A DNA stretch of 64,000 nt from Fimbriimonadales bacterium (GTDB lineage: Bacteria; Armatimonadota; Fimbriimonadia; Fimbriimonadales; GBS-DC): the NCBI GenBank assembly GCA_025998675.1, contig AP024673.1, forward strand, positions 1,267,221 to 1,331,220. Direction: 5' to 3'. A program made the position numbers and the translations under genes. Positions 1 to 64,000 of the stretch are shown one piece after another. Under the pieces are notes generated by a model that did no database searches, was not told the origin of the DNA, and worked only from the letters and a program-made list of their open reading frames with translations. Positions within the stretch are counted from its first letter, which is position 1; each line of letters starts with the position of its first letter.

Positions 1-170
1 TGCGCGGTCTCTTCGGCGGGGGTCTCCTGTGGGCTGAGCGGCAGGCTCTTGTCGTACCCGAAAATCAGGTCAGCGTCGTAGCGGGGGGCTTGTTGAGTCT
101 GGCTGCAGCCTGAGAGCATCAGCCCCAGCGCCAGCCCCAGAACAGCCGACATACGCCTGTGTATTCGCAT
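1..170 (-). CDS. Lipoprotein, partial (C-terminus outside window)
   Basis: An open frame runs from an ATG at 168-170 to the window edge without a stop, giving 56 residues. The N-terminus has basic residues, a hydrophobic stretch and a clean lipobox (Leu-Ser-Gly-Cys at about residues 19-22), so the product should be a lipid-anchored envelope protein. The visible mature part is hydrophilic and carries no domain I recognise. A second in-frame ATG lies six codons in. A TATCTT box on the minus strand (178-183) ends 7 bases before the start, which suggests a leaderless message. The gene is divergent from the coiled-coil gene at 212. Confidence 0.75.
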   Translation of the reverse strand, partial: MRIHRRMSAVLGLALGLMLSGCSQTQQAPRYDADLIFGYDKSLPLSPQETPAEETA

Positions 171-211
171 ACAAGTTAAGATACCCCAGCTCTGGTATAA
201 TTCCATCAGGT

Positions 212-1174
212 ATGACGCTCACGCGCGAGGACATTCTGGATGCTGTACGCATGCTGCAGGGGGATGAAGACCTGCTGGTAGAGACGATGCGCGCCCTGCT
301 GGATGAGCGGGTGATGCGCATCCTGCTCACACGCGCGCCCGAAGTGTACGAGGCGTTTCGGCGCTTTGTGCTGACGGAGGAGCTGCTGCAGCTGCCTGCC
401 GAGTTCCGCGAGTTTCGTGAACAGGTCGAAACTCGCTTCGATCGGCTGGAGACCGAACTGAGGGAGTTCAAGCAGGAAGCTCGCGAACGATTCGATCGCC
501 TCGAGCGCGGTCAAGAGGAGTTGCGCGCGGGACAGGAAGAACTGCGCGCGGGACAGGAAGAACTGCGCGCGGGACAGGAAGAACTGCGCGCGGGACAGGA
601 AGAACTGCGCGAGCGGGTCGGCAGGCTGGAAGCAGGACAGGAAGAACTACGCGCGGGACAGGAAGAGTTGCGCGCAGGACAGCAAATCCTGATCCAGCGG
701 GTGGACAGTCTCGATGAGTGGCGGCGGGGCGAGATTGCGCGTCGTGAGGGCGCAGATTACCAGCGTGAGATTGTCCGCCGCGCCCGACGCATTCTGGGTC
801 CCGGACAGGGCGGCTCGCCAGAAGAGAGTCAGGCGGTCTCCGACCAGATTAGCGCTTGGCTCGAGGAAGCAGGGATTATGGAGGACGATGTGCCGCCACG
901 CAGTGACCCGCTGCGCGCGGACTTGGTCTGGTGGAAAGGGCGCAAGGTCGCAGTGGCGGAGATTTCCGTCAAGGTGAACGGCGACGATGTGGAGCGGGCG
1001 CGCCTGCGCGCCGATACGCTTCGACAAGCAGGGCTGGACGCAATCCCTGTGGTGATTGGCGCGGAGTGGGCGCACCCCGAAACGCCCGAACGCGCCCAGA
1101 AAGCGGGCGTCGAGTGGCGCGTGGGCAGGCAGGTCTCGCAGGGATTGCGCGAATTTCACGCCTACGCCCCCTGA
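212..1174 (+). CDS. Coiled-coil protein with C-terminal PD-(D/E)XK-like nuclease fold
   Basis: The 320-residue protein has a helical N-terminus (residues 1-95), then near-perfect GQEELRA heptads (residues 100-162), then a globular C-terminal domain. That domain contains Asp-Leu-Val...Ala-Glu-Ile-Ser-Val-Lys (about residues 237-253), a D...ExxxK arrangement typical of PD-(D/E)XK nucleases and similar to DUF3782-type proteins common in thermophiles and cyanobacteria. Nuclease activity is inferred, not shown. A TATAAT box at 196-201 ends 10 bases before the ATG and there is no Shine-Dalgarno, so translation is probably leaderless. Confidence 0.8.
   Translation: MTLTREDILDAVRMLQGDEDLLVETMRALLDERVMRILLTRAPEVYEAFRRFVLTEELLQLPAEFREFREQVETRFDRLETELREFKQEARERFDRLERGQEELRAGQEELRAGQEELRAGQEELRAGQEELRERVGRLEAGQEELRAGQEELRAGQQILIQRVDSLDEWRRGEIARREGADYQREIVRRARRILGPGQGGSPEESQAVSDQISAWLEEAGIMEDDVPPRSDPLRADLVWWKGRKVAVAEISVKVNGDDVERARLRADTLRQAGLDAIPVVIGAEWAHPETPERAQKAGVEWRVGRQVSQGLREFHAYAP
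509..697 (+). repeat. 21-bp in-frame tandem repeats encoding GQEELRA heptads
   Basis: There are nine consecutive 21-bp units in one frame. Seven encode GQEELRA or GQEELRE, one is a diverged RVGRLEA and the last is GQQILIQ. Units 530-592 are identical at DNA level, which indicates recent slippage or unequal recombination. The heptads should form one continuous coiled coil whose length can vary by whole heptads. Confidence 0.9.
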
Positions 1175-1200
1175 CGCCCCAGCAGGTACAATTCCCCTGA

Positions 1201-2274
1201 ATGTCTGTGAACGAAACGCAAACCGTTCTGGTGGGGCAGTCGCGTGCGCAGCTGCGGGAATGGGCGGCGACAACCCTCGGCGAGCCTGCCTATCGGGGCG
1301 CGCAACTGGCGAAATGGATCTACGAGAAGGCGGCGGCAGACTTCGACGCGATGACCGATCTGCCCGCTGCCATGCGCACACGCCTGCGCGAAGTCGCCCG
1401 CGTGACGCCGAACACGCTCAGCGCGACTCAGCGCTCCAGAGACGGCGCCATCAAATGCCTGCTGCGCCTTGCCGACGGCAACGAGGTGGAATGCGTGCTG
1501 CTGCCCTACGAGGAGCGTGTGTCGGTATGCCTCTCGACGCAGGTGGGCTGCGCGATGGGCTGTCGTTTCTGCGCGACGGCGCAGGGCGGCTACACGCGCA
1601 ACCTCACCGCAGGCGAGATTATCGACCAGCTGCTGCATCTGCAACGGCTCAGCGAGCGACGCATCACGCATGTGGCGCTGATGGGCATGGGCGAGCCGCT
1701 GCTGAACCTCGAGAACGCCCTCGATGCGCTGCGCCTGATGCACGACGAAATCGGGATTGGCTATCGGCGGATGACGATCTCCACCGTCGGAATCGTGCCC
1801 AAAATCTACGCGCTGGCGGAACGCAATCTGCCCATCACGCTGGCGGTCTCGCTGCACGCGCCCGACAACGAGACCCGCGCGCAGATTATGCCCGTGAACC
1901 GCAAGTGGGGCGTCGATACGCTGATTCAGGCGGCGCGCGACTATTTCGAAACGACCCGACGACGAATCACCTTCGAGTACCTGCTGCTGCGCGGCGTGAA
2001 CGATACGCCCGAACACGCGCACCAGCTCGCCAGCAAACTACGCGGTGTACCCTGCCTGGTGAACCTGATCCCGTTCAACTATGTGCCCACGCCCGACGGG
2101 TTCCAGCGCCCCGAAGCGGAGCGCGTGCGCCGATTCCGCGCGATTCTCGACGCGGCGGGCATCGAGACCACCCAGCGCGTGGAGCGCGGGCACGACATCG
2201 ACGCCGCCTGCGGACAACTGCGCGGCAAGCACCTGGGCAAGCCAATCCCCCTGCTCACCCACGCGAAGGGATGA
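1201..2274 (+). CDS. rlmN: 23S rRNA (adenine-2503-C2)-methyltransferase RlmN
   Basis: This radical-SAM methyltransferase installs C2-methyladenosine at A2503 of 23S rRNA (and on some tRNAs). The 357-residue protein has the CxxxCxxC cluster motif (Cys117, 121, 124), Cys110 upstream of it, and the C-terminal methyl-accepting cysteine in the Ala-Ala-Cys-Gly-Gln-Leu motif near residue 341. Length is normal for the family. A TACAAT box (1187-1192) ends 8 bases before the ATG, suggesting a leaderless message. Its stop overlaps the next start (ATGA), so the two genes are translationally coupled. Confidence 0.96.
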   Translation: MSVNETQTVLVGQSRAQLREWAATTLGEPAYRGAQLAKWIYEKAAADFDAMTDLPAAMRTRLREVARVTPNTLSATQRSRDGAIKCLLRLADGNEVECVLLPYEERVSVCLSTQVGCAMGCRFCATAQGGYTRNLTAGEIIDQLLHLQRLSERRITHVALMGMGEPLLNLENALDALRLMHDEIGIGYRRMTISTVGIVPKIYALAERNLPITLAVSLHAPDNETRAQIMPVNRKWGVDTLIQAARDYFETTRRRITFEYLLLRGVNDTPEHAHQLASKLRGVPCLVNLIPFNYVPTPDGFQRPEAERVRRFRAILDAAGIETTQRVERGHDIDAACGQLRGKHLGKPIPLLTHAKG

Positions 2275-2885
2275 AACATTCGACGCCCTGTGGAGTGCGG
2301 AAGCGGAGCTTCCGCAATACGCTGAAGCTTCGCTTCCGCACTCCAAAAGGCATATGGATCTGGGTTGCGCTGGCTGCGCTGCTGCACGCAGGTTGCCAGC
2401 CTGCAGGCGAGTCTGCCTCGTCGCCATCGGAGCCGCCCGCGCCGCCGCAGGAAGGCGCGTCCATCGACCTGCCCGACGCGACCTACGAGATGGTGAAGCC
2501 AACCCTGGAACAGCAGGACGAGGAAGGGCGCACGCTCTGGAAGCTGCAGGCGCAGGCGTTGCGCGCCGAGTCGGGCGATTCGGGCGCACAGGGCGCGCTC
2601 ACACAGGTGCGCGGCTGGCTCTACCGCGACGGCAAGCCCGTGCTGGAGTTCACCGCGCCCTACGCACGCGCCAACTCCGAGACGCGCGAGGTAGAAGCAT
2701 GGGGCGGCGTGGTCGCGCACTCTAAAACAAACAAGGCGCGCCTCACCGCGGGGCGTATCGTGTGGCAGTCGAGGCGCGACCGGGTGCGCGCCCAGGAGGG
2801 CGTGATTCTCCAGTGGGGCGCGTTCGAACTGCGCGACCGCGCCCTCACCGTCGACACCGCCTTAGAGAAGGCGTGGAACGACTAA
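2271..2885 (+). CDS. LptC-like lipoprotein with repeat-derived N-terminus
   Basis: The 204-residue product starts at an ATG overlapping the rlmN stop by 4 bases. Residues from about 8 to 25 are encoded by a copy of palindromic core C, rich in Arg and Lys. They are followed by a hydrophobic stretch ending in a lipobox-like Leu-His-Ala-Gly-Cys and a proline-rich linker. The rest resembles LptC/YrbK beta-jellyroll proteins that carry LPS across the periplasm, or the OstA/LptA superfamily. I see no in-frame ATG between the repeat and the signal peptide, so the repeat appears to be translated (an in-frame GTG lies inside it). The 3' end overlaps convergent tenA by 4 bases. Confidence 0.75.
   Translation: MKHSTPCGVRKRSFRNTLKLRFRTPKGIWIWVALAALLHAGCQPAGESASSPSEPPAPPQEGASIDLPDATYEMVKPTLEQQDEEGRTLWKLQAQALRAESGDSGAQGALTQVRGWLYRDGKPVLEFTAPYARANSETREVEAWGGVVAHSKTNKARLTAGRIVWQSRRDRVRAQEGVILQWGAFELRDRALTVDTALEKAWND
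2291..2345 (+). repeat. Palindromic core C element inside a coding region
   Basis: The sequence runs from TGGAGTGCGGAAGC to GCACTCCA, with two inner palindromes. It matches the cores of the elements at 17328, 25630, 30904 and 37180. Here no family A or B ends are visible around it, and the downstream gene reads straight through. Confidence 0.85.
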
Positions 2886-3544
2886 ACCGCCCAAGCCTCC
2901 TGTCGATAGCCCATGTCCCAGAACATCCACTCATAGCGGCTGGTCATCACGAAATGTTCGCGCATGGCGTCGCGCTGGGCGTCCGTGAGCGATTCGGCAA
3001 CGGCGTCGGTCATCGCCAGCACCTCGCGCACCACACCCCCGAACTCCTCGGAAGCGTAGGTGTCAATCCAGCGCTGATAGAGTGGGTTGGGCGACCCGTG
3101 CGCTTCTAACGCCTTGCCGACCTCCCAGTAAATCCAGTAGCAGGGCAGAATCGCGCCCAGCGCCTCATGGAATGGGCGCGCATAACAGACCGCCAGCAGG
3201 TAATGCGTGTACGCGACGCAGGTGGGCGCCATCGGCGTAGCGTAGACCTGCGCTGGCGTCAGTCCGAACTCCTTGAAAAAGCCCTCGTGCAGCGAACGCT
3301 CCACCAGAATCGCCGTCTTCGCATGCTCGTTGAAAGTCACCAGCCAGTCGTCGTGGGGGGCTTTGGCGGCGGCGAGGCTCAGGCACTGCGCATAATACCG
3401 CAGGTAATGCGCATCCTGCACCACATAGAACTGGAACGCCTCGCGCGATAAACTGCCGTCGGTAAGCCCAGTCAGAAACGGGTGCTTCAGAATCGCGGCG
3501 TAAATCGGCTCGATAGACCGCCAGAGCTGCTCCGTATAGCGCAT
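2882..3544 (-). CDS. tenA: Thiaminase II / aminopyrimidine aminohydrolase TenA
   Basis: TenA hydrolyses aminopyrimidine degradation products of thiamin for salvage. The 220-residue protein has the usual length and keeps the catalytic set at the same positions as the Bacillus enzyme: Asp44 (QDAHYL), Cys135 (LPCYW) and Glu205 (SRYEW). No thiamin riboswitch is visible upstream. A TAGAAT box (3551-3556 on the minus strand) ends 6 bases before the ATG, so the message is probably leaderless. No other thiamin genes are in the window. Confidence 0.95.
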   Translation of the reverse strand: MRYTEQLWRSIEPIYAAILKHPFLTGLTDGSLSREAFQFYVVQDAHYLRYYAQCLSLAAAKAPHDDWLVTFNEHAKTAILVERSLHEGFFKEFGLTPAQVYATPMAPTCVAYTHYLLAVCYARPFHEALGAILPCYWIYWEVGKALEAHGSPNPLYQRWIDTYASEEFGGVVREVLAMTDAVAESLTDAQRDAMREHFVMTSRYEWMFWDMGYRQEAWAV

Positions 3545-3643
3545 AACGCAATTCTACCCCCGAAAACTGGCGCGATTGACAGGATGGGAGAGCGTACCGT
3601 GTGGAAAACCCTGCATGGGCGAACTGCGCCCACAGGGGCTATC

Positions 3644-4006
3644 ATGAGACAAAACCCACGCGAACGGGGATTTACGCTGGTGGAGATTATGGTTGTGATC
3701 CTGATTGTCGGGATCCTGGTCTCGCTGGCGCTGCCGAGTTGGATGAACGCCCGCGCGCGCGCCCAGACTCGCATCTGCGTAGCGAACCTGCGCCAGATTC
3801 ACCAGGCGAAAGAGATGTACGCGCTGGCGACCCGCGCCCAGACGGGCGATACCGTCGCGATGACCGATCTTGTGCCGCAGTACCTGGATAAGGAGCCGTT
3901 TTGCCCTGCAGGAGGGGGCGTAGCGTACACAGTGAACGCCATCGGGACGCCGCCCCAGTGCCCCAGTGGAATCCCGTCGCACCGATTCGACTGGACAGGA
4001 GACTAA
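3644..4006 (+). CDS. Type IV pilin / pseudopilin-like protein
   Basis: The 120-residue product starts at the ATG giving a short basic leader, then Gly^Phe-Thr-Leu-Val-Glu and a hydrophobic helix, the classic type III (prepilin peptidase) signal. Glu5 of the mature protein is present. The rest resembles small major or minor pilins, with a C-terminal cysteine pair. AGGGG precedes the start by about 6 bases. First gene of a four-gene prepilin cluster, 3 bases before the next gene. Confidence 0.9.
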   Translation: MRQNPRERGFTLVEIMVVILIVGILVSLALPSWMNARARAQTRICVANLRQIHQAKEMYALATRAQTGDTVAMTDLVPQYLDKEPFCPAGGGVAYTVNAIGTPPQCPSGIPSHRFDWTGD

Positions 4007-4009
4007 CCC

Positions 4010-4492
4010 ATGCGTACACGAAGAGGCTCTGCGCTTACGGAGATTCTGGTGGCAGTGTTCATCGTGACGCTGCTCGTACTGAGCATCGCCGCGATTTCGC
4101 CGATGAGCACGCGCATGCAACGCCGCGCCCAGCAGTTCACCTTCGCCACGAATGTCGCACAGACCGCGCTGGAGCGTGTGCGCACGATGGACTTTCTGCA
4201 GATTACCGCAAACGGGCTGATTAACGCAGGACTGGGGCAGACGATTGAGCTAAACGAGACAAACCAGTTCCGCGTGCGCTTCACCAGTTTGCAGACGCCC
4301 GGAGGCGGCGCGCTGAACTTCACGAACGAATTGCGCAACGGCTTCGGCACAATTGAAGTTGTGAACTTGACCACAAGCAACAACATCTCTATCGGTTTGA
4401 AAACGATTATCGTCACGGTGCGTTGGCAGGAGCCGCGCACGAATAACTGGCAACAGGTGCAACTGGCGACCACCGTCGCCAGCTTGAAGTAA
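4010..4492 (+). CDS. Prepilin-like protein (PilV/GspI type)
   Basis: The 160-residue protein has a short basic leader, a Gly-Ser-Ala-Leu-Thr-Glu cleavage region and a hydrophobic N-terminal helix. The mature +1 is probably Ser rather than Phe, common in minor pilins. The globular part has no recognised motif. AGGAG lies 8 bases before the ATG. Position in the cluster suggests a minor pilin that primes pilus assembly. Confidence 0.85.
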   Translation: MRTRRGSALTEILVAVFIVTLLVLSIAAISPMSTRMQRRAQQFTFATNVAQTALERVRTMDFLQITANGLINAGLGQTIELNETNQFRVRFTSLQTPGGGALNFTNELRNGFGTIEVVNLTTSNNISIGLKTIIVTVRWQEPRTNNWQQVQLATTVASLK

Positions 4493-4580
4493 ACGCCGCG
4501 CGCAAGCGTCGGCGCACGGAGTCATACCGCGCTCCTGCATGGGGAGGCTTGCAGGCGGCGCCGTTTCGGGGAGGATAGAA

Positions 4581-5141
4581 ATGCTCAGGGGTAGGATACG
4601 CCGCATCCGCGGCTCGATGATGCTGGAAGTCGTGATGGCAAGCGCGCTCTCAGTAATCGTGCTTGCCCTGCTGGTGAGCGCGCAACTGCAGGTGCTGCGC
4701 AACTATCAGCGCACGATTAATCACAACACAGGCAACCGCACGACTTACAACGCACTGCGCGAGATTCGTGAAATTGCCCAGCAGGCGGTCTCGGTCTCGG
4801 TCAGCGGCAACACGGCGACCATTCTCCTGCCGCGGCGCGACGCCAGCGGGCGGTTTCTCACGCCGATTCAGCCCGATACGGCGAATCCCGTCGTCGTGCA
4901 GGTCAATTTCACGACGGGGCGACTCCTCCTGACACAGAATGGGCAAACGCGCACCCTGCTGACCAACCTTGTGAACACCACACCGCAGGGGACGACCTAT
5001 ACGCCCTTCGCTGCACAGACGCTGGCGCCAGGGGTAGCGGCGTTCCATATTCGGCTCAGCGTGCGCGAAGGTCAGGACGCACACACCCAGCGATTCTGGT
5101 ACGAAGAGACGATTGTGTTGCGCAACGCCACACAAAACTGA
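4581..5141 (+). CDS. Prepilin-like protein (PilW/GspJ type)
   Basis: The start chosen is the ATG after a strong GGGGAGGATAGAA, giving 186 residues; an upstream in-frame ATG at 4539 lacks this site. A basic leader precedes Gly-Ser-Met-Met-Leu-Glu and a hydrophobic helix, fitting prepilin peptidase processing. The body is beta-rich and typical in length for PilW-like minor pilins. It lies 9 bases upstream of the next gene. Confidence 0.85.
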   Translation: MLRGRIRRIRGSMMLEVVMASALSVIVLALLVSAQLQVLRNYQRTINHNTGNRTTYNALREIREIAQQAVSVSVSGNTATILLPRRDASGRFLTPIQPDTANPVVVQVNFTTGRLLLTQNGQTRTLLTNLVNTTPQGTTYTPFAAQTLAPGVAAFHIRLSVREGQDAHTQRFWYEETIVLRNATQN

Positions 5142-5150
5142 GGGGAGGTG

Positions 5151-7031
5151 ATGGAATTGAAACCGATTCGAACGCGCCGCACACGCGGCAGCACGATGGT
5201 CACGACACTGATTATGGGCGGTCTGGCAACGATTACGGGCGTCGCCTATCTGGACATCGCGACGCAGGACATGCGCACTGCCGCCGCACGCCTGCGCGAA
5301 GTGAGCGCGCAGAATCTGGCAGAGGGCGGACTGCAGGCAATCATGCAGGATTTGTGGCGGCAGTTCAAGATTGCGCAACGATTCGACTCGCTTCAAAGCG
5401 CCCTGACGGGCGCCAGCCCGACCAGCCCACGCTGGGTGCGCACAGGGGTGTTTGCGGGCGTGGGCAACTATACGGCGTCGGTCATTGGCTTTGAGCAACC
5501 CGACAGTTTCACCCGCCGCATCACGGTACGCTCCGTCGGCTGGGTCGACCGCAACAACAACGGGCAGTTAGACGCCAACGAGCCCCGACAGGTGATCGAC
5601 CAGACCTTCACGCTCGCGCTCACGCGCTCTGCAGTGTTCGACTACGCCTACTTCGTGAACAACTACGGCTGGATGTACGGCTTCAGCAACGAGCAGCTGG
5701 TGATGAACGGCGACGCGCGCTCCAACGGCGACTTCGAGTTCCAGTATGGGTCGGGAGGACCGCCTGTGTTCAACGGCTCCATCGTTGCCTCTCCGAACGA
5801 GAAGCTCAGCCCCCGCGCCGAGGGGCGAATCATCCTGCCCGGCGGCAATCAGGCGCCGCGCCAGTGGGACTCGGCAACCTACGCCACGCGCCAGCTAACC
5901 GACCCGATGATGCGCCAGGTCTACAACAGCGCGATTCACGGCGCAATCGGCAGCAGCACCTTCAACCTCTGGCGCGACTACCTGTATAACCCGCAGGGGC
6001 AGATGATTGGCGGCGCGCCGTTTGGCGCAGTGCTGGCGGATGTGAACGGCACACGCCGATTCGATAGCCAGACGCTCGACAGCCGCCCCACCAGCGAGCT
6101 GGTGCTGCCCGACCTGAACGACCTGAACTACTACATCAACCTGTCGCGCAACTGGCGCAATCCGAAGGCGACCTACTCGGACGGGCTGCCCAACCCGAAC
6201 TACAACCAGCCCGCCTACATCGAGGTCTGGAACCCGCAGCAGAATCGCTATGTGCGCGTCGACACGAACGGCGTGATTAACGGCAGCATCGCGCTGATTG
6301 GCTATCAGGACAAGCCCATCCGCATTCACGGACCGATTACCGTCACGCAGGATGTGGTGATTCGGGGCTATGTGGAGGGTCAGGGCACGCTGTATGCGGG
6401 GCGGAATGTGCATATCGTAGGCGATATCGTCTACAAGAACCCGCCCGACTCGCGCGGCAATCTTCTCAACAGCGTGCTGGCGCTCAACGAGCGGCGCGAC
6501 GCGCTGGGGCTGGCGGCGCGCGGGAGCGTGATGATGGGCAACACCAAACGGTTCGGCGACCCGTACCCCCTGCGCTACATGACGCCCCCCTTCACGCGCG
6601 GACGCTACGACGAGAACGGCAACTGGATTCCGCCCTTCAACGCGCGCGAGATCGATAGCTCCGGGCGCATGCGCTACCAGTCGGCGTATGGCGATTCGGG
6701 ACAGAACGAAATCGAGCGACTCTCGCTGCAGATTGACATCAATCGCAACGGGACAATAGATACCGACGAGCGCGGCATCTCGCGCATCGACGCGGTGATG
6801 TTCACCAACTTTGTGGGCGGGGGGAACCTCGCAACCGACGGACGCGGCTTAACCGTCAACGGCGCGATTATCGCCAAAGACGAGGCGATGGTGCTTTACA
6901 GCCTGCCGCTGCGCTTCAATTACGACTGGCGTATCCGCGAGCGCAGTCTGGACGACCAGCCGCTGATTAATATCGAACTGCCGCGCGTGGCGAGCGTGCA
7001 ACGGCTCGCGTGGCAGAAAGTGCGCAACTGA
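5151..7031 (+). CDS. Large PilX-like pilus assembly protein
   Basis: About 626 residues, with a basic N-terminus, Arg-Gly-Ser-Thr and a hydrophobic segment, then a helix and a long extracellular beta-rich part, as in PilX-like or DUF4900-type proteins. Start choice is open. The sequence AGGGGAGGTGATGGAATTG places an extended anti-16S match over the ATG itself, so TTG at 5157 (8 bases after GGAGG) may be the true start; GTG at 5148 is also in frame. Probably the tip or anchor of the minor-pilin complex. Confidence 0.8.
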   Translation: MELKPIRTRRTRGSTMVTTLIMGGLATITGVAYLDIATQDMRTAAARLREVSAQNLAEGGLQAIMQDLWRQFKIAQRFDSLQSALTGASPTSPRWVRTGVFAGVGNYTASVIGFEQPDSFTRRITVRSVGWVDRNNNGQLDANEPRQVIDQTFTLALTRSAVFDYAYFVNNYGWMYGFSNEQLVMNGDARSNGDFEFQYGSGGPPVFNGSIVASPNEKLSPRAEGRIILPGGNQAPRQWDSATYATRQLTDPMMRQVYNSAIHGAIGSSTFNLWRDYLYNPQGQMIGGAPFGAVLADVNGTRRFDSQTLDSRPTSELVLPDLNDLNYYINLSRNWRNPKATYSDGLPNPNYNQPAYIEVWNPQQNRYVRVDTNGVINGSIALIGYQDKPIRIHGPITVTQDVVIRGYVEGQGTLYAGRNVHIVGDIVYKNPPDSRGNLLNSVLALNERRDALGLAARGSVMMGNTKRFGDPYPLRYMTPPFTRGRYDENGNWIPPFNAREIDSSGRMRYQSAYGDSGQNEIERLSLQIDINRNGTIDTDERGISRIDAVMFTNFVGGGNLATDGRGLTVNGAIIAKDEAMVLYSLPLRFNYDWRIRERSLDDQPLINIELPRVASVQRLAWQKVRN

Positions 7032-7048
7032 CGATGGGAGGGAAGACA

Positions 7049-7516
7049 ATGATGCGAACGACTCTGCTGATACTGCTATGCGCAGGCGCAATAATGCAAG
7101 GGTGGAGCATCGCGACTGAGGGGCGCAGTCCGAACGAGCGTCCCGACTGGTGGAAGCCCTACGAGAACGCGCCCGCGCTTGAGGTCAGTCCCGATGTGAT
7201 TGCGCCGAAGGGGCACATCCCCAGCGTTGCGGAAGAAGCGGTGACGCGCAACGCGCCTGCAGGGGTGCCCGAGACGCTGGTGGTGGGCAGCGACGGCGCG
7301 GCGCAGGGCGCCCAGGGACTGCCCGCTGCGATTGACGGCAACCAGGTGCTGCAGGAAGCCGCGCGCAACCCTGACGGCAAGCGTCCCATCTGGCGCGGGT
7401 TCGCGCTGTTTGGGGCGTTCCTGCTGCTGGGGGGCGGCGCGGTGTTTGGCGTCCTGCGCTGGCTGTCGAATCAGCTTCCTGAGCCGCCTAAACCCACGCG
7501 CCGACGGCGGTTTTGA
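7049..7516 (+). CDS. Small membrane protein of the pilin cluster, unknown function
   Basis: The 155-residue protein starts at ATG-ATG after GGGAGGG. It has an N-terminal signal peptide or anchor, a proline-rich periplasmic stretch, and a C-terminal membrane helix (about residues 120-143) followed by a very basic tail. I recognise no family. It follows the PilX-like gene by 17 bases and looks co-transcribed, so a role in pilus or secretion assembly is plausible but unproven. Confidence 0.7.
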   Translation: MMRTTLLILLCAGAIMQGWSIATEGRSPNERPDWWKPYENAPALEVSPDVIAPKGHIPSVAEEAVTRNAPAGVPETLVVGSDGAAQGAQGLPAAIDGNQVLQEAARNPDGKRPIWRGFALFGAFLLLGGGAVFGVLRWLSNQLPEPPKPTRRRRF

Positions 7517-7520
7517 ACAC

Positions 7521-7550
7521 AGGCGCGGCGCCAGCGTCGCCGCCGCGCCT
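7521..7550. terminator. Perfect 10-bp palindrome between convergent genes
   Basis: AGGCGCGGCG pairs with CGCCGCGCCT across a 10-base loop. It sits exactly between the + pilin cluster and the - baeRF gene. There is no long T-run, so it may be a weak bidirectional terminator or an RNA-stabilising hairpin. Confidence 0.5.
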
Positions 7551-8743
7551 CAAACCGCCTGCTCCATCGGGTAGCGCAGCAGCGCGCTCGCGCCCTGAAT
7601 CGAGGCGCGCGCGTCGCCATGCACCGCCTCGACCTGCGCCCCCTGCGCCAGCGCACGCTCCAGCACTGTGTCCACAATATCGGGCATCTGCCAGACCATC
7701 GCCGTGCCGTCAGGCGCATCGTCGAGCGACAGACCAATCTGCTCCGATGGGTAGAACACCGCGCCCGGCTGGGTGAACTCCGTATCGTACAGCAAGACGC
7801 GCACATTGCCCCACTCCAGCGCGCGCAGCACGGCGGGCAAGCCCATCGCTTTCAGCGTCGGCGGCGCGTCGTGAAGCTCCTGTAGCAGGCGCGACTCCTG
7901 CTCCCGATCCAGCGCGGTCAGCCGATCCAGCACGCGCTCGTATATCTGGTTGATGGGCATCTTGTCGTGCGCCTGAATCCTGCCAGCGTAGGCGCGGCGC
8001 ACATAGTCATGCAGGTAGCCGGGGAACGCGCTGGCTAACTCGTCGGGCGCGGCGATAATCAGGCGGTCGAACGGGTGCGTCTGGCGCAGCACACGCACCG
8101 TCTCAGCGATATGGCGCAGGTGCTGCTGCTGCTCATGCGCCTTGAGCATCTGCACATTGCGCTCGCCCATTCCGTGTTGCGCTGTAATGCCGCTGGGCGT
8201 GCGTACGCCGTGAACGCCGGGCGGCAATATCTCGCGATCCTTCACGAGGCTGAACCCGTCCAGCGTGCGAATGCCGTGAATATCGACCTGATAGAAGTAG
8301 GCGTCGCGGTTGTCGAACACCACCACGAGGTTCACCCCGAAGTCCGCCTCCACCGCGAACAGCCGACGCACATAGGGCGTCTGGTCAACCACCAGCGTGT
8401 TGCGCTCCACATAGGGCAGCAGCACAGTCTGGAACAGCCCCTCTCCTGTGCAGGCGAACGCCGCCAGCCCGCGCACTGGCAGCGAGTTCTCGCCCAGCAG
8501 GTTCGACGGCTCCTCCACGAAGTCTTCCAGCCGCTGGAAATCCGCTCGAATCGACTCGCGCGCCTCCGCCGAAATGGGATGATCGTCCAGCCAGTGCGTC
8601 AGCTGATTGACCAGCGTCTTGAGGCGAATGCGGTACTTGGGCGGGCGCGTCGCGCGCTGTTCGGGCGTCATGCTCAAATAGAGGGTCGTCGTCAGAAACC
8701 GCTCCGATTTAAAGTTTTTCAGTGTCTCCAGTGTGTTCCTCAT
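7550..8743 (-). CDS. baeRF-family protein (archaeo-eukaryotic release factor-like)
   Basis: The 397-residue protein resembles the bacterial eRF1-like (baeRF) group that includes host-attachment-type proteins. An N-terminal alpha-beta region is followed by the aRF1-like middle domain (about residues 120-245), and a C-terminal L7Ae/Pelota-like part contains Asn-Val-Arg-Val-Leu-Leu-Tyr-Asp. These proteins are thought to act on stalled or hibernating ribosomes; that role is inferred. A GGAGG site lies 7-8 bases before the ATG. Confidence 0.7.
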   Translation of the reverse strand: MRNTLETLKNFKSERFLTTTLYLSMTPEQRATRPPKYRIRLKTLVNQLTHWLDDHPISAEARESIRADFQRLEDFVEEPSNLLGENSLPVRGLAAFACTGEGLFQTVLLPYVERNTLVVDQTPYVRRLFAVEADFGVNLVVVFDNRDAYFYQVDIHGIRTLDGFSLVKDREILPPGVHGVRTPSGITAQHGMGERNVQMLKAHEQQQHLRHIAETVRVLRQTHPFDRLIIAAPDELASAFPGYLHDYVRRAYAGRIQAHDKMPINQIYERVLDRLTALDREQESRLLQELHDAPPTLKAMGLPAVLRALEWGNVRVLLYDTEFTQPGAVFYPSEQIGLSLDDAPDGTAMVWQMPDIVDTVLERALAQGAQVEAVHGDARASIQGASALLRYPMEQAV

Positions 8744-8800
8744 CGTCAGCCTCCAAGCGTTCTCTGCTCTCCCCCGCTTAGAGGATACCCAATACGCCGA

Positions 8801-9394
8801 CTACTGCAGATTCTTCCGTTGCCACTCTTTGAGCAGCTCGGGCGCGCGCGGGTCGAGAAACACATTTTCCACAAAGAGCGCGTAGAGCTGGTCGTCTTTG
8901 AGTTGGGAGACATCCACGCGCGCGGCTTCAAGGGCTTCTTTACTGCGTTTGACCATTGCCTGGAACTGCTCGTCGGTGAAGCTGGATTTGAGTTCGGCAG
9001 CAACTTCGCTCACGACCTGCGCGCGCAGCTGGCGGCGTTTCTGGGCGGCGTCGGTCTCCAGCCGCTTGATGGTCTCCAGAAACTCTTTGGGCAGGCTTTT
9101 GCCGCGCGCGGTGTCCTCGCGTATCTTCAGGATTTCGTCTTTGCGGTTGCGCAGCTCTTTCGCCTCCTCCTGAATCAGGCGTTCCAGCTGCTTGTAGGCG
9201 CGTTCGTGCACGGGGATGAGCCGTTCGATCTGCGATTTCGTGAGGTTCAGCGGGCGGATGTTGTTGAACCATGTGATGTCAGCAAGCGCGAGCAGCAACT
9301 GGTCGACCTCCGAGAGGGTCGGCGCATTCGCCTGCTGGGGGACGCCCAGCGCCAGTCCGCACGCCATCGCCAGAATCAGCCCGATTCGTCGCAT
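8801..9394 (-). CDS. Secreted helical protein, unknown function
   Basis: The start chosen gives a clear signal peptide ending near Ala-Asn-Ala and 197 residues in total; an upstream in-frame start would bury it. The mature protein is almost all charged helix, with spacing like periplasmic Spy/CpxP-type or LTXXQ proteins, but I see no diagnostic motif. A TATAAT box (9402-9407, minus strand) ends 7 bases before the ATG, so it is probably leaderless. Divergent from the PIN-TRAM gene. Confidence 0.75.
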   Translation of the reverse strand: MRRIGLILAMACGLALGVPQQANAPTLSEVDQLLLALADITWFNNIRPLNLTKSQIERLIPVHERAYKQLERLIQEEAKELRNRKDEILKIREDTARGKSLPKEFLETIKRLETDAAQKRRQLRAQVVSEVAAELKSSFTDEQFQAMVKRSKEALEAARVDVSQLKDDQLYALFVENVFLDPRAPELLKEWQRKNLQ

Positions 9395-9466
9395 ATCCGC
9401 GATTATACCTGCCCTGCCTGCGCGATTTTTGACGCGCAAGGGCGTATAATATTATAGGAGGCTCCG

Positions 9467-10606
9467 ATGACCATCCATCGCCTGATGTACTGGCTGTTTC
9501 TGGCGGTCGGCATGCTTTTGTTTGCGACCGTCGGCTTTTTGCTCGCGGAACCGTTCCTGAAGGCGGTAGACGGATGGTTCGAGGGTCCCGCGCCCATTTC
9601 GCCGCTATGGACGCGCGTCGGACTGACGACTGCAGGGCTGCTGATGGGCATTCTGGTTGCCAATCACAGTTTCCAGTTGCTCTCGCGCGTGGCGCGCCAT
9701 CTGGAAGAGGCGGAGCCTGATGAGAAGCTCGCGATTGGGCTGGGGCTGGTCTCGGCGGCGATTATCACCTTCGCGCTCTATCCGCTGCTGTTCGCGATTG
9801 GCGGCGCGCGGCTTGGCTGGGCGCTCACCCTGCTCGCGTTTGTGATTCTGGTCTACCTGAGCATCGTGAGCTTTTTGAGCATGAAGGAGTACCTGCCGCT
9901 CACGGCGCAGATGGCGCGACGCTCCAAAGGCATCAAGGTGCTGGACAGCAGCGTGATTATCGACGGGCGGATTCGGGACATCATTCGCGCAGGCTTTCTG
10001 GAGGGCAAGATTTATGTGCCCGGCTTCGTGCTGGACGAGGTGCAGCACATCGCCGATTCGGAAGACCCGCTGCGTCGCGCACGGGGCAGACGCGGGCTCG
10101 ATGTGCTGAAGCAGTTGCAGGCGGACCTGGGCGAGAACATGGAGGTGCGCGTGCATGACCGACTCGCGCCGCACACGGGCGACGAGGTGGACGCGCGGCT
10201 GGTGCGCCTCGCCAAAGCCATGCGCGCCGACATCGTGACCAACGATTATAACCTCAACCGTGTGGCGGAGGTGCAGGGCGTGCGCGTGCTGAACATCAAC
10301 GAACTCGCGGAAGCGGTGCGCATCCATGTGCTGCCCGGCGAAGACCTGACGGTCATCCCCATCCGCGAGGGTCAGGAGCCAGACCAGGGCGTGGCGTATC
10401 TGGAAGACGGCACGATGGTCGTGGTGGAGGGCGGACGCGAGTATCTGAATCAGCCCATCGAGGTGGTGGTCACAAGCGTGCTGCAGTCGGCGCGGGGCAA
10501 GATGCTCTTTGCGGAGCCAAAGAGCGCGGACAGCAAGACGGAAGGAGGCATCGACTATTCTACACGCCCTTATTCTGGCGGCAGGAAGCGGCGTCCGATT
10601 CGGTAA
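9467..10606 (+). CDS. PIN/TRAM-domain membrane protein (YacL type)
   Basis: The 379-residue protein has four hydrophobic segments (residues 1-145), a PIN nuclease domain with Asp-Ser-Ser-Val-Ile-Ile-Asp-Gly near 153 and Thr-Asn-Asp-Tyr-Asn-Leu near 258, and a C-terminal TRAM domain. YacL-like proteins are predicted membrane-bound RNases; the substrate is unknown. GGAGG lies 6 bases before the ATG, with TATAAT at 9445-9450. The gene lies directly upstream of ispDF, a pairing also seen in Gram-positive genomes. Confidence 0.9.
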   Translation: MTIHRLMYWLFLAVGMLLFATVGFLLAEPFLKAVDGWFEGPAPISPLWTRVGLTTAGLLMGILVANHSFQLLSRVARHLEEAEPDEKLAIGLGLVSAAIITFALYPLLFAIGGARLGWALTLLAFVILVYLSIVSFLSMKEYLPLTAQMARRSKGIKVLDSSVIIDGRIRDIIRAGFLEGKIYVPGFVLDEVQHIADSEDPLRRARGRRGLDVLKQLQADLGENMEVRVHDRLAPHTGDEVDARLVRLAKAMRADIVTNDYNLNRVAEVQGVRVLNINELAEAVRIHVLPGEDLTVIPIREGQEPDQGVAYLEDGTMVVVEGGREYLNQPIEVVVTSVLQSARGKMLFAEPKSADSKTEGGIDYSTRPYSGGRKRRPIR

Positions 10607-11759
10607 AGGCGACAAGTTATGGCAACTCGTGCAGGGCGCGCCCGTATGGCGACACGCGGTGTGGCGTCTGCTGAGCCATCCCGAATTCGCGTCGGGCACA
10701 CTGGCAGTCGCGCCCAATAGCGCCGCGCCATTCGAGGAGTATTTGAATCGTTATCCTGCCCCCAAACCGCTGCAGGTGTCGCCCTGTGGCGGAGCGACCC
10801 GTCAGGCGACGGTGCGGAATGCGCTCGCCCATCTGCCTGCGGGCGTGTCGATGGTCGCCGTGCATGACGCGGCGCGCCCGCTGGTTGGTCATCTGCTGCT
10901 GGACAGGCTTGTAGCGACCGCCCTGCGCTATGGAACCGCCGTGCCTGCGCTCCCCGTGCAGGACACGCTCAAACGCTCGGACGACGGGCAGACCGTTCTG
11001 GAGACCGCGCCGCGCGAAGGACTGTATCGCGTGCAGACGCCCCAGCTGTTCCGCGCCGACTGGCTCATCAACGCCCATCGCCGCGCCGCCGACGAGGGGT
11101 TTGAGCAGGCGACCGACGATGCGCAACTGCTGGAGCGCGCAGGCTACCTCGTGCATCTTGTGGCGGGCGATCCGCGCAATCTGAAGCTCACCACGCCTGA
11201 CGACCTGAGCCTGCTGCGCCTGTACGCAGGTGAACGGGCAAGCACGCGCACGGGAATCGGGTATGATATTCATCAGCTAACGGAAGGGCGCACGCTAATG
11301 CTGGGAGGCGTTTCGATTGACTACGCTTACGGGTTGCTGGGGCATTCCGACGCCGATGTCGTGTTGCACGCGATTTGCGATGCGCTGCTGGGCGCCGCCG
11401 CGCTGGGCGACATCGGGCAACACTTTCCGAACAGCGACCCGCGCTGGAAGGACGCCTCAAGCCTGACCCTGCTAAAGCATGTGAACGCGCTGTTAGCCCA
11501 GCACGGCTGGCGACCGTTGCATATCGATGCGATGGCGCTCGCCGAAGCGCCCAAACTCGCGCCCTACATTCCCCAGATGCGCCAGCGGATTGCGCACACG
11601 CTGGGTATCCTGCCCGAACAGGTGAGCATCAAGGCGACGACGAACGAAGGCATGGACGCCGTCGGCGAGCGGCGCGCCATCGCCTGCTACGCGGTTGCAA
11701 CCATCTACCCCGAAGACGGAGAGGCGAACCATGAGCAAATCCCGACGCAAACAGGTTGA
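10557..11759 (+). CDS. ispDF: Bifunctional IspD/IspF (MEP isoprenoid pathway)
   Basis: IspD makes CDP-methylerythritol and IspF forms the cyclodiphosphate. The fusion carries IspD motifs at its N-terminus (LILAAGSGVRFGKGDK), then IspF from about residue 226 with the metal Asp-x-His (GYDIHQ), GHSDADVV and TTNEGMD. No ATG fits. ATT at 10557 follows AAGGAGG by 8 bases and gives exactly the usual family N-terminus; TTG at 10509 is in frame but lacks such a site. It overlaps the PIN gene by 50 bases and hpf by 29. Confidence 0.9.
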   Translation: MLHALILAAGSGVRFGKGDKLWQLVQGAPVWRHAVWRLLSHPEFASGTLAVAPNSAAPFEEYLNRYPAPKPLQVSPCGGATRQATVRNALAHLPAGVSMVAVHDAARPLVGHLLLDRLVATALRYGTAVPALPVQDTLKRSDDGQTVLETAPREGLYRVQTPQLFRADWLINAHRRAADEGFEQATDDAQLLERAGYLVHLVAGDPRNLKLTTPDDLSLLRLYAGERASTRTGIGYDIHQLTEGRTLMLGGVSIDYAYGLLGHSDADVVLHAICDALLGAAALGDIGQHFPNSDPRWKDASSLTLLKHVNALLAQHGWRPLHIDAMALAEAPKLAPYIPQMRQRIAHTLGILPEQVSIKATTNEGMDAVGERRAIACYAVATIYPEDGEANHEQIPTQTG

Positions 11760-12309
11760 AATTGTGGATGTCACCTTCCGCAGCCCCCATCAGGAGCTGA
11801 GCGAGTCGGAAAAAGCCTATGTGCGGCGCAAGCTGACCAAACTCGCACGCTTTTTCCATAAAATCTGGACGCTTGAAGTGACCTACGAGCTCGTGCGCGG
11901 GCAGCATCGGGTCGCGGTGCTGGTGGACGCCGACGGGCAGAAGTTCCATCACGACGAGACGGGACACGAGTTCCGCGCGGCGGTGGACGCGGTGGTGCAG
12001 AAACTGGAACACCAGCTTGCCCGCTACAAGGAGCGCCTGCAAAAGCGCGGACGCACGCCCCGCGAAGAGGTCATCGAGACCGCGCTGGCAGCCAGCGAGA
12101 CCGAGTCCGAAGAGACCCCCGCGCCGAACCCGACCATCCGACGCACGGTGCGCGTGCCACTCAAGCCGATGAGCCTCGAGGAGGCGCTGATGCAGGCGGA
12201 GCTGGAGGGCGCGACCGCGTATATGTTCCATGATGCGGACGCCCGACGCTACTGCGTGCTGGTGCGGGTCGAGAAAGGCGTTTACGATTTGATTGAAGGG
12301 ATTGGCTGA
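11731..12309 (+). CDS. hpf: Ribosome hibernation promoting factor, long form
   Basis: The 192-residue protein has an N-terminal HPF/RaiA domain (residues 1-105) that binds the 30S decoding region, and a C-terminal dimerisation domain (about 135-192, with Lys-Pro-Met-Ser-Leu-Glu-Glu-Ala) that joins ribosomes into 100S dimers. The ATG follows GGAGAGG. The start lies inside the ispDF 3' end, so it is translated within that operon. Confidence 0.93.
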   Translation: MSKSRRKQVEIVDVTFRSPHQELSESEKAYVRRKLTKLARFFHKIWTLEVTYELVRGQHRVAVLVDADGQKFHHDETGHEFRAAVDAVVQKLEHQLARYKERLQKRGRTPREEVIETALAASETESEETPAPNPTIRRTVRVPLKPMSLEEALMQAELEGATAYMFHDADARRYCVLVRVEKGVYDLIEGIG

Positions 12310-14212
12310 GCGCAGGCGTTTCTGGGGATGGCTGCTTTGCTGGCTGCTGCTGAGCGGCGCGCCCCTGTATGCAGGAGAGATTCAGACGCCAGCCGTCGCG
12401 CTGGCGGGCGCGCCCGTCGAGATTACGGGCAGCGGCTTCGCGCCCAACACACCGATTCAGCTCCGCTTCGAGGATGCGCAGGGCAACCCGCTCGCGCGCG
12501 CGGAGGCGGTTGCCGACGAGTCGGGCGCGGCGACTGTGCGTGTGCGCCTCCCGCAGGCGGGCGCGGCGCGCTATGTCTGGCAGGCGGGCGATGAGTCGGG
12601 CGCGGGCACATTGCGCGTGATTCCCGCGTGGTGGAGCCTGCTGCCGCCTCTGCTGGCGATTGCGCTGGCGCTGGCGCTGCGGCAGGTCGCGCTGGCGCTG
12701 GTGGGCGGCGTGTGGCTGGGCGCATGGCTGATTGCGGGCGGAGACCCCTTCACGCCCCTGCTGCGCGTGGTGGATACCTACCTGCTGGACGCCTACGCCG
12801 ACCGCGACCATTTGCAGATTATCCTGTTCACCCTGCTCTTGGGCGGGATGCTGGGCGTGATTACGCGGGCGGGCGGATTGCGCGCGATTGTGCGCGTGCT
12901 GAGTCGGCGCGTGCGCTCTGACCGCGGGGTGCAGTTCAGCGCGTACCTGCTGGGGCTGCTGATTTTCATCGACGACTACGCAAACACGCTGTTTGTGGGC
13001 GCGACGATGCGCCCGCTGGCAGACCGCTATCGCGTCTCGCGGGAGAAGCTGGCGTACCTGATCGATTCGACCGCCGCGCCTGTGGCGAACCTCGCGCTGA
13101 TTGGCACATGGATTGGCTTCGAGGTGTCGGTGATTGCGGACAGTTTCAAAGCGGCGGGGATTGGACTGGAGCCGTACTGGGCGTTCCTGCTGAGTCTGCC
13201 CTATCGGTTCTATCCGATTTTCGCGCTGGCGTTCATCGCGTGGCTGCTGGTGTGGCGTCGGGACTTTGGGGCGATGCACCGCGCGGAGACGCGGGCGCGC
13301 ACGACGGGCAAGGTGCTGGCGGAGGGCGCGTCGCCGCTGGCGAGCTACGACTCGGCGGAGCTGCTACCGCCTGACCATCTGCGGGGCAGCGTTTGGAGCG
13401 CCGCACTGCCGATTCTGACTGCCCTACTGGGCGCGGTTGGCGGGCTGGTCTACACGGGCTACTACGGCGCGCTGGACGCGGGCGACCCCGTCACGCTGCG
13501 GAGCGTGCTGGCGAACGCCAACTCGTATGTGAGTCTGGTGTGGGGCGCGCTGCTGGGGTGTGTGGCGGCGTTGCTGTGCGTGGGGTTCACCCGCGCGCTG
13601 AGTCTGCGCGAGTCGTTTGATGCGTGGGTGGGCGGCGTGCGCTCGATGGTGCTGGCGGTGGTGATTCTGGGGCTGGCGTGGAGCATCGGCGCGGTGTGCG
13701 AGTCGTTGCACACGGCGCAGTATCTGGTGCAGGCGTTGCAGGGTTCGGTCAGCCCCGTATGGCTGCCCGCGCTCACGACGCTCACCGCCGCGGGCATCAG
13801 CTTCGCGATTGGCAGCTCGTGGGGCACGATGAGCATCCTGATGCCACTGGCGATTCCGCTGGCGCACACGCTCACGGCGGGACTGGATGCGCAGGCGCAG
13901 CAGTTCTATCTGATTGCGACGATTTCGTCGGTACTGGCGGGCGCGACCTTCGGCGATCACTGCTCGCCGATTTCCGACACGACGGTGCTGTCGTCCATCT
14001 TCGCGGGGTCGGACCATATCGACCATGTGCGCACGCAGTTGCCGTATGCGCTGGTGGTGGGCGTGGTGGCGTGGCTGGTGGGCGATGTGGCGACGGCGTT
14101 CGGGCTGCCCGTGTGGGCGGCGCTGGCGCTGGGGGTGCTGATTCTGGGCGCGATTGTGCGTCTGGTGGGCAAGCCGACGCCTGAGTATGGGGGCGACGCG
14201 ACGAAGCAGTAG
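12293..14212 (+). CDS. NhaC-family Na+/H+ antiporter with N-terminal Ig-like domain
   Basis: The 639-residue protein starts at TTG inside the hpf 3' end (TTG at 12302 is an alternative). A signal-like segment is followed by an Ig/IPT-like beta domain (about residues 28-108) and then about twelve membrane helices with NhaC-type motifs (IFIDDYAN, SSWGTMSILMPLAIP, GDHCSPISDTTV). The expected role is sodium or organic-ion exchange for protons. The extracytoplasmic Ig-like domain is an unusual addition. Confidence 0.88.
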   Translation: MKGLAERRRFWGWLLCWLLLSGAPLYAGEIQTPAVALAGAPVEITGSGFAPNTPIQLRFEDAQGNPLARAEAVADESGAATVRVRLPQAGAARYVWQAGDESGAGTLRVIPAWWSLLPPLLAIALALALRQVALALVGGVWLGAWLIAGGDPFTPLLRVVDTYLLDAYADRDHLQIILFTLLLGGMLGVITRAGGLRAIVRVLSRRVRSDRGVQFSAYLLGLLIFIDDYANTLFVGATMRPLADRYRVSREKLAYLIDSTAAPVANLALIGTWIGFEVSVIADSFKAAGIGLEPYWAFLLSLPYRFYPIFALAFIAWLLVWRRDFGAMHRAETRARTTGKVLAEGASPLASYDSAELLPPDHLRGSVWSAALPILTALLGAVGGLVYTGYYGALDAGDPVTLRSVLANANSYVSLVWGALLGCVAALLCVGFTRALSLRESFDAWVGGVRSMVLAVVILGLAWSIGAVCESLHTAQYLVQALQGSVSPVWLPALTTLTAAGISFAIGSSWGTMSILMPLAIPLAHTLTAGLDAQAQQFYLIATISSVLAGATFGDHCSPISDTTVLSSIFAGSDHIDHVRTQLPYALVVGVVAWLVGDVATAFGLPVWAALALGVLILGAIVRLVGKPTPEYGGDATKQ

Positions 14213-14216
14213 GCGG

Positions 14217-15002
14217 CTACGACTCTGCGTCCGGGTCGATGCCCAACTCGCGCAGTCGTTGCGCCAGCTGTTCGGCGCGACGACGCTCTTGCTCGGCGCG
14301 CCGCTGCTCCTGCTCGGCGCGGCGTCGTTCGCGTTCGGCGCGCACCCGCTCCTGCTCCAGGCGTCGGCGGTACTCTTCCAGCATCTGCCGTTCCTGTTCC
14401 GCGCTGCGGCGCGCCTGCTCCGCCAGCCGTTCCAGCGCCTCGAAGGTCAGAAACGGACGCAGGTCGGGATAGCTCAGCCCCGGATATTCGGCGACGCCGC
14501 GCTGGAACACAATCCCCAGCAGCGGACTGCGCCAGTTCTCCATCCGACGCACGCGCGTCAGCCGTCGCCCACGACGCACCCAGCCCTGCCATAAGCCCGT
14601 GTCAGGGTCGTAGATGTAATACTCCTGAACCCCATACTTTGCGTAGAACCGACGCTTGGCGTTCATCGCCGCTTTGCGATTGCCCGGCGACAGCACCTCA
14701 AACACCACCTGCGGCGCGACGCCCCCCTCCTCCCACTGCTTGTACGAGCCGCGATGCCCTTTCGGACGCCCCAGCGCGACCATCACATCGGGCGCGACGC
14801 GAATGCGCGGGTTGCCCTCCACAGGATACCAGAGCAAGTCCATCGCCACGAACACATTCGGCTCGTCGGCGAACATCGCGCGCAGGTTATTGTAGATAAT
14901 CGTCATCGCATCCGCCTGCAGGGTGTTGTCCGCCATAGGCTTACCATCCGAGTCGGGATAGATAATTTCGGTCGGTTTCTGTTTTGCGACAGTGGTCGCC
15001 AT
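14217..15002 (-). CDS. Uma2-family putative endonuclease with C-terminal coiled coil
   Basis: The 261-residue protein shows the Uma2 (DUF820) PD-(D/E)XK fold: VAPDVMVALGRPKG, VVFEVLSPGN and KYGVQEYYIYDPDTG. After residue 190 it becomes an Arg/Glu/Gln-rich coiled coil of EQERRRAEQ-like units. These genes are abundant in cyanobacteria, Chloroflexota and thermophiles; their substrate is unknown. A TATAAT lies 17 bases upstream of the start. It ends 4 bases from the antiporter gene, tail to tail. Confidence 0.88.
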   Translation of the reverse strand: MATTVAKQKPTEIIYPDSDGKPMADNTLQADAMTIIYNNLRAMFADEPNVFVAMDLLWYPVEGNPRIRVAPDVMVALGRPKGHRGSYKQWEEGGVAPQVVFEVLSPGNRKAAMNAKRRFYAKYGVQEYYIYDPDTGLWQGWVRRGRRLTRVRRMENWRSPLLGIVFQRGVAEYPGLSYPDLRPFLTFEALERLAEQARRSAEQERQMLEEYRRRLEQERVRAERERRRAEQEQRRAEQERRRAEQLAQRLRELGIDPDAES

Positions 15003-15097
15003 CGCACATCACCGGGAGAATTATACTCGGTAGCAGGCAGAGAGAGAAGTGTCAGGCGCGACGGCAGACTCTGCCGCCGCGCCATAGCGGGGATTCA

Positions 15098-15850
15098 TCA
15101 GCCGCGCTTCATGCGCAGCGCCTCTTCGTAGCGACGGTTCACAACCTCCCAGTCGATCGCCTGAATGAAGGCGTCGATGTAGCGGGCGCGCGCCGTCTGG
15201 AAGTCCAGATAGTAGGCGTGCTCGTACACATCCATCGCCAGCAGTACCGTGCAGTTCCACATATGGAAGGTGTTCTGCGCGTCGCCGATGTAGTTGAACA
15301 GGCTGCCGTCGTCGTGGTCGTAGGCGAGCCACACCCAGCCGCGTCCGCCCATGCCCGTGCCCTTGAGGTCTTCCAGCCAGCGCTCGTAGGAGCCGAACCA
15401 GCGGGCGAGCGCGGCGCGCAGCTCACTGCTCGGCTCGGAACCGCCGCCGCCCAGATTCTCGAAATAGAGCTCATGGTTCTTGAACCCGCCGTAGGCGAAG
15501 GTGTAGTCGACCTTCAGCGAGCGGATGAGGCTGTAGCTCTGGTTGCCCTTCGCGAAGTCGTCCGAGGTCAGCTGCGCCAGCGCGCGCCGAATCTCGTTCG
15601 TCTTGTTCACATACCCCTGATAGAGCTTGTAGTGTTCCTCGTGCGTCTTGCGCGAGATGCCGAATTTCTCGGTCTCGAACACCTTCTCAGGCAGGGGCTT
15701 CGCCGTTACTTCAACGACCTGAATCTCAGCCATAGTGGATACCCTCCTGTGCGTTGGAATAGCCAGCGCGTGGGGAGCCAGCGCCGCAAGCGCGGTGGTC
15801 GCCGCTGCCTGCTGCAGAAACTCCCGACGCGAGAGGCGTTGTGCGCTCAT
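15098..15850 (-). CDS. Fe/Mn superoxide dismutase-like protein with Tat signal
   Basis: The 250-residue protein opens with a twin-arginine signal (SRREFL, then a hydrophobic stretch to about residue 30), followed by an Fe/Mn superoxide dismutase domain. Probable metal ligands are His in THEEHY, His in FKNHELYF, and Asp and His in MDVYEHAYYLDF. Export by Tat would place it in the periplasm. A TATAAT (15860-15865, minus strand) ends 9 bases before the ATG. A second start at 15733 with a perfect internal AGGAGG would give a cytoplasmic form lacking the signal. Confidence 0.9.
   Translation of the reverse strand: MSAQRLSRREFLQQAAATTALAALAPHALAIPTHRRVSTMAEIQVVEVTAKPLPEKVFETEKFGISRKTHEEHYKLYQGYVNKTNEIRRALAQLTSDDFAKGNQSYSLIRSLKVDYTFAYGGFKNHELYFENLGGGGSEPSSELRAALARWFGSYERWLEDLKGTGMGGRGWVWLAYDHDDGSLFNYIGDAQNTFHMWNCTVLLAMDVYEHAYYLDFQTARARYIDAFIQAIDWEVVNRRYEEALRMKRG
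15743..15748 (-). promoter_or_regulatory. Internal Shine-Dalgarno in the superoxide dismutase gene
   Basis: AGGAGG on the minus strand lies 9 bases before an in-frame ATG (15731-15733, codon 40), just after the Tat signal region. It could initiate a signal-less second product. Confidence 0.55.
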
Positions 15851-15887
15851 AGCATGGGTATTATACCTGCCCGCACAGATACGGGGG

Positions 15888-17183
15888 TTAGCGGTCCATC
15901 CGCATCACATCGGCGTAGGTCTCGCGTTCGACAATCAGGCGCGTGACGCCGCCGCGCACAGCGACCATCGCGGGGCGCGGGTAGCGATTATACTGACTGC
16001 TCATCGAGTAGGCGTAAGCGCCCGTGGTCAGCACGGCAAGCACATCGCCCGCGCGCGTTTCAGGCAGCAGCGCGCAATCAATCACGGGGTCGGTCTCGCA
16101 GTGCTTGCCCATGATGCGGTAGGGACGCGTGTGCGGTTCGGCGGCGCGGCTGGCATGCACGGCGGTGTAGCGCGCGCCGTACATCTGCGGGCGCGGGTTG
16201 TCCGACACGCCGCCGTCGATAATCAGATACTCACGCGGCAGGCGGGGGTTCTCGTGCGGAACCTGTTTCACGGCGCCGACGCGATAGAGCGTGACGCCCG
16301 CCTCGGCAATCAGCGAGCGCCCCGGCTCAATGCCCAGCGCAGGCTCTGGATACTCGTGGCGCTGGCAGGCGTCGCGCAGGGCGTTCACCAGCGTCGCCGC
16401 GTAGTCGGGGACGGAGACTTCGGGGTCGTCGGGCGTGTAGCGCACGGCTAACCCACCGCCGATGTTGAGCAGGGGCGCGGTGTAGCCGTACTGCTGGCGC
16501 ACGGCGTCGGCGAAGGCGACCATCGCGTGCGCCGCCGCCGCAAACGCGCGCAGGTCGCTGATTTGCGAGCCGATATGGCAGTGGAAGCCCTGCAGGCGCA
16601 GCCGCGAGTCGCTCAGCACCTGCTCGACCGCGCGCGTCGCGTCGCCATTCAGCAGATGGAAGCCGAACTTGCTGTCGCGCTGCCCCGTGCGTATCAGGGG
16701 GTGCGTGTCGGCGTCCACTTCGGGCGCGACGCGAATCAGCACGGGCGCTTCGCGCGTGAGGAGCCGTTGCAGGCGGGCAATCTCCTCGAAATTGTCCAGC
16801 ACTATCGCGCCGACGCCCGCCTCCAGCGCCAGCTGCAGCTCGGCGTCGGTCTTGTAGACGCCGTGCAGGTGGATACGCTCTGGCGGGAAGCCCGCCTGTA
16901 GCGCGGTAGACAGCTCGCCCCCTGATGCGACATCGAGCCCCAGTCCCTCTTCGGCGATTATCTGGCACAGGGCGCGGTTGAGCGCGGCTTTCGCGGCGTA
17001 GGCAATCTCGACATCGGGCTTGAGCGCGGCGAAGGCGGCGGCGTATTCGCGGCAGCGGGCGCGCAGCGCGTCCTCATCCAGCACATAGAGCGGCGTGCCG
17101 AAAGTCTCCGCCAGCGTCAGCGCGTCGCACCCGCCGATTTCCAGACGCCCCTGCGCGTTCACCCGTTGCGTACCCAATCGCAC
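15888..17183 (-). CDS. lysA: Diaminopimelate decarboxylase
   Basis: LysA makes lysine from meso-diaminopimelate with PLP. Motifs include the PLP lysine in YAAKAALN, HCHIGSQI, the glycine-rich NIGGGL, EPGRSLIAEAG and CETDPVID. The start chosen is GTG (17181-17183), giving 431 residues, because a TATACT box (17192-17197, minus strand) ends 8 bases before it. An upstream TTG at 17246 would precede that promoter and add 21 unlikely residues. It is followed after 37 bases by the superoxide dismutase gene, which has its own promoter. Confidence 0.94.
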   Translation of the reverse strand: MRLGTQRVNAQGRLEIGGCDALTLAETFGTPLYVLDEDALRARCREYAAAFAALKPDVEIAYAAKAALNRALCQIIAEEGLGLDVASGGELSTALQAGFPPERIHLHGVYKTDAELQLALEAGVGAIVLDNFEEIARLQRLLTREAPVLIRVAPEVDADTHPLIRTGQRDSKFGFHLLNGDATRAVEQVLSDSRLRLQGFHCHIGSQISDLRAFAAAAHAMVAFADAVRQQYGYTAPLLNIGGGLAVRYTPDDPEVSVPDYAATLVNALRDACQRHEYPEPALGIEPGRSLIAEAGVTLYRVGAVKQVPHENPRLPREYLIIDGGVSDNPRPQMYGARYTAVHASRAAEPHTRPYRIMGKHCETDPVIDCALLPETRAGDVLAVLTTGAYAYSMSSQYNRYPRPAMVAVRGGVTRLIVERETYADVMRMDR

Positions 17184-17258
17184 GGCTGGGGAGTATACCT
17201 CGTGGCAGCTCTGGAGCGAACTCCTTGCATGTTGTTGCGGGAACAAGCGGGTAAACTT

Positions 17259-17390
17259 GTATCAATCGGCGGCTCATAAGTGTCCTTGCGCTATATTTGC
17301 AACATGCATCGTGAATCGCTATCTGTATGGAGTGCGGAAGCGGCGCTTCCGCGCATGCTGAAGCTGACGCTTCAGCACTCCAAAATGTGT
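17259..17390. repeat. Nested remnant of family A and B elements with core C
   Basis: A partial family A end (ATCAATCGGCGGCTCAT) runs into a family B left end (TAAGTGTCCTTGCGC at 17277). Core C follows at 17328-17382. No right end of either family is recognisable, so it is a decayed copy. Nothing else is seen in this gap beyond the TATAAT at about 17432. Confidence 0.7.
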
Positions 17391-17468
17391 TGCAGGCGGA
17401 CGCCCCCTGCCGATAGTGGTGCAGTTGAGATATAATGCAATGTCCGTGAGTGCGCTCTGGGGGTATCG

Positions 17469-17918
17469 GTGAGTCGACAGCATAGCGCACCAGTTGTGGG
17501 GCTTTCGGGAGTGTCGCACGCACTCGCGCAGGTCTATGGCGACCTGCGTCGAACCTATCAGCGTCTCCATCGCAGCCCTATCGTCTGGCTTCTTCTGCTG
17601 CCTGCGATGCCCCTCTATTGGGTCAATTCGTTCATGTTCTACGCTTCGCATCAAGCGTTCGAGGCGCTCGCACGCGGCTCGGAGCAAGCAGTTGGCGGGA
17701 GTTGGGCAGCGAACCCCCTGATAACGGTGCTGATCAAACTCTACCGCTACAGCTTTACACTTTTCGGGTGGGATTTAGCCGATGAGTCGCTCACACGCTG
17801 GATAGAGCGATACCATCGGGCGACGGGGCGGATTGCGATTGTGCTTGCGATGATAATGGAAGCAACAGTCGCCCTTGCTGTTTGGAGCCTCGTGATGTCC
17901 CATCTGCAGGTAAACTGA
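17469..17918 (+). CDS. Membrane protein of unknown function
   Basis: The 149-residue protein starts at GTG preceded by a G-rich stretch, with TATAAT about 30 bases upstream. It has two clear hydrophobic segments (about residues 37-60 and 120-142) with an amphipathic middle. I recognise no family. The next gene begins within 7 bases, so the two are likely co-transcribed. Confidence 0.6.
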   Translation: MSRQHSAPVVGLSGVSHALAQVYGDLRRTYQRLHRSPIVWLLLLPAMPLYWVNSFMFYASHQAFEALARGSEQAVGGSWAANPLITVLIKLYRYSFTLFGWDLADESLTRWIERYHRATGRIAIVLAMIMEATVALAVWSLVMSHLQVN

Positions 17919-17924
17919 GTGCAT

Positions 17925-18371
17925 ATGAGCGAGACTGACGCGCCTTCAAAGACGATGGCTCACGACGCGCGGGCGCTGGTGAGCCACAGTGACGCCGGGT
18001 CGGTAATGAGCGCCGCACAGCGCTGCGAGCAGGCGAAGCAACTGTACCTGCGGGGCGACCCGCTGGAGGCGCTGGAGATACTGTTGCCTCTCGCGCAGGC
18101 GGAGGCGTCCCCTGTGCGGGCGCACGCGACGGCGCTGGCAATCCGGGCGCTGGACGACCTTGCGGACGAATGTGAGCGGCGCGGGCAGTACCGCCGCGCG
18201 ATCGAGTATCTGGAGCAGTGGGCGGCGCTGAACCCGCGCGCCCTCCGCCAGCGGCAGCGGCTCGTCCAGCTCGATTGTCTTGCCGCGTACAGTGCCCTTC
18301 ACTGTCATCGCTTGCGCCTCCCGAAACAGGATACCCGATGCGTCAGTGCCGCTTTTTCAGGATGGAGATGA
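17925..18371 (+). CDS. TPR-like protein with a chimeric C-terminus
   Basis: Residues up to about 103 look like tetratricopeptide helices (EQAKQLYLRGDPLEAL, YRRAIEYLEQWAALNP). From about 18230 the frame reads the antisense of an antitoxin-like gene start, then runs 29 bases into the ABC1 kinase 3' end. The C-terminal 45 residues therefore look accidental, and the gene is probably truncated by a deletion. GTG at 17919 is an alternative start. Confidence 0.5.
   Translation: MSETDAPSKTMAHDARALVSHSDAGSVMSAAQRCEQAKQLYLRGDPLEALEILLPLAQAEASPVRAHATALAIRALDDLADECERRGQYRRAIEYLEQWAALNPRALRQRQRLVQLDCLAAYSALHCHRLRLPKQDTRCVSAAFSGWR
18230..18308 (-). pseudogene. 5' fragment of an AF2212-like antitoxin gene
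   Basis: Read on the minus strand from ATG 18306-18308, the first 26 residues (MTVKGTVRGKTIELDEPLPL and on to EGARV) match the start of small AF2212/DUF104-like antitoxins. GGGAGG precedes the ATG. After EGARV the match ends abruptly and the sequence becomes the antisense of the TPR gene. The rest of the gene and any VapC-type partner are missing. Confidence 0.55.
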
Positions 18372-20001
18372 GCAGCCACACGCCCAGCACTGCCGCGCCG
18401 ACGAAGCCGATGATGGTGAGCGTCGCGCCGAAGGGGATGTCGCGCGTGGCGGGCAGCAGCAGCGCCAGCCCCACGATGAACGCCGCGACCAGCATGCTCA
18501 GCGACAGGCGCGTAATCATCGCGTCCAGCCGATCGAGCGTCTCCTGCGTCGCGCCGATTTGCGCCTCCACGGGCACCTTGCCGCGCTCCACGCTCTGCAG
18601 CCACTGCATCAGCATCGCGGGCATCTCGCGCAGCAGGTAGCGCCATGTGTCCACCTGCTCGACCACATCCTGCATGCTGGGGGTGGGCAGCCAGGCGGTC
18701 TTGCTCAGCTGGCGCACGAACGGTTTGGAGACGGCGAACAGGTCGTAGTCGGGGTCTAACTGGCGTCCGATGCCCTCCAGCATCGCCAGCGTCTTGCCCA
18801 CCAGCCAGAGGTTGCTCGGCAGGCGCAGATGGTACTGCCGGCACAGCTCGGTCAAATCCGCCCAGAACTCGGTGAACTGGCTCTCTTTGAGGGTGCGCCC
18901 GCGATACTTGTTGAGGATGCGCTCGGCGGCGCGCGCGAGTTTCTGGCGGTCGGTAAAGCGCGTGAACGCGCCCATCCGCGCAAACACATTCAGGATGCCG
19001 TGCGTGTCCAGCCGCACAATCGCCACATACAGGCGCGTGAGGTTCAGGCGGTCGTCCTCGTTCAGCACGCCCACCATCCCGAAGTCCAGCACGCCGATGC
19101 GTCCGTCCGGGAGAATCAAGTAGTTGCCCGGATGCGGGTCGGCGTGGAAAAAGCCGTCTTCCAGCACCTCTTTGATAATCAGGCGCGAGGCGTTCAGGGC
19201 AATCGCGCGTGTGTCGTGTCCCGCCGCGCGCAGCGCGTCCACTGCGTCCACCTTGACGCCCTGCAGCCGCTCCATCACCAGCAATCGCTCCGTGCAGTAG
19301 TCGGGATAGAACTGCGGGATATGCACTTCGGGGATGCCGACGAAGTTGTGGCGGAACTGCTCGGCGTTGCGCATTTCGCGGCGGTAGTCCAGCTCGCTCA
19401 GCAGGGTGAAGGCGAAATCCTCCGCGACGGTTTCGGGGTCGTATAGCTCGCCCAGTTGCGTGCGCTGAGCCAGGTGCGCGAGGTCGTACAGGATTTCCAG
19501 ATCCAGCTCGACAATCTCGCGCAGGTTCGGGCGCTGGATTTTGACGGCGACGGGCGTCCCGTCGTGCAGCGCAGCGGCGTAGACCTGTGAGAGGGACGCC
19601 GCGCCGATGGGTTCAGGGTCAATCTCGCGGAAGACCTCTTCCAGCGGGCGTCCGAGCTCCGCCTCGATGAGCGGGCGCATGGTTTCCCACGGCTCGGCGG
19701 GCGCGTTGTCCTGCAGTTTGCGCAGCTCCTCGATGAACGGGTCGGGCAACAGGTCGGAGCGCGTGCTGAGAATCTGTCCCAGCTTGATGAAGGTGGGTCC
19801 GAGTTCCTCCATCGCGGCGCGCAGGTGCTGCGCGGGCGATTCGAGGGGTTCGGTGGGGGCGCGCAGTTCGCCCTTGCCCAGCGAGAGGCGTCGGTGGACG
19901 CTGAGGTACTCCAGCGCGCCGCCGAAGCCATGCCGCGCCAGCACGCTCGCTACCTGGCGGTAGCGTTGCAGGCTGCGCACGCGCCGCGTAATCGGGCGCA
20001 T
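18343..20001 (-). CDS. ABC1/UbiB-family atypical kinase
   Basis: The 552-residue protein has the UbiB core: PVAVKIQRPN (ATP-site lysine), the KxGQ-like Lys-Leu-Gly-Gln near the N-terminus, HADPHPGN and VLDFGMVG. Two C-terminal hydrophobic helices would anchor it in the membrane. UbiB-type proteins support quinone synthesis or lipid transport, which fits the polyprenyl synthase and UbiE genes nearby. It follows the phasin-like gene with 3 bases between. Confidence 0.92.
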   Translation of the reverse strand: MRPITRRVRSLQRYRQVASVLARHGFGGALEYLSVHRRLSLGKGELRAPTEPLESPAQHLRAAMEELGPTFIKLGQILSTRSDLLPDPFIEELRKLQDNAPAEPWETMRPLIEAELGRPLEEVFREIDPEPIGAASLSQVYAAALHDGTPVAVKIQRPNLREIVELDLEILYDLAHLAQRTQLGELYDPETVAEDFAFTLLSELDYRREMRNAEQFRHNFVGIPEVHIPQFYPDYCTERLLVMERLQGVKVDAVDALRAAGHDTRAIALNASRLIIKEVLEDGFFHADPHPGNYLILPDGRIGVLDFGMVGVLNEDDRLNLTRLYVAIVRLDTHGILNVFARMGAFTRFTDRQKLARAAERILNKYRGRTLKESQFTEFWADLTELCRQYHLRLPSNLWLVGKTLAMLEGIGRQLDPDYDLFAVSKPFVRQLSKTAWLPTPSMQDVVEQVDTWRYLLREMPAMLMQWLQSVERGKVPVEAQIGATQETLDRLDAMITRLSLSMLVAAFIVGLALLLPATRDIPFGATLTIIGFVGAAVLGVWLLISILKKRH

Positions 20002-20004
20002 CGC

Positions 20005-20322
20005 TTACTCCTGCGGAGCCGCCTCCAGCTTGTGCAGGATGGCGTCCAGCTTTTTCTCCACCGCCTTCATATCGGCGTGCGTGGGCAGCTGGAGTTCTTT
20101 AAGCACCTCCTGCACCTCCTCGCGGATGAGTTTGCGCAGGGCGTTGCGCTCCTTTTCGCCGCGCTGGATGAGCTGTTCCACCATGTCGCTGGCTTCCTCG
20201 CGTTGCGCCTGCCCGCGTTTGACCATCTCGTCCACGAGGTTCTGCGCCGTCTCGCGCGTGAGCGACACCGCCCCCAGCCCCATCAACACGCTCTGCTCTA
20301 TTAATTCTCGAATCGATGCCAT
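20005..20322 (-). CDS. Phasin-family helical protein
   Basis: The 105-residue, all-helical protein resembles PhaF/phasin-like proteins often encoded beside ABC1 kinases. No PHA synthase is present here, so a role at granules is not implied; it may help the kinase. A GGAGG site lies 8-9 bases before the ATG and a TATAAT (20343-20348, minus strand) lies upstream, divergent from the TATACT of the aminotransferase gene. Confidence 0.75.
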   Translation of the reverse strand: MASIRELIEQSVLMGLGAVSLTRETAQNLVDEMVKRGQAQREEASDMVEQLIQRGEKERNALRKLIREEVQEVLKELQLPTHADMKAVEKKLDAILHKLEAAPQE

Positions 20323-20427
20323 CAGTTGCCTCCTCCAGCATGATTATACCGACCTGCGCGCCATCGGGAATCGGCTCCTGAAAAGGTATACTCTTGCGCA
20401 GTTTACAACCAAGGAGGACGATTCGAT

Positions 20428-21546
20428 TTGCAAGTCAGGATGGCAGACCTGGGCAGCCAGTACCTGCGGATACGCAGCGAGGTAGAGCCGCTCTTACTGG
20501 AGGTGCTGGCGAGCGGGCGGTATATACTGGGTGAGCATGTGCAGCGTCTGGAAGAGGAGGTCGCGCATGTGTGCAACGCCCGCTATGCAATCGGCGTGAG
20601 TTCGGGCACGGACGCCCTGAAGATTGCTCTGCATGCTGTCGGTATCCAGCCCGGCGACGAGGTCATCACCACGCCGTTCACCTTCGTCTCAACGGCGGAG
20701 GTGATTGTGCAGCTGGGCGCGACGCCCGTGTTCGTGGATATTGACCCCGAAACCTATAACATCGACCCGAATCTGGTGGAAGCCGCCATCACGCCCCGCA
20801 CCCGCGCGATTATGCCCGTGAGCCTGTACGGGCAGTCGGCGGAGATGCGCGCGTTGCGGGCGATTGCCGACCGCTACGGGCTGTGGCTGATTGAGGACGC
20901 GGCGCAGGCAATCGGCGCACGCCACTACGAGGAGCCGATAGGCGCGTATGCGCACGCGGCGACGCTGAGCTTTTTCCCCACCAAAAACATCGGCGCGGCG
21001 GGCGACGCGGGCATGATTCTCACCAGCGACGAACAGATTGCCTACAAAGCGCGTAGCCTGCGCGTGCACGGCATGAACGGCGGCTACTACTACGAGGACA
21101 TCGGCTACACGGCGCGGTTGGACGAGCTGCAGGCGGTGCTGCTACGCGCCAAAATGCGCCACCTGCACGACTGGACTGAGCGGCGGCGCTACCATGCGAC
21201 GCTCTACCGTGCGCTGCTCGCCGACGCGCCCCTCCAGTTGCCCGTCGTGCGACCCTATAATTACCATGTGTATCATCAGTTCACGGTACGCACGGCGCAG
21301 CGCGACGCCCTGCGCGAGTTCCTGCGCGCGCGCGGCGTCGAAAGCGCGGTCTACTACCCGCTGCCGCTGCACCTGCAGCCCGCGTATCGGTTCCTGGGCT
21401 ACCGCGAGGGCGACTGCCCGCATGCGGAACGCGCCGCGCAGGAAGTGCTCTCGCTGCCGATTCATTCGGAGCTGACCGAAGACCAGATTGCGCAGGTCGC
21501 TCAGGGCGTACTGGAATTCGCACAGTCGGAGGCAATCGCCGTATGA
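20428..21546 (+). CDS. DegT/DnrJ/EryC1/StrS-family sugar aminotransferase
   Basis: This PLP-dependent enzyme of 372 residues transfers an amino group to nucleotide-linked keto sugars for glycan synthesis. Motifs: SSGTDALKIAL, EDAAQAIGA and the PLP lysine in FFPTKNIGAAGDAG. The TTG start at 20428 follows AAGGAGG by 10 bases; the nearer ATG at 20440 has no site. TATACT lies at 20387-20392. It overlaps the nucleotidyltransferase gene by 4 bases, so the two act in one cell-surface sugar pathway. Confidence 0.92.
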   Translation: MQVRMADLGSQYLRIRSEVEPLLLEVLASGRYILGEHVQRLEEEVAHVCNARYAIGVSSGTDALKIALHAVGIQPGDEVITTPFTFVSTAEVIVQLGATPVFVDIDPETYNIDPNLVEAAITPRTRAIMPVSLYGQSAEMRALRAIADRYGLWLIEDAAQAIGARHYEEPIGAYAHAATLSFFPTKNIGAAGDAGMILTSDEQIAYKARSLRVHGMNGGYYYEDIGYTARLDELQAVLLRAKMRHLHDWTERRRYHATLYRALLADAPLQLPVVRPYNYHVYHQFTVRTAQRDALREFLRARGVESAVYYPLPLHLQPAYRFLGYREGDCPHAERAAQEVLSLPIHSELTEDQIAQVAQGVLEFAQSEAIAV

Positions 21547-22586
21547 AAGCCATGATTCTCGCGGCGGGGGTCGGCTCGCGCTTAGACCCCCTCACCCGCG
21601 CGCTCCCCAAGCCGATGGTTCCCATCGTGAACCGTCCCGTGATGGAACACCTCGTGAACCTGCTCCAGCAGCACGGCTTCACCGAGATTATGGTCAACCT
21701 GCACTATCTGGGCGATCAGATCAAAGCGTACTTCGGGGACGGCTCGCGCTGGGGCGTGCGCATCCACTACTCCGAGGAGGAGCAGCTCTGGGGCGATGCG
21801 GGCAGCGTCAAGCGATGCGAGGAGTTCTTCGACGACACCTTCATCGTGATTGGCGGCGACGACCTGACCGACCTCGACCTCACGCGCCTGATAAAGTTTC
21901 ACAAGGAGAAAAAGTCGCTCTGCACGATTGCGCTCTCTCTGGTGGAAGACCCGTCCGAGTACGGGATTGCGCTGTTGAACGAGCGGGGGCGCATCACGCG
22001 CTTTTTGGAGAAGCCCAAGGGCGAGATGATTTTCTCCAACGCGGCGAACATCGGCATCTATGTGCTGGAGCCAGACGCGCTGGAGCTGATTCCGCGCGGC
22101 GCGCCGTATGGCTTCGGCAAGAACCTGCTGCCCCTGCTGATTGAGCGCAAGCTGCCCCTGTATGGGTTTCTCACTTCCAGCTACTGGAAGGATGTGGGCA
22201 ACCTGAAGACCTATCAGCAGGCGCATTGGGACGCGCTGGCGGGGCGCGTACAGATTCGAATGCCCTACCCCGAACAGCGCAAGTTCGTGTGGATTGGCGA
22301 CGATGTGCAGATTGCCGACGACGCCGAGATTGGCTACCCCGTGCTGATTGGCTCAGGCGCGCGCATCGAATCGGGCGCGAAGGTGCTGGAAAACAGCGTC
22401 ATCGGCGAGAACTGCGTGGTCGAGGAAGGCGCGGTCGTGCAGGAGAGCATCCTGTGGGACAGCGCGACGGTGATGCGCGACACGATGCTGGTGCGCTGCG
22501 TGGTCGGACGCGACTGCAAGGTCAAATCGAATGTCGCTATTTTCGATGGGGTGATTGTGGACGCGAAGCAGCGGGCGCGCAAATAA
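21543..22586 (+). CDS. Sugar-phosphate nucleotidyltransferase with left-handed beta-helix
   Basis: The 347-residue protein has the pyrophosphorylase signature MILAAGVGSRLDPLTR and LPKPMVPIVNRP, then a C-terminal left-handed helix of hexapeptides (IGYPVLIGSGARIESGAKVL, residues 250-340). It activates a sugar-1-phosphate (mannose with GTP or glucose with TTP/UTP; substrate unclear). Translationally coupled to the aminotransferase by an ATGA overlap. It ends directly at the tRNA-Pro gene on the other strand. Confidence 0.9.
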   Translation: MKAMILAAGVGSRLDPLTRALPKPMVPIVNRPVMEHLVNLLQQHGFTEIMVNLHYLGDQIKAYFGDGSRWGVRIHYSEEEQLWGDAGSVKRCEEFFDDTFIVIGGDDLTDLDLTRLIKFHKEKKSLCTIALSLVEDPSEYGIALLNERGRITRFLEKPKGEMIFSNAANIGIYVLEPDALELIPRGAPYGFGKNLLPLLIERKLPLYGFLTSSYWKDVGNLKTYQQAHWDALAGRVQIRMPYPEQRKFVWIGDDVQIADDAEIGYPVLIGSGARIESGAKVLENSVIGENCVVEEGAVVQESILWDSATVMRDTMLVRCVVGRDCKVKSNVAIFDGVIVDAKQRARK

Positions 22587-22664
22587 TGGTCGGGGCGCCC
22601 GGACTCGAACCGGGGACCTCCTGCACCCAAAGCAGGCGCGCTAACCATACTGCGCCACGCCCCG
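22587..22664 (-). tRNA. tRNA-Pro(TGG)
   Basis: Acceptor CGGGGCG pairs with CGCCCCG, with CCA encoded. The anticodon loop TTTGGGT gives TGG. The T arm GGTTCGAGTCC is intact. It is the last of three tandem tRNAs transcribed from the promoter near 22841. Its 3' CCA starts one base after the nucleotidyltransferase stop. Confidence 0.95.
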
Positions 22665-22669
22665 TGAAA

Positions 22670-22744
22670 TGGTGCGCGGTGGAGGACTCGAACCTCCGAC
22701 CCCTTCCACGTCAAGGAAGTGCTCTACCACTGAGCTAACCGCGC
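22670..22744 (-). tRNA. tRNA-Val(GAC)
   Basis: Acceptor GCGCGGT pairs with ACCGCGC, with CCA encoded. The anticodon loop TTGACGT gives GAC. The D arm (TAGCTCAGTGGTAGAGC) and T arm are standard. Middle member of the tRNA operon. Confidence 0.95.
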
Positions 22745-22749
22745 GCCGT

Positions 22750-22825
<76 letters not shown>

Positions 22826-22840
22826 TAGTGCAGCCTCTGG

Positions 22841-22870
22841 ATTATACCTCACTCAGGGCGCGTGAATCAA
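22841..22870 (-). promoter_or_regulatory. Promoter of the tRNA Ala-Val-Pro operon
   Basis: On the minus strand, TTGATT (22865-22870) and TATAAT (22841-22846) are separated by 18 bases, and the tRNA-Ala 5' end lies 15 bases downstream. It overlaps the 3' end of the HAD gene. Confidence 0.75.
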
Positions 22871-23710
22871 GAGGTTTTCGACGGCGTCGCCGAGCAGCTC
22901 GCTCAGGTCGTTCAGCACCCACTGGGGCAGTTGCTCCAGCGGGGCGCAGGCGACATCCTCGCGCGTGCAGACGCCCGTCAGCACCAGCGCGCAGGGGATG
23001 TGCAGGTGGTTCGCCAGCGCAATATCGGTGTCCAGCCGATCGCCAATCAGCAGCGTGCGTTCGGGCTGAATCCAGCCGCGTTCGATAAACGGTTGCAGTA
23101 TCTGCGGGTTGGGCTTGCCAATTACAATCGGCTTGCGCCCCGCGGCAGTCGCAATCGCGGCGACCATCGCGCCTGCGCCGGGCAGCAGGCGGTCTTCCGC
23201 AGGATAGGTCGCGTCGGTGTTCGTCGCCACAAAGCGCGCGCCGTTCAGAATCGCATGCTGCGCCTGCGCAAGCCGCTCGTAGCTGAACGCGCGGTCAATC
23301 CCCACCACCACCGCCGCGGGCAGCTCGGGCTCCACCCGTTCCAGAATCGCGAAGCCCGCGCTCTGCAGCTCCTGCTTCAAGCCCGGTTCGCCCACCACAA
23401 ACAGCGGCGCGCCCGTATCCAGCGCGCGACACAGGTACAGCGCAGTCGCCCAGCCCGAAGTGATGAACTGTTCGGGACGCGCATGGGCATAGCCCATCGC
23501 CTGCAGCCGCTCGGCGTACTGCTGGCGCGTCGCCCCGGAGTTGTTGGTCAGGAAATAGACATGCCGCCCCGCGTCGTGCAGCAGGTTCAGTACCTCGATA
23601 GCGTGTGGCAGCGGGCGCGCGCCCCGATAGACCACGCCATCCAGATCGAACACAAACGCGTCGAAACGGTTGGCGAGCCCCGGAAGACTCTCGCGCACGC
23701 GCTCTGGCAT
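22853..23710 (-). CDS. HAD-IIA family hydrolase (NagD / phosphoglycolate phosphatase-like)
   Basis: The 285-residue phosphatase has the HAD motifs FDLDGVVYRG (nucleophile Asp), TNNSG, the GKPNP lysine and GDRLDTDI. The class IIA cap and length match NagD/PGP-like enzymes that dephosphorylate small sugar phosphates or nucleotides. It lies 2 bases after the polyprenyl synthase gene, last in the ubiE-polyprenyl-HAD operon. Confidence 0.92.
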   Translation of the reverse strand: MPERVRESLPGLANRFDAFVFDLDGVVYRGARPLPHAIEVLNLLHDAGRHVYFLTNNSGATRQQYAERLQAMGYAHARPEQFITSGWATALYLCRALDTGAPLFVVGEPGLKQELQSAGFAILERVEPELPAAVVVGIDRAFSYERLAQAQHAILNGARFVATNTDATYPAEDRLLPGAGAMVAAIATAAGRKPIVIGKPNPQILQPFIERGWIQPERTLLIGDRLDTDIALANHLHIPCALVLTGVCTREDVACAPLEQLPQWVLNDLSELLGDAVENLLIHAP

Positions 23711-23712
23711 CG

Positions 23713-24750
23713 TCAGTACTTGCGCTCCGTGATAAATCGGGCGACCTCCTCTAAAGTAGTGCGGATGGGCGAGGCGGGGAGGCTTCCCAGCCGCGCCAGC
23801 GCACTTTGCCGATACTGCTCGGCAAGCGCCTCTGCGTACCTTAGACTGCCCGTCAGCCGAATTTGTTCTCTCCAGTAATCGAACTGCTCGGGCGAGAGGT
23901 CGGTTCCGAACGCCTCACGGAGCCGCGCGCGCTCGTCGGGCGTCGCCGTCTGGTAAAAATGCAGCAGGGGCAGCGTGGCGAACCCCTCGCGGAAGTCGGT
24001 GCCGTTGGGCTTGCCCGTGATACGCGGGTCGCCCACATAGTCGAGCAGGTCGTCGATAATCTGGAACGCAACGCCCAGCTCGCGCCCGAACTGCTCCAGC
24101 GCGTCCAGCGTTGGCGCGTCGGCGTCCACCAGGTAGCCCCCGATTCGGCAGCAGCCCGCGAGGAACTCCGCCGTCTTGCGCTGGATAATCTCCAGATACT
24201 GCGCCTCCGTGAGGTCGAGCCGATGGCGCAGGAACACCTCGGCGACCTCGCCCTCGCTCATGTCGGTGGTAATCTGGGCGACGGTCTGGATGATGCGCAA
24301 ATCGCCGTCCTGCGCGAGGCAGCGCATCGCCCGCGCGAGGATGAAATCGCCCGACAGCACCGTTGCGAGGTTGCCGTAGAGCGCGTTGGCGGTCGGCTTG
24401 CCCCGCCGCGTGAAGGTCTGGTCGATCACATCGTCGTGAATCAGCGTCGCCATATGGATCATCTCCATACAGCCCGCGATGATTGCCAGTCGGGCGCGGT
24501 TGGGGCGTCCGTCGCGGTAGAGTTCGCCGAACCGATGGGGCGCGGCGGCGTAGGCGCACAGTATCACCATCGCCGGGCGCAACCGTTTGCCCCCCGCCGA
24601 CAGCAGGTGGCGCGTCAACTCGCTGAACTGCGGTATAGCGGTCTCCGCCTGCGCTTCCAGAAACGCCTCCACCGCCTGCATCTCCGGCAAAATCGGCGCA
24701 AGCATCTCTGGAACCGCCAGCGTCTGCTTCTCAATGCGCATAGTGGTCAT
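23713..24750 (-). CDS. Polyprenyl diphosphate synthase
   Basis: The 345-residue trans-prenyltransferase condenses isoprenyl units into a long chain, probably the menaquinone side chain given the ubiE neighbour. It has the first aspartate region LIHDDVIDQTFTRRGKPT, KTAEFLAGCC and the second aspartate region FQIIDDLLDYVGD. The start overlaps the ubiE end by 4 bases. Substrate length cannot be read from the sequence with confidence. Confidence 0.93.
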   Translation of the reverse strand: MTTMRIEKQTLAVPEMLAPILPEMQAVEAFLEAQAETAIPQFSELTRHLLSAGGKRLRPAMVILCAYAAAPHRFGELYRDGRPNRARLAIIAGCMEMIHMATLIHDDVIDQTFTRRGKPTANALYGNLATVLSGDFILARAMRCLAQDGDLRIIQTVAQITTDMSEGEVAEVFLRHRLDLTEAQYLEIIQRKTAEFLAGCCRIGGYLVDADAPTLDALEQFGRELGVAFQIIDDLLDYVGDPRITGKPNGTDFREGFATLPLLHFYQTATPDERARLREAFGTDLSPEQFDYWREQIRLTGSLRYAEALAEQYRQSALARLGSLPASPIRTTLEEVARFITERKY

Positions 24751-25496
24751 GGTTTAACTCCTGTATGAACGCACACCACGCCGAAAGTCAGGTCGCGGTA
24801 GCACACATGGGTGAACCCCGCCTGTTGCATATATTCGGCGATAGTGGCTCGGTCTTCATAGTGCTGAATGGACATCGGCAGGTAGAGGTAGGCGTCCGCC
24901 TGGCTGAGCCGCTTGCCGATGCGCGGCAGGATGTGCAGCGCGTAGAGGTCGTACAGCCAGCGCATGGGCGCGCGTGTGGGGCGCGTCAGCTCCAGAATGG
25001 CGACTTTGCCGCCGGGCTTGAGTACGCGGTGGATTTCGCGGAAGGCGGCGGGCTTGTCGATGAGGTTGCGCAGCCCGAACGCCATCGTCGCCGCGTCGAA
25101 CTGGTCGGGCGCGAAGGGCAGCTGCAGCGCGTCGGCGTGCAGCCATGTGGTGTGGTTCAGCCCGCGACGGCGCGCTTTGTCGCGTCCCATGCGCAGCATC
25201 GGCTCGCAGAAATCGAGCGCGACCACCTCGCCCGCGGGTCCCAGATGGCGCGCGAGTTCAATCGCCAGATCGCCCGTGCCCGTGCAGAGGTCCAGCACGC
25301 GCGAGTCGGGCGACAGGCGCAGCATGTGGACGACTCTGCGCCGCCAGTAGTGGTGCAGCTGCAGGCTCAGGACGCCGTTCAGCAGGTCGTAGCGCGGCGC
25401 GACCCGCCCGAACATCTCGCGCACATAGGCGCGACGCGCCATGTCCTGCCGCGCCCACACAGGCGGCTCCGTCTGCCGATTTGTGCAGGTTTTCAC
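24747..25496 (-). CDS. ubiE: UbiE/MenG quinone C-methyltransferase
   Basis: This SAM methyltransferase finishes menaquinone (or ubiquinone) synthesis. The 249-residue protein has VLDLCTGTGDLA, FGLRNLIDKPAAFREIHRVL and KPGGKVAILEL. The GTG start (25494-25496) is preceded by a TATACT box ending 10 bases away (25507-25512, minus strand), so it is probably leaderless. It heads the operon with the polyprenyl synthase and HAD genes. Confidence 0.93.
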   Translation of the reverse strand: MKTCTNRQTEPPVWARQDMARRAYVREMFGRVAPRYDLLNGVLSLQLHHYWRRRVVHMLRLSPDSRVLDLCTGTGDLAIELARHLGPAGEVVALDFCEPMLRMGRDKARRRGLNHTTWLHADALQLPFAPDQFDAATMAFGLRNLIDKPAAFREIHRVLKPGGKVAILELTRPTRAPMRWLYDLYALHILPRIGKRLSQADAYLYLPMSIQHYEDRATIAEYMQQAGFTHVCYRDLTFGVVCVHTGVKP

Positions 25497-25547
25497 AGTC
25501 TACACAAGTATACCCGCTCTCAGGCGACGCGGTTCCTGCGGCAACGC

Positions 25548-25724
25548 TTATACCAACTGCGCAGTCAAAGTTCGTTAGTTGCCTCGCACGCGCCTGCAGA
25601 GGTGTGCTGTTGCCTGCGCCCCGCTGCTATGGAGTGCTGAAGCGGGAGCTTCAGCATGCGGAAGCTCCGCTTCCGCACTCCATAAACCGCCGATTTACGA
25701 ACGATGACCCGCAGATTGGTATTA
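25548..25724. repeat. MITE-like family A element with core C
   Basis: The left end is TTATACCAACTGCGCAGTCA; the right end is the inverted TGACCCGCAGATTGGTATTA. Core C lies at 25630-25682. The last three bases (TTA, 25722-25724) are the stop codon of the methyltransferase gene read on the minus strand. TA dinucleotides at both ends fit a TA target duplication. Confidence 0.8.
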
Positions 25725-27365
25725 CAAATCCAGCGCGTTCTGCTCGTCGGCGGGTTGCGCCCGCGCCGCCTGCGCCACGCCCATCAACAGCGCCGCGCTG
25801 GGTATCGCAAACCCCTCGCCGCGCAGCAACTGCTCCACCGTGCGTATCTGCAGGCGGGGCAGCGCGATGTCCCCCAGCGGCGTCTTGTAATAGCCCGCCT
25901 GCTCCGCCTCCCGAAGCATCGGCTCCGTCGGCGGCTCCAGCGACACAAACAGCCCCAGCGTCGCCCCCTCGCGCTCCAGCACGCCCCGAAAATCGCGAAT
26001 GTCCTTCACCCCGACCCTGCCGCTCTTGACCTGGATCACCACCTTCTTGGGATGCTCGCGCGGGTTGTCGGTGAAATGGAGCATCCCGTCGATGCCCGTG
26101 TCCGCGCCCTTTTTCTGCTGGTAGGGGAAGGCGCGCGGAATCAGCCCAATCGCCCATCGCTGGAACTCGTCGCGGTCCTGCAGAGCGAGCGCGCGGGCGT
26201 CCTCCACGCTGGTCGGCTCGCCGATAACGCGATAGTCCACGCCCTCCTTGAGGTCGAACATATCGCTGAGGCGGTACTTGATGAGGGCGATGGCTAAGTG
26301 CGTGATGTCAATGCCAATCCAGCGGCGGTTCAGTTTATGCGCGGCGACGATGGCGGTGCCGCAGCCGCAGAACGGGTCTAACACCACCTCGCCCTCGTTG
26401 CTGGAGGCTTGGATGATGCGCTCCAGCAGGGCAAGCGGCTTCTGCGTGGGGTAGCCGAGACGTTCTTTCATCGAGGCGTGTAGGGGCGTAACATCAGTCC
26501 AGATATTCGTGATGATACTACCTTTGCGCTCATTCAGATACCGCTTCAGCGCAGGACGCTTAGTGTAATCTGGAGTACCATCGGGCGTGCGCGGATACCA
26601 GATGCGTCCTTCGTCATGCAGTTTTTGCATCGTTTCACGCGAATACGCCCAACCGTTGGGGTGGGGTTTGTAGCCCATCCATTCGTACATCAGGTTAGGA
26701 CGAGGATTCGGGCTGCGCATATCTGACAGCCTGTATGGTCCGCGTCCATCGTTATCGTCGTAGCGGTAGTTTTTGCGCAAATATTCGGGGTCATAGTCTC
26801 CGAAGAGAGGGAAAAAGCTTGTTCTGTCGGATTTTCCATAGAATAATAGAATATCGGCAACATTAGGAAACTTGTATCGTGCGTCGCTGTGTGCGCTCTG
26901 TCGCTTCCACACAATCTCATTCCGAAAGTTCTTCGCCCCGAAAATCACATCCAGCATCACCTTCAAATAATGACTCGCCGTCGGGTCGCAGTGCAGATAC
27001 AAACTCCCCGTCGGCTTCAGCGCGCGATGCAACTCCACCAAGCGCGGCGCCATCATCACGAGGTACGCCGTGAGGTCGTTGCGCCCCAGGGTGCGCACGA
27101 AGCCCTGCATCAGCTCCGCCAGCGCGGGCAGCGGGCAGGTCTCGCAGAACTCGATGTAGGCGCGTTCGCTCCACTGCCAGGTGTCGGTGAAGGCTTTGAT
27201 TTGTCCCTGTGCGGGTTCGCCCGACTGCTCGCGGAACAGCACATTGTAGTCGCGCTGGCTGTTGAACGGCGGGTCGAGGTATACGAGGTCGACGCTTGCG
27301 TCGCCGATGTGCTGGCGCATCACCTTCAGGTTGTCGCCGTAGTAGAGCGTGTTCCCTGCGCGCAT
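25722..27365 (-). CDS. Beta-class DNA methyltransferase fused to Mrr-type nuclease, copy 1
   Basis: The 547-residue protein carries methyltransferase motif IV (DPPF, 31-34) before motif I (DPFCGCGTA, 330-338), the beta-class order of N6-adenine or N4-cytosine enzymes. The region between (about 156-300) is the target-recognition part. Residues 420-530 form an Mrr-like nuclease domain with Asp426 and Gln-Val-Lys (445-447). One chain may modify and cut, or sense modified DNA. A TACAAT (27376-27381, minus strand) ends 10 bases before the ATG. The stop codon lies in the family A end. It is tandem to copy 2. Confidence 0.9.
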   Translation of the reverse strand: MRAGNTLYYGDNLKVMRQHIGDASVDLVYLDPPFNSQRDYNVLFREQSGEPAQGQIKAFTDTWQWSERAYIEFCETCPLPALAELMQGFVRTLGRNDLTAYLVMMAPRLVELHRALKPTGSLYLHCDPTASHYLKVMLDVIFGAKNFRNEIVWKRQSAHSDARYKFPNVADILLFYGKSDRTSFFPLFGDYDPEYLRKNYRYDDNDGRGPYRLSDMRSPNPRPNLMYEWMGYKPHPNGWAYSRETMQKLHDEGRIWYPRTPDGTPDYTKRPALKRYLNERKGSIITNIWTDVTPLHASMKERLGYPTQKPLALLERIIQASSNEGEVVLDPFCGCGTAIVAAHKLNRRWIGIDITHLAIALIKYRLSDMFDLKEGVDYRVIGEPTSVEDARALALQDRDEFQRWAIGLIPRAFPYQQKKGADTGIDGMLHFTDNPREHPKKVVIQVKSGRVGVKDIRDFRGVLEREGATLGLFVSLEPPTEPMLREAEQAGYYKTPLGDIALPRLQIRTVEQLLRGEGFAIPSAALLMGVAQAARAQPADEQNALDL

Positions 27366-27454
27366 GGCAGTGGGGATTGTACCTGACGGCTTCTCGTGCG
27401 ACGAGGCGTCGTTTGTTTGGAGTGCGGAAGCGGGGCTTCAGCACTCCCCAATTT

Positions 27455-27784
27455 GCCCTCACCCCCAGCCCCTCTCCCGCACGGCGGGCGAGGGGAGCCA
27501 CACGCGTTTTGCCCTCACCCCCAGCCCCTCTCCCGCACGGCGGGCGAGGGGAGCCACGCGCGTTTTACCCTCACCCCCAGCCCCTCTCCCGCACGGCGGG
27601 CGAGGGGAGCCACGCGCGTTTTGCCCTCACCCCCAGCCCCTCTCCCGCACGGCGGGCGAGGGGAATCGTGTGTGCGGCGCGCGATGCGCATCCCCCTCTC
27701 CCGAAGGTTCGGGAGAGGGGGACACAGGAGGTGAGGGCTGCATGCGGCGCTAATTTACGAACGATGACCCGCAGATTGGTATTA
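27455..27784. repeat. Four 56-bp REP-like units plus family A right end
   Basis: GCCCTCACCCCCAGCCCCTC units start at 27455, 27511, 27567 and 27623 (the third begins ACCCTC). Each contains a C/G-rich hairpin (CCCCTCTCCCG...CGGGCGAGGGG). A further CCCCCTCTCCCGAAGG hairpin follows at about 27690-27720, then a family A right end (27753-27784). It lies between the two methyltransferase genes and continues the promoter region of copy 1. Confidence 0.85.
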
Positions 27785-29458
27785 CAAATCCAGCGCGTTC
27801 TGCTCGTCGGCGGGTTGCGCCCGCGCCGCCTGCGCCACGCCCATCAACAGCGCCGCGCTGGGTATCGCAAACCCCTCGCCGCGCAGCAACTGCTCCACCG
27901 TGCGTATCTGCAGGCGGGGCAGCGCGATGTCCCCCAGCGGCGTCTTGTAATAGCCCGCCTGCTCCGCCTCCCGAAGCATCGGCTCCGTCGGCGGCTCCAG
28001 CGACACAAACAGCCCCAGCGTCGCCCCCTCGCGCTCCAGCACGCCCCGAAAATCGCGAATGTCCTTCACCCCGACCCTGCCGCTCTTGACCTGGATCACC
28101 ACCTTCTTGGGATGCTCGCGCGGGTTGTCGGTGAAATGGAGCATCCCGTCGATGCCCGTGTCCGCGCCCTTTTTCTGCTGGTAGGGGAAGGCGCGCGGAA
28201 TCAGCCCAATCGCCCATCGCTGGAACTCGTCGCGGTCCTGCAGAGCGAGCGCGCGGGCGTCCTCCACGCTGGTCGGCTCGCCGATAACGCGATAGTCCAC
28301 GCCCTCCTTGAGGTCGAACATATCGCTGAGGCGGTACTTGATGAGCGCAATCGCCAGATGGGTGATGTCGATGCCGATCCAGCGACGGTTGAGCTTCTGC
28401 GCGGCGACAATAGCAGTGCCGCAGCCGCAGAAAGGGTCCAGCACCACATCGCCCTCGTTGCTGGAGGCGTGAATGATGCGCTCCAGCAGGGCAAGCGGCT
28501 TCTGCGTCGGGTAGCCGAGACGCTCGCGGGCATGCGCGCCGATAGGCTGAATATCCGTGATGACATCCTGAATCGGGTTGCCCGCGCTCATCTCCAGATA
28601 GCGTTTATACTGTGGCACGCGCCCTTTCTTGGGCCAGACGATGTAGCCTGCGGCTTCGAGGGCGTCCAGTTTCTCCTGCACGCTCATCTGCTGGGCGCGC
28701 TCCCTGCCCACCACCTGCTCCACCAGCGGCTGGGGCACTGCCCAGTGCCGACCCACCTGCGTCGGGTCTACCCCCTTCCACGGCATGCCTGAGTCGCCTT
28801 TCGTCGTACCCGCGCCAGTCAGAGTCACCAGGCGATACCTACCGCGCTCGTCCTGAAAGCGATAGAATTTCTCTATGTAGTCGGGGTCGAGTGCCTCATA
28901 GACGCGGTTCCATGTGTAGTCGGGCGTTTTAGAGTAGAACAGCAGCACATCGTGGATAGGTCCCCAGCGTTTTGCGCCGCCGTGCGCGCCCGTCCGCTTC
29001 CACACAATCTCGTTTCGAAAGTTGCGCGCGCCGAAAATCACATCGAGCATCACCTTCAGGTAATGGCTCGCCGTCGGGTCGCAGTGCAGGTACAGGCTGC
29101 CTGTCGGCTTCAGCACGCGATGCAGTTCCACCAATCGCGGCGCCATCATCACGAGGTACGCCGTGAGGTCGTTGCGCCCCAGGGTGCGCACGAAGCCCTG
29201 CATCAGCTCCGCCAGCGCGGGCAGCGGGCAGGTCTCGCAGAACTCGATGTAGGCGCGTTCGCTCCACTGCCAGGTGTCGGTGAAGGCTTTGATTTGTCCC
29301 TGTGCGGGTTCGCCCGACTGCTCGCGGAACAGCACATTGTAGTCGCGCTGGCTGTTGAACGGCGGGTCGAGGTATACGAGGTCGACGCTTGCGTCGCCGA
29401 TGTGCTGGCGCATCACCTTCAGGTTGTCGCCGTAGTAGAGCGTGTTCCCTGCGCGCAT
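27782..29458 (-). CDS. Beta-class DNA methyltransferase fused to Mrr-type nuclease, copy 2
   Basis: The 558-residue paralogue has the same order: DPPF, a variable centre, DPFCGCGTA, then an Mrr-like domain. The first 140 or so and the last 200 or so residues are practically identical to copy 1, but residues about 156-311 differ completely (for example TGAHGGAKRWGPIHDVLLFY) and are 11 residues longer. It probably recognises a different site. Promoter TACAAT and the ATG context are identical to copy 1. The stop codon again falls in a family A end. Confidence 0.9.
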   Translation of the reverse strand: MRAGNTLYYGDNLKVMRQHIGDASVDLVYLDPPFNSQRDYNVLFREQSGEPAQGQIKAFTDTWQWSERAYIEFCETCPLPALAELMQGFVRTLGRNDLTAYLVMMAPRLVELHRVLKPTGSLYLHCDPTASHYLKVMLDVIFGARNFRNEIVWKRTGAHGGAKRWGPIHDVLLFYSKTPDYTWNRVYEALDPDYIEKFYRFQDERGRYRLVTLTGAGTTKGDSGMPWKGVDPTQVGRHWAVPQPLVEQVVGRERAQQMSVQEKLDALEAAGYIVWPKKGRVPQYKRYLEMSAGNPIQDVITDIQPIGAHARERLGYPTQKPLALLERIIHASSNEGDVVLDPFCGCGTAIVAAQKLNRRWIGIDITHLAIALIKYRLSDMFDLKEGVDYRVIGEPTSVEDARALALQDRDEFQRWAIGLIPRAFPYQQKKGADTGIDGMLHFTDNPREHPKKVVIQVKSGRVGVKDIRDFRGVLEREGATLGLFVSLEPPTEPMLREAEQAGYYKTPLGDIALPRLQIRTVEQLLRGEGFAIPSAALLMGVAQAARAQPADEQNALDL

Positions 29459-29547
29459 GGCAGTGGGGATTGTACCTGACGGCTTCTCGTGCGACGAGGC
29501 GTCGTTTGTTTGGAGTGCGGAAGCGGGGCTTCAGCACTCCCCAATTT

Positions 29548-29877
29548 GCCCTCACCCCCAGCCCCTCTCCCGCACGGCGGGCGAGGGGAGCCACACGCGT
29601 TTTGCCCTCACCCCCAGCCCCTCTCCCGCACGGCGGGCGAGGGGAGCCACGCGCGTTTTACCCTCACCCCCAGCCCCTCTCCCGCACGGCGGGCGAGGGG
29701 AGCCACGCGCGTTTTGCCCTCACCCCCAGCCCCTCTCCCGCACGGCGGGCGAGGGGAATCGTGTGTGCGGCGCGCGATGCGCATCCCCCTCTCCCGAAGG
29801 TTCGGGAGAGGGGGACACAGGAGGTGAGGGCTGCATGCGGCGCTAATTTACGAACGATGACCCGCAGATTGGTATAA
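29548..29877. repeat. Second copy of the four 56-bp units plus family A right end
   Basis: Base-for-base repeat of 27455-27784 at an offset of 2093, ending in TTGGTATAAT. The terminal TTGGTATAAT also forms a -10-like TATAAT pointing right. The remaining sequence to 30047 holds only the leader of the PEP-CTERM gene, with a small TCCC/GGGA hairpin just before its AGGAGG. Confidence 0.85.
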
Positions 29878-30047
29878 TGCACAGCGGAGTTCGTCAATTG
29901 TCCTCGCCTGCAAGTTCCCCCCGATTGTCGCCCGCCGCAGCCCGCAAATTTGCCTGAATCGTTCCCCTATGCGCGTCGCTTAACCACCCATTAACATCGC
30001 GTGGGGTTCACTACAGGCGTCCCGATAGGGACAGGAGGTTTTGAGAA

Positions 30048-30770
30048 ATGAGAGCTTCTTTGATTGCGCGCGCATGCGTCGCGCTGGGCGCTTTAGCTGT
30101 TACGCTCGGACTCACACAGGCGCAGCCTGTGCAACTGGCTTTCTGGGACTTCAACGATAGCAACGACACTGTTGATGGCGGCGTCAACGGCGGTACTATC
30201 TCGCTCATCGGCGGCGTCACAAACCCTGGCTACTTCGCAGGTTCTCCGATTGACCCGAACACCACAAACAACCGCGGCTACCAGACGACCACCTACCCTA
30301 ATCAGAACACGGGCAACCTCACGGCGGGCATCGTGTTCAACACGCCCACCACGGGCTACATCAACATCACGGTGCAGTTCGATGTGCGCTGGAGCAATAC
30401 CGCGTCCAAGTACCTGCGCTTCCAGTATACCTACGACGGTACTAACTGGATCGACGGACCGCAGCTGGTGGCAGGCGCAGGCGACCAGTGGTACTCGCAG
30501 GGACCCGGATCGGGCAGTCGCTTCTTTGTCGACTTCACGGGCGACACGATCGCCGACAACAACCCGAATTTCGCGTTCCGCATCCTGACGGAGTTTGGTC
30601 CGAGTGGTCAATACGAAGCAGCACGCTCCACAAGCTCCTACTCGCCCAATGGCACGCTGCGCTATGACCTCGTGGAGGTGCGCGGCACGGTCGTTCCTGA
30701 GCCGGCGAGCATGCTGGCGCTGGGCGCGGGTCTGGCGGGTCTGGTCGGTCTGCGCCGCCGCAAGCAGTAA
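30048..30770 (+). CDS. PEP-CTERM exported protein
   Basis: The 240-residue protein has a signal peptide cleaved near residue 25 and a beta-rich, Asn/Thr-rich body. Its C-terminal sorting tail is Val-Pro-Glu-Pro-Ala-Ser, a hydrophobic stretch and Arg-Arg-Arg-Lys. By family knowledge such tails are processed by an exosortase during export to the surface or extracellular matrix. AGGAGG lies 10 bases before the ATG. The function of the body is unknown. Confidence 0.88.
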   Translation: MRASLIARACVALGALAVTLGLTQAQPVQLAFWDFNDSNDTVDGGVNGGTISLIGGVTNPGYFAGSPIDPNTTNNRGYQTTTYPNQNTGNLTAGIVFNTPTTGYINITVQFDVRWSNTASKYLRFQYTYDGTNWIDGPQLVAGAGDQWYSQGPGSGSRFFVDFTGDTIADNNPNFAFRILTEFGPSGQYEAARSTSSYSPNGTLRYDLVEVRGTVVPEPASMLALGAGLAGLVGLRRRKQ

Positions 30771-30802
30771 GCGGCTGCCCTGTAGAACAGACGAGTCGTT
30801 TC

Positions 30803-30836
30803 ACGCAGGCTCCCTCGGCTTTGGGGGAGCCTGCGT
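30803..30836 (+). terminator. Terminator-like hairpin after the PEP-CTERM gene
   Basis: ACGCAGGCTCCC pairs perfectly with GGGAGCCTGCGT (12 bp, 10-base loop), followed by a short TA-rich stretch. Confidence 0.7.
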
Positions 30837-30844
30837 TATATTAA

Positions 30845-31112
30845 GTGCGCTGTCAGAGTTGTTATACCAATCTGCTGGTCATAGTTCATAAAACGGCGGT
30901 TTATGGAGTGCGGAAACGGAGCTTCCGCATGCTGAAGCTCCCGCTTCAGCACTCCATAGTCGCAGGGTGTGGGCAACAAGCACGCTTCTGCAGGTGTGTG
31001 CGAGGCAATTAACGAACTTTCTGCGGGCGGGGGGAGCCGTACAAGCGTTGCGAGAGACGCTATCCCCCTCTCCCAACCCTTTGGGAGAGGGGGACACAGG
31101 GGGTGAGGGAAA
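30845..31112. repeat. Composite family A element with core C and REP-like D
   Basis: A broken A left end (GTGCGCTGTCAGAGTT) is interrupted by a second complete A left end at 30862. Core C follows (about 30904-30957), then a degenerate A right end (TTAACGAACTTTCTGCG, about 31009) and a REP-like CCCCCTCTCCC hairpin (about 31063-31112). No gene is seen in this gap. Confidence 0.75.
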
Positions 31113-31115
31113 CTA

Positions 31116-32210
31116 CTACCGTTGCACGCGCTTGATGGTGCAGCCGAAGGCGCGCGTCTGCTGCACGGACGGCTGATTGCCCGCCAGCATCGCGTCCAGC
31201 GCGTTCTTGAGGTCGCGCTGGCTCACCCGCTGCGGGTTCTGGCTGTCGTCGATGCGCCCGTGATAGCGCAGCACGAAGTTCGAATCCAGCACGAACACTT
31301 CGGGCGTCACGCGCGCGTCGTACATGTCCGCCACGCGGTTGCCCTCGTCCTTCAGCACGGGGAAGGTGAAGCCCTTCTTCTGCGCGTGATCGGTCACCTC
31401 CGACGCCGGCTCGGTGTTGTTGGAGTTAATGCCAAGGAACATCACGCCCCTGGCGCTGTATTCCTTCGCGAGGGTCGCCATGCGCTCGTCGTAGTCGAGC
31501 GAGACCGGGCAGCGCGTCGCGATGAACATAATCACGATGGCTTTCTTGTCCTTGATGTCGTAGAGGGTGACCTCTTTGGGCAGCCCTTCGTGCGGGTTCA
31601 TGTTGGGCAGGGTGAAGTTGGGCGCGCGCTTGCCGATTTCGGGCCTCTCGGCGGCTTGCGTGTTTGCCGCGCCGTACTGCGCGCTGGCGGTCGTGAAGTA
31701 CGCCAGCAGCTCGTCGGCATGGTTGCTCGTGCCCGCCCTCTCGAAGACGCGCTCAATCGTGCCGTCGGGCGCAATCACATAGGTCGTTCGGCTCGCGAAG
31801 CCCGCGCCTGTGCGCACCTGATAGGCGTCCGCGACCTTGCCGTCGGGGTCCGCCAGCACGATGTGCTTGAGGTTGTGCTGCTTCGCGAAGCTCGCCTGCG
31901 CCTCAGGCGCGTCCACGCTGACGCCGAACACAACAGCATGCTCGCTGAGCTTGTCGAAGTTGTCGCGGATGGCGCAGTTTTGCGCGGTGCAGCCCGGCGT
32001 GTTCGATTTCGGGTAGAACATCAGCACGACGCGCTTGCCTGCGTAGTCGCTCAGGCGGTAGGTGTTGCCGTCGCTGCCGACAAGCGTGAAGTCAGGGGCT
32101 TTTGAACCTTCTTTCAGAGGCGTCGCGGAGAACACCAGGCTCCACACGCCCCACAACAGAATCCCGATGGTGAACGGGATGACCCACCAGAAACGGTTGC
32201 GCTTCTGCAT
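31116..32210 (-). CDS. Membrane-anchored Bcp-type peroxiredoxin fused to a second redoxin domain
   Basis: A 364-residue protein. Residues 10-28 form a single membrane anchor. Residues 33-175 are a BCP/PrxQ peroxiredoxin ([15 protein letters not shown], with peroxidatic and possible resolving Cys). Residues 195-340 are an AhpC/TSA-like redoxin with a single active cysteine ([13 protein letters not shown]). It probably reduces peroxides on the outer face of the membrane. A GGGAGG site precedes the start and a TATACT lies further upstream. Confidence 0.88.
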
Positions 32211-32275
32211 AGTGTGTACCTCCCAGTATAGGATTAGACGCGCGGCGTTGCGCGTGGTTCAGAGTATACCCACTG

Positions 32276-32890
32276 TCAGCGTCGGGGGGCAAGTCGAGCG
32301 AGCGCGAGGCGCATCAGGGCTTGCTCATCGGCGTCAGGCTGCTCGGCAAGCACAGCGTTGAGCGCGGCGTGCGCCTCTTTACGGCTATAGCCCAGCTGCA
32401 CCAGTCCCTCCGCCAGCGCGTCGAGGTCAATCGCGCTGGCGCGCGTCGCCGCAGCGAGGCGTTCCACCTGCCGCTCGAAGGCGAACTGGGCGACCTTGTC
32501 AGCGAGTTCCAACGCGAGACGCTCCGCCAGTTTCGCCCCCACGCCGGGCAGCGACCGGAGGTAGCGCGTGTCCTTGCGGGCAATCGCGCGGGCGAGCGCG
32601 TCGGGGTCGCCTGCGCCCATCAGGTTCAGCGCAAGGCGCGGTCCCACCCCGCTCACGGTAATCAGCAGGTCGAACAGTCGGCGCTGGGCAGGCTCCAGAA
32701 AGCCGTACAGCAGAATGCCCTCGTCCTCGTGGAACAGCGTGCGGATGTGCAGCGTGAGCGGTTCGCCGAGCGGCGGGAGCTGCTGATTGAGGTTGGGCGG
32801 CAGGCGCACCTCGTAGCCGACGCCGCCCACCTCAATCAGCGCGAGGTTCTCCTCCACGCTCAGCAGCACGCCGCTCAGCCTGCCAATCAT
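32276..32890 (-). CDS. ruvA: Holliday junction branch-migration protein RuvA
   Basis: The 204-residue protein has the N-terminal OB fold (MIGRLSGVLLSVEENLALIEVGGVGYEV without gaps), two helix-hairpin-helix motifs (GVGPRLALN, PGVGAKLAERL) and the C-terminal RuvB-binding domain. It targets RuvB to Holliday junctions. The start follows the upstream TPR gene's stop with no spacer, so the two are co-translated. No ruvB or ruvC is in the window. Confidence 0.95.
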   Translation of the reverse strand: MIGRLSGVLLSVEENLALIEVGGVGYEVRLPPNLNQQLPPLGEPLTLHIRTLFHEDEGILLYGFLEPAQRRLFDLLITVSGVGPRLALNLMGAGDPDALARAIARKDTRYLRSLPGVGAKLAERLALELADKVAQFAFERQVERLAAATRASAIDLDALAEGLVQLGYSRKEAHAALNAVLAEQPDADEQALMRLALARLAPRR

Positions 32891-34546
32891 CTACGGCGCA
32901 GGATAGACGGGCGCGAACATAAGCGCCATCAGCAGCTCCAGCGCGCGGGGCGGCTCGGGCGGCGTGAGGCTCGTGACGCGATTGGGGTCGATCTGCGCGG
33001 CGCGACGGATGGCTTGATCCGCCTCGCGCACCTTGCGCAGCTCGGTATACACATACGACGCGCCGACCTGCGCCCACGCCGTGTCGCGCGCCAGCTCCAG
33101 CGCCTTGTTCAGCGCGGTCTCCGCCTGGCGCAGGGTCTCCTCGCTGGGGCGATTGCCGTCGCGTTTGGTCGTGTACGCCTCGAACGCATGGCTCATCGCG
33201 ATACCCAGATGCGCGGGGGCGTAATCCGGGCGCGCCGCTAACGCCAGCTCGAACCACTCGCGCGCGGTTGCAAGCAGGTCTTCCTCGCCAGGACGCAGTC
33301 CGTCGATGAGGTTCAGCATCCCGCGCAGCTGGTACGCCTCCGCCATCAGCGGATCCAGCTCCAGCGTGCGCCAGAAGGCGTCTTTCGCGCGGTCGAACTC
33401 GCGGTTGTTCACAAAGCTCCAGTAGCGCATGAAGGCGACTTGCGGGCTGTTGTCGCTCAGCCCCTGCGCCTGTGCGGCGAGCCTGCCGACGGTCGTCGCG
33501 CGGCGTCCCAGCATCGCGAGGTTCGCCTGCGCCGCCAGCAGCGCGCGCGACTCTTTATCGAGCTTTTCCGCCTCCGCGAAGGCGCGCTCCTGCTCGCGCG
33601 TGTCGTTGAGCAGGTGCGCCGCCAGCCCGCGTATCGCGTAGGTGTAGTCGTTGGCGACGCCGCGCCGGACGGCTGTGTTCGTAATCACAATCACATCGCG
33701 CAGCCTGCCCGCGTGCAGGTAGGCGTACGCCAGCAGGTTCAGGTAGCGCGCGTTGGACGGTTCGCGCTCGGTGAGCGCAAGCAGGTCGTTGACGCTCTGC
33801 CCCGCCTGCCCCTCCGCAATCAGCAGCATCGTGCGGGCGACGATGGCTTCGGGCGTGCGCGAATCGCCAATCGCTTTCAGGCGCATCTGGTTAATTTTGT
33901 GCTGAGCGTCAATCGCGTTGCGCAGCAGCTCGCGTTCGTTGCGGGCGTTTTTGGCGCGGCGCAGGCTCGCCGCCACGCGCAGCTCCTGCGTCTCCAGCGA
34001 GTCGGGATAGAGCCGCGCGAGGTCTTCCACCGCCTCGTCCGCTTCGCTGGCGCGTCCCAGCCGCAGCAGGGTCTGAATCTGCAGCACGCGCGCCTCGCGG
34101 TGCGTCGAATCGGCTTTGAGGGCGACCCGCGTGTGATAGAGGGCGTCTTCGAACTTGCCGTCGGCGAACGCCGCGCGCGCCTGCTCGTAGTGATACGGCG
34201 CGCCCTGCCCCACGCCGTTGTCAATAATCAGGCGCAGCTCTTTCGACGCGCTCCTGCCGCCCTCCAGGAACGCCACAATCTTCAGCCGTCGCTCGCCCTC
34301 GGTGTCGGTAATCGTGTCCCATTCGTATTCGTAGGGCGTGCTGTCGTCCACCTCGCGCAGTGCGCCGTCCACCTGAAACTCCACGCGCTCCACCAGCCGC
34401 TCCGACTGCACCCGCGCGACGACTTTCACGATTCCCTTAATACTCGCGCCGTCTTCGAGGCTGACCGTAATCGTTGCGTCCGACTTCGGCTGCGCCAGCA
34501 CGCTTGTGAGCAGCGCCAGCCAGCCGATGTGCCTGATTGCCTTCAT
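32891..34546 (-). CDS. Exported TPR-repeat protein with N-terminal Ig-like domain
   Basis: The 551-residue protein starts at the ATG giving a signal peptide (to about residue 20). Residues 25-110 form an Ig-like beta domain of the type that follows 'VERVEFQVDG', and the rest is TPR-like helices (for example residues 130-190 and 330-520). It probably acts as an extracytoplasmic scaffold. The long upstream open frame to 35197 is antisense to another gene and is not used. It is contiguous with ruvA. Confidence 0.8.
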   Translation of the reverse strand: MKAIRHIGWLALLTSVLAQPKSDATITVSLEDGASIKGIVKVVARVQSERLVERVEFQVDGALREVDDSTPYEYEWDTITDTEGERRLKIVAFLEGGRSASKELRLIIDNGVGQGAPYHYEQARAAFADGKFEDALYHTRVALKADSTHREARVLQIQTLLRLGRASEADEAVEDLARLYPDSLETQELRVAASLRRAKNARNERELLRNAIDAQHKINQMRLKAIGDSRTPEAIVARTMLLIAEGQAGQSVNDLLALTEREPSNARYLNLLAYAYLHAGRLRDVIVITNTAVRRGVANDYTYAIRGLAAHLLNDTREQERAFAEAEKLDKESRALLAAQANLAMLGRRATTVGRLAAQAQGLSDNSPQVAFMRYWSFVNNREFDRAKDAFWRTLELDPLMAEAYQLRGMLNLIDGLRPGEEDLLATAREWFELALAARPDYAPAHLGIAMSHAFEAYTTKRDGNRPSEETLRQAETALNKALELARDTAWAQVGASYVYTELRKVREADQAIRRAAQIDPNRVTSLTPPEPPRALELLMALMFAPVYPAP

Positions 34547-34609
34547 AACAGAAAGCCCATTCGCGCCATTCGGGACGATTCCTGCAGTCGCTTCAGGTAG
34601 AATCGCGTC

Positions 34610-35254
34610 ATGACCGAGCTGTATCACCCGTCGCTGACGGCGTATCTGGAGAGTCTGGTGGAGCGTCCGCATCCGCTGTTGCTGGAGATGGAGCGACGCG
34701 CCGCCGAGACAAACTTCCCGATTGTGGGTCCCGTGGTGGGACAGATGTTTTACTGGCTGACGCGCCTTGTGGGCGCCCGGCGCGTGTTCGAGCTGGGCAG
34801 CGGCTACGGCTACTCGACGGCGTGGTTCGCGCTGGCGGTGCGCGAGAACGGCGGCGGCACAGTGCATCACACGGTGTGGGACGCCGAGCTGTCGCGGCAG
34901 GCGCAGGAATACCTTACGCAGATGGGGCTGGGAGACCTGACGACCTACCATGTGGGCGAGGCGGTGGAGACGCTCCAGCAAGTCGGCGGAGAGTACGACA
35001 TCATCTTCTGCGACATCGACAAGGCAGGCTACCCCGCGTCGCTGCCAGTGGTGAAGCGCCATCTGCGCGTGGGCGGGCTGATGCTCTATGACAACACGCT
35101 CTGGAGCGGGCGCGTGTGGGACGCACAGGACGCTTCGGAGGCGACCGAAGCCATCCGCGCGCTCACCCATCAGATGACGCGCGACCCTGACCTGCAAACC
35201 GTGCTGCTGCCGATGCGCGACGGCGTGCTGGCGGCGATAAAACTGCGCCCATAG
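34610..35254 (+). CDS. Class I SAM-dependent O-methyltransferase
   Basis: The 214-residue protein resembles the caffeoyl-CoA/catechol O-methyltransferase group: VFELGSGYGYSTAWFA (SAM loop), FCDIDKAGYP and YDNTLWSGRV (metal-binding aspartates). The substrate is unknown. A TAGAAT box (34598-34603) ends 6 bases before the ATG, so it is probably leaderless. Confidence 0.88.
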   Translation: MTELYHPSLTAYLESLVERPHPLLLEMERRAAETNFPIVGPVVGQMFYWLTRLVGARRVFELGSGYGYSTAWFALAVRENGGGTVHHTVWDAELSRQAQEYLTQMGLGDLTTYHVGEAVETLQQVGGEYDIIFCDIDKAGYPASLPVVKRHLRVGGLMLYDNTLWSGRVWDAQDASEATEAIRALTHQMTRDPDLQTVLLPMRDGVLAAIKLRP

Positions 35255-35271
35255 GGTACAATTCCGTTAGA

Positions 35272-35946
35272 GTGAACGAGTCTATCTGGACAATTCCGCT
35301 GTTTCCACTGGAGACAGTGTTGTTTCCGTACACGGCGTTGCCGTTACACATCTTTGAGCCGCGTTATCGGGAAATGGTGATGCACTGTCTGGAAACGGAT
35401 TCGCCGTTTGGGGTGGTCTTAATCCGCGAGGGTCGCGAGGTGAGCGACCCGGAGGTTCAGCTGCATGAGGTCGGCACGCTGGCGCGGATTGGACGCCTGC
35501 GTCGTCAGCCGGACGGCAGGCTGCATCTGCTGGCGATTGGCGAGGAGCGGTTCCAGATTGTGCGCGTGATTCGCCACGAGGCGCCCTATCTCAAGGCGCA
35601 TGTGCGGCTGTGGCGCGACCACGAGCCGTTCGACTGGGACGCGGAACAGCAGTACGCCGACGCGGTGGCGCAGCGCTTCCGTGAGTTTCTGCGCCTCGCG
35701 CTGGACGCGGGCGGGCTGCGTGTGGAGGAGATCGAACTGCCCCACAGCCCCACCGCGCTCTCGTTCGCAATTGCAGGCACGCTCCAGCTGGAGATGCCCC
35801 TGCGCCAGTACCTGCTGGAGCTGCAGGACGCCCGCGAGCGGCTGCGACTCGTCGATCAGATTCTGGAAACCTTAACCAGCGCGCTCGCGTCAGAAATCCT
35901 GCCGTACAACCCGGACCACTGGCGCGAATATGTGAATCCCAATTAA
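35272..35946 (+). CDS. LON substrate-binding-domain protein
   Basis: The 224-residue stand-alone Lon N-terminal (PUA-like) domain opens with IPLFPLETVLFPYTALPLHI and FEPRYREMV. No ATPase or protease part is present. Such proteins may bind substrates or regulate Lon; the role is unknown. The start is GTG, and a TACAAT box (35257-35262) ends 9 bases before it. It abuts the following gene. Confidence 0.9.
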   Translation: MNESIWTIPLFPLETVLFPYTALPLHIFEPRYREMVMHCLETDSPFGVVLIREGREVSDPEVQLHEVGTLARIGRLRRQPDGRLHLLAIGEERFQIVRVIRHEAPYLKAHVRLWRDHEPFDWDAEQQYADAVAQRFREFLRLALDAGGLRVEEIELPHSPTALSFAIAGTLQLEMPLRQYLLELQDARERLRLVDQILETLTSALASEILPYNPDHWREYVNPN

Positions 35947-35958
35947 GTGAGGCAGGCG

Positions 35959-37128
35959 ATGATTGAAGGTACGGTCAAAATCGTAGGAGGTCGTGAGAAA
36001 AAGCTGCAACACGGCTACCCGTGGGTGCAGCGCGGGGAAATCTCGGAGGTAGCGGGCGCGCCGACGCCCGGCGCACTGGTGCGGATTGTCAACTTCCGCA
36101 ACGAAACGCTCGGCGTTGGCACTTACAACCCCCAGAGCCGCTTCCCCGTGCGCGTGCTGACTACCGAAGACGAACCGATTGACCGCGCGTTCTTCGAGCG
36201 GCGGCTGGAGCATGCCCTGCGCCACCGTGAGCGCGTGGTGCAGGATACGAACGCGATGCGTCTCCTGTTCAGCGAGTCGGACGGGCTGCCCGGACTGATT
36301 GTCGACCAGTACGCCGAGTACCTGGTGGTGCAGGTGCGCACGCTGGGGATGGAGCGACTCAAGGATGTGTGGCTGCCGACTCTGATTGAGCGGCTGGAGC
36401 CGAAGGGGATTATCGAGCGCAGTGAGATGGCGAGCCGTGCGGAGGAGGGTCTGGAGCCGTTCGCGGGCGTTTTGCACGGGGACGCGCCCGAACTCATCGA
36501 GATTGAAGAGAGCGGGCTGGTGTTCCTCGTGCCGACCGACGCGGGGCGCAAGACGGGCTTTTACATTGACCAGCGCGAGAACCGCCGTCGACTGGCGCAG
36601 CAGGTGCGCCCCGGCGAGCGCGTGCTGGACTTGTTTTGCTACACGGGCGCGTTCGCGCTCTACGCCGCGCGCGCGGGCGCCTACGCCCTCGGCGTCGACA
36701 TCCTGCCCGACGCGATTGACCTTGCGGAGGTACACGCGCGGCGCAACGGGCTGGAGGCGCACTGGATTGTCGAAAACGCCTTCGACTGGCTGCCTCAGGC
36801 GATAGAACAGGGCGCGCAGTTCGACTGGATTGTGCTGGACCCGCCCGCGATTGCCAAACGCCACGACCAGAAAGACTCGCTCCGCTGGGCGGTCTGGAAG
36901 CTGGTCTACCACGCGCTACCGCTGCTGGCGGAGGGCGGGCGGATGGTGGTGTGCAGCTGCGCCTACCAGTTGAGCCTGACCGAGATGCTGGACACCGTGC
37001 GCCTGGCGGCGACCGACCGCACCATCCCGCTGTTTGTGGAGGAGATTACCTTCCAGGCGCCCGACCACCCGTACCTGCTCCAGTTCCCAGAAAGCCTCTA
37101 CTTGAAGTGCCTCTGGACGCGGGTTTAA
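35959..37128 (+). CDS. Class I rRNA methyltransferase, RlmI-like (PUA + SAM domain)
   Basis: The 389-residue protein has an N-terminal PUA domain (GREKKLQHGYPWVQRGEI), KTGFYIDQRENR, the SAM motif VLDLFCYTGAFALYAA and the DPPA catalytic motif, as in RlmI (m5C1962 of 23S rRNA). ATG 35959 follows GAGG; GTG 35947 is in frame. The stop codon TAA (37126-37128) is the first three bases of an inserted family B element, yet the protein end looks complete. Confidence 0.92.
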   Translation: MIEGTVKIVGGREKKLQHGYPWVQRGEISEVAGAPTPGALVRIVNFRNETLGVGTYNPQSRFPVRVLTTEDEPIDRAFFERRLEHALRHRERVVQDTNAMRLLFSESDGLPGLIVDQYAEYLVVQVRTLGMERLKDVWLPTLIERLEPKGIIERSEMASRAEEGLEPFAGVLHGDAPELIEIEESGLVFLVPTDAGRKTGFYIDQRENRRRLAQQVRPGERVLDLFCYTGAFALYAARAGAYALGVDILPDAIDLAEVHARRNGLEAHWIVENAFDWLPQAIEQGAQFDWIVLDPPAIAKRHDQKDSLRWAVWKLVYHALPLLAEGGRMVVCSCAYQLSLTEMLDTVRLAATDRTIPLFVEEITFQAPDHPYLLQFPESLYLKCLWTRV

Positions 37129-37284
37129 GTGCCGTTGCGCGAGAATTGCGACATGCACATGCAGCACCGTCTTTATGGAGTGCGGAAGCGGAGCTTCCGC
37201 GAGGCTGAAGCTCCCGCTTCAGCACTCCAAATCACGCGCATGCGCGGACATGGGAGTCGCTAAAATTCACTGCAAAGACACTTA
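37126..37284. repeat. MITE-like family B element with core C, supplying two stop codons
   Basis: The left end is TAAGTGCCGTTGCGCGAGAA; the inverted right end is TTCACTGCAAAGACACTTA. Core C is at about 37172-37229. The outermost TAA is the stop of the + rRNA methyltransferase gene, and the outermost TTA is the stop of the - permease gene. TA at both ends fits a TA target duplication. Confidence 0.85.
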
Positions 37285-37908
37285 GACCTCCACGCGCAGG
37301 GCGGCGGCAGGGGGCATTTTGGCGGCGCGAATGGCGGGCAGGATGGTGGCGACGACCGTCACCACGACGCCGACCGCCATCGACTGCCCCAGCAGCGTGA
37401 GCAGCTCCAGCGGCGTCGCCGCGCTCCACACGCCCCCGCCCAGCCGAAACAGGTTAATCACAAACACCAGCAGCCAGCCCACGAAAAACCCAATCGCCGA
37501 CGCCACAATCCCAAGCAACCCCGCCTCCAGAAAGAAGAGCTTGACCACAAACGAATCGAGCGCGCCCAGACACTTCATCGTACCAATCTCCTTGTAGCGC
37601 TCCGTGACTGCCATCAGCATCGAGTTCGAGATGCCGACGGTGGACATCAGCAAGCTCATCACCACCAGCCATGTCTGGCGCGTGGCGGTCTCAATCGCGG
37701 CGGGGTCGTTGGGGTCTAACGGGGGCGCGTAGAGCGCGGCGGCGCGCACTGCCGTGAAAAAGGCGATCCCCAGCATCACGCCCGCGGCGGTAATCAGCGC
37801 GCGTAGAAAGCGCACGCGAATATTGAGCAGGCTGATTCGAAACGCCACCGAGAGCGGCAGCTGCACCTGCTTGCGAATTGCGCCTGTGTGCCCCTGTTGC
37901 GTACTCAT
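37282..37908 (-). CDS. FtsX-like ABC transporter permease
   Basis: The 208-residue protein, starting at an ATG that overlaps pqqD by 4 bases, has an N-terminal membrane helix, a short loop instead of the usual MacB periplasmic domain, and three C-terminal helices with the FtsX hallmark SMLMAVTERYKEIGTMKCLGA and the end PAIRAAKMPPAAALRVE. No ATPase is in the window. It is last in the tatA-unknown-pqqD-permease operon. Its stop comes from a family B element. Confidence 0.85.
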   Translation of the reverse strand: MSTQQGHTGAIRKQVQLPLSVAFRISLLNIRVRFLRALITAAGVMLGIAFFTAVRAAALYAPPLDPNDPAAIETATRQTWLVVMSLLMSTVGISNSMLMAVTERYKEIGTMKCLGALDSFVVKLFFLEAGLLGIVASAIGFFVGWLLVFVINLFRLGGGVWSAATPLELLTLLGQSMAVGVVVTVVATILPAIRAAKMPPAAALRVEV

Positions 37909-38291
37909 AGTCGTTTCTTCGAGTAGGCGATAAAGCCCCGTCGCGCGAGTGTGTTCAGAAAGGCGAACAGCGACAGCTCCGCCTCGCGCCGCTCCAGCGT
38001 GTATTGCTGCGCGAGGCGTTGCACGATGCTCTCTACCGCGTGCTTGCCGTCGCACATCGCCCACACCGCGCTGCCGATTTCGTCCAGCTCGATTCGATGT
38101 TCGCGGGGCAGCTTGAATATCCTGCTGAACCAGCCGAAAACGCCGCGCGGCTTGAGCGGCACAATCAGCGTGTAGACGCCGTCGGGACGCTGCTCGAAGC
38201 GCACGAGCGCGTTGCGGATGGGATAGAGGCGCAAGACCTGCCGCCGATCGACCTGCGGCGCGGGGCGTTTGAACAATCGCTTCAGCAGCAT
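37905..38291 (-). CDS. PqqD-family peptide-chaperone-like protein
   Basis: The 128-residue protein contains a PqqD-like winged-helix domain in its second half (LDEIGSAVWAMCDGKHAVESIVQRL ... LFAFLNTLARRGFI split over residues 70-122). PqqD domains present RiPP precursor peptides to modifying enzymes. No pqqA, radical-SAM or lanthionine gene is nearby. It sits between an unknown gene and an FtsX-type permease with overlaps on both sides. Confidence 0.8.
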   Translation of the reverse strand: MLLKRLFKRPAPQVDRRQVLRLYPIRNALVRFEQRPDGVYTLIVPLKPRGVFGWFSRIFKLPREHRIELDEIGSAVWAMCDGKHAVESIVQRLAQQYTLERREAELSLFAFLNTLARRGFIAYSKKRL

Positions 38292-39220
38292 ACCGTGCGC
38301 GCCATCACCTCCTCCAGCAGGTTCGAACGAAACGGGCTATAGTGCTGGATGTGGAACACGGTATTGCGCGGCTGGCATAGCCATGCAACGGCGCGCACGC
38401 GCCATGCGGGCAGCCGCAGGCGCGCCAGCCCCACCACGCATTCAGTCGCCAGCGCGCCCAGCCCCAGGCGCGTGGTCAGGTGGACGCCGGAATCGTTCTC
38501 ACTCCATGTGAACGGTTCGCGCACGCCGCGCCAGCCCCGCCAGCGCAGCCAGTGGTCCACCCACTCGGCGAACTCGTAGCCTTTGATCAGCTGTTCCGCG
38601 CGGGCGACGCGCTCCAGAATGAGCCGCTCGTGCCGCCGCACCAGCGTCAGGCGCGTTTGACCCGTGATGACCTGCGCTTTTTCGAGGCGGAAGTCGGCGG
38701 GCGCCGCGCTGTGCAGCCCATACAGGCTCCACTCCACCCACCCCTCTTCGTCGGGCGCGACGCGCAGGCTCTCGAACATCGGGCGCGCCTGCTGGAACAG
38801 CGCGTCGTGCTTGGATGCGGCACGCAACTGCATCAGCACGATGATGTGGTTGTCGGGGTCGCGCTGGATGCGTCCGACGGCGCGTTCGTCGGAACGCCAG
38901 CGGAACTCGATGCAGTGGTCGTCGACGGGGTGCAGTGTGGCGTGGAACGGCTGGCGCGCCTTGCGCTTGGCGCGTTCTAACTTCGCCAGAAACTGCTGCA
39001 ACACATAGGCGAGGTCAGTCTTGCGGCGCGTGCGGCTCCATTTGAGGTCGAACTCCATGCTGTGGGGGGAGCCGATTTGCAGAAAGCCTTCCCGCCAGTC
39101 GCCTGAGTAGCCTTTGAGGAACCAGTCAGGCGGCGCATCCAGCCGCAGTCCCTGCCACCCGATGCGTGTGGGCAGCGCATCGGATGCGCTGGAGACGCCT
39201 GCCCGACGCGCGGTGTTCAC
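38282..39220 (-). CDS. Unknown protein linked to tatA and pqqD
   Basis: The start chosen is GTG (39218-39220), overlapping the tatA stop by 4 bases (GTGA), giving 312 residues. It overlaps pqqD by 10. The protein is soluble, Trp- and Arg-rich, and ends in a Cys-Cys pair. I recognise no family. The tight overlaps suggest a functional unit with PqqD and the permease. The upstream extension to 39424 is the tatA region in another frame and is not coding. Confidence 0.75.
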   Translation of the reverse strand: MNTARRAGVSSASDALPTRIGWQGLRLDAPPDWFLKGYSGDWREGFLQIGSPHSMEFDLKWSRTRRKTDLAYVLQQFLAKLERAKRKARQPFHATLHPVDDHCIEFRWRSDERAVGRIQRDPDNHIIVLMQLRAASKHDALFQQARPMFESLRVAPDEEGWVEWSLYGLHSAAPADFRLEKAQVITGQTRLTLVRRHERLILERVARAEQLIKGYEFAEWVDHWLRWRGWRGVREPFTWSENDSGVHLTTRLGLGALATECVVGLARLRLPAWRVRAVAWLCQPRNTVFHIQHYSPFRSNLLEEVMARTVCC

Positions 39221-39390
39221 TTCTGTGCCTGTTCCGCCTCGTCTTCCGTGCGGGTGGCGCGACGAAATTCGGTGAGCGCTTCGCCGATGGAGCGCGCCAG
39301 TGCGGGCAGGCGCGATGCGCCAAACAGCACCAGCACAATCACCAGCAGAATCATCCACTCCTGCGTGCCCATGTATCCCAGAATCGGCAT
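39217..39390 (-). CDS. tatA: Twin-arginine translocase TatA/E-like subunit
   Basis: A 57-residue protein starts at the ATG 39388-39390. It has an N-terminal membrane helix (MILLVIVLVLFGASRLPALA), the conserved Phe-Gly with the amphipathic helix after it, and an acidic tail. GGAGG lies 10 bases before the ATG and a TATACT upstream. TatA forms the pore for folded Tat substrates such as the superoxide dismutase at 15098. No tatC is present. Confidence 0.88.
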   Translation of the reverse strand: MPILGYMGTQEWMILLVIVLVLFGASRLPALARSIGEALTEFRRATRTEDEAEQAQK

Positions 39391-39466
39391 GCTTGGTATT
39401 CCTCCAGCGCATAGTATACCCCATGCGCGCGATGTTCGGTTTCCATGCGTTTGCGGGCGGCGCGCC

Positions 39467-39621
39467 TTATACCAGCGACGCCGTCAATTATACCAATCTG
39501 TCGGTCATAGTCGCAAAACGGCGATTTACGGAGTGCGGAGCGGAGCTTCAGCGCTCCAAAAGACGTACCTCGCGCACGCATAGGTAGAGCGGCTGCTGAA
39601 AACTTACTGCAATGATACTTG
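39467..39621. repeat. Hybrid element: family A left end(s), short core C, family B right end
   Basis: A partial A left end (TTATACCAGCGACGCC, 39467) is followed by a complete one at 39488 (TTATACCAATCTGTCGG). A shortened core C (about 39529-39559) follows, then a family B-type right end (GCTGCTGAAAACTTACTGCA to GATACTTG). This looks like recombination between the two families. Nothing else is coding here. Confidence 0.65.
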
Positions 39622-39655
39622 GACGGTCTCTTATTCCGTTCCCCCAAAAATGGTG

Positions 39656-39661
39656 TATAAT
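39656..39661 (+). promoter_or_regulatory. -10 box of the lectin/dockerin gene
   Basis: TATAAT about 61 bases upstream of the start; TTCCGT at 39634-39639 could be a -35 with a 16-base spacer. Confidence 0.55.
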
Positions 39662-39722
39662 ACGCTACAGGGGGCGCGATGCGGCTCCCTTCTACAACAC
39701 TCTTTTGGAGGAGGTCAAGTAG

Positions 39723-40424
39723 ATGCAAACCGTGCGATGGATCTGGGAGCGCGTCGCGATGAGTACGCGATTGAGTGGTGTGTTGCTGACGGGACTGATG
39801 GCGCTAACGGCGTTGATGGCACAACCGGTGTACTGGGAAGGAAACGGGCATTATTACGAGTTCGTTCTCAGCAGCTCAATCTCATGGCCAAATGCTCGTA
39901 GCCAGGCAGAACAGCGGACTTACCAGTGTCGTCGTGGGTACCTGGCAACGATTACCTCTCAAGCAGAGCAAGACTTTGTCTGGAACCTGTTCCTCGCGAA
40001 TCACCCCTGTGGCGGCACAGCAACTAGACAGTTCTATCTGGGGGGATATGAGGATCCTGCGGGGAGTGGAAACTGGTACTGGGTCACTGGAGAACCGATG
40101 GCTTTTACTTACTGGCAGCCAGGGGAACCGAATAATCGGGGTTCTGAGACGGTGATTGCACTCGGGTTGTATTGCTCAGGACGCTGGAATAATGTTCCCC
40201 CCTCTGGAGCTTGGGGAGCGCGCGGCTATATCGTTGAGTACGGCGAAGCCAGCACCAATGGCGATGTGGATCAGAACGGTTGTGTAGACGATGCCGATCT
40301 GCTTGCGATGCTGTTTGCTTTCGGGCAGTCAGGTTCGGGATTGCCAGAGGATGTCAACTGCGACGGCACGGTGGACGACGCCGACCTGCTGATTGTGCTG
40401 TTCAACTTCGGCAGTGGGTGTTAG
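39723..40424 (+). CDS. Secreted C-type-lectin-like protein with dockerin-like repeats
   Basis: A 233-residue protein. Residues 15-33 form a signal peptide. Residues 37-173 resemble a C-type lectin domain (GYLATITSQAEQDFVW, FTYWQPGEPNN, WNNVP). Residues 179-233 hold two dockerin/EF-hand-like calcium repeats (GDVDQNGCVDDADLLAML and DVNCDGTVDDADLLIVL). AGGAGG lies 8 bases before the ATG. It probably binds carbohydrate outside the cell. The low-copy cysteines could form disulfides. Confidence 0.85.
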   Translation: MQTVRWIWERVAMSTRLSGVLLTGLMALTALMAQPVYWEGNGHYYEFVLSSSISWPNARSQAEQRTYQCRRGYLATITSQAEQDFVWNLFLANHPCGGTATRQFYLGGYEDPAGSGNWYWVTGEPMAFTYWQPGEPNNRGSETVIALGLYCSGRWNNVPPSGAWGARGYIVEYGEASTNGDVDQNGCVDDADLLAMLFAFGQSGSGLPEDVNCDGTVDDADLLIVLFNFGSGC

Positions 40425-40454
40425 CCTGCTTGCCTCTGAGGCATCGGCTCCCCC

Positions 40455-40486
40455 TTGACTCTCCACTCGACTGCAGGGTGTATACT
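40455..40486 (+). promoter_or_regulatory. Promoter of the truncated MerR gene, long spacer
   Basis: TTGACT (40455-40460) and TATACT (40481-40486) are 20 bases apart, the over-long spacing typical of MerR-controlled promoters. The start codon lies 9 bases after the -10 box. Confidence 0.6.
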
Positions 40487-40495
40487 ATCCGTACC

Positions 40496-40594
40496 ATGAA
40501 GCGGCTCTGGCAGATTGGGGAACTGGCGAAGTGTGCAGGAGTCAGGGTCTCCACCCTGCGCTATTATACCAAATACACAGTCAAAGTTCGTTAG
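40496..40594 (+). pseudogene. MerR-family regulator truncated by a family A element
   Basis: The start encodes MKRLWQIGELAKCAGVRVST followed by LRYY, the canonical MerR helix-turn-helix beginning. Directly after LRYY the family A left end (TTATACCAAATACACAG, 40564) enters, and the frame stops at 40594. The rest of the gene is not found beyond the element, so it is lost rather than just interrupted. Confidence 0.8.
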
Positions 40595-40822
40595 TTATAC
40601 CAACTGCGCTGTCAGACTTCGTAATTACCGTGCGTCTACAGCCAGAGCCACGCGTGTTTTGCCCTCACCCCCAGCCCCTCTCCCGCCGTGCGGGAGAGGG
40701 GAGCCGTGTGTGCGGCGCGCGACGCGCTATCCCCCTCTCCCAACCCTTTGGGAGAGGGGGACAAGGGGGTGAGGGCTACAGGCGTCGACGCTTTACGAAC
40801 TCTGACCCGCCGATTGGTATTA
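40564..40822. repeat. Family A element carrying REP-like D sequence
   Basis: Two successive A left ends (40564 and about 40596) are followed by CCCTCACCCCCAGCCCC-type hairpins (40660-40775) and an inverted right end (TGACCCGCCGATTGGTATTA). The inner part is the same as the element at 56489-56752 but in the opposite orientation. Confidence 0.8.
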
Positions 40823-40831
40823 CACACGCGC

Positions 40832-43800
40832 CTACGGCTGGGCGCCGATGCCCAGTATCTCCGCCAGCGACGGCACGCGGACTTCGGGCATCCCCAGCAT
40901 GTATTGCGCGTTCAGCGCTTTATCGATGGTCTCGATGGCTTCGCTGTAGTGGGCGCGGGTATAGGTGTCCCTGACGCGCGGGAGCTGCTTGCTGAGCTGA
41001 TCGCGCAGCTGGCGCAGGTGGTAGCGCGCGAGCATGCGCGCGTCGTCGGGCGCGCCCGTGTTTTTGGTTATCATGTCCACCAGCGTCTGCAGGTGGGCGC
41101 GCTGGAGCAGGCGTCGCAGCGCGGGCACTTCACGCGGCGATTGCGCCTCCGACCAGATGACGCCCTGCAGCGTGTCGAACAGCTCCGCAAGGGTCAGCGC
41201 GTTGCGCTCGTCGACTGCCTTGAACTCGTTGTTCACCACGCGGCGCAGGGTGTCGGGCGCCATCAGGCGCGCCAGCGTCAGCCGCTGGATATTGCTCAGG
41301 AAGTCGCGCACGGGCGCATCGGGCGGGATGGAGCTGCCGCCCCCATACGGGTTCGGACCCAGCTGCAGGTACAGCCCCTTCGGGATGTTGAACGCGCTCT
41401 CCGAGAAGATGTAGGTCGCCAGCAGCTGGAGCGCGCGGCGCTGTTGCTCGCCGCTGAGCGGCTCCAGCGGGGGCTGCGCGTTCGGGTCGCTGGCGAAGTT
41501 GCGCCGAATCTGCAACGCGCCCACAAAACGCGACAGCTGCGTCGCCGCGCGGCTGAAGCTCGCCAGCGTGCCGAAGAAGTAGCGCGTGAAGTCGTAGTAG
41601 CTCTCGTTCGGACCCGGCACGCGCGTGGGCAGCACCTCCAGCAGCTCGTGCGTATCCTTAATCACCAGCTCCCAATACGCCAGCGGGTCGCGCCCCAGAT
41701 CGAAGCGCGTCACATATGGGTCGAACCGATCCGCGTAGTCGTCGGTCTCGTAGGCGAGTTCAGGCTCCGTGTTGCGCTGGGCGATTTGCGTCAGGCGCGG
41801 GCGCTCCGCCTCAGGCGTGCGCGCGTCGGGGAAGATGCGGTAGCCGTACTCAATCGCCCAGTAGTCATACGGACCAATCGTCGGGTTCCAGTAGACGGTG
41901 TTGGGCGCGTGCAACGCCATCTGGTTGAACGGGTCGTACTCCATCACGCTGGCGACGGTGCCGCGTTGGCGCACGCGCTCGCCGTCCTTGAGGTCTTCCA
42001 GGGTGTTCAGGCGGCTGGCGACGAAGTTGTGGCGCAGCCCCAGAATGTGCCCCATCTCGTGCATCACGACGGAGCGGATGTAGTTGCTGACGAACTCCTG
42101 CTCGGAGATTTTGGTCGCGCCGCGCTTGCCCGCCAGCAGCTCCATCATCACGAAGCCCTGCCACGCGCGCAGAGCGGTGTCCTGCGCGAAGGTGCAGGCG
42201 TGGGGCGCGTTGTGGTTCGCATGGTCGCAGCATTCGCGCTGTTCCGCCTCCCTGAACGCCGCCAGCGGGTCAATCTGGCGCAGGAACTGCACACGCGTGA
42301 TGCGCGCCATGTTGCCGTCCACTGTGATGCTGGCGTTCAGAATCTGCCCCGTGAGCGGGTTGGCGCGGAACAGCGCGACAGCATAGCCGTTGGCGGGCGA
42401 GGTGACCCAGCGAATCACATTGTAGCGCATATCCGCGTGGTCCCAGTCGGCGTCGTCGGGCATCTGCTTGACCACAATCGCGTCCTTGATGCCGATTTTC
42501 TCGAACGCCTTGTTCCACTCCAGGATGCCCTCGCGCACGGCGTCGCGATACTCGTGCGGTACGGCGTTGTCAATCCAGAACACGATGGGCTCTTTCGGGG
42601 GCGAGAGTTCGGCGTTCGGGTCGGCTTTCTCCAGATGCCAGCGCAGGATGTAGCGTCGGGTCTGGTCTTCCAGCTCGCGCGTGAAGTCGGTGTATTCGGT
42701 CGTGAAGTAGCCCACGCGCGGGTCGTAGAAGCGGGGCACATAGCCGTTGTTGACGGGCAGCTCCCACAGGTTGTAGTTGACCGTGATGGGCACGCTGCGC
42801 GGGTCCGCCAGATTCGCCGAGCCTGCCAGCCCGCCCAGAATGCCCGCCAGCCCACCGCCGCGCTGCTGCCCCCCCGCAAAGTGGTACGCCGTCTGCACGA
42901 ACACATTGTTCGGGAACGCCTTGACCTGATTGTAGACGGTCTTCTCGCGGTCGATGCTGTAGCTCCCGCCCGCCGCAAGGTTCACAATCTGCTGAATCTG
43001 GATCAGGTCGGAGCGGAACAGGTTGGAGACATCAATCAGCAGCCGCTTGCCCTCGTCTGATTTGGCTTCGATTTTGAACGATTCGAGGTAGGCGTCGGCG
43101 AAGGAGCGACGCACGGAGCGGGCAATCGGCGTGTTCGGGTTCGCCTGGAAGCCGTAGTTGGGCACAACCAGCAGAATCTGCTCATCGCGCTGCACGAGCT
43201 TGAACAGGATGTCGGTAATCGGCGTGCCCGCCGCCAGGAAGAAGGTGGGCAAGCCCTCGCTGACCGTCGCCTGCAGGAAGTAGAGCTTCTCTAACTGGTC
43301 GCGGCGGACCTCCATGTAAATCGTGTCTTTGCCCGCCTCCTTCTTGCGGTAGAGCGTGAATAGCCCCTCCAGCTTCTCGAAATCCTTCGTTACTTCCTCG
43401 ATGGTCTTCTCTTTCTTTTTGGGGTCTTCTTTTTTCTCGCCTTCCGCAGGCTTCTGTTCGTCGGGTTTCTGCTCGGCGGTTGGCGTTTGCGCCTGCGGCG
43501 TCTCCTGTTTGGCGGGCGCGGCGGTTGCTGCGCCGTTCACGCCTTCGGGCAGGGGCGCGCCCGAGATGCGCTCATATTCCAGCTGCGCGGACGCCGCCGC
43601 CTCCACCTCGCCGCCGCCCCAGCTGAGACCTTCGATTTTAGTTTTGGCGTACACCGTGTCGCCCGTGCGCACTTCGATGAGCAGCTCGGACTCGGCGGTG
43701 GTTTTGCTGCCGCCGCCCGCCGTGTAGGTGCTGGCAATGCGCGCGACGCGGACGCCTTTCCATGTCTCAAAGCCCCGCAGGGTGTATTCTATCGTTGCGG

Positions 43801-44302
43801 GCGCGGCGCCCAGTTTGGAGTCGTCCTTGAAGGTGTAGCTCCATTTGTCGCCTGCGCCAACGGGCTGCTCGCTGAACACGACTGCCAGCGTCTGCCCCAG
43901 ATGGCGCTGTTCGGCGTCCTCAGCGATCTCCTCAAGGGTGCTTTCGCGGCTGATGACCTCGCCGTTGGGCTTGACAACCGTGGTGACCTTCCCGCTCAAC
44001 ACCTCGTCGGGCGCGGGCATCGTGCGCCCGCCAAAGCTCATCTCGTAAGACTCGGTGGTCTGTTCCTGGGTGATGTTGCCTTCGGGCGAAACGGCAACGA
44101 TTTTCTGTGCGACAACAGAGGTAAGCTCTAAATTGAAAGTGTTGCCTGCCGCTTCGATGCTGATGGTTCCCGAAAGTCGGTAGCGCATCGTCTGTCCCGC
44201 CTGCGCTTTGTATTGCAGCAGCACTTTCTCCTGCGCAGATGCGCCCAGCGACACGGCAAGCAAGAGCAACCACAGTGTGATGAACCGTCGTTGTTTCAGC
44301 AT
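40832..44302 (-). CDS. Large exported metzincin-type zinc metalloprotease
   Basis: The 1156-residue protein has a signal peptide (to about residue 23), an N-terminal beta-rich domain (25-260), a charged Pro/Glu/Lys linker (270-305) and a protease part like the DUF5117/DUF4953 family. The full metzincin motif HEMGHILGLRH begins near residue 748. Secretion is likely, and substrates are unknown. GGAGGG precedes the start, with a TATAGT upstream. A family A element ends 9 bases beyond the stop. Confidence 0.88.
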   Translation of the reverse strand: MLKQRRFITLWLLLLAVSLGASAQEKVLLQYKAQAGQTMRYRLSGTISIEAAGNTFNLELTSVVAQKIVAVSPEGNITQEQTTESYEMSFGGRTMPAPDEVLSGKVTTVVKPNGEVISRESTLEEIAEDAEQRHLGQTLAVVFSEQPVGAGDKWSYTFKDDSKLGAAPATIEYTLRGFETWKGVRVARIASTYTAGGGSKTTAESELLIEVRTGDTVYAKTKIEGLSWGGGEVEAAASAQLEYERISGAPLPEGVNGAATAAPAKQETPQAQTPTAEQKPDEQKPAEGEKKEDPKKKEKTIEEVTKDFEKLEGLFTLYRKKEAGKDTIYMEVRRDQLEKLYFLQATVSEGLPTFFLAAGTPITDILFKLVQRDEQILLVVPNYGFQANPNTPIARSVRRSFADAYLESFKIEAKSDEGKRLLIDVSNLFRSDLIQIQQIVNLAAGGSYSIDREKTVYNQVKAFPNNVFVQTAYHFAGGQQRGGGLAGILGGLAGSANLADPRSVPITVNYNLWELPVNNGYVPRFYDPRVGYFTTEYTDFTRELEDQTRRYILRWHLEKADPNAELSPPKEPIVFWIDNAVPHEYRDAVREGILEWNKAFEKIGIKDAIVVKQMPDDADWDHADMRYNVIRWVTSPANGYAVALFRANPLTGQILNASITVDGNMARITRVQFLRQIDPLAAFREAEQRECCDHANHNAPHACTFAQDTALRAWQGFVMMELLAGKRGATKISEQEFVSNYIRSVVMHEMGHILGLRHNFVASRLNTLEDLKDGERVRQRGTVASVMEYDPFNQMALHAPNTVYWNPTIGPYDYWAIEYGYRIFPDARTPEAERPRLTQIAQRNTEPELAYETDDYADRFDPYVTRFDLGRDPLAYWELVIKDTHELLEVLPTRVPGPNESYYDFTRYFFGTLASFSRAATQLSRFVGALQIRRNFASDPNAQPPLEPLSGEQQRRALQLLATYIFSESAFNIPKGLYLQLGPNPYGGGSSIPPDAPVRDFLSNIQRLTLARLMAPDTLRRVVNNEFKAVDERNALTLAELFDTLQGVIWSEAQSPREVPALRRLLQRAHLQTLVDMITKNTGAPDDARMLARYHLRQLRDQLSKQLPRVRDTYTRAHYSEAIETIDKALNAQYMLGMPEVRVPSLAEILGIGAQP

Positions 44303-44346
44303 AAATCCCTCCAGTGTTCTGGTATGGGTTCCCCCACAGGCAATTA

Positions 44347-46611
44347 CTATACCTCACGCGGCGCGACGAGCGACCATGCGGACATGCATCGGGCGTAGTA
44401 GCTGCCGCATTCGGGTTCGTTGAAGGGGTTGCGTTTCGCGCCGTCGTGTCGGGCGCGCACGGCTTTCACTACGCGCAAGGCGTCGCGTGTGTAGCCATAG
44501 TCCAGCAGCAGCCGCGCGAAGGCGTATTCCAGCCCCGTCCAGCATTCGGACTGATACGGAAACGGCAGGCTGGGGCGTCCGCCGCGCGGGTAGGTTCCCG
44601 TAATCACGCCGCGCTCGTCGCCTGTGGCGTAGGTGCGTCCGTGATTGTAGTGCTGGTTCAGCGTGCGCGGAAAGTTGTGGCGCAGCACGGCGCGGAGCGC
44701 CCTGCGGATATGGTCGCGCCGCAGTAAATCGCCCAGCCCCGCGCGATTCGCCTTGTATTGCCCAATCAGCTGGTCGATACTGCACACTGCGCCCAGCTGG
44801 CTGTCGTGGTAGCGCGAGTAGTCGCCCCTGCGTGGGGTGGTCATCGGGTGCGGATAGTCGGGCACGGGGCGTATCTGCTGCACATAAAACTCGCCGTTGA
44901 ACAGATTTTCGTCCATCCAGCGGCTGCCGTTCTCGAACAGGGCGCGGCATTTTTGCGCGAATGCGTCGTCGCCGAGCGTGCGCGCCATCTCCTCCATCGC
45001 CCGCAGCGCCGCCAGATACCATGCGCCGCAAATCGGGTTCGGTCCGAAAAACTCCACATCGTAGGTGTTGTGTTGCGCGCCCTCCATCACGCCGTCCTGA
45101 TCGGCGTCCCAGCCGCCAGACTGCCACGCGAAGGCGAGCAGTTTCTGCAGAGTCGGGTACCAGCGTTCGAGCCACGCGCGGTCGCCGTCCCGCCGATATT
45201 GCAGGTAGGCGCGTACAATCAGCCCCATCTGCCCGTCGGCGGCGGCAAGCGCAAACGCCTGCGCCCCCAGCGGCAAATCGAGCCGAAAGCGCTGCGCCCC
45301 GTCGTCCATCACGCCATAGCGCAGGTGCGACTCCAGCATCGAGCGGTGCAGGTCGGGAAAGAGCGACAGGGTTGCATGCTCGTAGTTCCATACATGCGTG
45401 CAGGAGCCGAAGCAGCAGCCTGTGTCGGCGTTGCAGCCCTCGAAGCCGCAGAAGGTTCCGTCTTCCAGTCGGAAGCAGGTCGGGCTGCGCAGCACGGACA
45501 GGCTGTTGAGCGCGGATTCGGCGAACGGCTGCGGATGGCGCGTGATTATCGCCTGCACGAATTGCGCCGTGCGCGCCCACAGGTCGGGCAGGCGCGGGAT
45601 TACATACTCGGCGACTGCCTGCGCGTCTGGAAAGCGCAGCGCGTAATGGTTGCGCACAATCGGGTCGCCCTCGCCGTGCCACCAGCCAATTTCGCGCAGG
45701 TCGCGGTACGGAAAGTGCCAGCAGAGCAGGAACCGCACGCGGGCGGTTTGCCCCGCCTCCAGCGTCAGGGGCGCGGAGAGCGACGACTCCCAGCCGCGTT
45801 CGTCGCTGGGCGGGCAGGGCTGGTCGGGCGCGGCGTCAGGCACGGTTGGGTTCGCCAGCAGCCAGTCAATCAGCGACAGCAGGGTTGCCGACCAATCCCC
45901 GCGTCGGAACGCCCATCGCCGCGCGGCGACGGTCGTCTCGGCGTCCGACAGCAGCGCGAGCGCGCCCCAGCGCGGTGAGTGTTGTTCGTTCGCTTTGCGC
46001 ATCAGCAGCCCACGCCAGCCGTGCGCCTGCGTGAACTCCGCGAAGTTGCCCTTCAGGTCGCGCTGGACGCCGTCGTCGCCGATGCAGTGGGTCAGCGCAA
46101 ACACAAGGCTTGCCGATAGCGGCGTGCGCCCGCGATTGTGCAGCGCAACCGTAATCAGTCCGAACGGCAGGCTCGAATCGTCGGTCGCTTCGGGAATGAG
46201 GGGGTTGAACGCCTCAATCGCGCACTCGAGCGGCAGTTCGGGGTCGCGCAGGCGGGCGCGCCCGAACGGGTAGGCGGCTTCGAACCCCAGCGGGCGCATG
46301 TGGGGCAGCCCCGCCAGCGTCTGAGGCGCGCCATGGTCGGCGTCTAACTGTAGGCGCGTAATCCCCTCCAGCACGCGCAACCGCGCCGGCGCATCGGGCG
46401 GCTGCACGCGCAACAGGATGTGCGCTAACGGCGGACGCCAGCCGCGATGGGGGCGACTCATCAGTTGCCAGTCCACCAGCGCGCCGTCGCCTGCCAGCGC
46501 GAAACAGCCCGTACCTATGCCCCCCACAGGCATCGCGATCGCGCGTACCCGATTGGCGGGATACCGCGCGACAATCGGCATCGCCATCTCCTCTGATAGT
46601 TCACGCGCCAT
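44347..46611 (-). CDS. GH116-family glycoside hydrolase (GBA2-like)
   Basis: The 754-residue protein resembles bile-acid beta-glucosidase/GH116 enzymes. The N-terminal beta domain carries MPVGGIGTGCFAL, and a C-terminal (alpha/alpha)6 barrel carries DGVMEGAQHNTYDVEFFGPN (probable nucleophile Glu) and CSIDQLIGQY (probable acid/base Asp). It probably cleaves beta-glucosides or related sugars; no signal peptide is seen. TAAATT (46618-46623, minus strand) ends 6 bases before the ATG. Confidence 0.87.
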   Translation of the reverse strand: MARELSEEMAMPIVARYPANRVRAIAMPVGGIGTGCFALAGDGALVDWQLMSRPHRGWRPPLAHILLRVQPPDAPARLRVLEGITRLQLDADHGAPQTLAGLPHMRPLGFEAAYPFGRARLRDPELPLECAIEAFNPLIPEATDDSSLPFGLITVALHNRGRTPLSASLVFALTHCIGDDGVQRDLKGNFAEFTQAHGWRGLLMRKANEQHSPRWGALALLSDAETTVAARRWAFRRGDWSATLLSLIDWLLANPTVPDAAPDQPCPPSDERGWESSLSAPLTLEAGQTARVRFLLCWHFPYRDLREIGWWHGEGDPIVRNHYALRFPDAQAVAEYVIPRLPDLWARTAQFVQAIITRHPQPFAESALNSLSVLRSPTCFRLEDGTFCGFEGCNADTGCCFGSCTHVWNYEHATLSLFPDLHRSMLESHLRYGVMDDGAQRFRLDLPLGAQAFALAAADGQMGLIVRAYLQYRRDGDRAWLERWYPTLQKLLAFAWQSGGWDADQDGVMEGAQHNTYDVEFFGPNPICGAWYLAALRAMEEMARTLGDDAFAQKCRALFENGSRWMDENLFNGEFYVQQIRPVPDYPHPMTTPRRGDYSRYHDSQLGAVCSIDQLIGQYKANRAGLGDLLRRDHIRRALRAVLRHNFPRTLNQHYNHGRTYATGDERGVITGTYPRGGRPSLPFPYQSECWTGLEYAFARLLLDYGYTRDALRVVKAVRARHDGAKRNPFNEPECGSYYARCMSAWSLVAPREV

Positions 46612-46669
46612 AGCAGGAATTTACCTGAAGCCGCTGAACGGGAGGCACACTTCTGGAGGCAAGGGAGAC

Positions 46670-47137
46670 ATGCGACCGACAGGCGTGACGGTAATCGGGA
46701 TACTGGGGATTGTGCTGGGGCTGCTGGGACTGTGCTGCAACCTTGCGGGAGTGGGGGTTGCAGGCGCCCTGCCCCAGCTGGCGGAAATGGCGCAGCAGTC
46801 GGGCGGCTCGACGGAAGAACTGCAGCCGCTGCTCGACAACCCTGGATTAGTGCGCTTCACGATGGTCAGCGGTGTATTGGGAATCGTGTTATCCCTCTGG
46901 ATGATTGTTGCGTCCATTTTATTGCTGGGCATGAAGCCCATCGGCTACACGCTCATGATGGGCAACGCGGTGGTTCTGCTGCTCTGGGCGGTTGTGAGCA
47001 GTGTAGTTGGGATTGCGCTGGTGGGCGTGGAGCCAAGCTCGCTGGTCAGCCTACCCGTTCAGATTGCATTCCCGATTGCCGTGCTGATTGTGCTGACGCG
47101 CCCGAACATCAAGCAGGCGTTCGAGCGCGGGTTCTGA
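46670..47137 (+). CDS. Four-helix membrane protein, unknown function
   Basis: The ATG after GGAGGCAAGGGAGAC gives 155 residues with four hydrophobic segments (about 5-25, 65-90, 95-118, 125-145). No conserved motif is recognised. It lies divergent from GH116 and ends one base before the glycosyltransferase gene on the other strand. Confidence 0.75.
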   Translation: MRPTGVTVIGILGIVLGLLGLCCNLAGVGVAGALPQLAEMAQQSGGSTEELQPLLDNPGLVRFTMVSGVLGIVLSLWMIVASILLLGMKPIGYTLMMGNAVVLLLWAVVSSVVGIALVGVEPSSLVSLPVQIAFPIAVLIVLTRPNIKQAFERGF

Positions 47138-47138
47138 G

Positions 47139-49433
47139 CTACGCCGCCGTGATGCGGATGCGCTCGTTGGTCAGCTCGAGGTTGTGCTGCGCCTGCGCGT
47201 GTTTCGGGTCGAGCTGGAGCGTTTGCGCGTAGGCGATTTTGGCGGCGTCGTACACGCCCATACGGAAGTAGCAGTTGCCCAGCGTGAACCATGCCTGCGC
47301 GTTGTAGGGGTCGCGCTCGATGCCCGCGGCGTAGGCGTCCGCCGCCTCGCTGTACGCGCCCAGCTGGTAGAGCGCGTCGCCTGCGTTTAAGAAGGCGTTG
47401 GGGTCGGTCGGATTCAGTTCGATGGCGGCGGCGAAATGGCTCAGGGCGTTCTCGTAGTCGTTGAGCTTCCACAGAGCGCGTCCCCAGTTCAGGTGCATGC
47501 CCGCGTCGGGGGCGTAGCCGCGCGCGGTGTAGGTCTTACACGCCTCCACGAAGCTCCCCCAGTCGCCCGATTCGTGCGCCGCATAGAGCCAGCGCTCCAG
47601 CCACTCCGCGCTGTCGGGCATCGCACAAGCCACCGCGCGTACATAAGGCAACGCGCGTCGATAGTCGCCTGCCTCCCACCACGCCTTCGCCAGAAACTGT
47701 TGCGCCACGAGCGCGTACTCTGCGTGCGTCGCCAGCTGCTGGAAGATGGTCTCTGCCTGCTCGCGTGCGCCCATCAGCAGCAGCGCCTGCCCGTAGTCTA
47801 TCAGCACGAATGGGTCGTTGGGACGCTCCTGAATCAGGCGTTCATAGAGGGGGCACGCTTCTTCGAGGCGTCCCAGGTCGCGCAGGGCGCGCGCGTACAG
47901 GAAGCGCCGCTTGTAGGTCACCACGCTGATGTCGCCCACATAGCCGCTGGCGGGCAGAACGGTCTCGCCGTCGGGTGCGAGCAGCCCGATGCGGATTGCG
48001 CTCTCACGCACGGCGTCCAGCGACTCGATCGCCTTCTGGGCGCACCCCATGCGCATGTAGACGGCGGCGAGCGTGTAATGCACCATCGGGTGATCCATCC
48101 CACGCGCCAGCGCGTCCGCGCCGACCTGCAACGCCTCGTCGTAGCGCTCCAGATTCATCAGCGCGCCAATCCAGTCCGCCCAAGCGTGCCCCGCATAGTC
48201 CTCGTTGCCCAGCAGGTAGGGACAGACCTGCTCCGCCCAGTAGATTGCCTGCGCGTAGTCCCCTACCGTGAAGTAAGTGTTCGCAAGGTTGAACTTGTGG
48301 AACAGATTGTCGGGATCCTGTTGCAGTTCGCGTTCCAGAATCTCGATGTTGCGTTGCGCCTTGTCGCGGCTGTGCATGACCTCCTTGCGGTAGCCCAAAT
48401 GCAGAATCTGCGCCGCGACGGTGGCGATTCGGCGTTTGTCCGCCACGAGGCTGGGGATAATCTGCTCGTGGATGGCGCCCTCCCAGCGGGCGCTGGGCAG
48501 CCGACGAAACAGTCGCACCAGCCGATGGGCGAAGTAGTCCCCCTCGCGAATCTCGTTCAAAATCTCCAGATAGTAGCCGACAAACTGCGGATGGCGCACC
48601 GCGTTCAGAATCGCCTGCTTCGATTCGGGGGTCAGTCGCTCATCCGCGTCCAGCACCAGAATCCAGTCGCCTGTGGCGTGTTGCAGGGCGAGGTTGCGCG
48701 CGGCGGCGAAGTCGTTTTGCCACTCCGTTCGGATGACCTTCGCGCCGAACCGCTCGGCAATCTGGGGCGTGGCGTCCGTCGAACCCGTATCCACCAGCAC
48801 AATTTCGTCTACCACGCCCTGCACGCTTTGTAGACATCCCTCCAGAAACTCCGCCTCGTTGCGGGCAATCATGCTCAGCGTAATCTTCACGCCGACAGGT
48901 TCGTCGGGAATGGGGAACTGATACCGCTCCAGCCAGTGTTCGAGCGTCTGGATGCCCTTGAGCAGAGTGGCGCGGTCGCTCTGGCGTTTCTGTTTTTTGC
49001 TGGAGATAAGACGCGGGTCGCTCGCATGGCAAATCAGCACATTGCGCAGGGGCAACACCGTCTCGCGCAGCCAGTCGGGATGGCGAAAGCCCGCCTCGAG
49101 CAACTGCACCACCAGCGGATACGCCTGCGACTCCTCAGTGAGGTAAATCCAGAGCCATGTCTGGCGCGCCGCGAGGATTGCGGAGTGCGGACACGCCGCG
49201 CGCGCCTGTGTGGTGAGCTGTTCCGCTTCGTCCCAGCGCGTCTGCTGCAACAAGGCGACAATCGCGCCCTCGTAGGCAACCTCGTCAGCGGGATGGCTCT
49301 GCAGATGGCGCATAAACGCCTCATACGCCGCGTCGGGCTGCTCGTCGCGCAGATACACGAACGCCTCATTCAGACTCGCGTCCCACTGCTCTGCGAAGAT
49401 GGGCACGGACTGCTTCACAACAACAGTTGCCAT
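47139..49433 (-). CDS. Family 2 glycosyltransferase with TPR repeats
   Basis: A 764-residue protein. Residues 1-160 are TPR-like. Residues 183-400 form a GT2 GT-A domain with LSMIARNEAEFLEGCLQSV, VDTGSTDATP and LDADERLTP (the metal-binding DxD-like site). Residues 370-764 are more TPRs. The layout resembles bacterial glycopeptide/SunS-type and TPR-GT2 fusions. The acceptor is unknown. The MerR gene lies 29 bases upstream on the same strand. Confidence 0.88.
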   Translation of the reverse strand: MATVVVKQSVPIFAEQWDASLNEAFVYLRDEQPDAAYEAFMRHLQSHPADEVAYEGAIVALLQQTRWDEAEQLTTQARAACPHSAILAARQTWLWIYLTEESQAYPLVVQLLEAGFRHPDWLRETVLPLRNVLICHASDPRLISSKKQKRQSDRATLLKGIQTLEHWLERYQFPIPDEPVGVKITLSMIARNEAEFLEGCLQSVQGVVDEIVLVDTGSTDATPQIAERFGAKVIRTEWQNDFAAARNLALQHATGDWILVLDADERLTPESKQAILNAVRHPQFVGYYLEILNEIREGDYFAHRLVRLFRRLPSARWEGAIHEQIIPSLVADKRRIATVAAQILHLGYRKEVMHSRDKAQRNIEILERELQQDPDNLFHKFNLANTYFTVGDYAQAIYWAEQVCPYLLGNEDYAGHAWADWIGALMNLERYDEALQVGADALARGMDHPMVHYTLAAVYMRMGCAQKAIESLDAVRESAIRIGLLAPDGETVLPASGYVGDISVVTYKRRFLYARALRDLGRLEEACPLYERLIQERPNDPFVLIDYGQALLLMGAREQAETIFQQLATHAEYALVAQQFLAKAWWEAGDYRRALPYVRAVACAMPDSAEWLERWLYAAHESGDWGSFVEACKTYTARGYAPDAGMHLNWGRALWKLNDYENALSHFAAAIELNPTDPNAFLNAGDALYQLGAYSEAADAYAAGIERDPYNAQAWFTLGNCYFRMGVYDAAKIAYAQTLQLDPKHAQAQHNLELTNERIRITAA

Positions 49434-49462
49434 CGGTTCCCCCCCTTGCTGGTCGTTCGGCG

Positions 49463-49810
49463 TCAGCGTTGGGTCGCAGTGCGCTTGCTGCGCTTTGTTC
49501 CGTGCGTCCCGTTGTTGCCTGCGCTGGACGGCTCAGAGACTTGCTGCTCGAAGCGTTCACTCAACTTACGCTTCGCGCCTGCGATGGTGTAGAGTTCTTC
49601 TTTGAGCAGGCGTTTAATCTCCTTGAGTACATCGATGTCTTCAGGGCGGTAGCGTCGCTGTCCGCCTTCCGTGCGCACAGGGTTCAGGAACTCGCTGAAC
49701 TCGCGTTCCCAGTAGCGGATGGTGTGCGTCTCCACGCCTACCAGCACGCTCGCCGTGCTAATCGAGACAGGACGCTTCTCAACAGGCGGTTTCGGTTTCC
49801 GCTTGCGCAT
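49463..49810 (-). CDS. MerR-family transcriptional regulator
   Basis: The ATG at 49808-49810, 6 bases after GGAGG, gives 115 residues. Residues 15-85 form the winged helix-turn-helix (ISTASVLVGVETHTIRYWER, GGQRRYRPEDIDVLKEI). The effector-binding tail is short and basic without cysteines, so it resembles the MlrA/CarA-like helix-turn-helix proteins rather than metal sensors. Co-directional with the glycosyltransferase gene. Confidence 0.88.
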   Translation of the reverse strand: MRKRKPKPPVEKRPVSISTASVLVGVETHTIRYWEREFSEFLNPVRTEGGQRRYRPEDIDVLKEIKRLLKEELYTIAGAKRKLSERFEQQVSEPSSAGNNGTHGTKRSKRTATQR

Positions 49811-49937
49811 TGTTAACCTCCATAGCAAGTAATTTCGAGCCTCTCTGGAACACTTGAGAGAGTGTTCCCGCAGTGGCTCGTGAGGGATTATCGGAGCGCA
49901 ATTGTGAAATCTTCAGAAGACGGACGCACGCTCGGTC

Positions 49938-51047
49938 TCACCCGCGCTCCCATAACTGCAACAACACACGCAGGGGCGCGTCGGTGCGCACGGCGCTGCC
50001 GCAGTGATGCACATGCGAGGCGCGATAGCCCTGCGCGCGCAGGAACTTCACCGCGTCGCGCGTGGCGGGCACGGAACGGTTCAGCCGATCGGCAAGCACG
50101 GGCAGGCTGTAGACAATCGGCAACTCGTCCAGCTCGCGGTTGAGCTTGCTCAGGAAGCGGCGCGCCTCGGTGAAGTGGCTCTCCTGCGCGTGGCGGTACA
50201 TTGCGCTCAGGAACGCATGGGCGTGCAGCGCCCCCAGCCAGAGCGGTCCCGCCCAGCGCACGGTCGTGGACGGATGATACTCATGGTTTACGGGCGCGGG
50301 CACGCCCGCCATCGTCGCTCGATACTCGCCGTCGGGCATCTGCGCGATGAAGCCCAGATGTTCGACATTGAACCCGCGCGTGCCCTTGAACACCCGAATC
50401 AGCGTGCGCCAGCAGTAGCCGTCGAAAAAGCTCAGCATCGGTACGCCGTGCATGTTCGCCTGAAGCAGCCTGCGCTGCACGAAGCCAATCAGGATGCGCA
50501 ACCCAATCTCGTGGCACTCGCGCCCGTAGGCGGAAACGGCGTCGTAGGACTTGAGCGCCTCGCCCCGCTGCGCGCCGCACAACACGGGCGCGTCCGTCGC
50601 CGTGATATAGAGCAGTCCCTCCCAGCGCGCCACGCCCGTCAGGTAGGGCACATACGGCGCAGGCGTGCCGAAGGGGTCCAGATCCACCCAGTCGAAGCGA
50701 CGGTCCTCCAGATAGAAGCGGCACAGCAGCCGTTGCGCGAGTTCGTTGTGCAGCTCCACGCGCGGGTCGTCGGCGACATGCGCGCGCAGCACCTCGAAGC
50801 TGGTGTAGTTCGCATCGTTCACCACGATTCGGGCGACGGGCGCTTCCAGCAGGTAGCGTTTCGTGCGCAGTCCCGCGCCCGCCATCAACTCCAGCGCCTC
50901 CAGCGGTCGCTCCAGTCGTTCGGCCTCCGCCCGCATCGCCAGCACGCCCAGATCGCGCCCCAGCTTCGCGCGCGGGTTGTAAAACACATGGGCGCTCTGC
51001 GGTAAATGGAACTCCGCCGCGCCCTCTTTGTAGACCTCTACCGCCAT
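49938..51047 (-). CDS. trm1: tRNA (guanine-N2)-dimethyltransferase Trm1
   Basis: Trm1 dimethylates G26 (and G27 in Aquifex) of tRNA. The 369-residue protein shows EGAAEFHLP, VFYNPRAKLGRDLGVL, LELMAGAGLRTKRY, VNDAN and the catalytic DLDPFGTPAPYV. It is shorter than archaeal enzymes at the C-terminus. The ATG at 51045-51047 follows a TATAAT by 8 bases (51056-51061, minus strand), so it is probably leaderless. Trm1 is common in archaea and eukaryotes but sparse in bacteria. Confidence 0.9.
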   Translation of the reverse strand: MAVEVYKEGAAEFHLPQSAHVFYNPRAKLGRDLGVLAMRAEAERLERPLEALELMAGAGLRTKRYLLEAPVARIVVNDANYTSFEVLRAHVADDPRVELHNELAQRLLCRFYLEDRRFDWVDLDPFGTPAPYVPYLTGVARWEGLLYITATDAPVLCGAQRGEALKSYDAVSAYGRECHEIGLRILIGFVQRRLLQANMHGVPMLSFFDGYCWRTLIRVFKGTRGFNVEHLGFIAQMPDGEYRATMAGVPAPVNHEYHPSTTVRWAGPLWLGALHAHAFLSAMYRHAQESHFTEARRFLSKLNRELDELPIVYSLPVLADRLNRSVPATRDAVKFLRAQGYRASHVHHCGSAVRTDAPLRVLLQLWERG

Positions 51048-51166
51048 CGGGCGCAATTATACGCGATGGGGCGCCCGCACAGCATGCATGAATCTATCCC
51101 AGATGCACAAGGTACAATTTAAGACAGCGCGCACTGGCATGACACCCACTTCAGAGGATAGACGCT

Positions 51167-51835
51167 ATGTCCAGCAACGCTTCGCCGTATGGCTCTGCAA
51201 ACGATAAGCACGCGCTTGAGGCGGCGAAACGCGCCCTTCGCGAGGCGCTCTCGTACCCCGACGCGCTGGATCGGCTCGATACCCTCAAGCAAACGGTTGA
51301 TCAGGTCGACGCCGAGGCGCTGGTGGAGGAATTGCTGTCGTTTCTGTCCGACCCCGATCCGCTGGTGCGCTGTGAAGCGGTGGAGTCGCTGGCAGAGGTC
51401 GCGCGCCCAGAGGTTCAGCTTCACCTCACGGGGCTGGCGATTGCCGACCCTGATTGGCTTGTGCGCGGCTGGGCGCTGGCGGGGCTTGAGGACGCCCCCT
51501 ACTCGTGGGTTAACTCGTTTCTGTGGACGGTGTACCGACGCGATCGGGCGCACTTTGTCAAGATAAGCGCGCTGGGCACGCTTTTGTATCGGGGCGTCCA
51601 GGAGGCGTATCCGCTGCTGGTAAAGTATCTATTCTCGGCGCATTATCGGTTTGTGATACAGGCGGCGAACAGCCTTGCTTACTCTGTGGAGCAGTTGTCG
51701 CCTGACGCCCTTGCGTCCCTGCAGGAGACGCTTCGGGAGCGGCTGGAGGCGTGGCGCTCGGCAGCCGCTGTGGTGGAGGCGCTGGAAAACTGCCGGGCGG
51801 AAGTCGAGGCGCAACTGGCGGGCGGCGACAGTTAA
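51167..51835 (+). CDS. HEAT-repeat protein
   Basis: The 222-residue all-helical protein has HEAT/PBS-lyase-like repeats (SDPDPLVRCEAVESLAEVA, ADPDWLVRGWALAGL). Probably a protein-interaction scaffold; partner unknown. GAGG lies about 10 bases before the ATG. Its TAA stop (51833-51835) is the first three bases of a family B element. Confidence 0.8.
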   Translation: MSSNASPYGSANDKHALEAAKRALREALSYPDALDRLDTLKQTVDQVDAEALVEELLSFLSDPDPLVRCEAVESLAEVARPEVQLHLTGLAIADPDWLVRGWALAGLEDAPYSWVNSFLWTVYRRDRAHFVKISALGTLLYRGVQEAYPLLVKYLFSAHYRFVIQAANSLAYSVEQLSPDALASLQETLRERLEAWRSAAAVVEALENCRAEVEAQLAGGDS

Positions 51836-51976
51836 GTGCCCTTGCGCGAAAATTGCGACATGTGTACGCATGCGGAAGCGGGAGCTTCCGCGCAGGCTGA
51901 AGCTCCCGCTTCGGCACTCCAAATTACGCGCCTGCGCGGGCAGGGAGTCGCTGAACATCTACTGCAAAGGCACTTA
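51833..51976. repeat. MITE-like family B element with core C
   Basis: Left end TAAGTGCCCTTGCGCGAAAA, core C variant in the middle, inverted right end CTGCAAAGGCACTTA. It provides the stop of the HEAT gene and ends 5 bases from the carboxypeptidase stop. Confidence 0.85.
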
Positions 51977-51981
51977 GTCGT

Positions 51982-53193
51982 TCAGAATCGGCGCGGATGC
52001 CGCGCGTGGTGCGGCTCGTACACGGCGCGCAGGCGCAGGTTGCGCACGCGCCGCTGGCGACGGGCGCGTCGCACGCCGAAAACGGCGAGCATCCCGCCCC
52101 CCAGCGCCGCCCAGCCCAGCGCACTGAGGGACGCCCGACGCATGGCGACCGACTCCGCCGCGACCACAGGCGCTTTCAGCAGGGGCTTGCCGTCGCGGGA
52201 GACCACCAACCAGCCTGCAGGGTCGCCTACCTGCACGGGGGCGCGCAGGGGCGTCGCCTGCACCGCCCAGCGATAGCGGGCGCGGTGCGCTTTGGGCATC
52301 ACCCAGCGCACCGTTTGCGCCAGCCGCAACGGCGCCCGCGCCTCGACGCCGTCCTCGATCAATGCCTCACCGACCGCCATTCCTGCAGGCAACTCCATCC
52401 GCTCCCAGTCGTTGAAGCCGTGTTCCATCAGCGCGATGGTGTCCGCCTCACGCTGCGGGCTGTTCAGCACGACGGTAATCAACCGCCTACCGTCGCGAAA
52501 CGCCGACCCCGCGAAGCAGAACCCTGCAGGGTTCGTGTAGCCCGTCTTGACGCCCTCCGCATACGCGTATTGCTGCAGAAACTTCGCCTTGTTCACCATC
52601 CACAGGTCGTCCTGATTCATCGAGCGCTCCACGATGTAGTAGGGCGCTTTCACGATGGCGCGGAAGGTCTCGTTTTCCATCGCGTAGCGCGTGATGAGCG
52701 CGAGGTCGTAAGCGGTGGAGAGGTGGCGCGGGTCATGCAGTCCGTGCGGGTTCACAAAGCGCGTGTGCCGTGCGCCGAGCGACTTTGCCTTCTCATTCAT
52801 CAACTCGGCGAACGATTCCACCGAGCCTGCGACATGCTCCGCCAGCGCGACCGCCGCATCGTTCGCCGAGCGGAGCATCAGCGCATAGAGCAGGTCGCGC
52901 ACGCGAACTTCCTCGCCGACGCGCAGGTGCATCGAGCTGGGCTGCGTATTCACGGCGCGGGCGGATGCTTTCACCACCTCGTCCAGGTCGCACCGCTCCA
53001 GCACGAGGATAGCCGTCATGATTTTGGTGATGCTGGCAGGCGGCAGCGGCTTATGCGCGTTTCTGGCGAACAGCGCCTGCCCCGTTTCGGCGTCCATCAG
53101 AATCGCCGCGCGCGCCTGCACCGTCGGCGCGCCCGCCCAACTCAGCGCAAGGATGACAAGCCAGCCCAGAATCACTCCGCTCCAGCGAGGCAT
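51982..53193 (-). CDS. D-alanyl-D-alanine carboxypeptidase (PBP5/DacA type)
   Basis: The 403-residue S11 peptidase trims peptidoglycan pentapeptides. It has a signal peptide (to about residue 26), SxxK in ASITKIMT, SxN in SANDAAVAL, KTG in KTGYTNPAG, a C-terminal beta domain and a terminal membrane helix near residues 363-383 with a basic tail. CATAAT (53201-53206, minus strand) ends 7 bases before the ATG. Confidence 0.93.
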   Translation of the reverse strand: MPRWSGVILGWLVILALSWAGAPTVQARAAILMDAETGQALFARNAHKPLPPASITKIMTAILVLERCDLDEVVKASARAVNTQPSSMHLRVGEEVRVRDLLYALMLRSANDAAVALAEHVAGSVESFAELMNEKAKSLGARHTRFVNPHGLHDPRHLSTAYDLALITRYAMENETFRAIVKAPYYIVERSMNQDDLWMVNKAKFLQQYAYAEGVKTGYTNPAGFCFAGSAFRDGRRLITVVLNSPQREADTIALMEHGFNDWERMELPAGMAVGEALIEDGVEARAPLRLAQTVRWVMPKAHRARYRWAVQATPLRAPVQVGDPAGWLVVSRDGKPLLKAPVVAAESVAMRRASLSALGWAALGGGMLAVFGVRRARRQRRVRNLRLRAVYEPHHARHPRRF

Positions 53194-53231
53194 AGCCTCT
53201 ATTATGCCATTCGCCCAACGAATCCTGCATC

Positions 53232-53380
53232 TAAGCGCCTTTGCGCTGTATTTGCAACACGCGCGTCAATCGCTGTTTGTATGGAGTGCGGAAGCGGGAG
53301 CTTCAGCGCCGCTTCCGCACTCCAAATTACACGCTTGCGCGAGTAGTGGAGCTGCTGAAAACTCTCCGCAACGACACTTA
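53232..53380. repeat. MITE-like family B element with core C
   Basis: Left end TAAGCGCCTTTGCGCTGTAT; core C in a shortened form (about 53280-53323); inverted right end CTCCGCAACGACACTTA. It lies between the carboxypeptidase start and the fliK gene. Confidence 0.82.
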
Positions 53381-53431
53381 GATGCCATGCGCCTCTAAAG
53401 TTTTTCGCACGCTGCCAATAATACGGGGGTG

Positions 53432-54637
53432 ATGGTTGGTGTGAACCTGCTGATGGTCGGGGCTGTGGCAGAGACGAGTCCGGGGGACACACCGGCGGCG
53501 CCTGCCCTTTCGGGTGAGACAGCGGAATTCGAAGGGCTGCTGGAGGCGCTGCTGCCCACAGGCGGTACGCCCTCTCCGGATGCAGAGACAGGGCACGAGG
53601 CGCCCGACCCGGAAGCCGCGCGTGCGCAACTGGCGCTGCTGGGGGCGATGACGCTCCCGTTGCCGTCGCCGCTATTACTTGTAGAGTCTCCGCACGCGCC
53701 TGGGGAGCCAGAAGTGTGCTCTGGAGGAGCAGCGTTCGCCAACCATTGGCAGGGAACCCTATCCGTCGCTGAGGAGTCGAATACAGCAACAACGGATCTC
53801 GCCACTCCAGAGCATGCCCCTGCGGTGGGTGATGGGTGGGGAGATCTCGCCTTTCCCGACACACAACTGATTGCATCAGAGAACCTCCAGATGGTGGAGG
53901 GGGACGCGCCGCCTGTACCCGCCCGTCTGGCGACGCCGCCCTCTCCACCCACCTCTTTTCCGATTCTAGCAGAGACGCCCCGCACAGAACCCGTGTCGCA
54001 GCAGGTGAATGCGCAACCCTCGCTTGGCGCCACGCAGGAAAATCCATCCCCTCAGGCGGCTCCGGAGCCGCTCTCGGCGTTTAGAGGCGAGGCGCCTGCG
54101 CCGCTCCATGAGTCGATTCCTGTGCGGGAGGAGCCATCCGCGCCCCCGCACGAGGCGCGTGTGCACCAGGGACACACACTCACCCCAGCGACTGCCCACA
54201 CAGCGCCCACAGGAACCGACGCCGCGCACTCCCGCCCGGCGGCGCCGAACTGGAGCATGGCGGAGCAGGTCGCCCAGCACATTGAGCGGATGGTCTACGA
54301 GCGGGAGCGCAACAGCCTCACCGTGCGTCTGGACCCGCCGGAGCTGGGTGTTGTCGAACTGCGCGTGCAGGCGACCGGCGGCGAGGTACAGGCGTGGCTG
54401 AGCGCAGAGCGCGACCTCACCCGCCAGATGTTGCAACAAGCCCAGCAGTACCTGCGCGAGCAGCTCGAATCGCGCGGACTGCAGTTGACCCACTTCGATG
54501 TGGGTGCGCAGCGCCAGTTTCACCACGCGCCGCGCGAGCAGACTTTCGCACGCGCGACGCCTCTCACAAGCCCATCCCACACCCCCGCGGCTACGGACAG
54601 CCTCCCTTACGACGGACGATGGAGCGTCTGGGTGTGA
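53432..54637 (+). CDS. fliK: Flagellar hook-length control protein FliK-like
   Basis: The 401-residue product has a low-complexity Pro/Ala/Glu-rich N-terminal part and a typical FliK C-terminal domain (LTVRLDPPELGVVELRVQAT and then LREQLESRGL, about residues 290-355). FliK measures hook length and switches export substrate. GGGGGTG precedes the start; GTG at 53429 and GTG at 53441 are alternatives. First of a fliK-flgD-flgE trio. Confidence 0.85.
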   Translation: MVGVNLLMVGAVAETSPGDTPAAPALSGETAEFEGLLEALLPTGGTPSPDAETGHEAPDPEAARAQLALLGAMTLPLPSPLLLVESPHAPGEPEVCSGGAAFANHWQGTLSVAEESNTATTDLATPEHAPAVGDGWGDLAFPDTQLIASENLQMVEGDAPPVPARLATPPSPPTSFPILAETPRTEPVSQQVNAQPSLGATQENPSPQAAPEPLSAFRGEAPAPLHESIPVREEPSAPPHEARVHQGHTLTPATAHTAPTGTDAAHSRPAAPNWSMAEQVAQHIERMVYERERNSLTVRLDPPELGVVELRVQATGGEVQAWLSAERDLTRQMLQQAQQYLREQLESRGLQLTHFDVGAQRQFHHAPREQTFARATPLTSPSHTPAATDSLPYDGRWSVWV

Positions 54638-54663
54638 AACAGACCCTATGACGGAGGTTGTTT

Positions 54664-55035
54664 ATGACAGTCGGAGCGATACACTCAGGCGCACGCGCCG
54701 CCTATGGCAACTCGCGCGCCACGATGGATACCTATCAGTTCCTGCAACTACTCGTTGTGGAGCTGACTTCGCAGAACCCGATGGACCCTGTGAAAGACCG
54801 CGACTTTCTGGCGCAGATGGCGCAGCTGAACACCGCGCAACAGATGGAGCGCATCGGCAGTATGTTCACCACCTTCCAGGCGGCAGGGCTGATTGGGCGC
54901 GAGGTGGACGCCTACCTGCCGACAGGCGCGGTGATTAACGGCAAGGTGGAGTCGGTGCAAATGAGCGCCGGGCGCGTGTTGCTGACCATCGACGGCGAGA
55001 CCGTGCCCATGGAAGCCGTCCGAACCATTCGCTAA
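54664..55035 (+). CDS. flgD: Flagellar hook assembly scaffold FlgD
   Basis: The 123-residue protein has the FlgD core (FLQLLVVELTSQNPMDPVKDRDFLAQMAQ in sections from about residue 27), but lacks the C-terminal FlgD Ig/tudor part, so it is a short form. FlgD caps the growing hook. GGAGG lies 6 bases before the ATG. It lies 14 bases upstream of flgE. Confidence 0.92.
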   Translation: MTVGAIHSGARAAYGNSRATMDTYQFLQLLVVELTSQNPMDPVKDRDFLAQMAQLNTAQQMERIGSMFTTFQAAGLIGREVDAYLPTGAVINGKVESVQMSAGRVLLTIDGETVPMEAVRTIR

Positions 55036-55049
55036 GGAGGTCAAACGCT

Positions 55050-56324
55050 ATGTGGCAAGCTATGCTTTCGGGAGTCGCCAGTTTGAAGGCGCATCAGACG
55101 AAGATGAATGTGATTGGCAACAATATCGCGAACATCAACACGACGGGCTACAAGGGCAGCCGCGTGCATTTTCAGGACCTGATGGCGCAGACCTTCCGCG
55201 CTGCGAGCCGCCCCAGCAATGTGCTGGGCGGGGTGAACCCGATTCAGGTCGGGCTGGGCGTGAAGGTCGGCGCGATTGATGTGCAGACGCTGCAGGGCGC
55301 GCTGGAGATGACGGGGCGCACAACCGACCTTGCCATTCAGGGCAACGGCTACTTCATGCTGACCAACGGGCGTGATATACATTACACGCGCGACGGCGCG
55401 TTCGGGCTCGACTCGTCGGGCTTTCTGGTACATCGCGGCACGGGCTGGAAGGTGCTGGGCTGGATGGCGGATGCAGGCGGACTGATTGACACCAACCAGG
55501 CGATTAACGCCGCGTCGGTGCTGCAGTTCCCCGTCGGTTCACAGGCGGCGGTGCGCCAGACCAGCACGGTGCAATACACGGGCAACCTGAACGCAAACGC
55601 CCCTGCTACGCAGACCTACGCGGCGACTGTGCGGGTGTACGACGCGCTGGGCGGGGCGCACGATGTGACCATCACTTTCACCAACCGCCAGACGCCGCCG
55701 CTGGGCACGCCCCCAACAGGCGCAGTCAGCTCGTGGGAGTGGAGCGCCGCGATTGGCTCGACGCCTGTCGGCGATTTCACCACGGGCAGCAACACGCGCC
55801 TCTATTTCGATGGACAGGGGCAACTGATTGGCGCGACCAGCCAGCAAATCACCATTACCCCGACCAACGGCGCGCCCCCGTTCACGGTCAACCTCGACCT
55901 GAGCCAGGTGACCTCGCTCGCGGCGGAGAGCATCGTGCAGCCCGTCTATCAGGACGGCTTCCCGCCCGGCACCCTGCAGGAGTTCACCATCGGAATCGAC
56001 GGCACGATTCAGGGCGTCTTCTCGAACGGGCTGTCGCGCCCGATGGGACGCATCGCGCTGAGCCTGTTTGCCAACTCTGCAGGGCTGTTCCGACTGGGTA
56101 ATAACATGTGGCGCGTCACGGATAACTCCGGACTGCCCCAGGTCGGCGCGCCCACCACAGGCGGGCTGGGTGAAATCAACGCGGGCTACCTCGAACAGTC
56201 GAATGTGGACCTCGGCAGCGAGTTCGCCGACATGATTGTCACCCAGCGCGGCTTCCAGGCGAACACGCGCATCGTGTCGGTGGTGGACGAGCTGCTGGCG
56301 GATGTGGTGAATATGAAGCGGTAA
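55050..56324 (+). CDS. flgE: Flagellar hook protein FlgE
   Basis: The 424-residue protein has the N-terminal rod/hook signature (SGVASLKAHQTKMNVIGNNI and NTTGYKGSR), a FlgE D2-like middle and the C-terminal helix with NVDLGSEFADMIVTQRGFQANTRI. It polymerises into the hook. AAGGAGG precedes the ATG by 9 bases. A family B element follows 3 bases after its stop. Confidence 0.95.
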   Translation: MWQAMLSGVASLKAHQTKMNVIGNNIANINTTGYKGSRVHFQDLMAQTFRAASRPSNVLGGVNPIQVGLGVKVGAIDVQTLQGALEMTGRTTDLAIQGNGYFMLTNGRDIHYTRDGAFGLDSSGFLVHRGTGWKVLGWMADAGGLIDTNQAINAASVLQFPVGSQAAVRQTSTVQYTGNLNANAPATQTYAATVRVYDALGGAHDVTITFTNRQTPPLGTPPTGAVSSWEWSAAIGSTPVGDFTTGSNTRLYFDGQGQLIGATSQQITITPTNGAPPFTVNLDLSQVTSLAAESIVQPVYQDGFPPGTLQEFTIGIDGTIQGVFSNGLSRPMGRIALSLFANSAGLFRLGNNMWRVTDNSGLPQVGAPTTGGLGEINAGYLEQSNVDLGSEFADMIVTQRGFQANTRIVSVVDELLADVVNMKR

Positions 56325-56327
56325 GAC

Positions 56328-56488
56328 TAAGTGCCTTTGCAGTAGATTTCCAGCGACTCCCCTGTCCGCGCTTGCGCGCGATTTGGAGTGCTGAAGCGGG
56401 AGCTTCAGCCTGCGCGGAAGCTCCGCTTCCGCACTCCATAAAGACAGTGCTGCGCGCGCATGTCGCAATTCTCGCGCAAAGGCACTTA
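56328..56488. repeat. MITE-like family B element inserted in a family A end
   Basis: Left end TAAGTGCCTTTGCAGTAGAT, core C, inverted right end CTCGCGCAAAGGCACTTA. Directly after it the sequence continues as an A left end lacking its first bases (TCCGCTGGTCATAGTTG), so B probably jumped into A. Confidence 0.82.
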
Positions 56489-56752
56489 ATCCGCTGGTCA
56501 TAGTTGTAAAGCACCGACGCAAGTAGCCCTCACCCCCTTTGTCCCCCTCTCCCAACGGGTTGGGAGAGGGGGATGGCGCATTGCGCACTGCACATACGGC
56601 TCCCCTCTCCCGCGCGGCGGGAGAGGGGCTGGGGGTGAGGGCAAAACGCGCGTGGCTCTGGCTGTAGACGCACGGGGAACCTTAGGGAGGGGGTTCGGGC
56701 TATCTCTGCGAAGCAGCCTGTATTTACGAAGTCTGACTGGCGGATTGGTATA
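56489..56752. repeat. Family A element carrying REP-like D sequence
   Basis: A truncated A left end is followed by CCCTCACCCCCTTTGTCCCC-type hairpins (56529-56645), a unique tail and an A right end (GTCTGACTGGCGGATTGGTA). It is the inverted counterpart of the element at 40564. No coding potential beyond the repeats. Confidence 0.8.
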
Positions 56753-56794
56753 GCGCAAGGACAATTGAAAGCACAGAGGGGAACCCTGATGGGC

Positions 56795-56800
56795 TATAAT
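56795..56800 (+). promoter_or_regulatory. -10 box of the HAF-repeat gene
   Basis: TATAAT 42 bases upstream of the ATG, preceded by GGC; no convincing -35 is seen. Confidence 0.55.
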
Positions 56801-56842
56801 AGGATGTGCGTCTGAGGGCGCGATGGAAGGAGGATAAGAGCC

Positions 56843-57985
56843 ATGCGCATTTCGGTCTGGGCAGTTGTGTGGAGTGGCGCGGTCGTGCTTGGGACGGCGG
56901 TGGGCAGCGCGCAGTCGCCGTCGCTGACCTGGTTGGGCGTGCTTGCGAACGGAGAACGCAGTTATGCGCTGGGGCTATCCGCCGATGGCGCAACGGTCGT
57001 GGGTGAGGATATCGCCGTTATTGACGCGGACGGCAACGGCGGGGAGTCACGCGCGTTCCGATGGACGCGCACAGGGGGCATGCAACCGCTTCCCGCGGCA
57101 GGCGCGTTCAGCCAGGCGACAGGCGTCTCAGCGGACGGCGCGGTCGTTGTCGGCTGGACGGAGACGCCCGCTGGCGAGTTTCACGCCGCGCGCTGGTCGT
57201 CCGACGGCGGGCTGACCCTGCTGGACACGCCGACTGGGGCGGAGAGCCGCGCGCTCGGCGTCTCGGCGAACGGGACGGTGATTGTGGGCTGGGCAGAGGA
57301 CGCGAGCAATCGCCTCATCGCCGCGCGCTGGTTGCCAGACGGCAGCCTCGAGACGCTTGGCGTTCCCGCAGGCTATATGACGAGCTGGGCAACTGCGGTT
57401 TCCAGCGACGGCGCGGTGATTGCGGCGACGGCGTATCAGGAACGATTTCGCTGGCGCGCCTTCCGCTGGAGTGCGACGGGGTGGGCGACGCTTGACCTGC
57501 TCGCAGGGTACGAAAACAGCATCGCGAACGCCCTCTCTGCGAACGGCGCGGTCATCGTGGGCGCCGCCTTCAACGGGGTCGGCGTGACCGAGCGATACGC
57601 CGTGCGCTGGCTGGCGGACGGGTCGGTTGAGCCGCTCGCGACGCTCGGCGGCAGGATGAGCGAGGCGCGCGCCGTCTCTGCAGATGGGGCGTTCATCGTC
57701 GGATTCTCGGAGGACGCTTCGGGGCGCACACACGCCGTGCGCTGGGTGCAGGGCGTGGGGGTACAGAACCTCAACAGCGTCTACGCCAGCCTGCTCACGG
57801 ACGGCTCGATACTGATAGGCGCCAGCGCTGTCAGCCCCGACGGGCGCTACATCGTGGGTTGGGGCTACAACGCCGCGACGGGGCGCGCGGAAGGCTTCCT
57901 GCTGGACACGGTTCCAGAGCCTGCAAGCCTGCTGGCGCTGAGCGCAGGATTCATGGGGCTGCTGCGCCGGCGTCGCGCCCGCTGA
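56843..57985 (+). CDS. PEP-CTERM protein with HAF repeats
   Basis: The 380-residue protein has a signal peptide (to about residue 24), about seven 40-50-residue repeats with the pattern A-x-G-V-S-A-x-G-x-V-V-V-G (HAF repeats, probably a beta-propeller), then the Val-Pro-Glu-Pro-Ala-Ser sorting tail, hydrophobic stretch and terminal Arg cluster. Probably surface-exposed. AAGGAGG lies 9 bases before the ATG. Confidence 0.9.
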   Translation: MRISVWAVVWSGAVVLGTAVGSAQSPSLTWLGVLANGERSYALGLSADGATVVGEDIAVIDADGNGGESRAFRWTRTGGMQPLPAAGAFSQATGVSADGAVVVGWTETPAGEFHAARWSSDGGLTLLDTPTGAESRALGVSANGTVIVGWAEDASNRLIAARWLPDGSLETLGVPAGYMTSWATAVSSDGAVIAATAYQERFRWRAFRWSATGWATLDLLAGYENSIANALSANGAVIVGAAFNGVGVTERYAVRWLADGSVEPLATLGGRMSEARAVSADGAFIVGFSEDASGRTHAVRWVQGVGVQNLNSVYASLLTDGSILIGASAVSPDGRYIVGWGYNAATGRAEGFLLDTVPEPASLLALSAGFMGLLRRRRAR

Positions 57986-58016
57986 CGCCGCCCTGCTTGG
58001 GTACAATCCCAGCGCT

Positions 58017-59810
58017 ATGAAGACCGATCTACCGCGCTGGGATATGAGCGTTGTGTATCCCGGGCTCGACTCGCCCGAGTTTGAACGCGACCTGCGCAGC
58101 TTCGTGCGCGCGCTGGACGAGTTAGAGGGGCTGTTCGACGAGGCGCAGATTGAACGCGCCGAGACGCCGCTGAACCCCGACCTTGCGGCGGGCGTGCTGG
58201 AGCGCGTGCTGCCGCCGTTTAACGCGCTGAACGATCAGGCGTGGACGCTGAGCGCGTATGTGTACGCCTTCGTGACGGTCGATTCGCGCGACGAATACGC
58301 GCAGGCGCGCCTGAGCGAGCTGGAGCGGCAGATGGTGCGCCTGTCCAAGCTGAACACGCGCCTGACTGCCTGGGCAGGGTCGCAAGAGGTGGACGCGCTA
58401 ATCGAGCGTTCCGATGCGGCGCGTCAACATGCCTACTGGCTGCGCCGCGCCCGCGTCGCCGCCGAGCATATGATGTCGCCCGTAGAAGAGTCGCTCGCCG
58501 CCGATATGAGCCTCACGGGCAGCAGCGCGTGGAGCAAATTCTACGGCAACCTCACTTCACAGATTCAGGCGACGGTGGAGCTGCGCGGCGAGCGCCAGAC
58601 GCTCACGATGAGCATGCTGCGCAACCTCGCCTACGACCCCGATCGGGAAGTGCGTCGCGCGGGCTACGAAGCCGAGCTGCAGGCGTGGGAACAGCACGCG
58701 ATGCCCATCGCGAGCGCGCTGAACGCCATCAAGGGCGAGACGAACCTGCTGACTCGCAAGCGCGGCTGGGACAGCCCCCTGCACGCCGCGCTGTTCCGCA
58801 GCGCGATTGACGAGGCGACGCTCAACGCGATGCTCGACGCCGCATATGAGTCGTTCCCCGACTTCCGCCGCTACCTGCACGCCAAAGCGCGCCTGCTGGG
58901 GATTGAGCGCTGCGCGTGGTACGACATCTTCGCGCCGGTGGGCAAAGCGCCGCGCGCGTGGGCATACGACGAGGCGGCGCAGTTTATCATCGAGCAGTTC
59001 GCGACCTACTCGCAGAAGATGAGCGACTTCGCCCGCCGCGCGTTCGAGGAGCACTGGATCGACGCCCCGCCGCAGCCGGGCAAGCGCGACGGCGCGTTCT
59101 GTATGCGCCTGCGCCGCGACGAGTCGCGCATCCTCACCAACTACAAGCCTGCCTTCGGCGGCATGAGTACCCTCGCGCACGAGCTGGGGCACGCCTATCA
59201 TAACCTCTGCCTCGCCGAGCGCACCTACCTGCAGCGCCAGACGCCCATGACGCTCGCCGAGACCGCCAGCATCTTCTGCGAGACGATTATTCGCCAGGCG
59301 GCGTTGCGCGACGCCGACCGCGAGGAGCAAATCGCCATCCTCGAAGCCTCGCTGCAGGGCGCGTGCCAGGTGGTGGTGGACATCACGAGCCGATTCCTGT
59401 TCGAGAAGGCGGTGTTCGAGCAGCGCGCGGCGCGCGAGCTGAGCGTGCGCGAGCTGTGCGAGATTATGCGCGACGCCCAGCGGCAGACCTACGGCGACGG
59501 GCTGGACGAAAACGCGCTGCACCCCTACATGTGGGCGGCGAAACCGCACTACTACGGCAGCGCGTTCTACAACTATCCCTACATGTTCGGCTTGCTGTTC
59601 GGGCTGGGGCTGTACGCGCAGTATCTGGACGCCCCCGACAGGTTCCGCGCGCGCTACGACGACCTGCTCTCGCGCACGGGCATGGCGGACGCGCCGACTC
59701 TGGCGGCGGAGTTCGGGTTCGACCTGCGCACGCCTGCGTTCTGGCGGGGCGCGTTCGACGCCATCCGTCAGGACATCGACCGCTTCGAGGCGCTGGCGCA
59801 GGGCGGTTAG
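58017..59810 (+). CDS. pepF: M3-family oligoendopeptidase F
   Basis: The 597-residue zinc peptidase has the HExxH motif in LAHELGHAYHNL (residues about 388-392) with the downstream Glu in SIFCETII, and family-typical GAFCM...ILTNYK. It degrades peptides in the cytoplasm. A TACAAT box (58002-58007) ends 9 bases before the ATG, so it is probably leaderless. Confidence 0.94.
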   Translation: MKTDLPRWDMSVVYPGLDSPEFERDLRSFVRALDELEGLFDEAQIERAETPLNPDLAAGVLERVLPPFNALNDQAWTLSAYVYAFVTVDSRDEYAQARLSELERQMVRLSKLNTRLTAWAGSQEVDALIERSDAARQHAYWLRRARVAAEHMMSPVEESLAADMSLTGSSAWSKFYGNLTSQIQATVELRGERQTLTMSMLRNLAYDPDREVRRAGYEAELQAWEQHAMPIASALNAIKGETNLLTRKRGWDSPLHAALFRSAIDEATLNAMLDAAYESFPDFRRYLHAKARLLGIERCAWYDIFAPVGKAPRAWAYDEAAQFIIEQFATYSQKMSDFARRAFEEHWIDAPPQPGKRDGAFCMRLRRDESRILTNYKPAFGGMSTLAHELGHAYHNLCLAERTYLQRQTPMTLAETASIFCETIIRQAALRDADREEQIAILEASLQGACQVVVDITSRFLFEKAVFEQRAARELSVRELCEIMRDAQRQTYGDGLDENALHPYMWAAKPHYYGSAFYNYPYMFGLLFGLGLYAQYLDAPDRFRARYDDLLSRTGMADAPTLAAEFGFDLRTPAFWRGAFDAIRQDIDRFEALAQGG

Positions 59811-59815
59811 CGCTG

Positions 59816-59845
59816 GGTTGGGGCGCGCGCCCGTGCGCCCCAACC
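59816..59845 (+). terminator. Hairpin after pepF
   Basis: GGTTGGGGCGC pairs with GCGCCCCAACC (11 bp, 8-base loop) just after the pepF stop. There is no T-run; termination is plausible but not certain. Confidence 0.5.
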
Positions 59846-59873
59846 GCCCCTCCATCGGGTATAACATCCCCCG

Positions 59874-61271
59874 ATGCAACCCTATACCATCACACTCATT
59901 CGCGGCGACGGCATCGGTCCCGAGATTGCAGAAAGCGTTATCGAGGTGTTCGAAGCCGCTGAAACGCCCATCCGCTGGGAGGAAGCCCATGCCGGGCTGG
60001 CATGCCTCGAACGCTATGGAACCCCCATCCCCGAAGCGACGCTCGAATCGATTCGGCGCAATCGCGTCGCGCTCAAGGGTCCCACCACCACACCGATTGG
60101 CGGTGGGCATCGGAGCATCAATGTCGCCATCCGCAAGGCGTTCGAACTGTTCGCGAATGTGCGTCCCGCGCGCTCCATCCCCGGCGTGCAGACGCGCTAC
60201 AACGATATCGACCTGATTCTGGTGCGCGAGAACATCGAGGACACCTACGCGGGGGTCGAATACTGGCAGACGCCCGATGTCGCCGAGTCGCTGCGCCTGA
60301 TTTCGCGCCCCGGCTCGTCGGCGGTCATCCGCTACGCATTCGATCTGGCGCGACGGCTCGGCAGGCGTAAGGTCACCTGCGTCCACAAGGCGAACATCCA
60401 GAAGATTTCCGACGGGCTGTTTCTGGAGTGTTTCCGCGCGATTGCCGCTGAGTACCCCGATATAGAGAGCGACGATATTCTGGTGGACAACGCCTGCATG
60501 CAGCTGGTGATGCGCCCGGAGCGGTTCGATGTGCTGGTGCTGCCGAACCTGTTTGGCGACATCGTGAGCGACTTGTGCGCGGGGTTGATTGGCGGGCTGG
60601 GCGTCGCGCCGGGCGGCAACATCGGCAACGGCTACGCGGTGTTCGAGGCTGTCCACGGCTCCGCGCCCGATATTGCGGGCAAGGGCGTCGCCAACCCGAC
60701 GGCGTTCCTGCTCTCGGCGGTGCAGATGCTCCATCATCTGGGTCTGCATGGCGACGCAGAGCGCATCGAGAACGCCCTGCGCTATACGCTTGTGTCGGGC
60801 ATCAAGACGCGCGATCTGGGCGGCAACGCCAACACGCGCGAGTTCACCCGCGCGGTTGTCAGCAACCTGCCCCCGCGCAGCCAGTCGCAGGCGCAGAACG
60901 CGCCTGTGCAGGAGCCGTACCGCACGCCGATGCTCGCGCCGCGCAGTACCGACGCCGAAGGCTGGCAGACCGTGGGGGTGGACCTGTTTTTCCACGCGCT
61001 GCAGCCGCCGACCGACCTGCCCCCACAGATTGGCGCGGCGCGCCTGCACGCCCTCTCGAATCGCGGCGTCGCGCTGGAATCGCACGCGGTGGGCGACCGC
61101 TACCTGCTGAACTGGTTCCGCGCGCGCTATGTGTCCGAGACGCCGCTCAGCGAGGCGGAGGTCAACGCGATTGTGGAGACGCTCGCCCCGCGCCTGCACT
61201 GGACAACCATGCAACGGCTCTACCGTACGCGCGAGGGCGTGAACCTGTTCAGCCCCATCCAGACAGATTAA
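59874..61271 (+). CDS. icd: Isocitrate dehydrogenase with C-terminal extension
   Basis: The 465-residue protein has the decarboxylating dehydrogenase fold: IRGDGIGPEI, substrate loop GGGHRSINVAIRKAFELFAN (Ser-x-Asn, isocitrate type), NIQKISDG, and NLFGDIVSDLCAGLIGGLG with its metal aspartates. After residue 335 an extra domain of about 120 residues follows, as in Thermus-type isocitrate dehydrogenases. A TATAAC (59860-59865) ends 8 bases before the ATG. Oxidises isocitrate in the TCA cycle. Confidence 0.9.
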   Translation: MQPYTITLIRGDGIGPEIAESVIEVFEAAETPIRWEEAHAGLACLERYGTPIPEATLESIRRNRVALKGPTTTPIGGGHRSINVAIRKAFELFANVRPARSIPGVQTRYNDIDLILVRENIEDTYAGVEYWQTPDVAESLRLISRPGSSAVIRYAFDLARRLGRRKVTCVHKANIQKISDGLFLECFRAIAAEYPDIESDDILVDNACMQLVMRPERFDVLVLPNLFGDIVSDLCAGLIGGLGVAPGGNIGNGYAVFEAVHGSAPDIAGKGVANPTAFLLSAVQMLHHLGLHGDAERIENALRYTLVSGIKTRDLGGNANTREFTRAVVSNLPPRSQSQAQNAPVQEPYRTPMLAPRSTDAEGWQTVGVDLFFHALQPPTDLPPQIGAARLHALSNRGVALESHAVGDRYLLNWFRARYVSETPLSEAEVNAIVETLAPRLHWTTMQRLYRTREGVNLFSPIQTD

Positions 61272-61278
61272 AATGGAA

Positions 61279-61305
61279 CGCCCCGCCACATCGCTGGGCG
61301 GGGCG
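61279..61305 (+). terminator. Terminator-like hairpin after icd
   Basis: CGCCCCGCC pairs with GGGCGGGGCG across a short loop, followed by CGGTCTTTC. It also lies downstream of the convergent PEP-CTERM gene. Confidence 0.6.
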
Positions 61306-61346
61306 CGGTCTTTCGCAGCGTCGCTCAGTCCGAGCAAATCAAATCA

Positions 61347-62030
61347 TCATTTCTTCGCGCGTCGGCGCAGCAGCAGTCCCGCCAATCCCGCGCTCAGCGC
61401 CAGCATGCTCGCAGGCTCCGGCACCCAGTCCTGCTCCACGGTCAGCAGGGAGGCGACCGAGGTTCCCGGGGCAGGCGCGCCATCGATGTGGACGATGAAG
61501 CTCTCGATGACCTGCAGGTTCGCGGACGGCGCCGCCAGCGGGATATAGACATTGAAGCCGACATTTCCATCGGCGCCGCCCGGATAGCCAGCCCCACTGA
61601 ACACGCCGCTGCCGTTATAGAGAATCTGGCTGGTGTTGCGATCGACCACCTTCTTCGTCCAGATGATTTGCCCCAGTTCGAAGACAAACCCCTGCACCAC
61701 GAAGTTGAAGCCCGTGAGCGGGACTGCGCCCGAAATGGTGTACGCCGCCGTGTAGGTGCCGCCTTTGAAGGATGTGCCGTCGCCCGCGATAATCGGATGC
61801 GGATTGCCCAGCGCCGTCAGGAAGGTCACCTGCGGCAGGCTGCTGACGGTCACGGTCGCCGGCGAGAACAGCGGTCCCGAAGTGTTGATAATGAACGGCA
61901 CATTCGTTGATGTAGACGGCGGGAAAAATACGCCGCTGCTGTTGGTGACGCTAACCGTCCAGCCACTGGCGAACGCCGCTGAGACCGCCGCTACGGACAG
62001 CACGATACCGAAAAGCTTAAACCCTTTCAT
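61347..62030 (-). CDS. PEP-CTERM exported protein
   Basis: The ATG at 62028-62030 follows GGAGG by 9 bases and gives 227 residues with a signal peptide (to about residue 21), a beta-rich body and the tail Val-Pro-Glu-Pro-Ala-Ser, hydrophobic helix, then Arg-Arg-Arg. Third PEP-CTERM protein of the window; its tail is nearly identical in layout to those at 30048 and 56843. Body function unknown. Confidence 0.88.
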   Translation of the reverse strand: MKGFKLFGIVLSVAAVSAAFASGWTVSVTNSSGVFFPPSTSTNVPFIINTSGPLFSPATVTVSSLPQVTFLTALGNPHPIIAGDGTSFKGGTYTAAYTISGAVPLTGFNFVVQGFVFELGQIIWTKKVVDRNTSQILYNGSGVFSGAGYPGGADGNVGFNVYIPLAAPSANLQVIESFIVHIDGAPAPGTSVASLLTVEQDWVPEPASMLALSAGLAGLLLRRRAKK

Positions 62031-62124
62031 CCTGTTGTACCTCCGAGTAAGATTAGACGCCGTTTGTGCCTGCCATACGATGGCGGGCATCGAGTATCAC
62101 GACATCCACACTTAAAGACTCAAA

Positions 62125-62149
62125 AAACCCCGCAAAGCGGACAGGGTTT
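62125..62149. other. Small imperfect hairpin upstream of tRNA-Arg
   Basis: AAACCC pairs with GGGTTT, with an alternative inner CCGC/GCGG stem. It could end transcription reading toward tRNA-Arg or be a cruciform. The rest of the 62031-62199 gap shows only the PEP-CTERM leader. Confidence 0.35.
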
Positions 62150-62199
62150 AAAGCGATTTGTGCGATTTTTGGGGCGAATTGGGGCAATCGCGCGTGGAG

Positions 62200-62205
62200 T
62201 ATAAT
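62200..62205 (+). promoter_or_regulatory. -10 box of tRNA-Arg
   Basis: TATAAT 12 bases before the tRNA 5' end; the -35 region is weak (TTGGGG at 62179-62184, 15-base spacer). Confidence 0.65.
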
Positions 62206-62217
62206 TAATCCACCCGC

Positions 62218-62293
62218 GCCCCCGTAGCTCAATGGACAGAGCAGCGGCCTTCTAAGCCGTTGGTTGTGGGTTCGAATCCCGCCGGGGGCGCCA
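62218..62293 (+). tRNA. tRNA-Arg(TCT)
   Basis: Acceptor GCCCCCG pairs with CGGGGGC, with CCA encoded. The anticodon loop TTCTAAG gives TCT (reads AGA). D and T arms are standard. Confidence 0.95.
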
Positions 62294-62416
62294 GTAGTGT
62301 ATGCAACGCACGCCCCCCACTACCGATTGCGTTTTCGCCTCTTTTCAGCCGTGAGAGAAAGCTATGCAGCGCAGTGGCCTGAGCGGCTCTGTTGCAAGGA
62401 TGGTTGTTCCGCCTTC

Positions 62417-62571
62417 TGATACCAATTGGCGGGTCATCGTTGGCAAAGCGGCGCTTCCGCGCATGCTGAAGCTCCCGCTTCAGCACTCCAAAGTAGCAGG
62501 GCGCGGGCAACAGTACGCCTCTGCAGGTATGCACGAAGCAAGTATGCAGTCCGCCGCGCCGATTGGTCTCA
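62417..62571. repeat. MITE-like family A element with partial core C
   Basis: Left end TGATACCAATTGGCGGGTCA; right end GCCGATTGGTCTCA. Part of core C lies at about 62450-62492. The last three bases (TCA, 62569-62571) form the stop codon of the GH127 gene on the minus strand. Confidence 0.72.
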
Positions 62572-64000
62572 CACCGCAGGCAGCCACACGCGCATGGGGC
62601 ACGGGCGGCGGTGGTCCCACGCATAGTAGGGAATCGCGCGGAAGGGCTTGAGGGGGCGCGCCCCCAGCGGGCGATAGAGCGCGTCGCCCCACGCCTCGTC
62701 GCTCTCTAACAGTTCTGCCGTGCCCTCCAGCGCGACAATCCCGCCCAGCAGTTCAGCCTCCCAGACGCTGTGGAGGGGGTGGTCGCGCCGAATGGCTATC
62801 CGCTCCAGCGGCGCGGGCTGGTCGCACTCTTCGAGGCAGTAGACGAGGGGGCCGCGCTGAATCGCCGCCTGCCAGCGGTCGGCGTCCACGCGCGGATGCG
62901 CCTCCATCAACGCAGGCGCCATCGGCAGGCGCAGCTCCAGCGCGTCATCGGGCGTCCAGTCGTGTTCCACAACCGCGTAGCCCGACTCGATGCGCAGCGG
63001 GATCAGGTTGCCGTTCATGCGCAGTTCGGGCGCACGACACCATTCGGGAACCCGCAGCATCAGGCGTCGCGGCGCGCCCACAGGCACACGAATGGTCGCC
63101 GTCTCCTGCCAGGGGTAGCCTGTGCGCAGCTCCAGCGTCAGCGGCGCGCCGTTCAGCGTCGTGTTCACCCGACTGCCGATATACAGGTTCACATACAGCG
63201 CGTCGTCGCCCTGCGCGTAGATGTAGTCGCCCAGTGAGGCAATCAGCCGCGCGATGTTCGGCGGACAGCACGCGCAGCCGTACCAGCCCTTGCGGTGGTG
63301 CGTCCCGTCGCTCTCCAGCGGGTTCACATAGAAAAAGCGTTTGCCGTCCAGCGAAACGCCCGCCAGCGCGCCGTTGTAGAGCGCGCGCTCCAGCGCGTCG
63401 TAGAAGCGCGCCTCGCCCAGCAGCAGCCCCAGCCGATGCGCCCAGAAAATCAGCGCAATCGACGCGCAGGTCTCCTGATACGCTGTGCGGTTGGGCAGTT
63501 CGTAGTCGGCGGTGAAGCCCTCGTGCTTGGGTTCGTTGCCAATCCCGCCCGTGATGTAGCGGCGGCGGGAGATGGTATTGTGCCACACGCGCAGCAGCAT
63601 CTGCAGCAGCCGTTCGCGCAGCGCGGGGTCGCTGGTCTCGGCGGCGAGGTCGGTCGCGCCCGCAAACAGATACGCCGCCCGCACCGCATGCCCGACAATC
63701 TCCTGATGTTCCAGCAGGGGCAGGTTGTCCTGCCAGATGGCGCCGTCGTACTGCTCCAGTGGCGTGTTATGCTCCTGCGCGAAAATCTTCTTGCCGCGAT
63801 TGAGCAGGAAAAATTCAGCCAGCCGCTGGTAGCGCGGCTCGCCCGTCGCGTGGGCGAGTCGAAACAGCGCGAGTTCGATCTCGGGATGCCCGCAGTAGCC
63901 CAGCCGCTTGTTGGGTGCGTCGCCGAAGACCGAGTCGATGTAATCGGCGAAGCGTCGGGCGATATTCAGCAGGCGTTCGCTGCCTGTGGCGTAGTAGTGC
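62569..64000 (-). CDS. GH127-family beta-L-arabinofuranosidase, 5' end outside window
   Basis: The frame is open to the window edge (477 codons visible). It begins with HYYATGSERLLNIARRFADY and GHPEIELALFRLAHATGEPR, then the catalytic barrel with YELPNRTAYQETC and CACCPPNIAR, matching the Zn-thiolate cluster (Glu, Cys, Cys, Cys) of HypBA1-type enzymes. It releases L-arabinofuranose from plant glycans or extensin-like chains. The first 100 or so residues are missing. The stop is within a family A element end. Confidence 0.92.
   Translation of the reverse strand, partial: HYYATGSERLLNIARRFADYIDSVFGDAPNKRLGYCGHPEIELALFRLAHATGEPRYQRLAEFFLLNRGKKIFAQEHNTPLEQYDGAIWQDNLPLLEHQEIVGHAVRAAYLFAGATDLAAETSDPALRERLLQMLLRVWHNTISRRRYITGGIGNEPKHEGFTADYELPNRTAYQETCASIALIFWAHRLGLLLGEARFYDALERALYNGALAGVSLDGKRFFYVNPLESDGTHHRKGWYGCACCPPNIARLIASLGDYIYAQGDDALYVNLYIGSRVNTTLNGAPLTLELRTGYPWQETATIRVPVGAPRRLMLRVPEWCRAPELRMNGNLIPLRIESGYAVVEHDWTPDDALELRLPMAPALMEAHPRVDADRWQAAIQRGPLVYCLEECDQPAPLERIAIRRDHPLHSVWEAELLGGIVALEGTAELLESDEAWGDALYRPLGARPLKPFRAIPYYAWDHRRPCPMRVWLPAV

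Follow-up and report, generated by a model that had tools for sequence, protein, structure and literature searches.

A MITE-type element in the overlapping stop codons of two convergent genes: stops that very probably pre-date the insertion

In the window, a stretch of 64,000 nucleotides from the genome of a Fimbriimonadales bacterium, a short repeat lies exactly between two convergent genes, and both genes stop at its edges. This raises the question whether the element made the stops or entered a site at which the genes already ended. An earlier note, made from the sequence alone, had observed that a TAA at the left edge of the element ends the methyltransferase gene and that a TTA at the right edge ends the FtsX gene. 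Both are indeed seen in the sequence and in its open reading frames. According to Pfam and NCBIfam the methyltransferase consists of PUA_3 and a SAM methyltransferase domain; its best NCBIfam model is the 23S rRNA m5C1962 methyltransferase, with a score under the cut-off of that model. The open reading frame on the other strand contains the C-terminal domain of FtsX-like permeases, and the true start of this gene is probably the ATG near 37909. The coordinates of all relevant features are given in Table 1.

Table 1. Coordinates of the element, its parts and the adjoining genes (numbering of the window).
Feature	Position	Strand	Remarks
MITE-like element with both target TAs	37126..37284	+	159 bp
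Element proper, without the duplicated TA	37128..37282	+	Basis: TA common to two abutting copies; outer Y/R vary
Left terminal inverted repeat with target TA	37126..37138	+	TAAGTGCCGTTGC
Right terminal inverted repeat with target TA	37272..37284	-	TAAGTGTCTTTGC on the minus strand
Element end sequence			TAAGTGCCTTTGC; motif expected in a partner transposon of about 1 kb
Target-site TA, left copy	37126..37127		Bases 1-2 of the methyltransferase stop
Target-site TA, right copy	37283..37284		Bases 1-2 of the FtsX stop, minus strand
Palindromic core	37173..37231	+	TGGAGTGCGGAAGC...GCACTCC
Further copy of the element	51833..51976	+	Left edge coincides with the stop of a HEAT-repeat gene (51167-51835)
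RlmI-like 23S rRNA methyltransferase gene	35947..37128	+	393 aa; stop TAA at 37126-37128; reconstructed TAG before the insertion
FtsX-domain ABC permease gene	37282..38064	-	260-aa open reading frame; stop TAA (37284-37282) before and after the insertion

The repeat is a non-autonomous element of the MITE type. It is short, below the limit of about 400 bp for MITEs, carries no transposase gene and has terminal inverted repeats; it is accompanied by a TA duplication, an empty site is found in a relative, and its copies are dispersed. In the 2.99-Mb genome, a single contig, 57 matches to the 159-bp element were detected. The end motif was hit 79 times when at most one mismatch was allowed, compared with 3 hits for a control with the reversed pattern. 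Pairing of the ends recovered 32 full-length copies, 144-172 bp in length with a consensus of 160 bp, whose 13-bp inverted ends show few differences between copies.

The surroundings of these 32 copies define the target site. In 30 of them C or T precedes the left TA, and in 29 the right TA is followed by G or A. Both flanks together conform to Y-TA-R in 27 copies, as against about 13% of the non-coding TAs in the genome (P about 2e-19). Immediately inward of the TA the sequence hardly varies (A on the left, T on the right), whereas the outer bases are variable. Hence, the duplication comprises TA and not YTAR. A 4-bp duplication of YTAR is ruled out, since changes in the outer Y and R do not go along with the A/T further in, which is almost fixed, and a 3-bp duplication of TAA/TTA is ruled out because the two sides differ. 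Two copies, at positions 1435880-1436040 and 1436039-1436198 of the genome, abut head to tail and have one TA in common, as would be expected had one copy of this pair entered the other at its terminal TA. Since the TA is duplicated target and not element sequence, all that the element adds to each stop is its third base.

Removal of the element and one TA in silico joins the genes to CGG GTT TAG on the plus strand and GAG GTC TAA on the minus strand, overlapping in TTAG. This empty site already contains TAG and TAA, so both stops pre-existed and overlapped. The earlier note had claimed that the element supplies the stop codons; this has to be corrected, because two of the three bases of each stop belong to the target TA. 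For the locus at 37126-37284 itself we infer, by reconstruction, the methyltransferase TAG before the insertion and the exact empty site. An element-free allele would read GTTTAGACC if the double stop pre-existed.

We propose the following course of events. A transposase would insert the element at a TA, with a preference for Y-TA-R, and would duplicate this TA. The ancestral site would have been the overlapping tail-to-tail stop TTAG (GTT TAG on the plus strand, GTC TAA on the minus strand). As the ends of the element begin with A, the insertion would convert TAR into TAA on both sides, and neither protein would change by a single residue. The unchanged proteins are thus a consequence of two properties: YTAR in the codon frame is a stop, and the element ends begin with A. 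The insertion would have survived because it was neutral at this spot, rather than because it was needed for gene termination. It is very probable that the element is an IS-derived MITE tolerated at a neutral, self-repairing double-stop target whose stops were already present. We infer the neutrality, and likewise the type of transposase discussed below.

The earlier note had also considered any in-frame insertion of this orientation to be self-terminating. This holds, on both strands, for the frame in which the TA occupies codon positions 1-2. It does not hold for the other two frames. Both in the consensus and in the copy at 37126-37284 these stay open for at least 7 codons and for as many as 53, the full length of the element; one plus-strand frame is open through the entire element.

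How often copies coincide with stop codons was compared with a background of 862 kb of this genome, present in fetched stretches from which full copies had been removed in silico. Genes were assigned with a home-made gene finder (codon log-odds), and the rates of stop sites are approximate. Six of the 32 copies are located in stop codons and form nine gene ends. Three copies are double stops (methyltransferase/FtsX, SBF/glyoxalase and ffh/purK) and three are single stops (the HEAT-repeat gene ending at 51835 of the window, a UvrD-type helicase gene and a dockerin/HAF-repeat gene). All nine gene ends use the frame with the immediate TAA, and for each of them, including Ffh and PurK, the empty site as reconstructed reads TAA or TAG. 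No well-scoring gene enters the element in another frame at any of the 32 copies. That all nine are in frame 0 results from the target, since a YTAR whose TA fills codon positions 1-2 can only be a stop codon. Stop codons account for 112 of the 690 non-coding YTAR sites (16%), against which the six copies represent no excess (P 0.42). Selection for insertion at stops, suggested in the earlier note, is therefore not required, and the genome-wide count of stop-forming copies that it had called for matches the rate at random non-coding YTAR sites. A nominal over-representation is confined to the double-stop class.

For this class, three of the 32 copies (about 0.3 expected) stand against six of the 690 YTAR sites (0.9%), a nominal excess with P 0.0027, or P = 0.03 without the copy at 37126-37284, which had given rise to the test; the test is post hoc, the counts are small, and two of the six background double-stop sites are themselves occupied. 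Pure neutrality at YTAR does not predict such an excess, which limits the neutral reading. A real preference for double stops would be part of a 'stop-safe' strategy, in which a palindromic YTAR target and ends starting with A would serve to colonize convergent gaps of zero length, even that of ffh/purK; the target in the codon frame could be nothing but a stop, which every insertion would rebuild on either strand. We regard this strategy as unlikely. It is unlikely, too, that double-stop insertions are actively favoured or positively selected, for example because a hairpin separates the convergent transcripts. The excess (P about 0.003) would be in line with such a benefit, and the RNA of the whole element is predicted to fold strongly on either strand (z -4.65 and -6.04), so a putative role in separating convergent transcripts is possible. 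However, besides the limits of the count, terminator prediction detected no intrinsic terminator in the element, and a purging of insertions upstream of genes may give the same excess without any benefit. No Rfam family scored above threshold for the element RNA; a known RNA family was dismissed, as only a sub-threshold miRNA match was obtained, which was taken as chance. Very unlikely is a mere coincidence, in which TAs happen to occur at gene ends and the overlap with stops is unrelated to targeting of the element. The frequency of copies in stops of any kind equals the background, as coincidence would have it, but the YTAR preference makes stop codons the sole in-frame target class, and every one of the nine genes reading into the element uses frame 0.

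Insertion into pre-existing stops, the reading that we prefer, can be compared with relatives that lack the element. The nearest named relatives of the genome are Fimbriimonadales or Armatimonadetes MAGs. In the closest one, HOT.MAX.079 (G002/L078; 92% amino-acid identity in the methyltransferase), the same convergent pair is present without the element and reads GCGGGTG-TGA-GTTAGACC. Its FtsX gene ends with the same TAA. Its methyltransferase has the same last residue, but the stop is TGA and the site contains 5 extra bases; in this respect the relative's site is not identical, which is a further limit on the neutral reading. In nearly all close congeners the methyltransferase stops at the same residue with TAG, TGA or TAA. 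For the second double-stop copy, at genome position 1517102 between genes for an SBF-type transporter and a glyoxalase-fold protein, the relative possesses the exact empty TTAG, with 91.5% identity over 600 bases spanning this site. The earlier note was right in that the element has been inserted, and inserted precisely where the genes originally stopped. The comparison with element-free relatives that it had recommended brings out what it had named as a refutation: the same stops are present for FtsX at 37126-37284 and for both genes at 1517102, and the methyltransferase has a TGA at the same residue instead of the same codon. Consequently, although both stop codons form at the edges of the element, it is extremely unlikely that the element created them, having cut short or replaced the original 3' end of either gene or of both, and that termination now depends on it: the protein ends equal those of element-free relatives to the residue, on which ground truncation of the methyltransferase or FtsX was rejected, the empty site already holds TAG and TAA, and the sister locus at 1517102 shows the same double stop without the element in the relative.

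Elements with similar ends (TAAGTGCC..., TTAGGTGCTTCCC...) are also found in relatives, namely at L226 35-173 (G002:C78), at L071 2680-2772 and at L070/L080. Those of L071 and L070/L080 are located directly 3' of the same methyltransferase gene and seem to have arisen by separate insertions at this gene end.

Regarding the origin of the transposase, no gene with these ends was detected in this genome by a search that covered a few transposase families, and no DDE_3 (IS630) transposase was found in it. Loss of the live autonomous partner is common for MITEs. A congener contains an IS630-type element of 1,097 bp (G008:C105, L260 1418-2514) with the ends TAAGTTCCTCAAAT and a TA at both edges. Its ends share TAAGT.CCT (TAAGTKCCT) with those of the MITE, a match confined to the first bases of the ends and too short for proof of homology. 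The transposase of this element is apparently split in two frames. The TA duplication is compatible with IS630/Tc1/mariner and also with IS711-like members of IS5/IS427, and YTAR in 27 of 32 copies corresponds to the IS711 rule. An IS630-like origin is mildly favoured, and an IS5/IS427-like origin is possible. The IS5-type (PF13340) loci fetched from the genus, an incomplete sample, have different ends (CTGAGAGACTG...) and were rejected as partners. Two IS4-like copies in the genome itself were also rejected owing to their different ends. These copies (L227, L228; at 485 kb and 908 kb of the genome) are identical, with a frame of 392 aa and the ends CTTAAAGGGGTAGG, and one of them has an apparent 11-bp direct repeat.

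Among known systems, IS711 from Brucella, a member of the IS5 family, has the target consensus YTAR, of which the central TA is duplicated (PMC2266754). It is likened to the present element by this target rule, and in contrast to it IS711 is autonomous with its own transposase. Elements of the IS630/Tc1/mariner group such as ISY100 insert at TA and duplicate it (PMC2170065); the duplication is alike, but their DDE_3 transposase is missing in this genome. RUP of Streptococcus pneumoniae, Correia/NEMIS and ERIC are small hairpin MITEs with TA ends that are mostly intergenic (PMC2229807). Stops occur in every frame of RUP and of the 155-bp Correia element, whereas the element described here leaves one plus-strand frame open throughout. 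QMITE2 at the 3' end of enhC in Coxiella shifts the stop, so that the protein gains 33 residues in one strain (PMC5896051). In contrast, the element at 37126-37284 leaves both proteins unchanged. In the literature on MITEs at stop codons no description of restored overlapping stops was found. The stop-restoring logic is thus not stated in the literature searched, but it follows directly from the known target rule. The locus provides a clean example, with empty sites, of how TA-targeting MITEs can be harmless inside the stops of important genes. It also calls for caution, as a stop codon located 'inside' a repeat should not be taken to come from that repeat. If the excess of double stops holds, target choice would be linked to genome compaction in a testable manner.

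The core of the element (query positions 48-106) is repeated dozens of times, alone or in tandem and without the ends described here, in the genome of HOT.MAX.079 (loci L061-L064). Within the window, the core (GGAGTGCGGAAGC...GCACTCC) is common to elements with quite different ends (of the TTATACCAA... type) at 25608-25730 and 30856-30978. End and core modules look exchangeable, as in mosaic MITE/REP-like units.

Two further features of the window were recorded. A tandem duplication of about 2.1 kb at 25688-29813 contains two related open reading frames (25722-27365 and 27782-29458), each of which adjoins an array of 56-bp repeats (27396-27720 and 29489-29813). At 506-714, 21-bp tandem repeats within an open reading frame encode a heptad-like motif.
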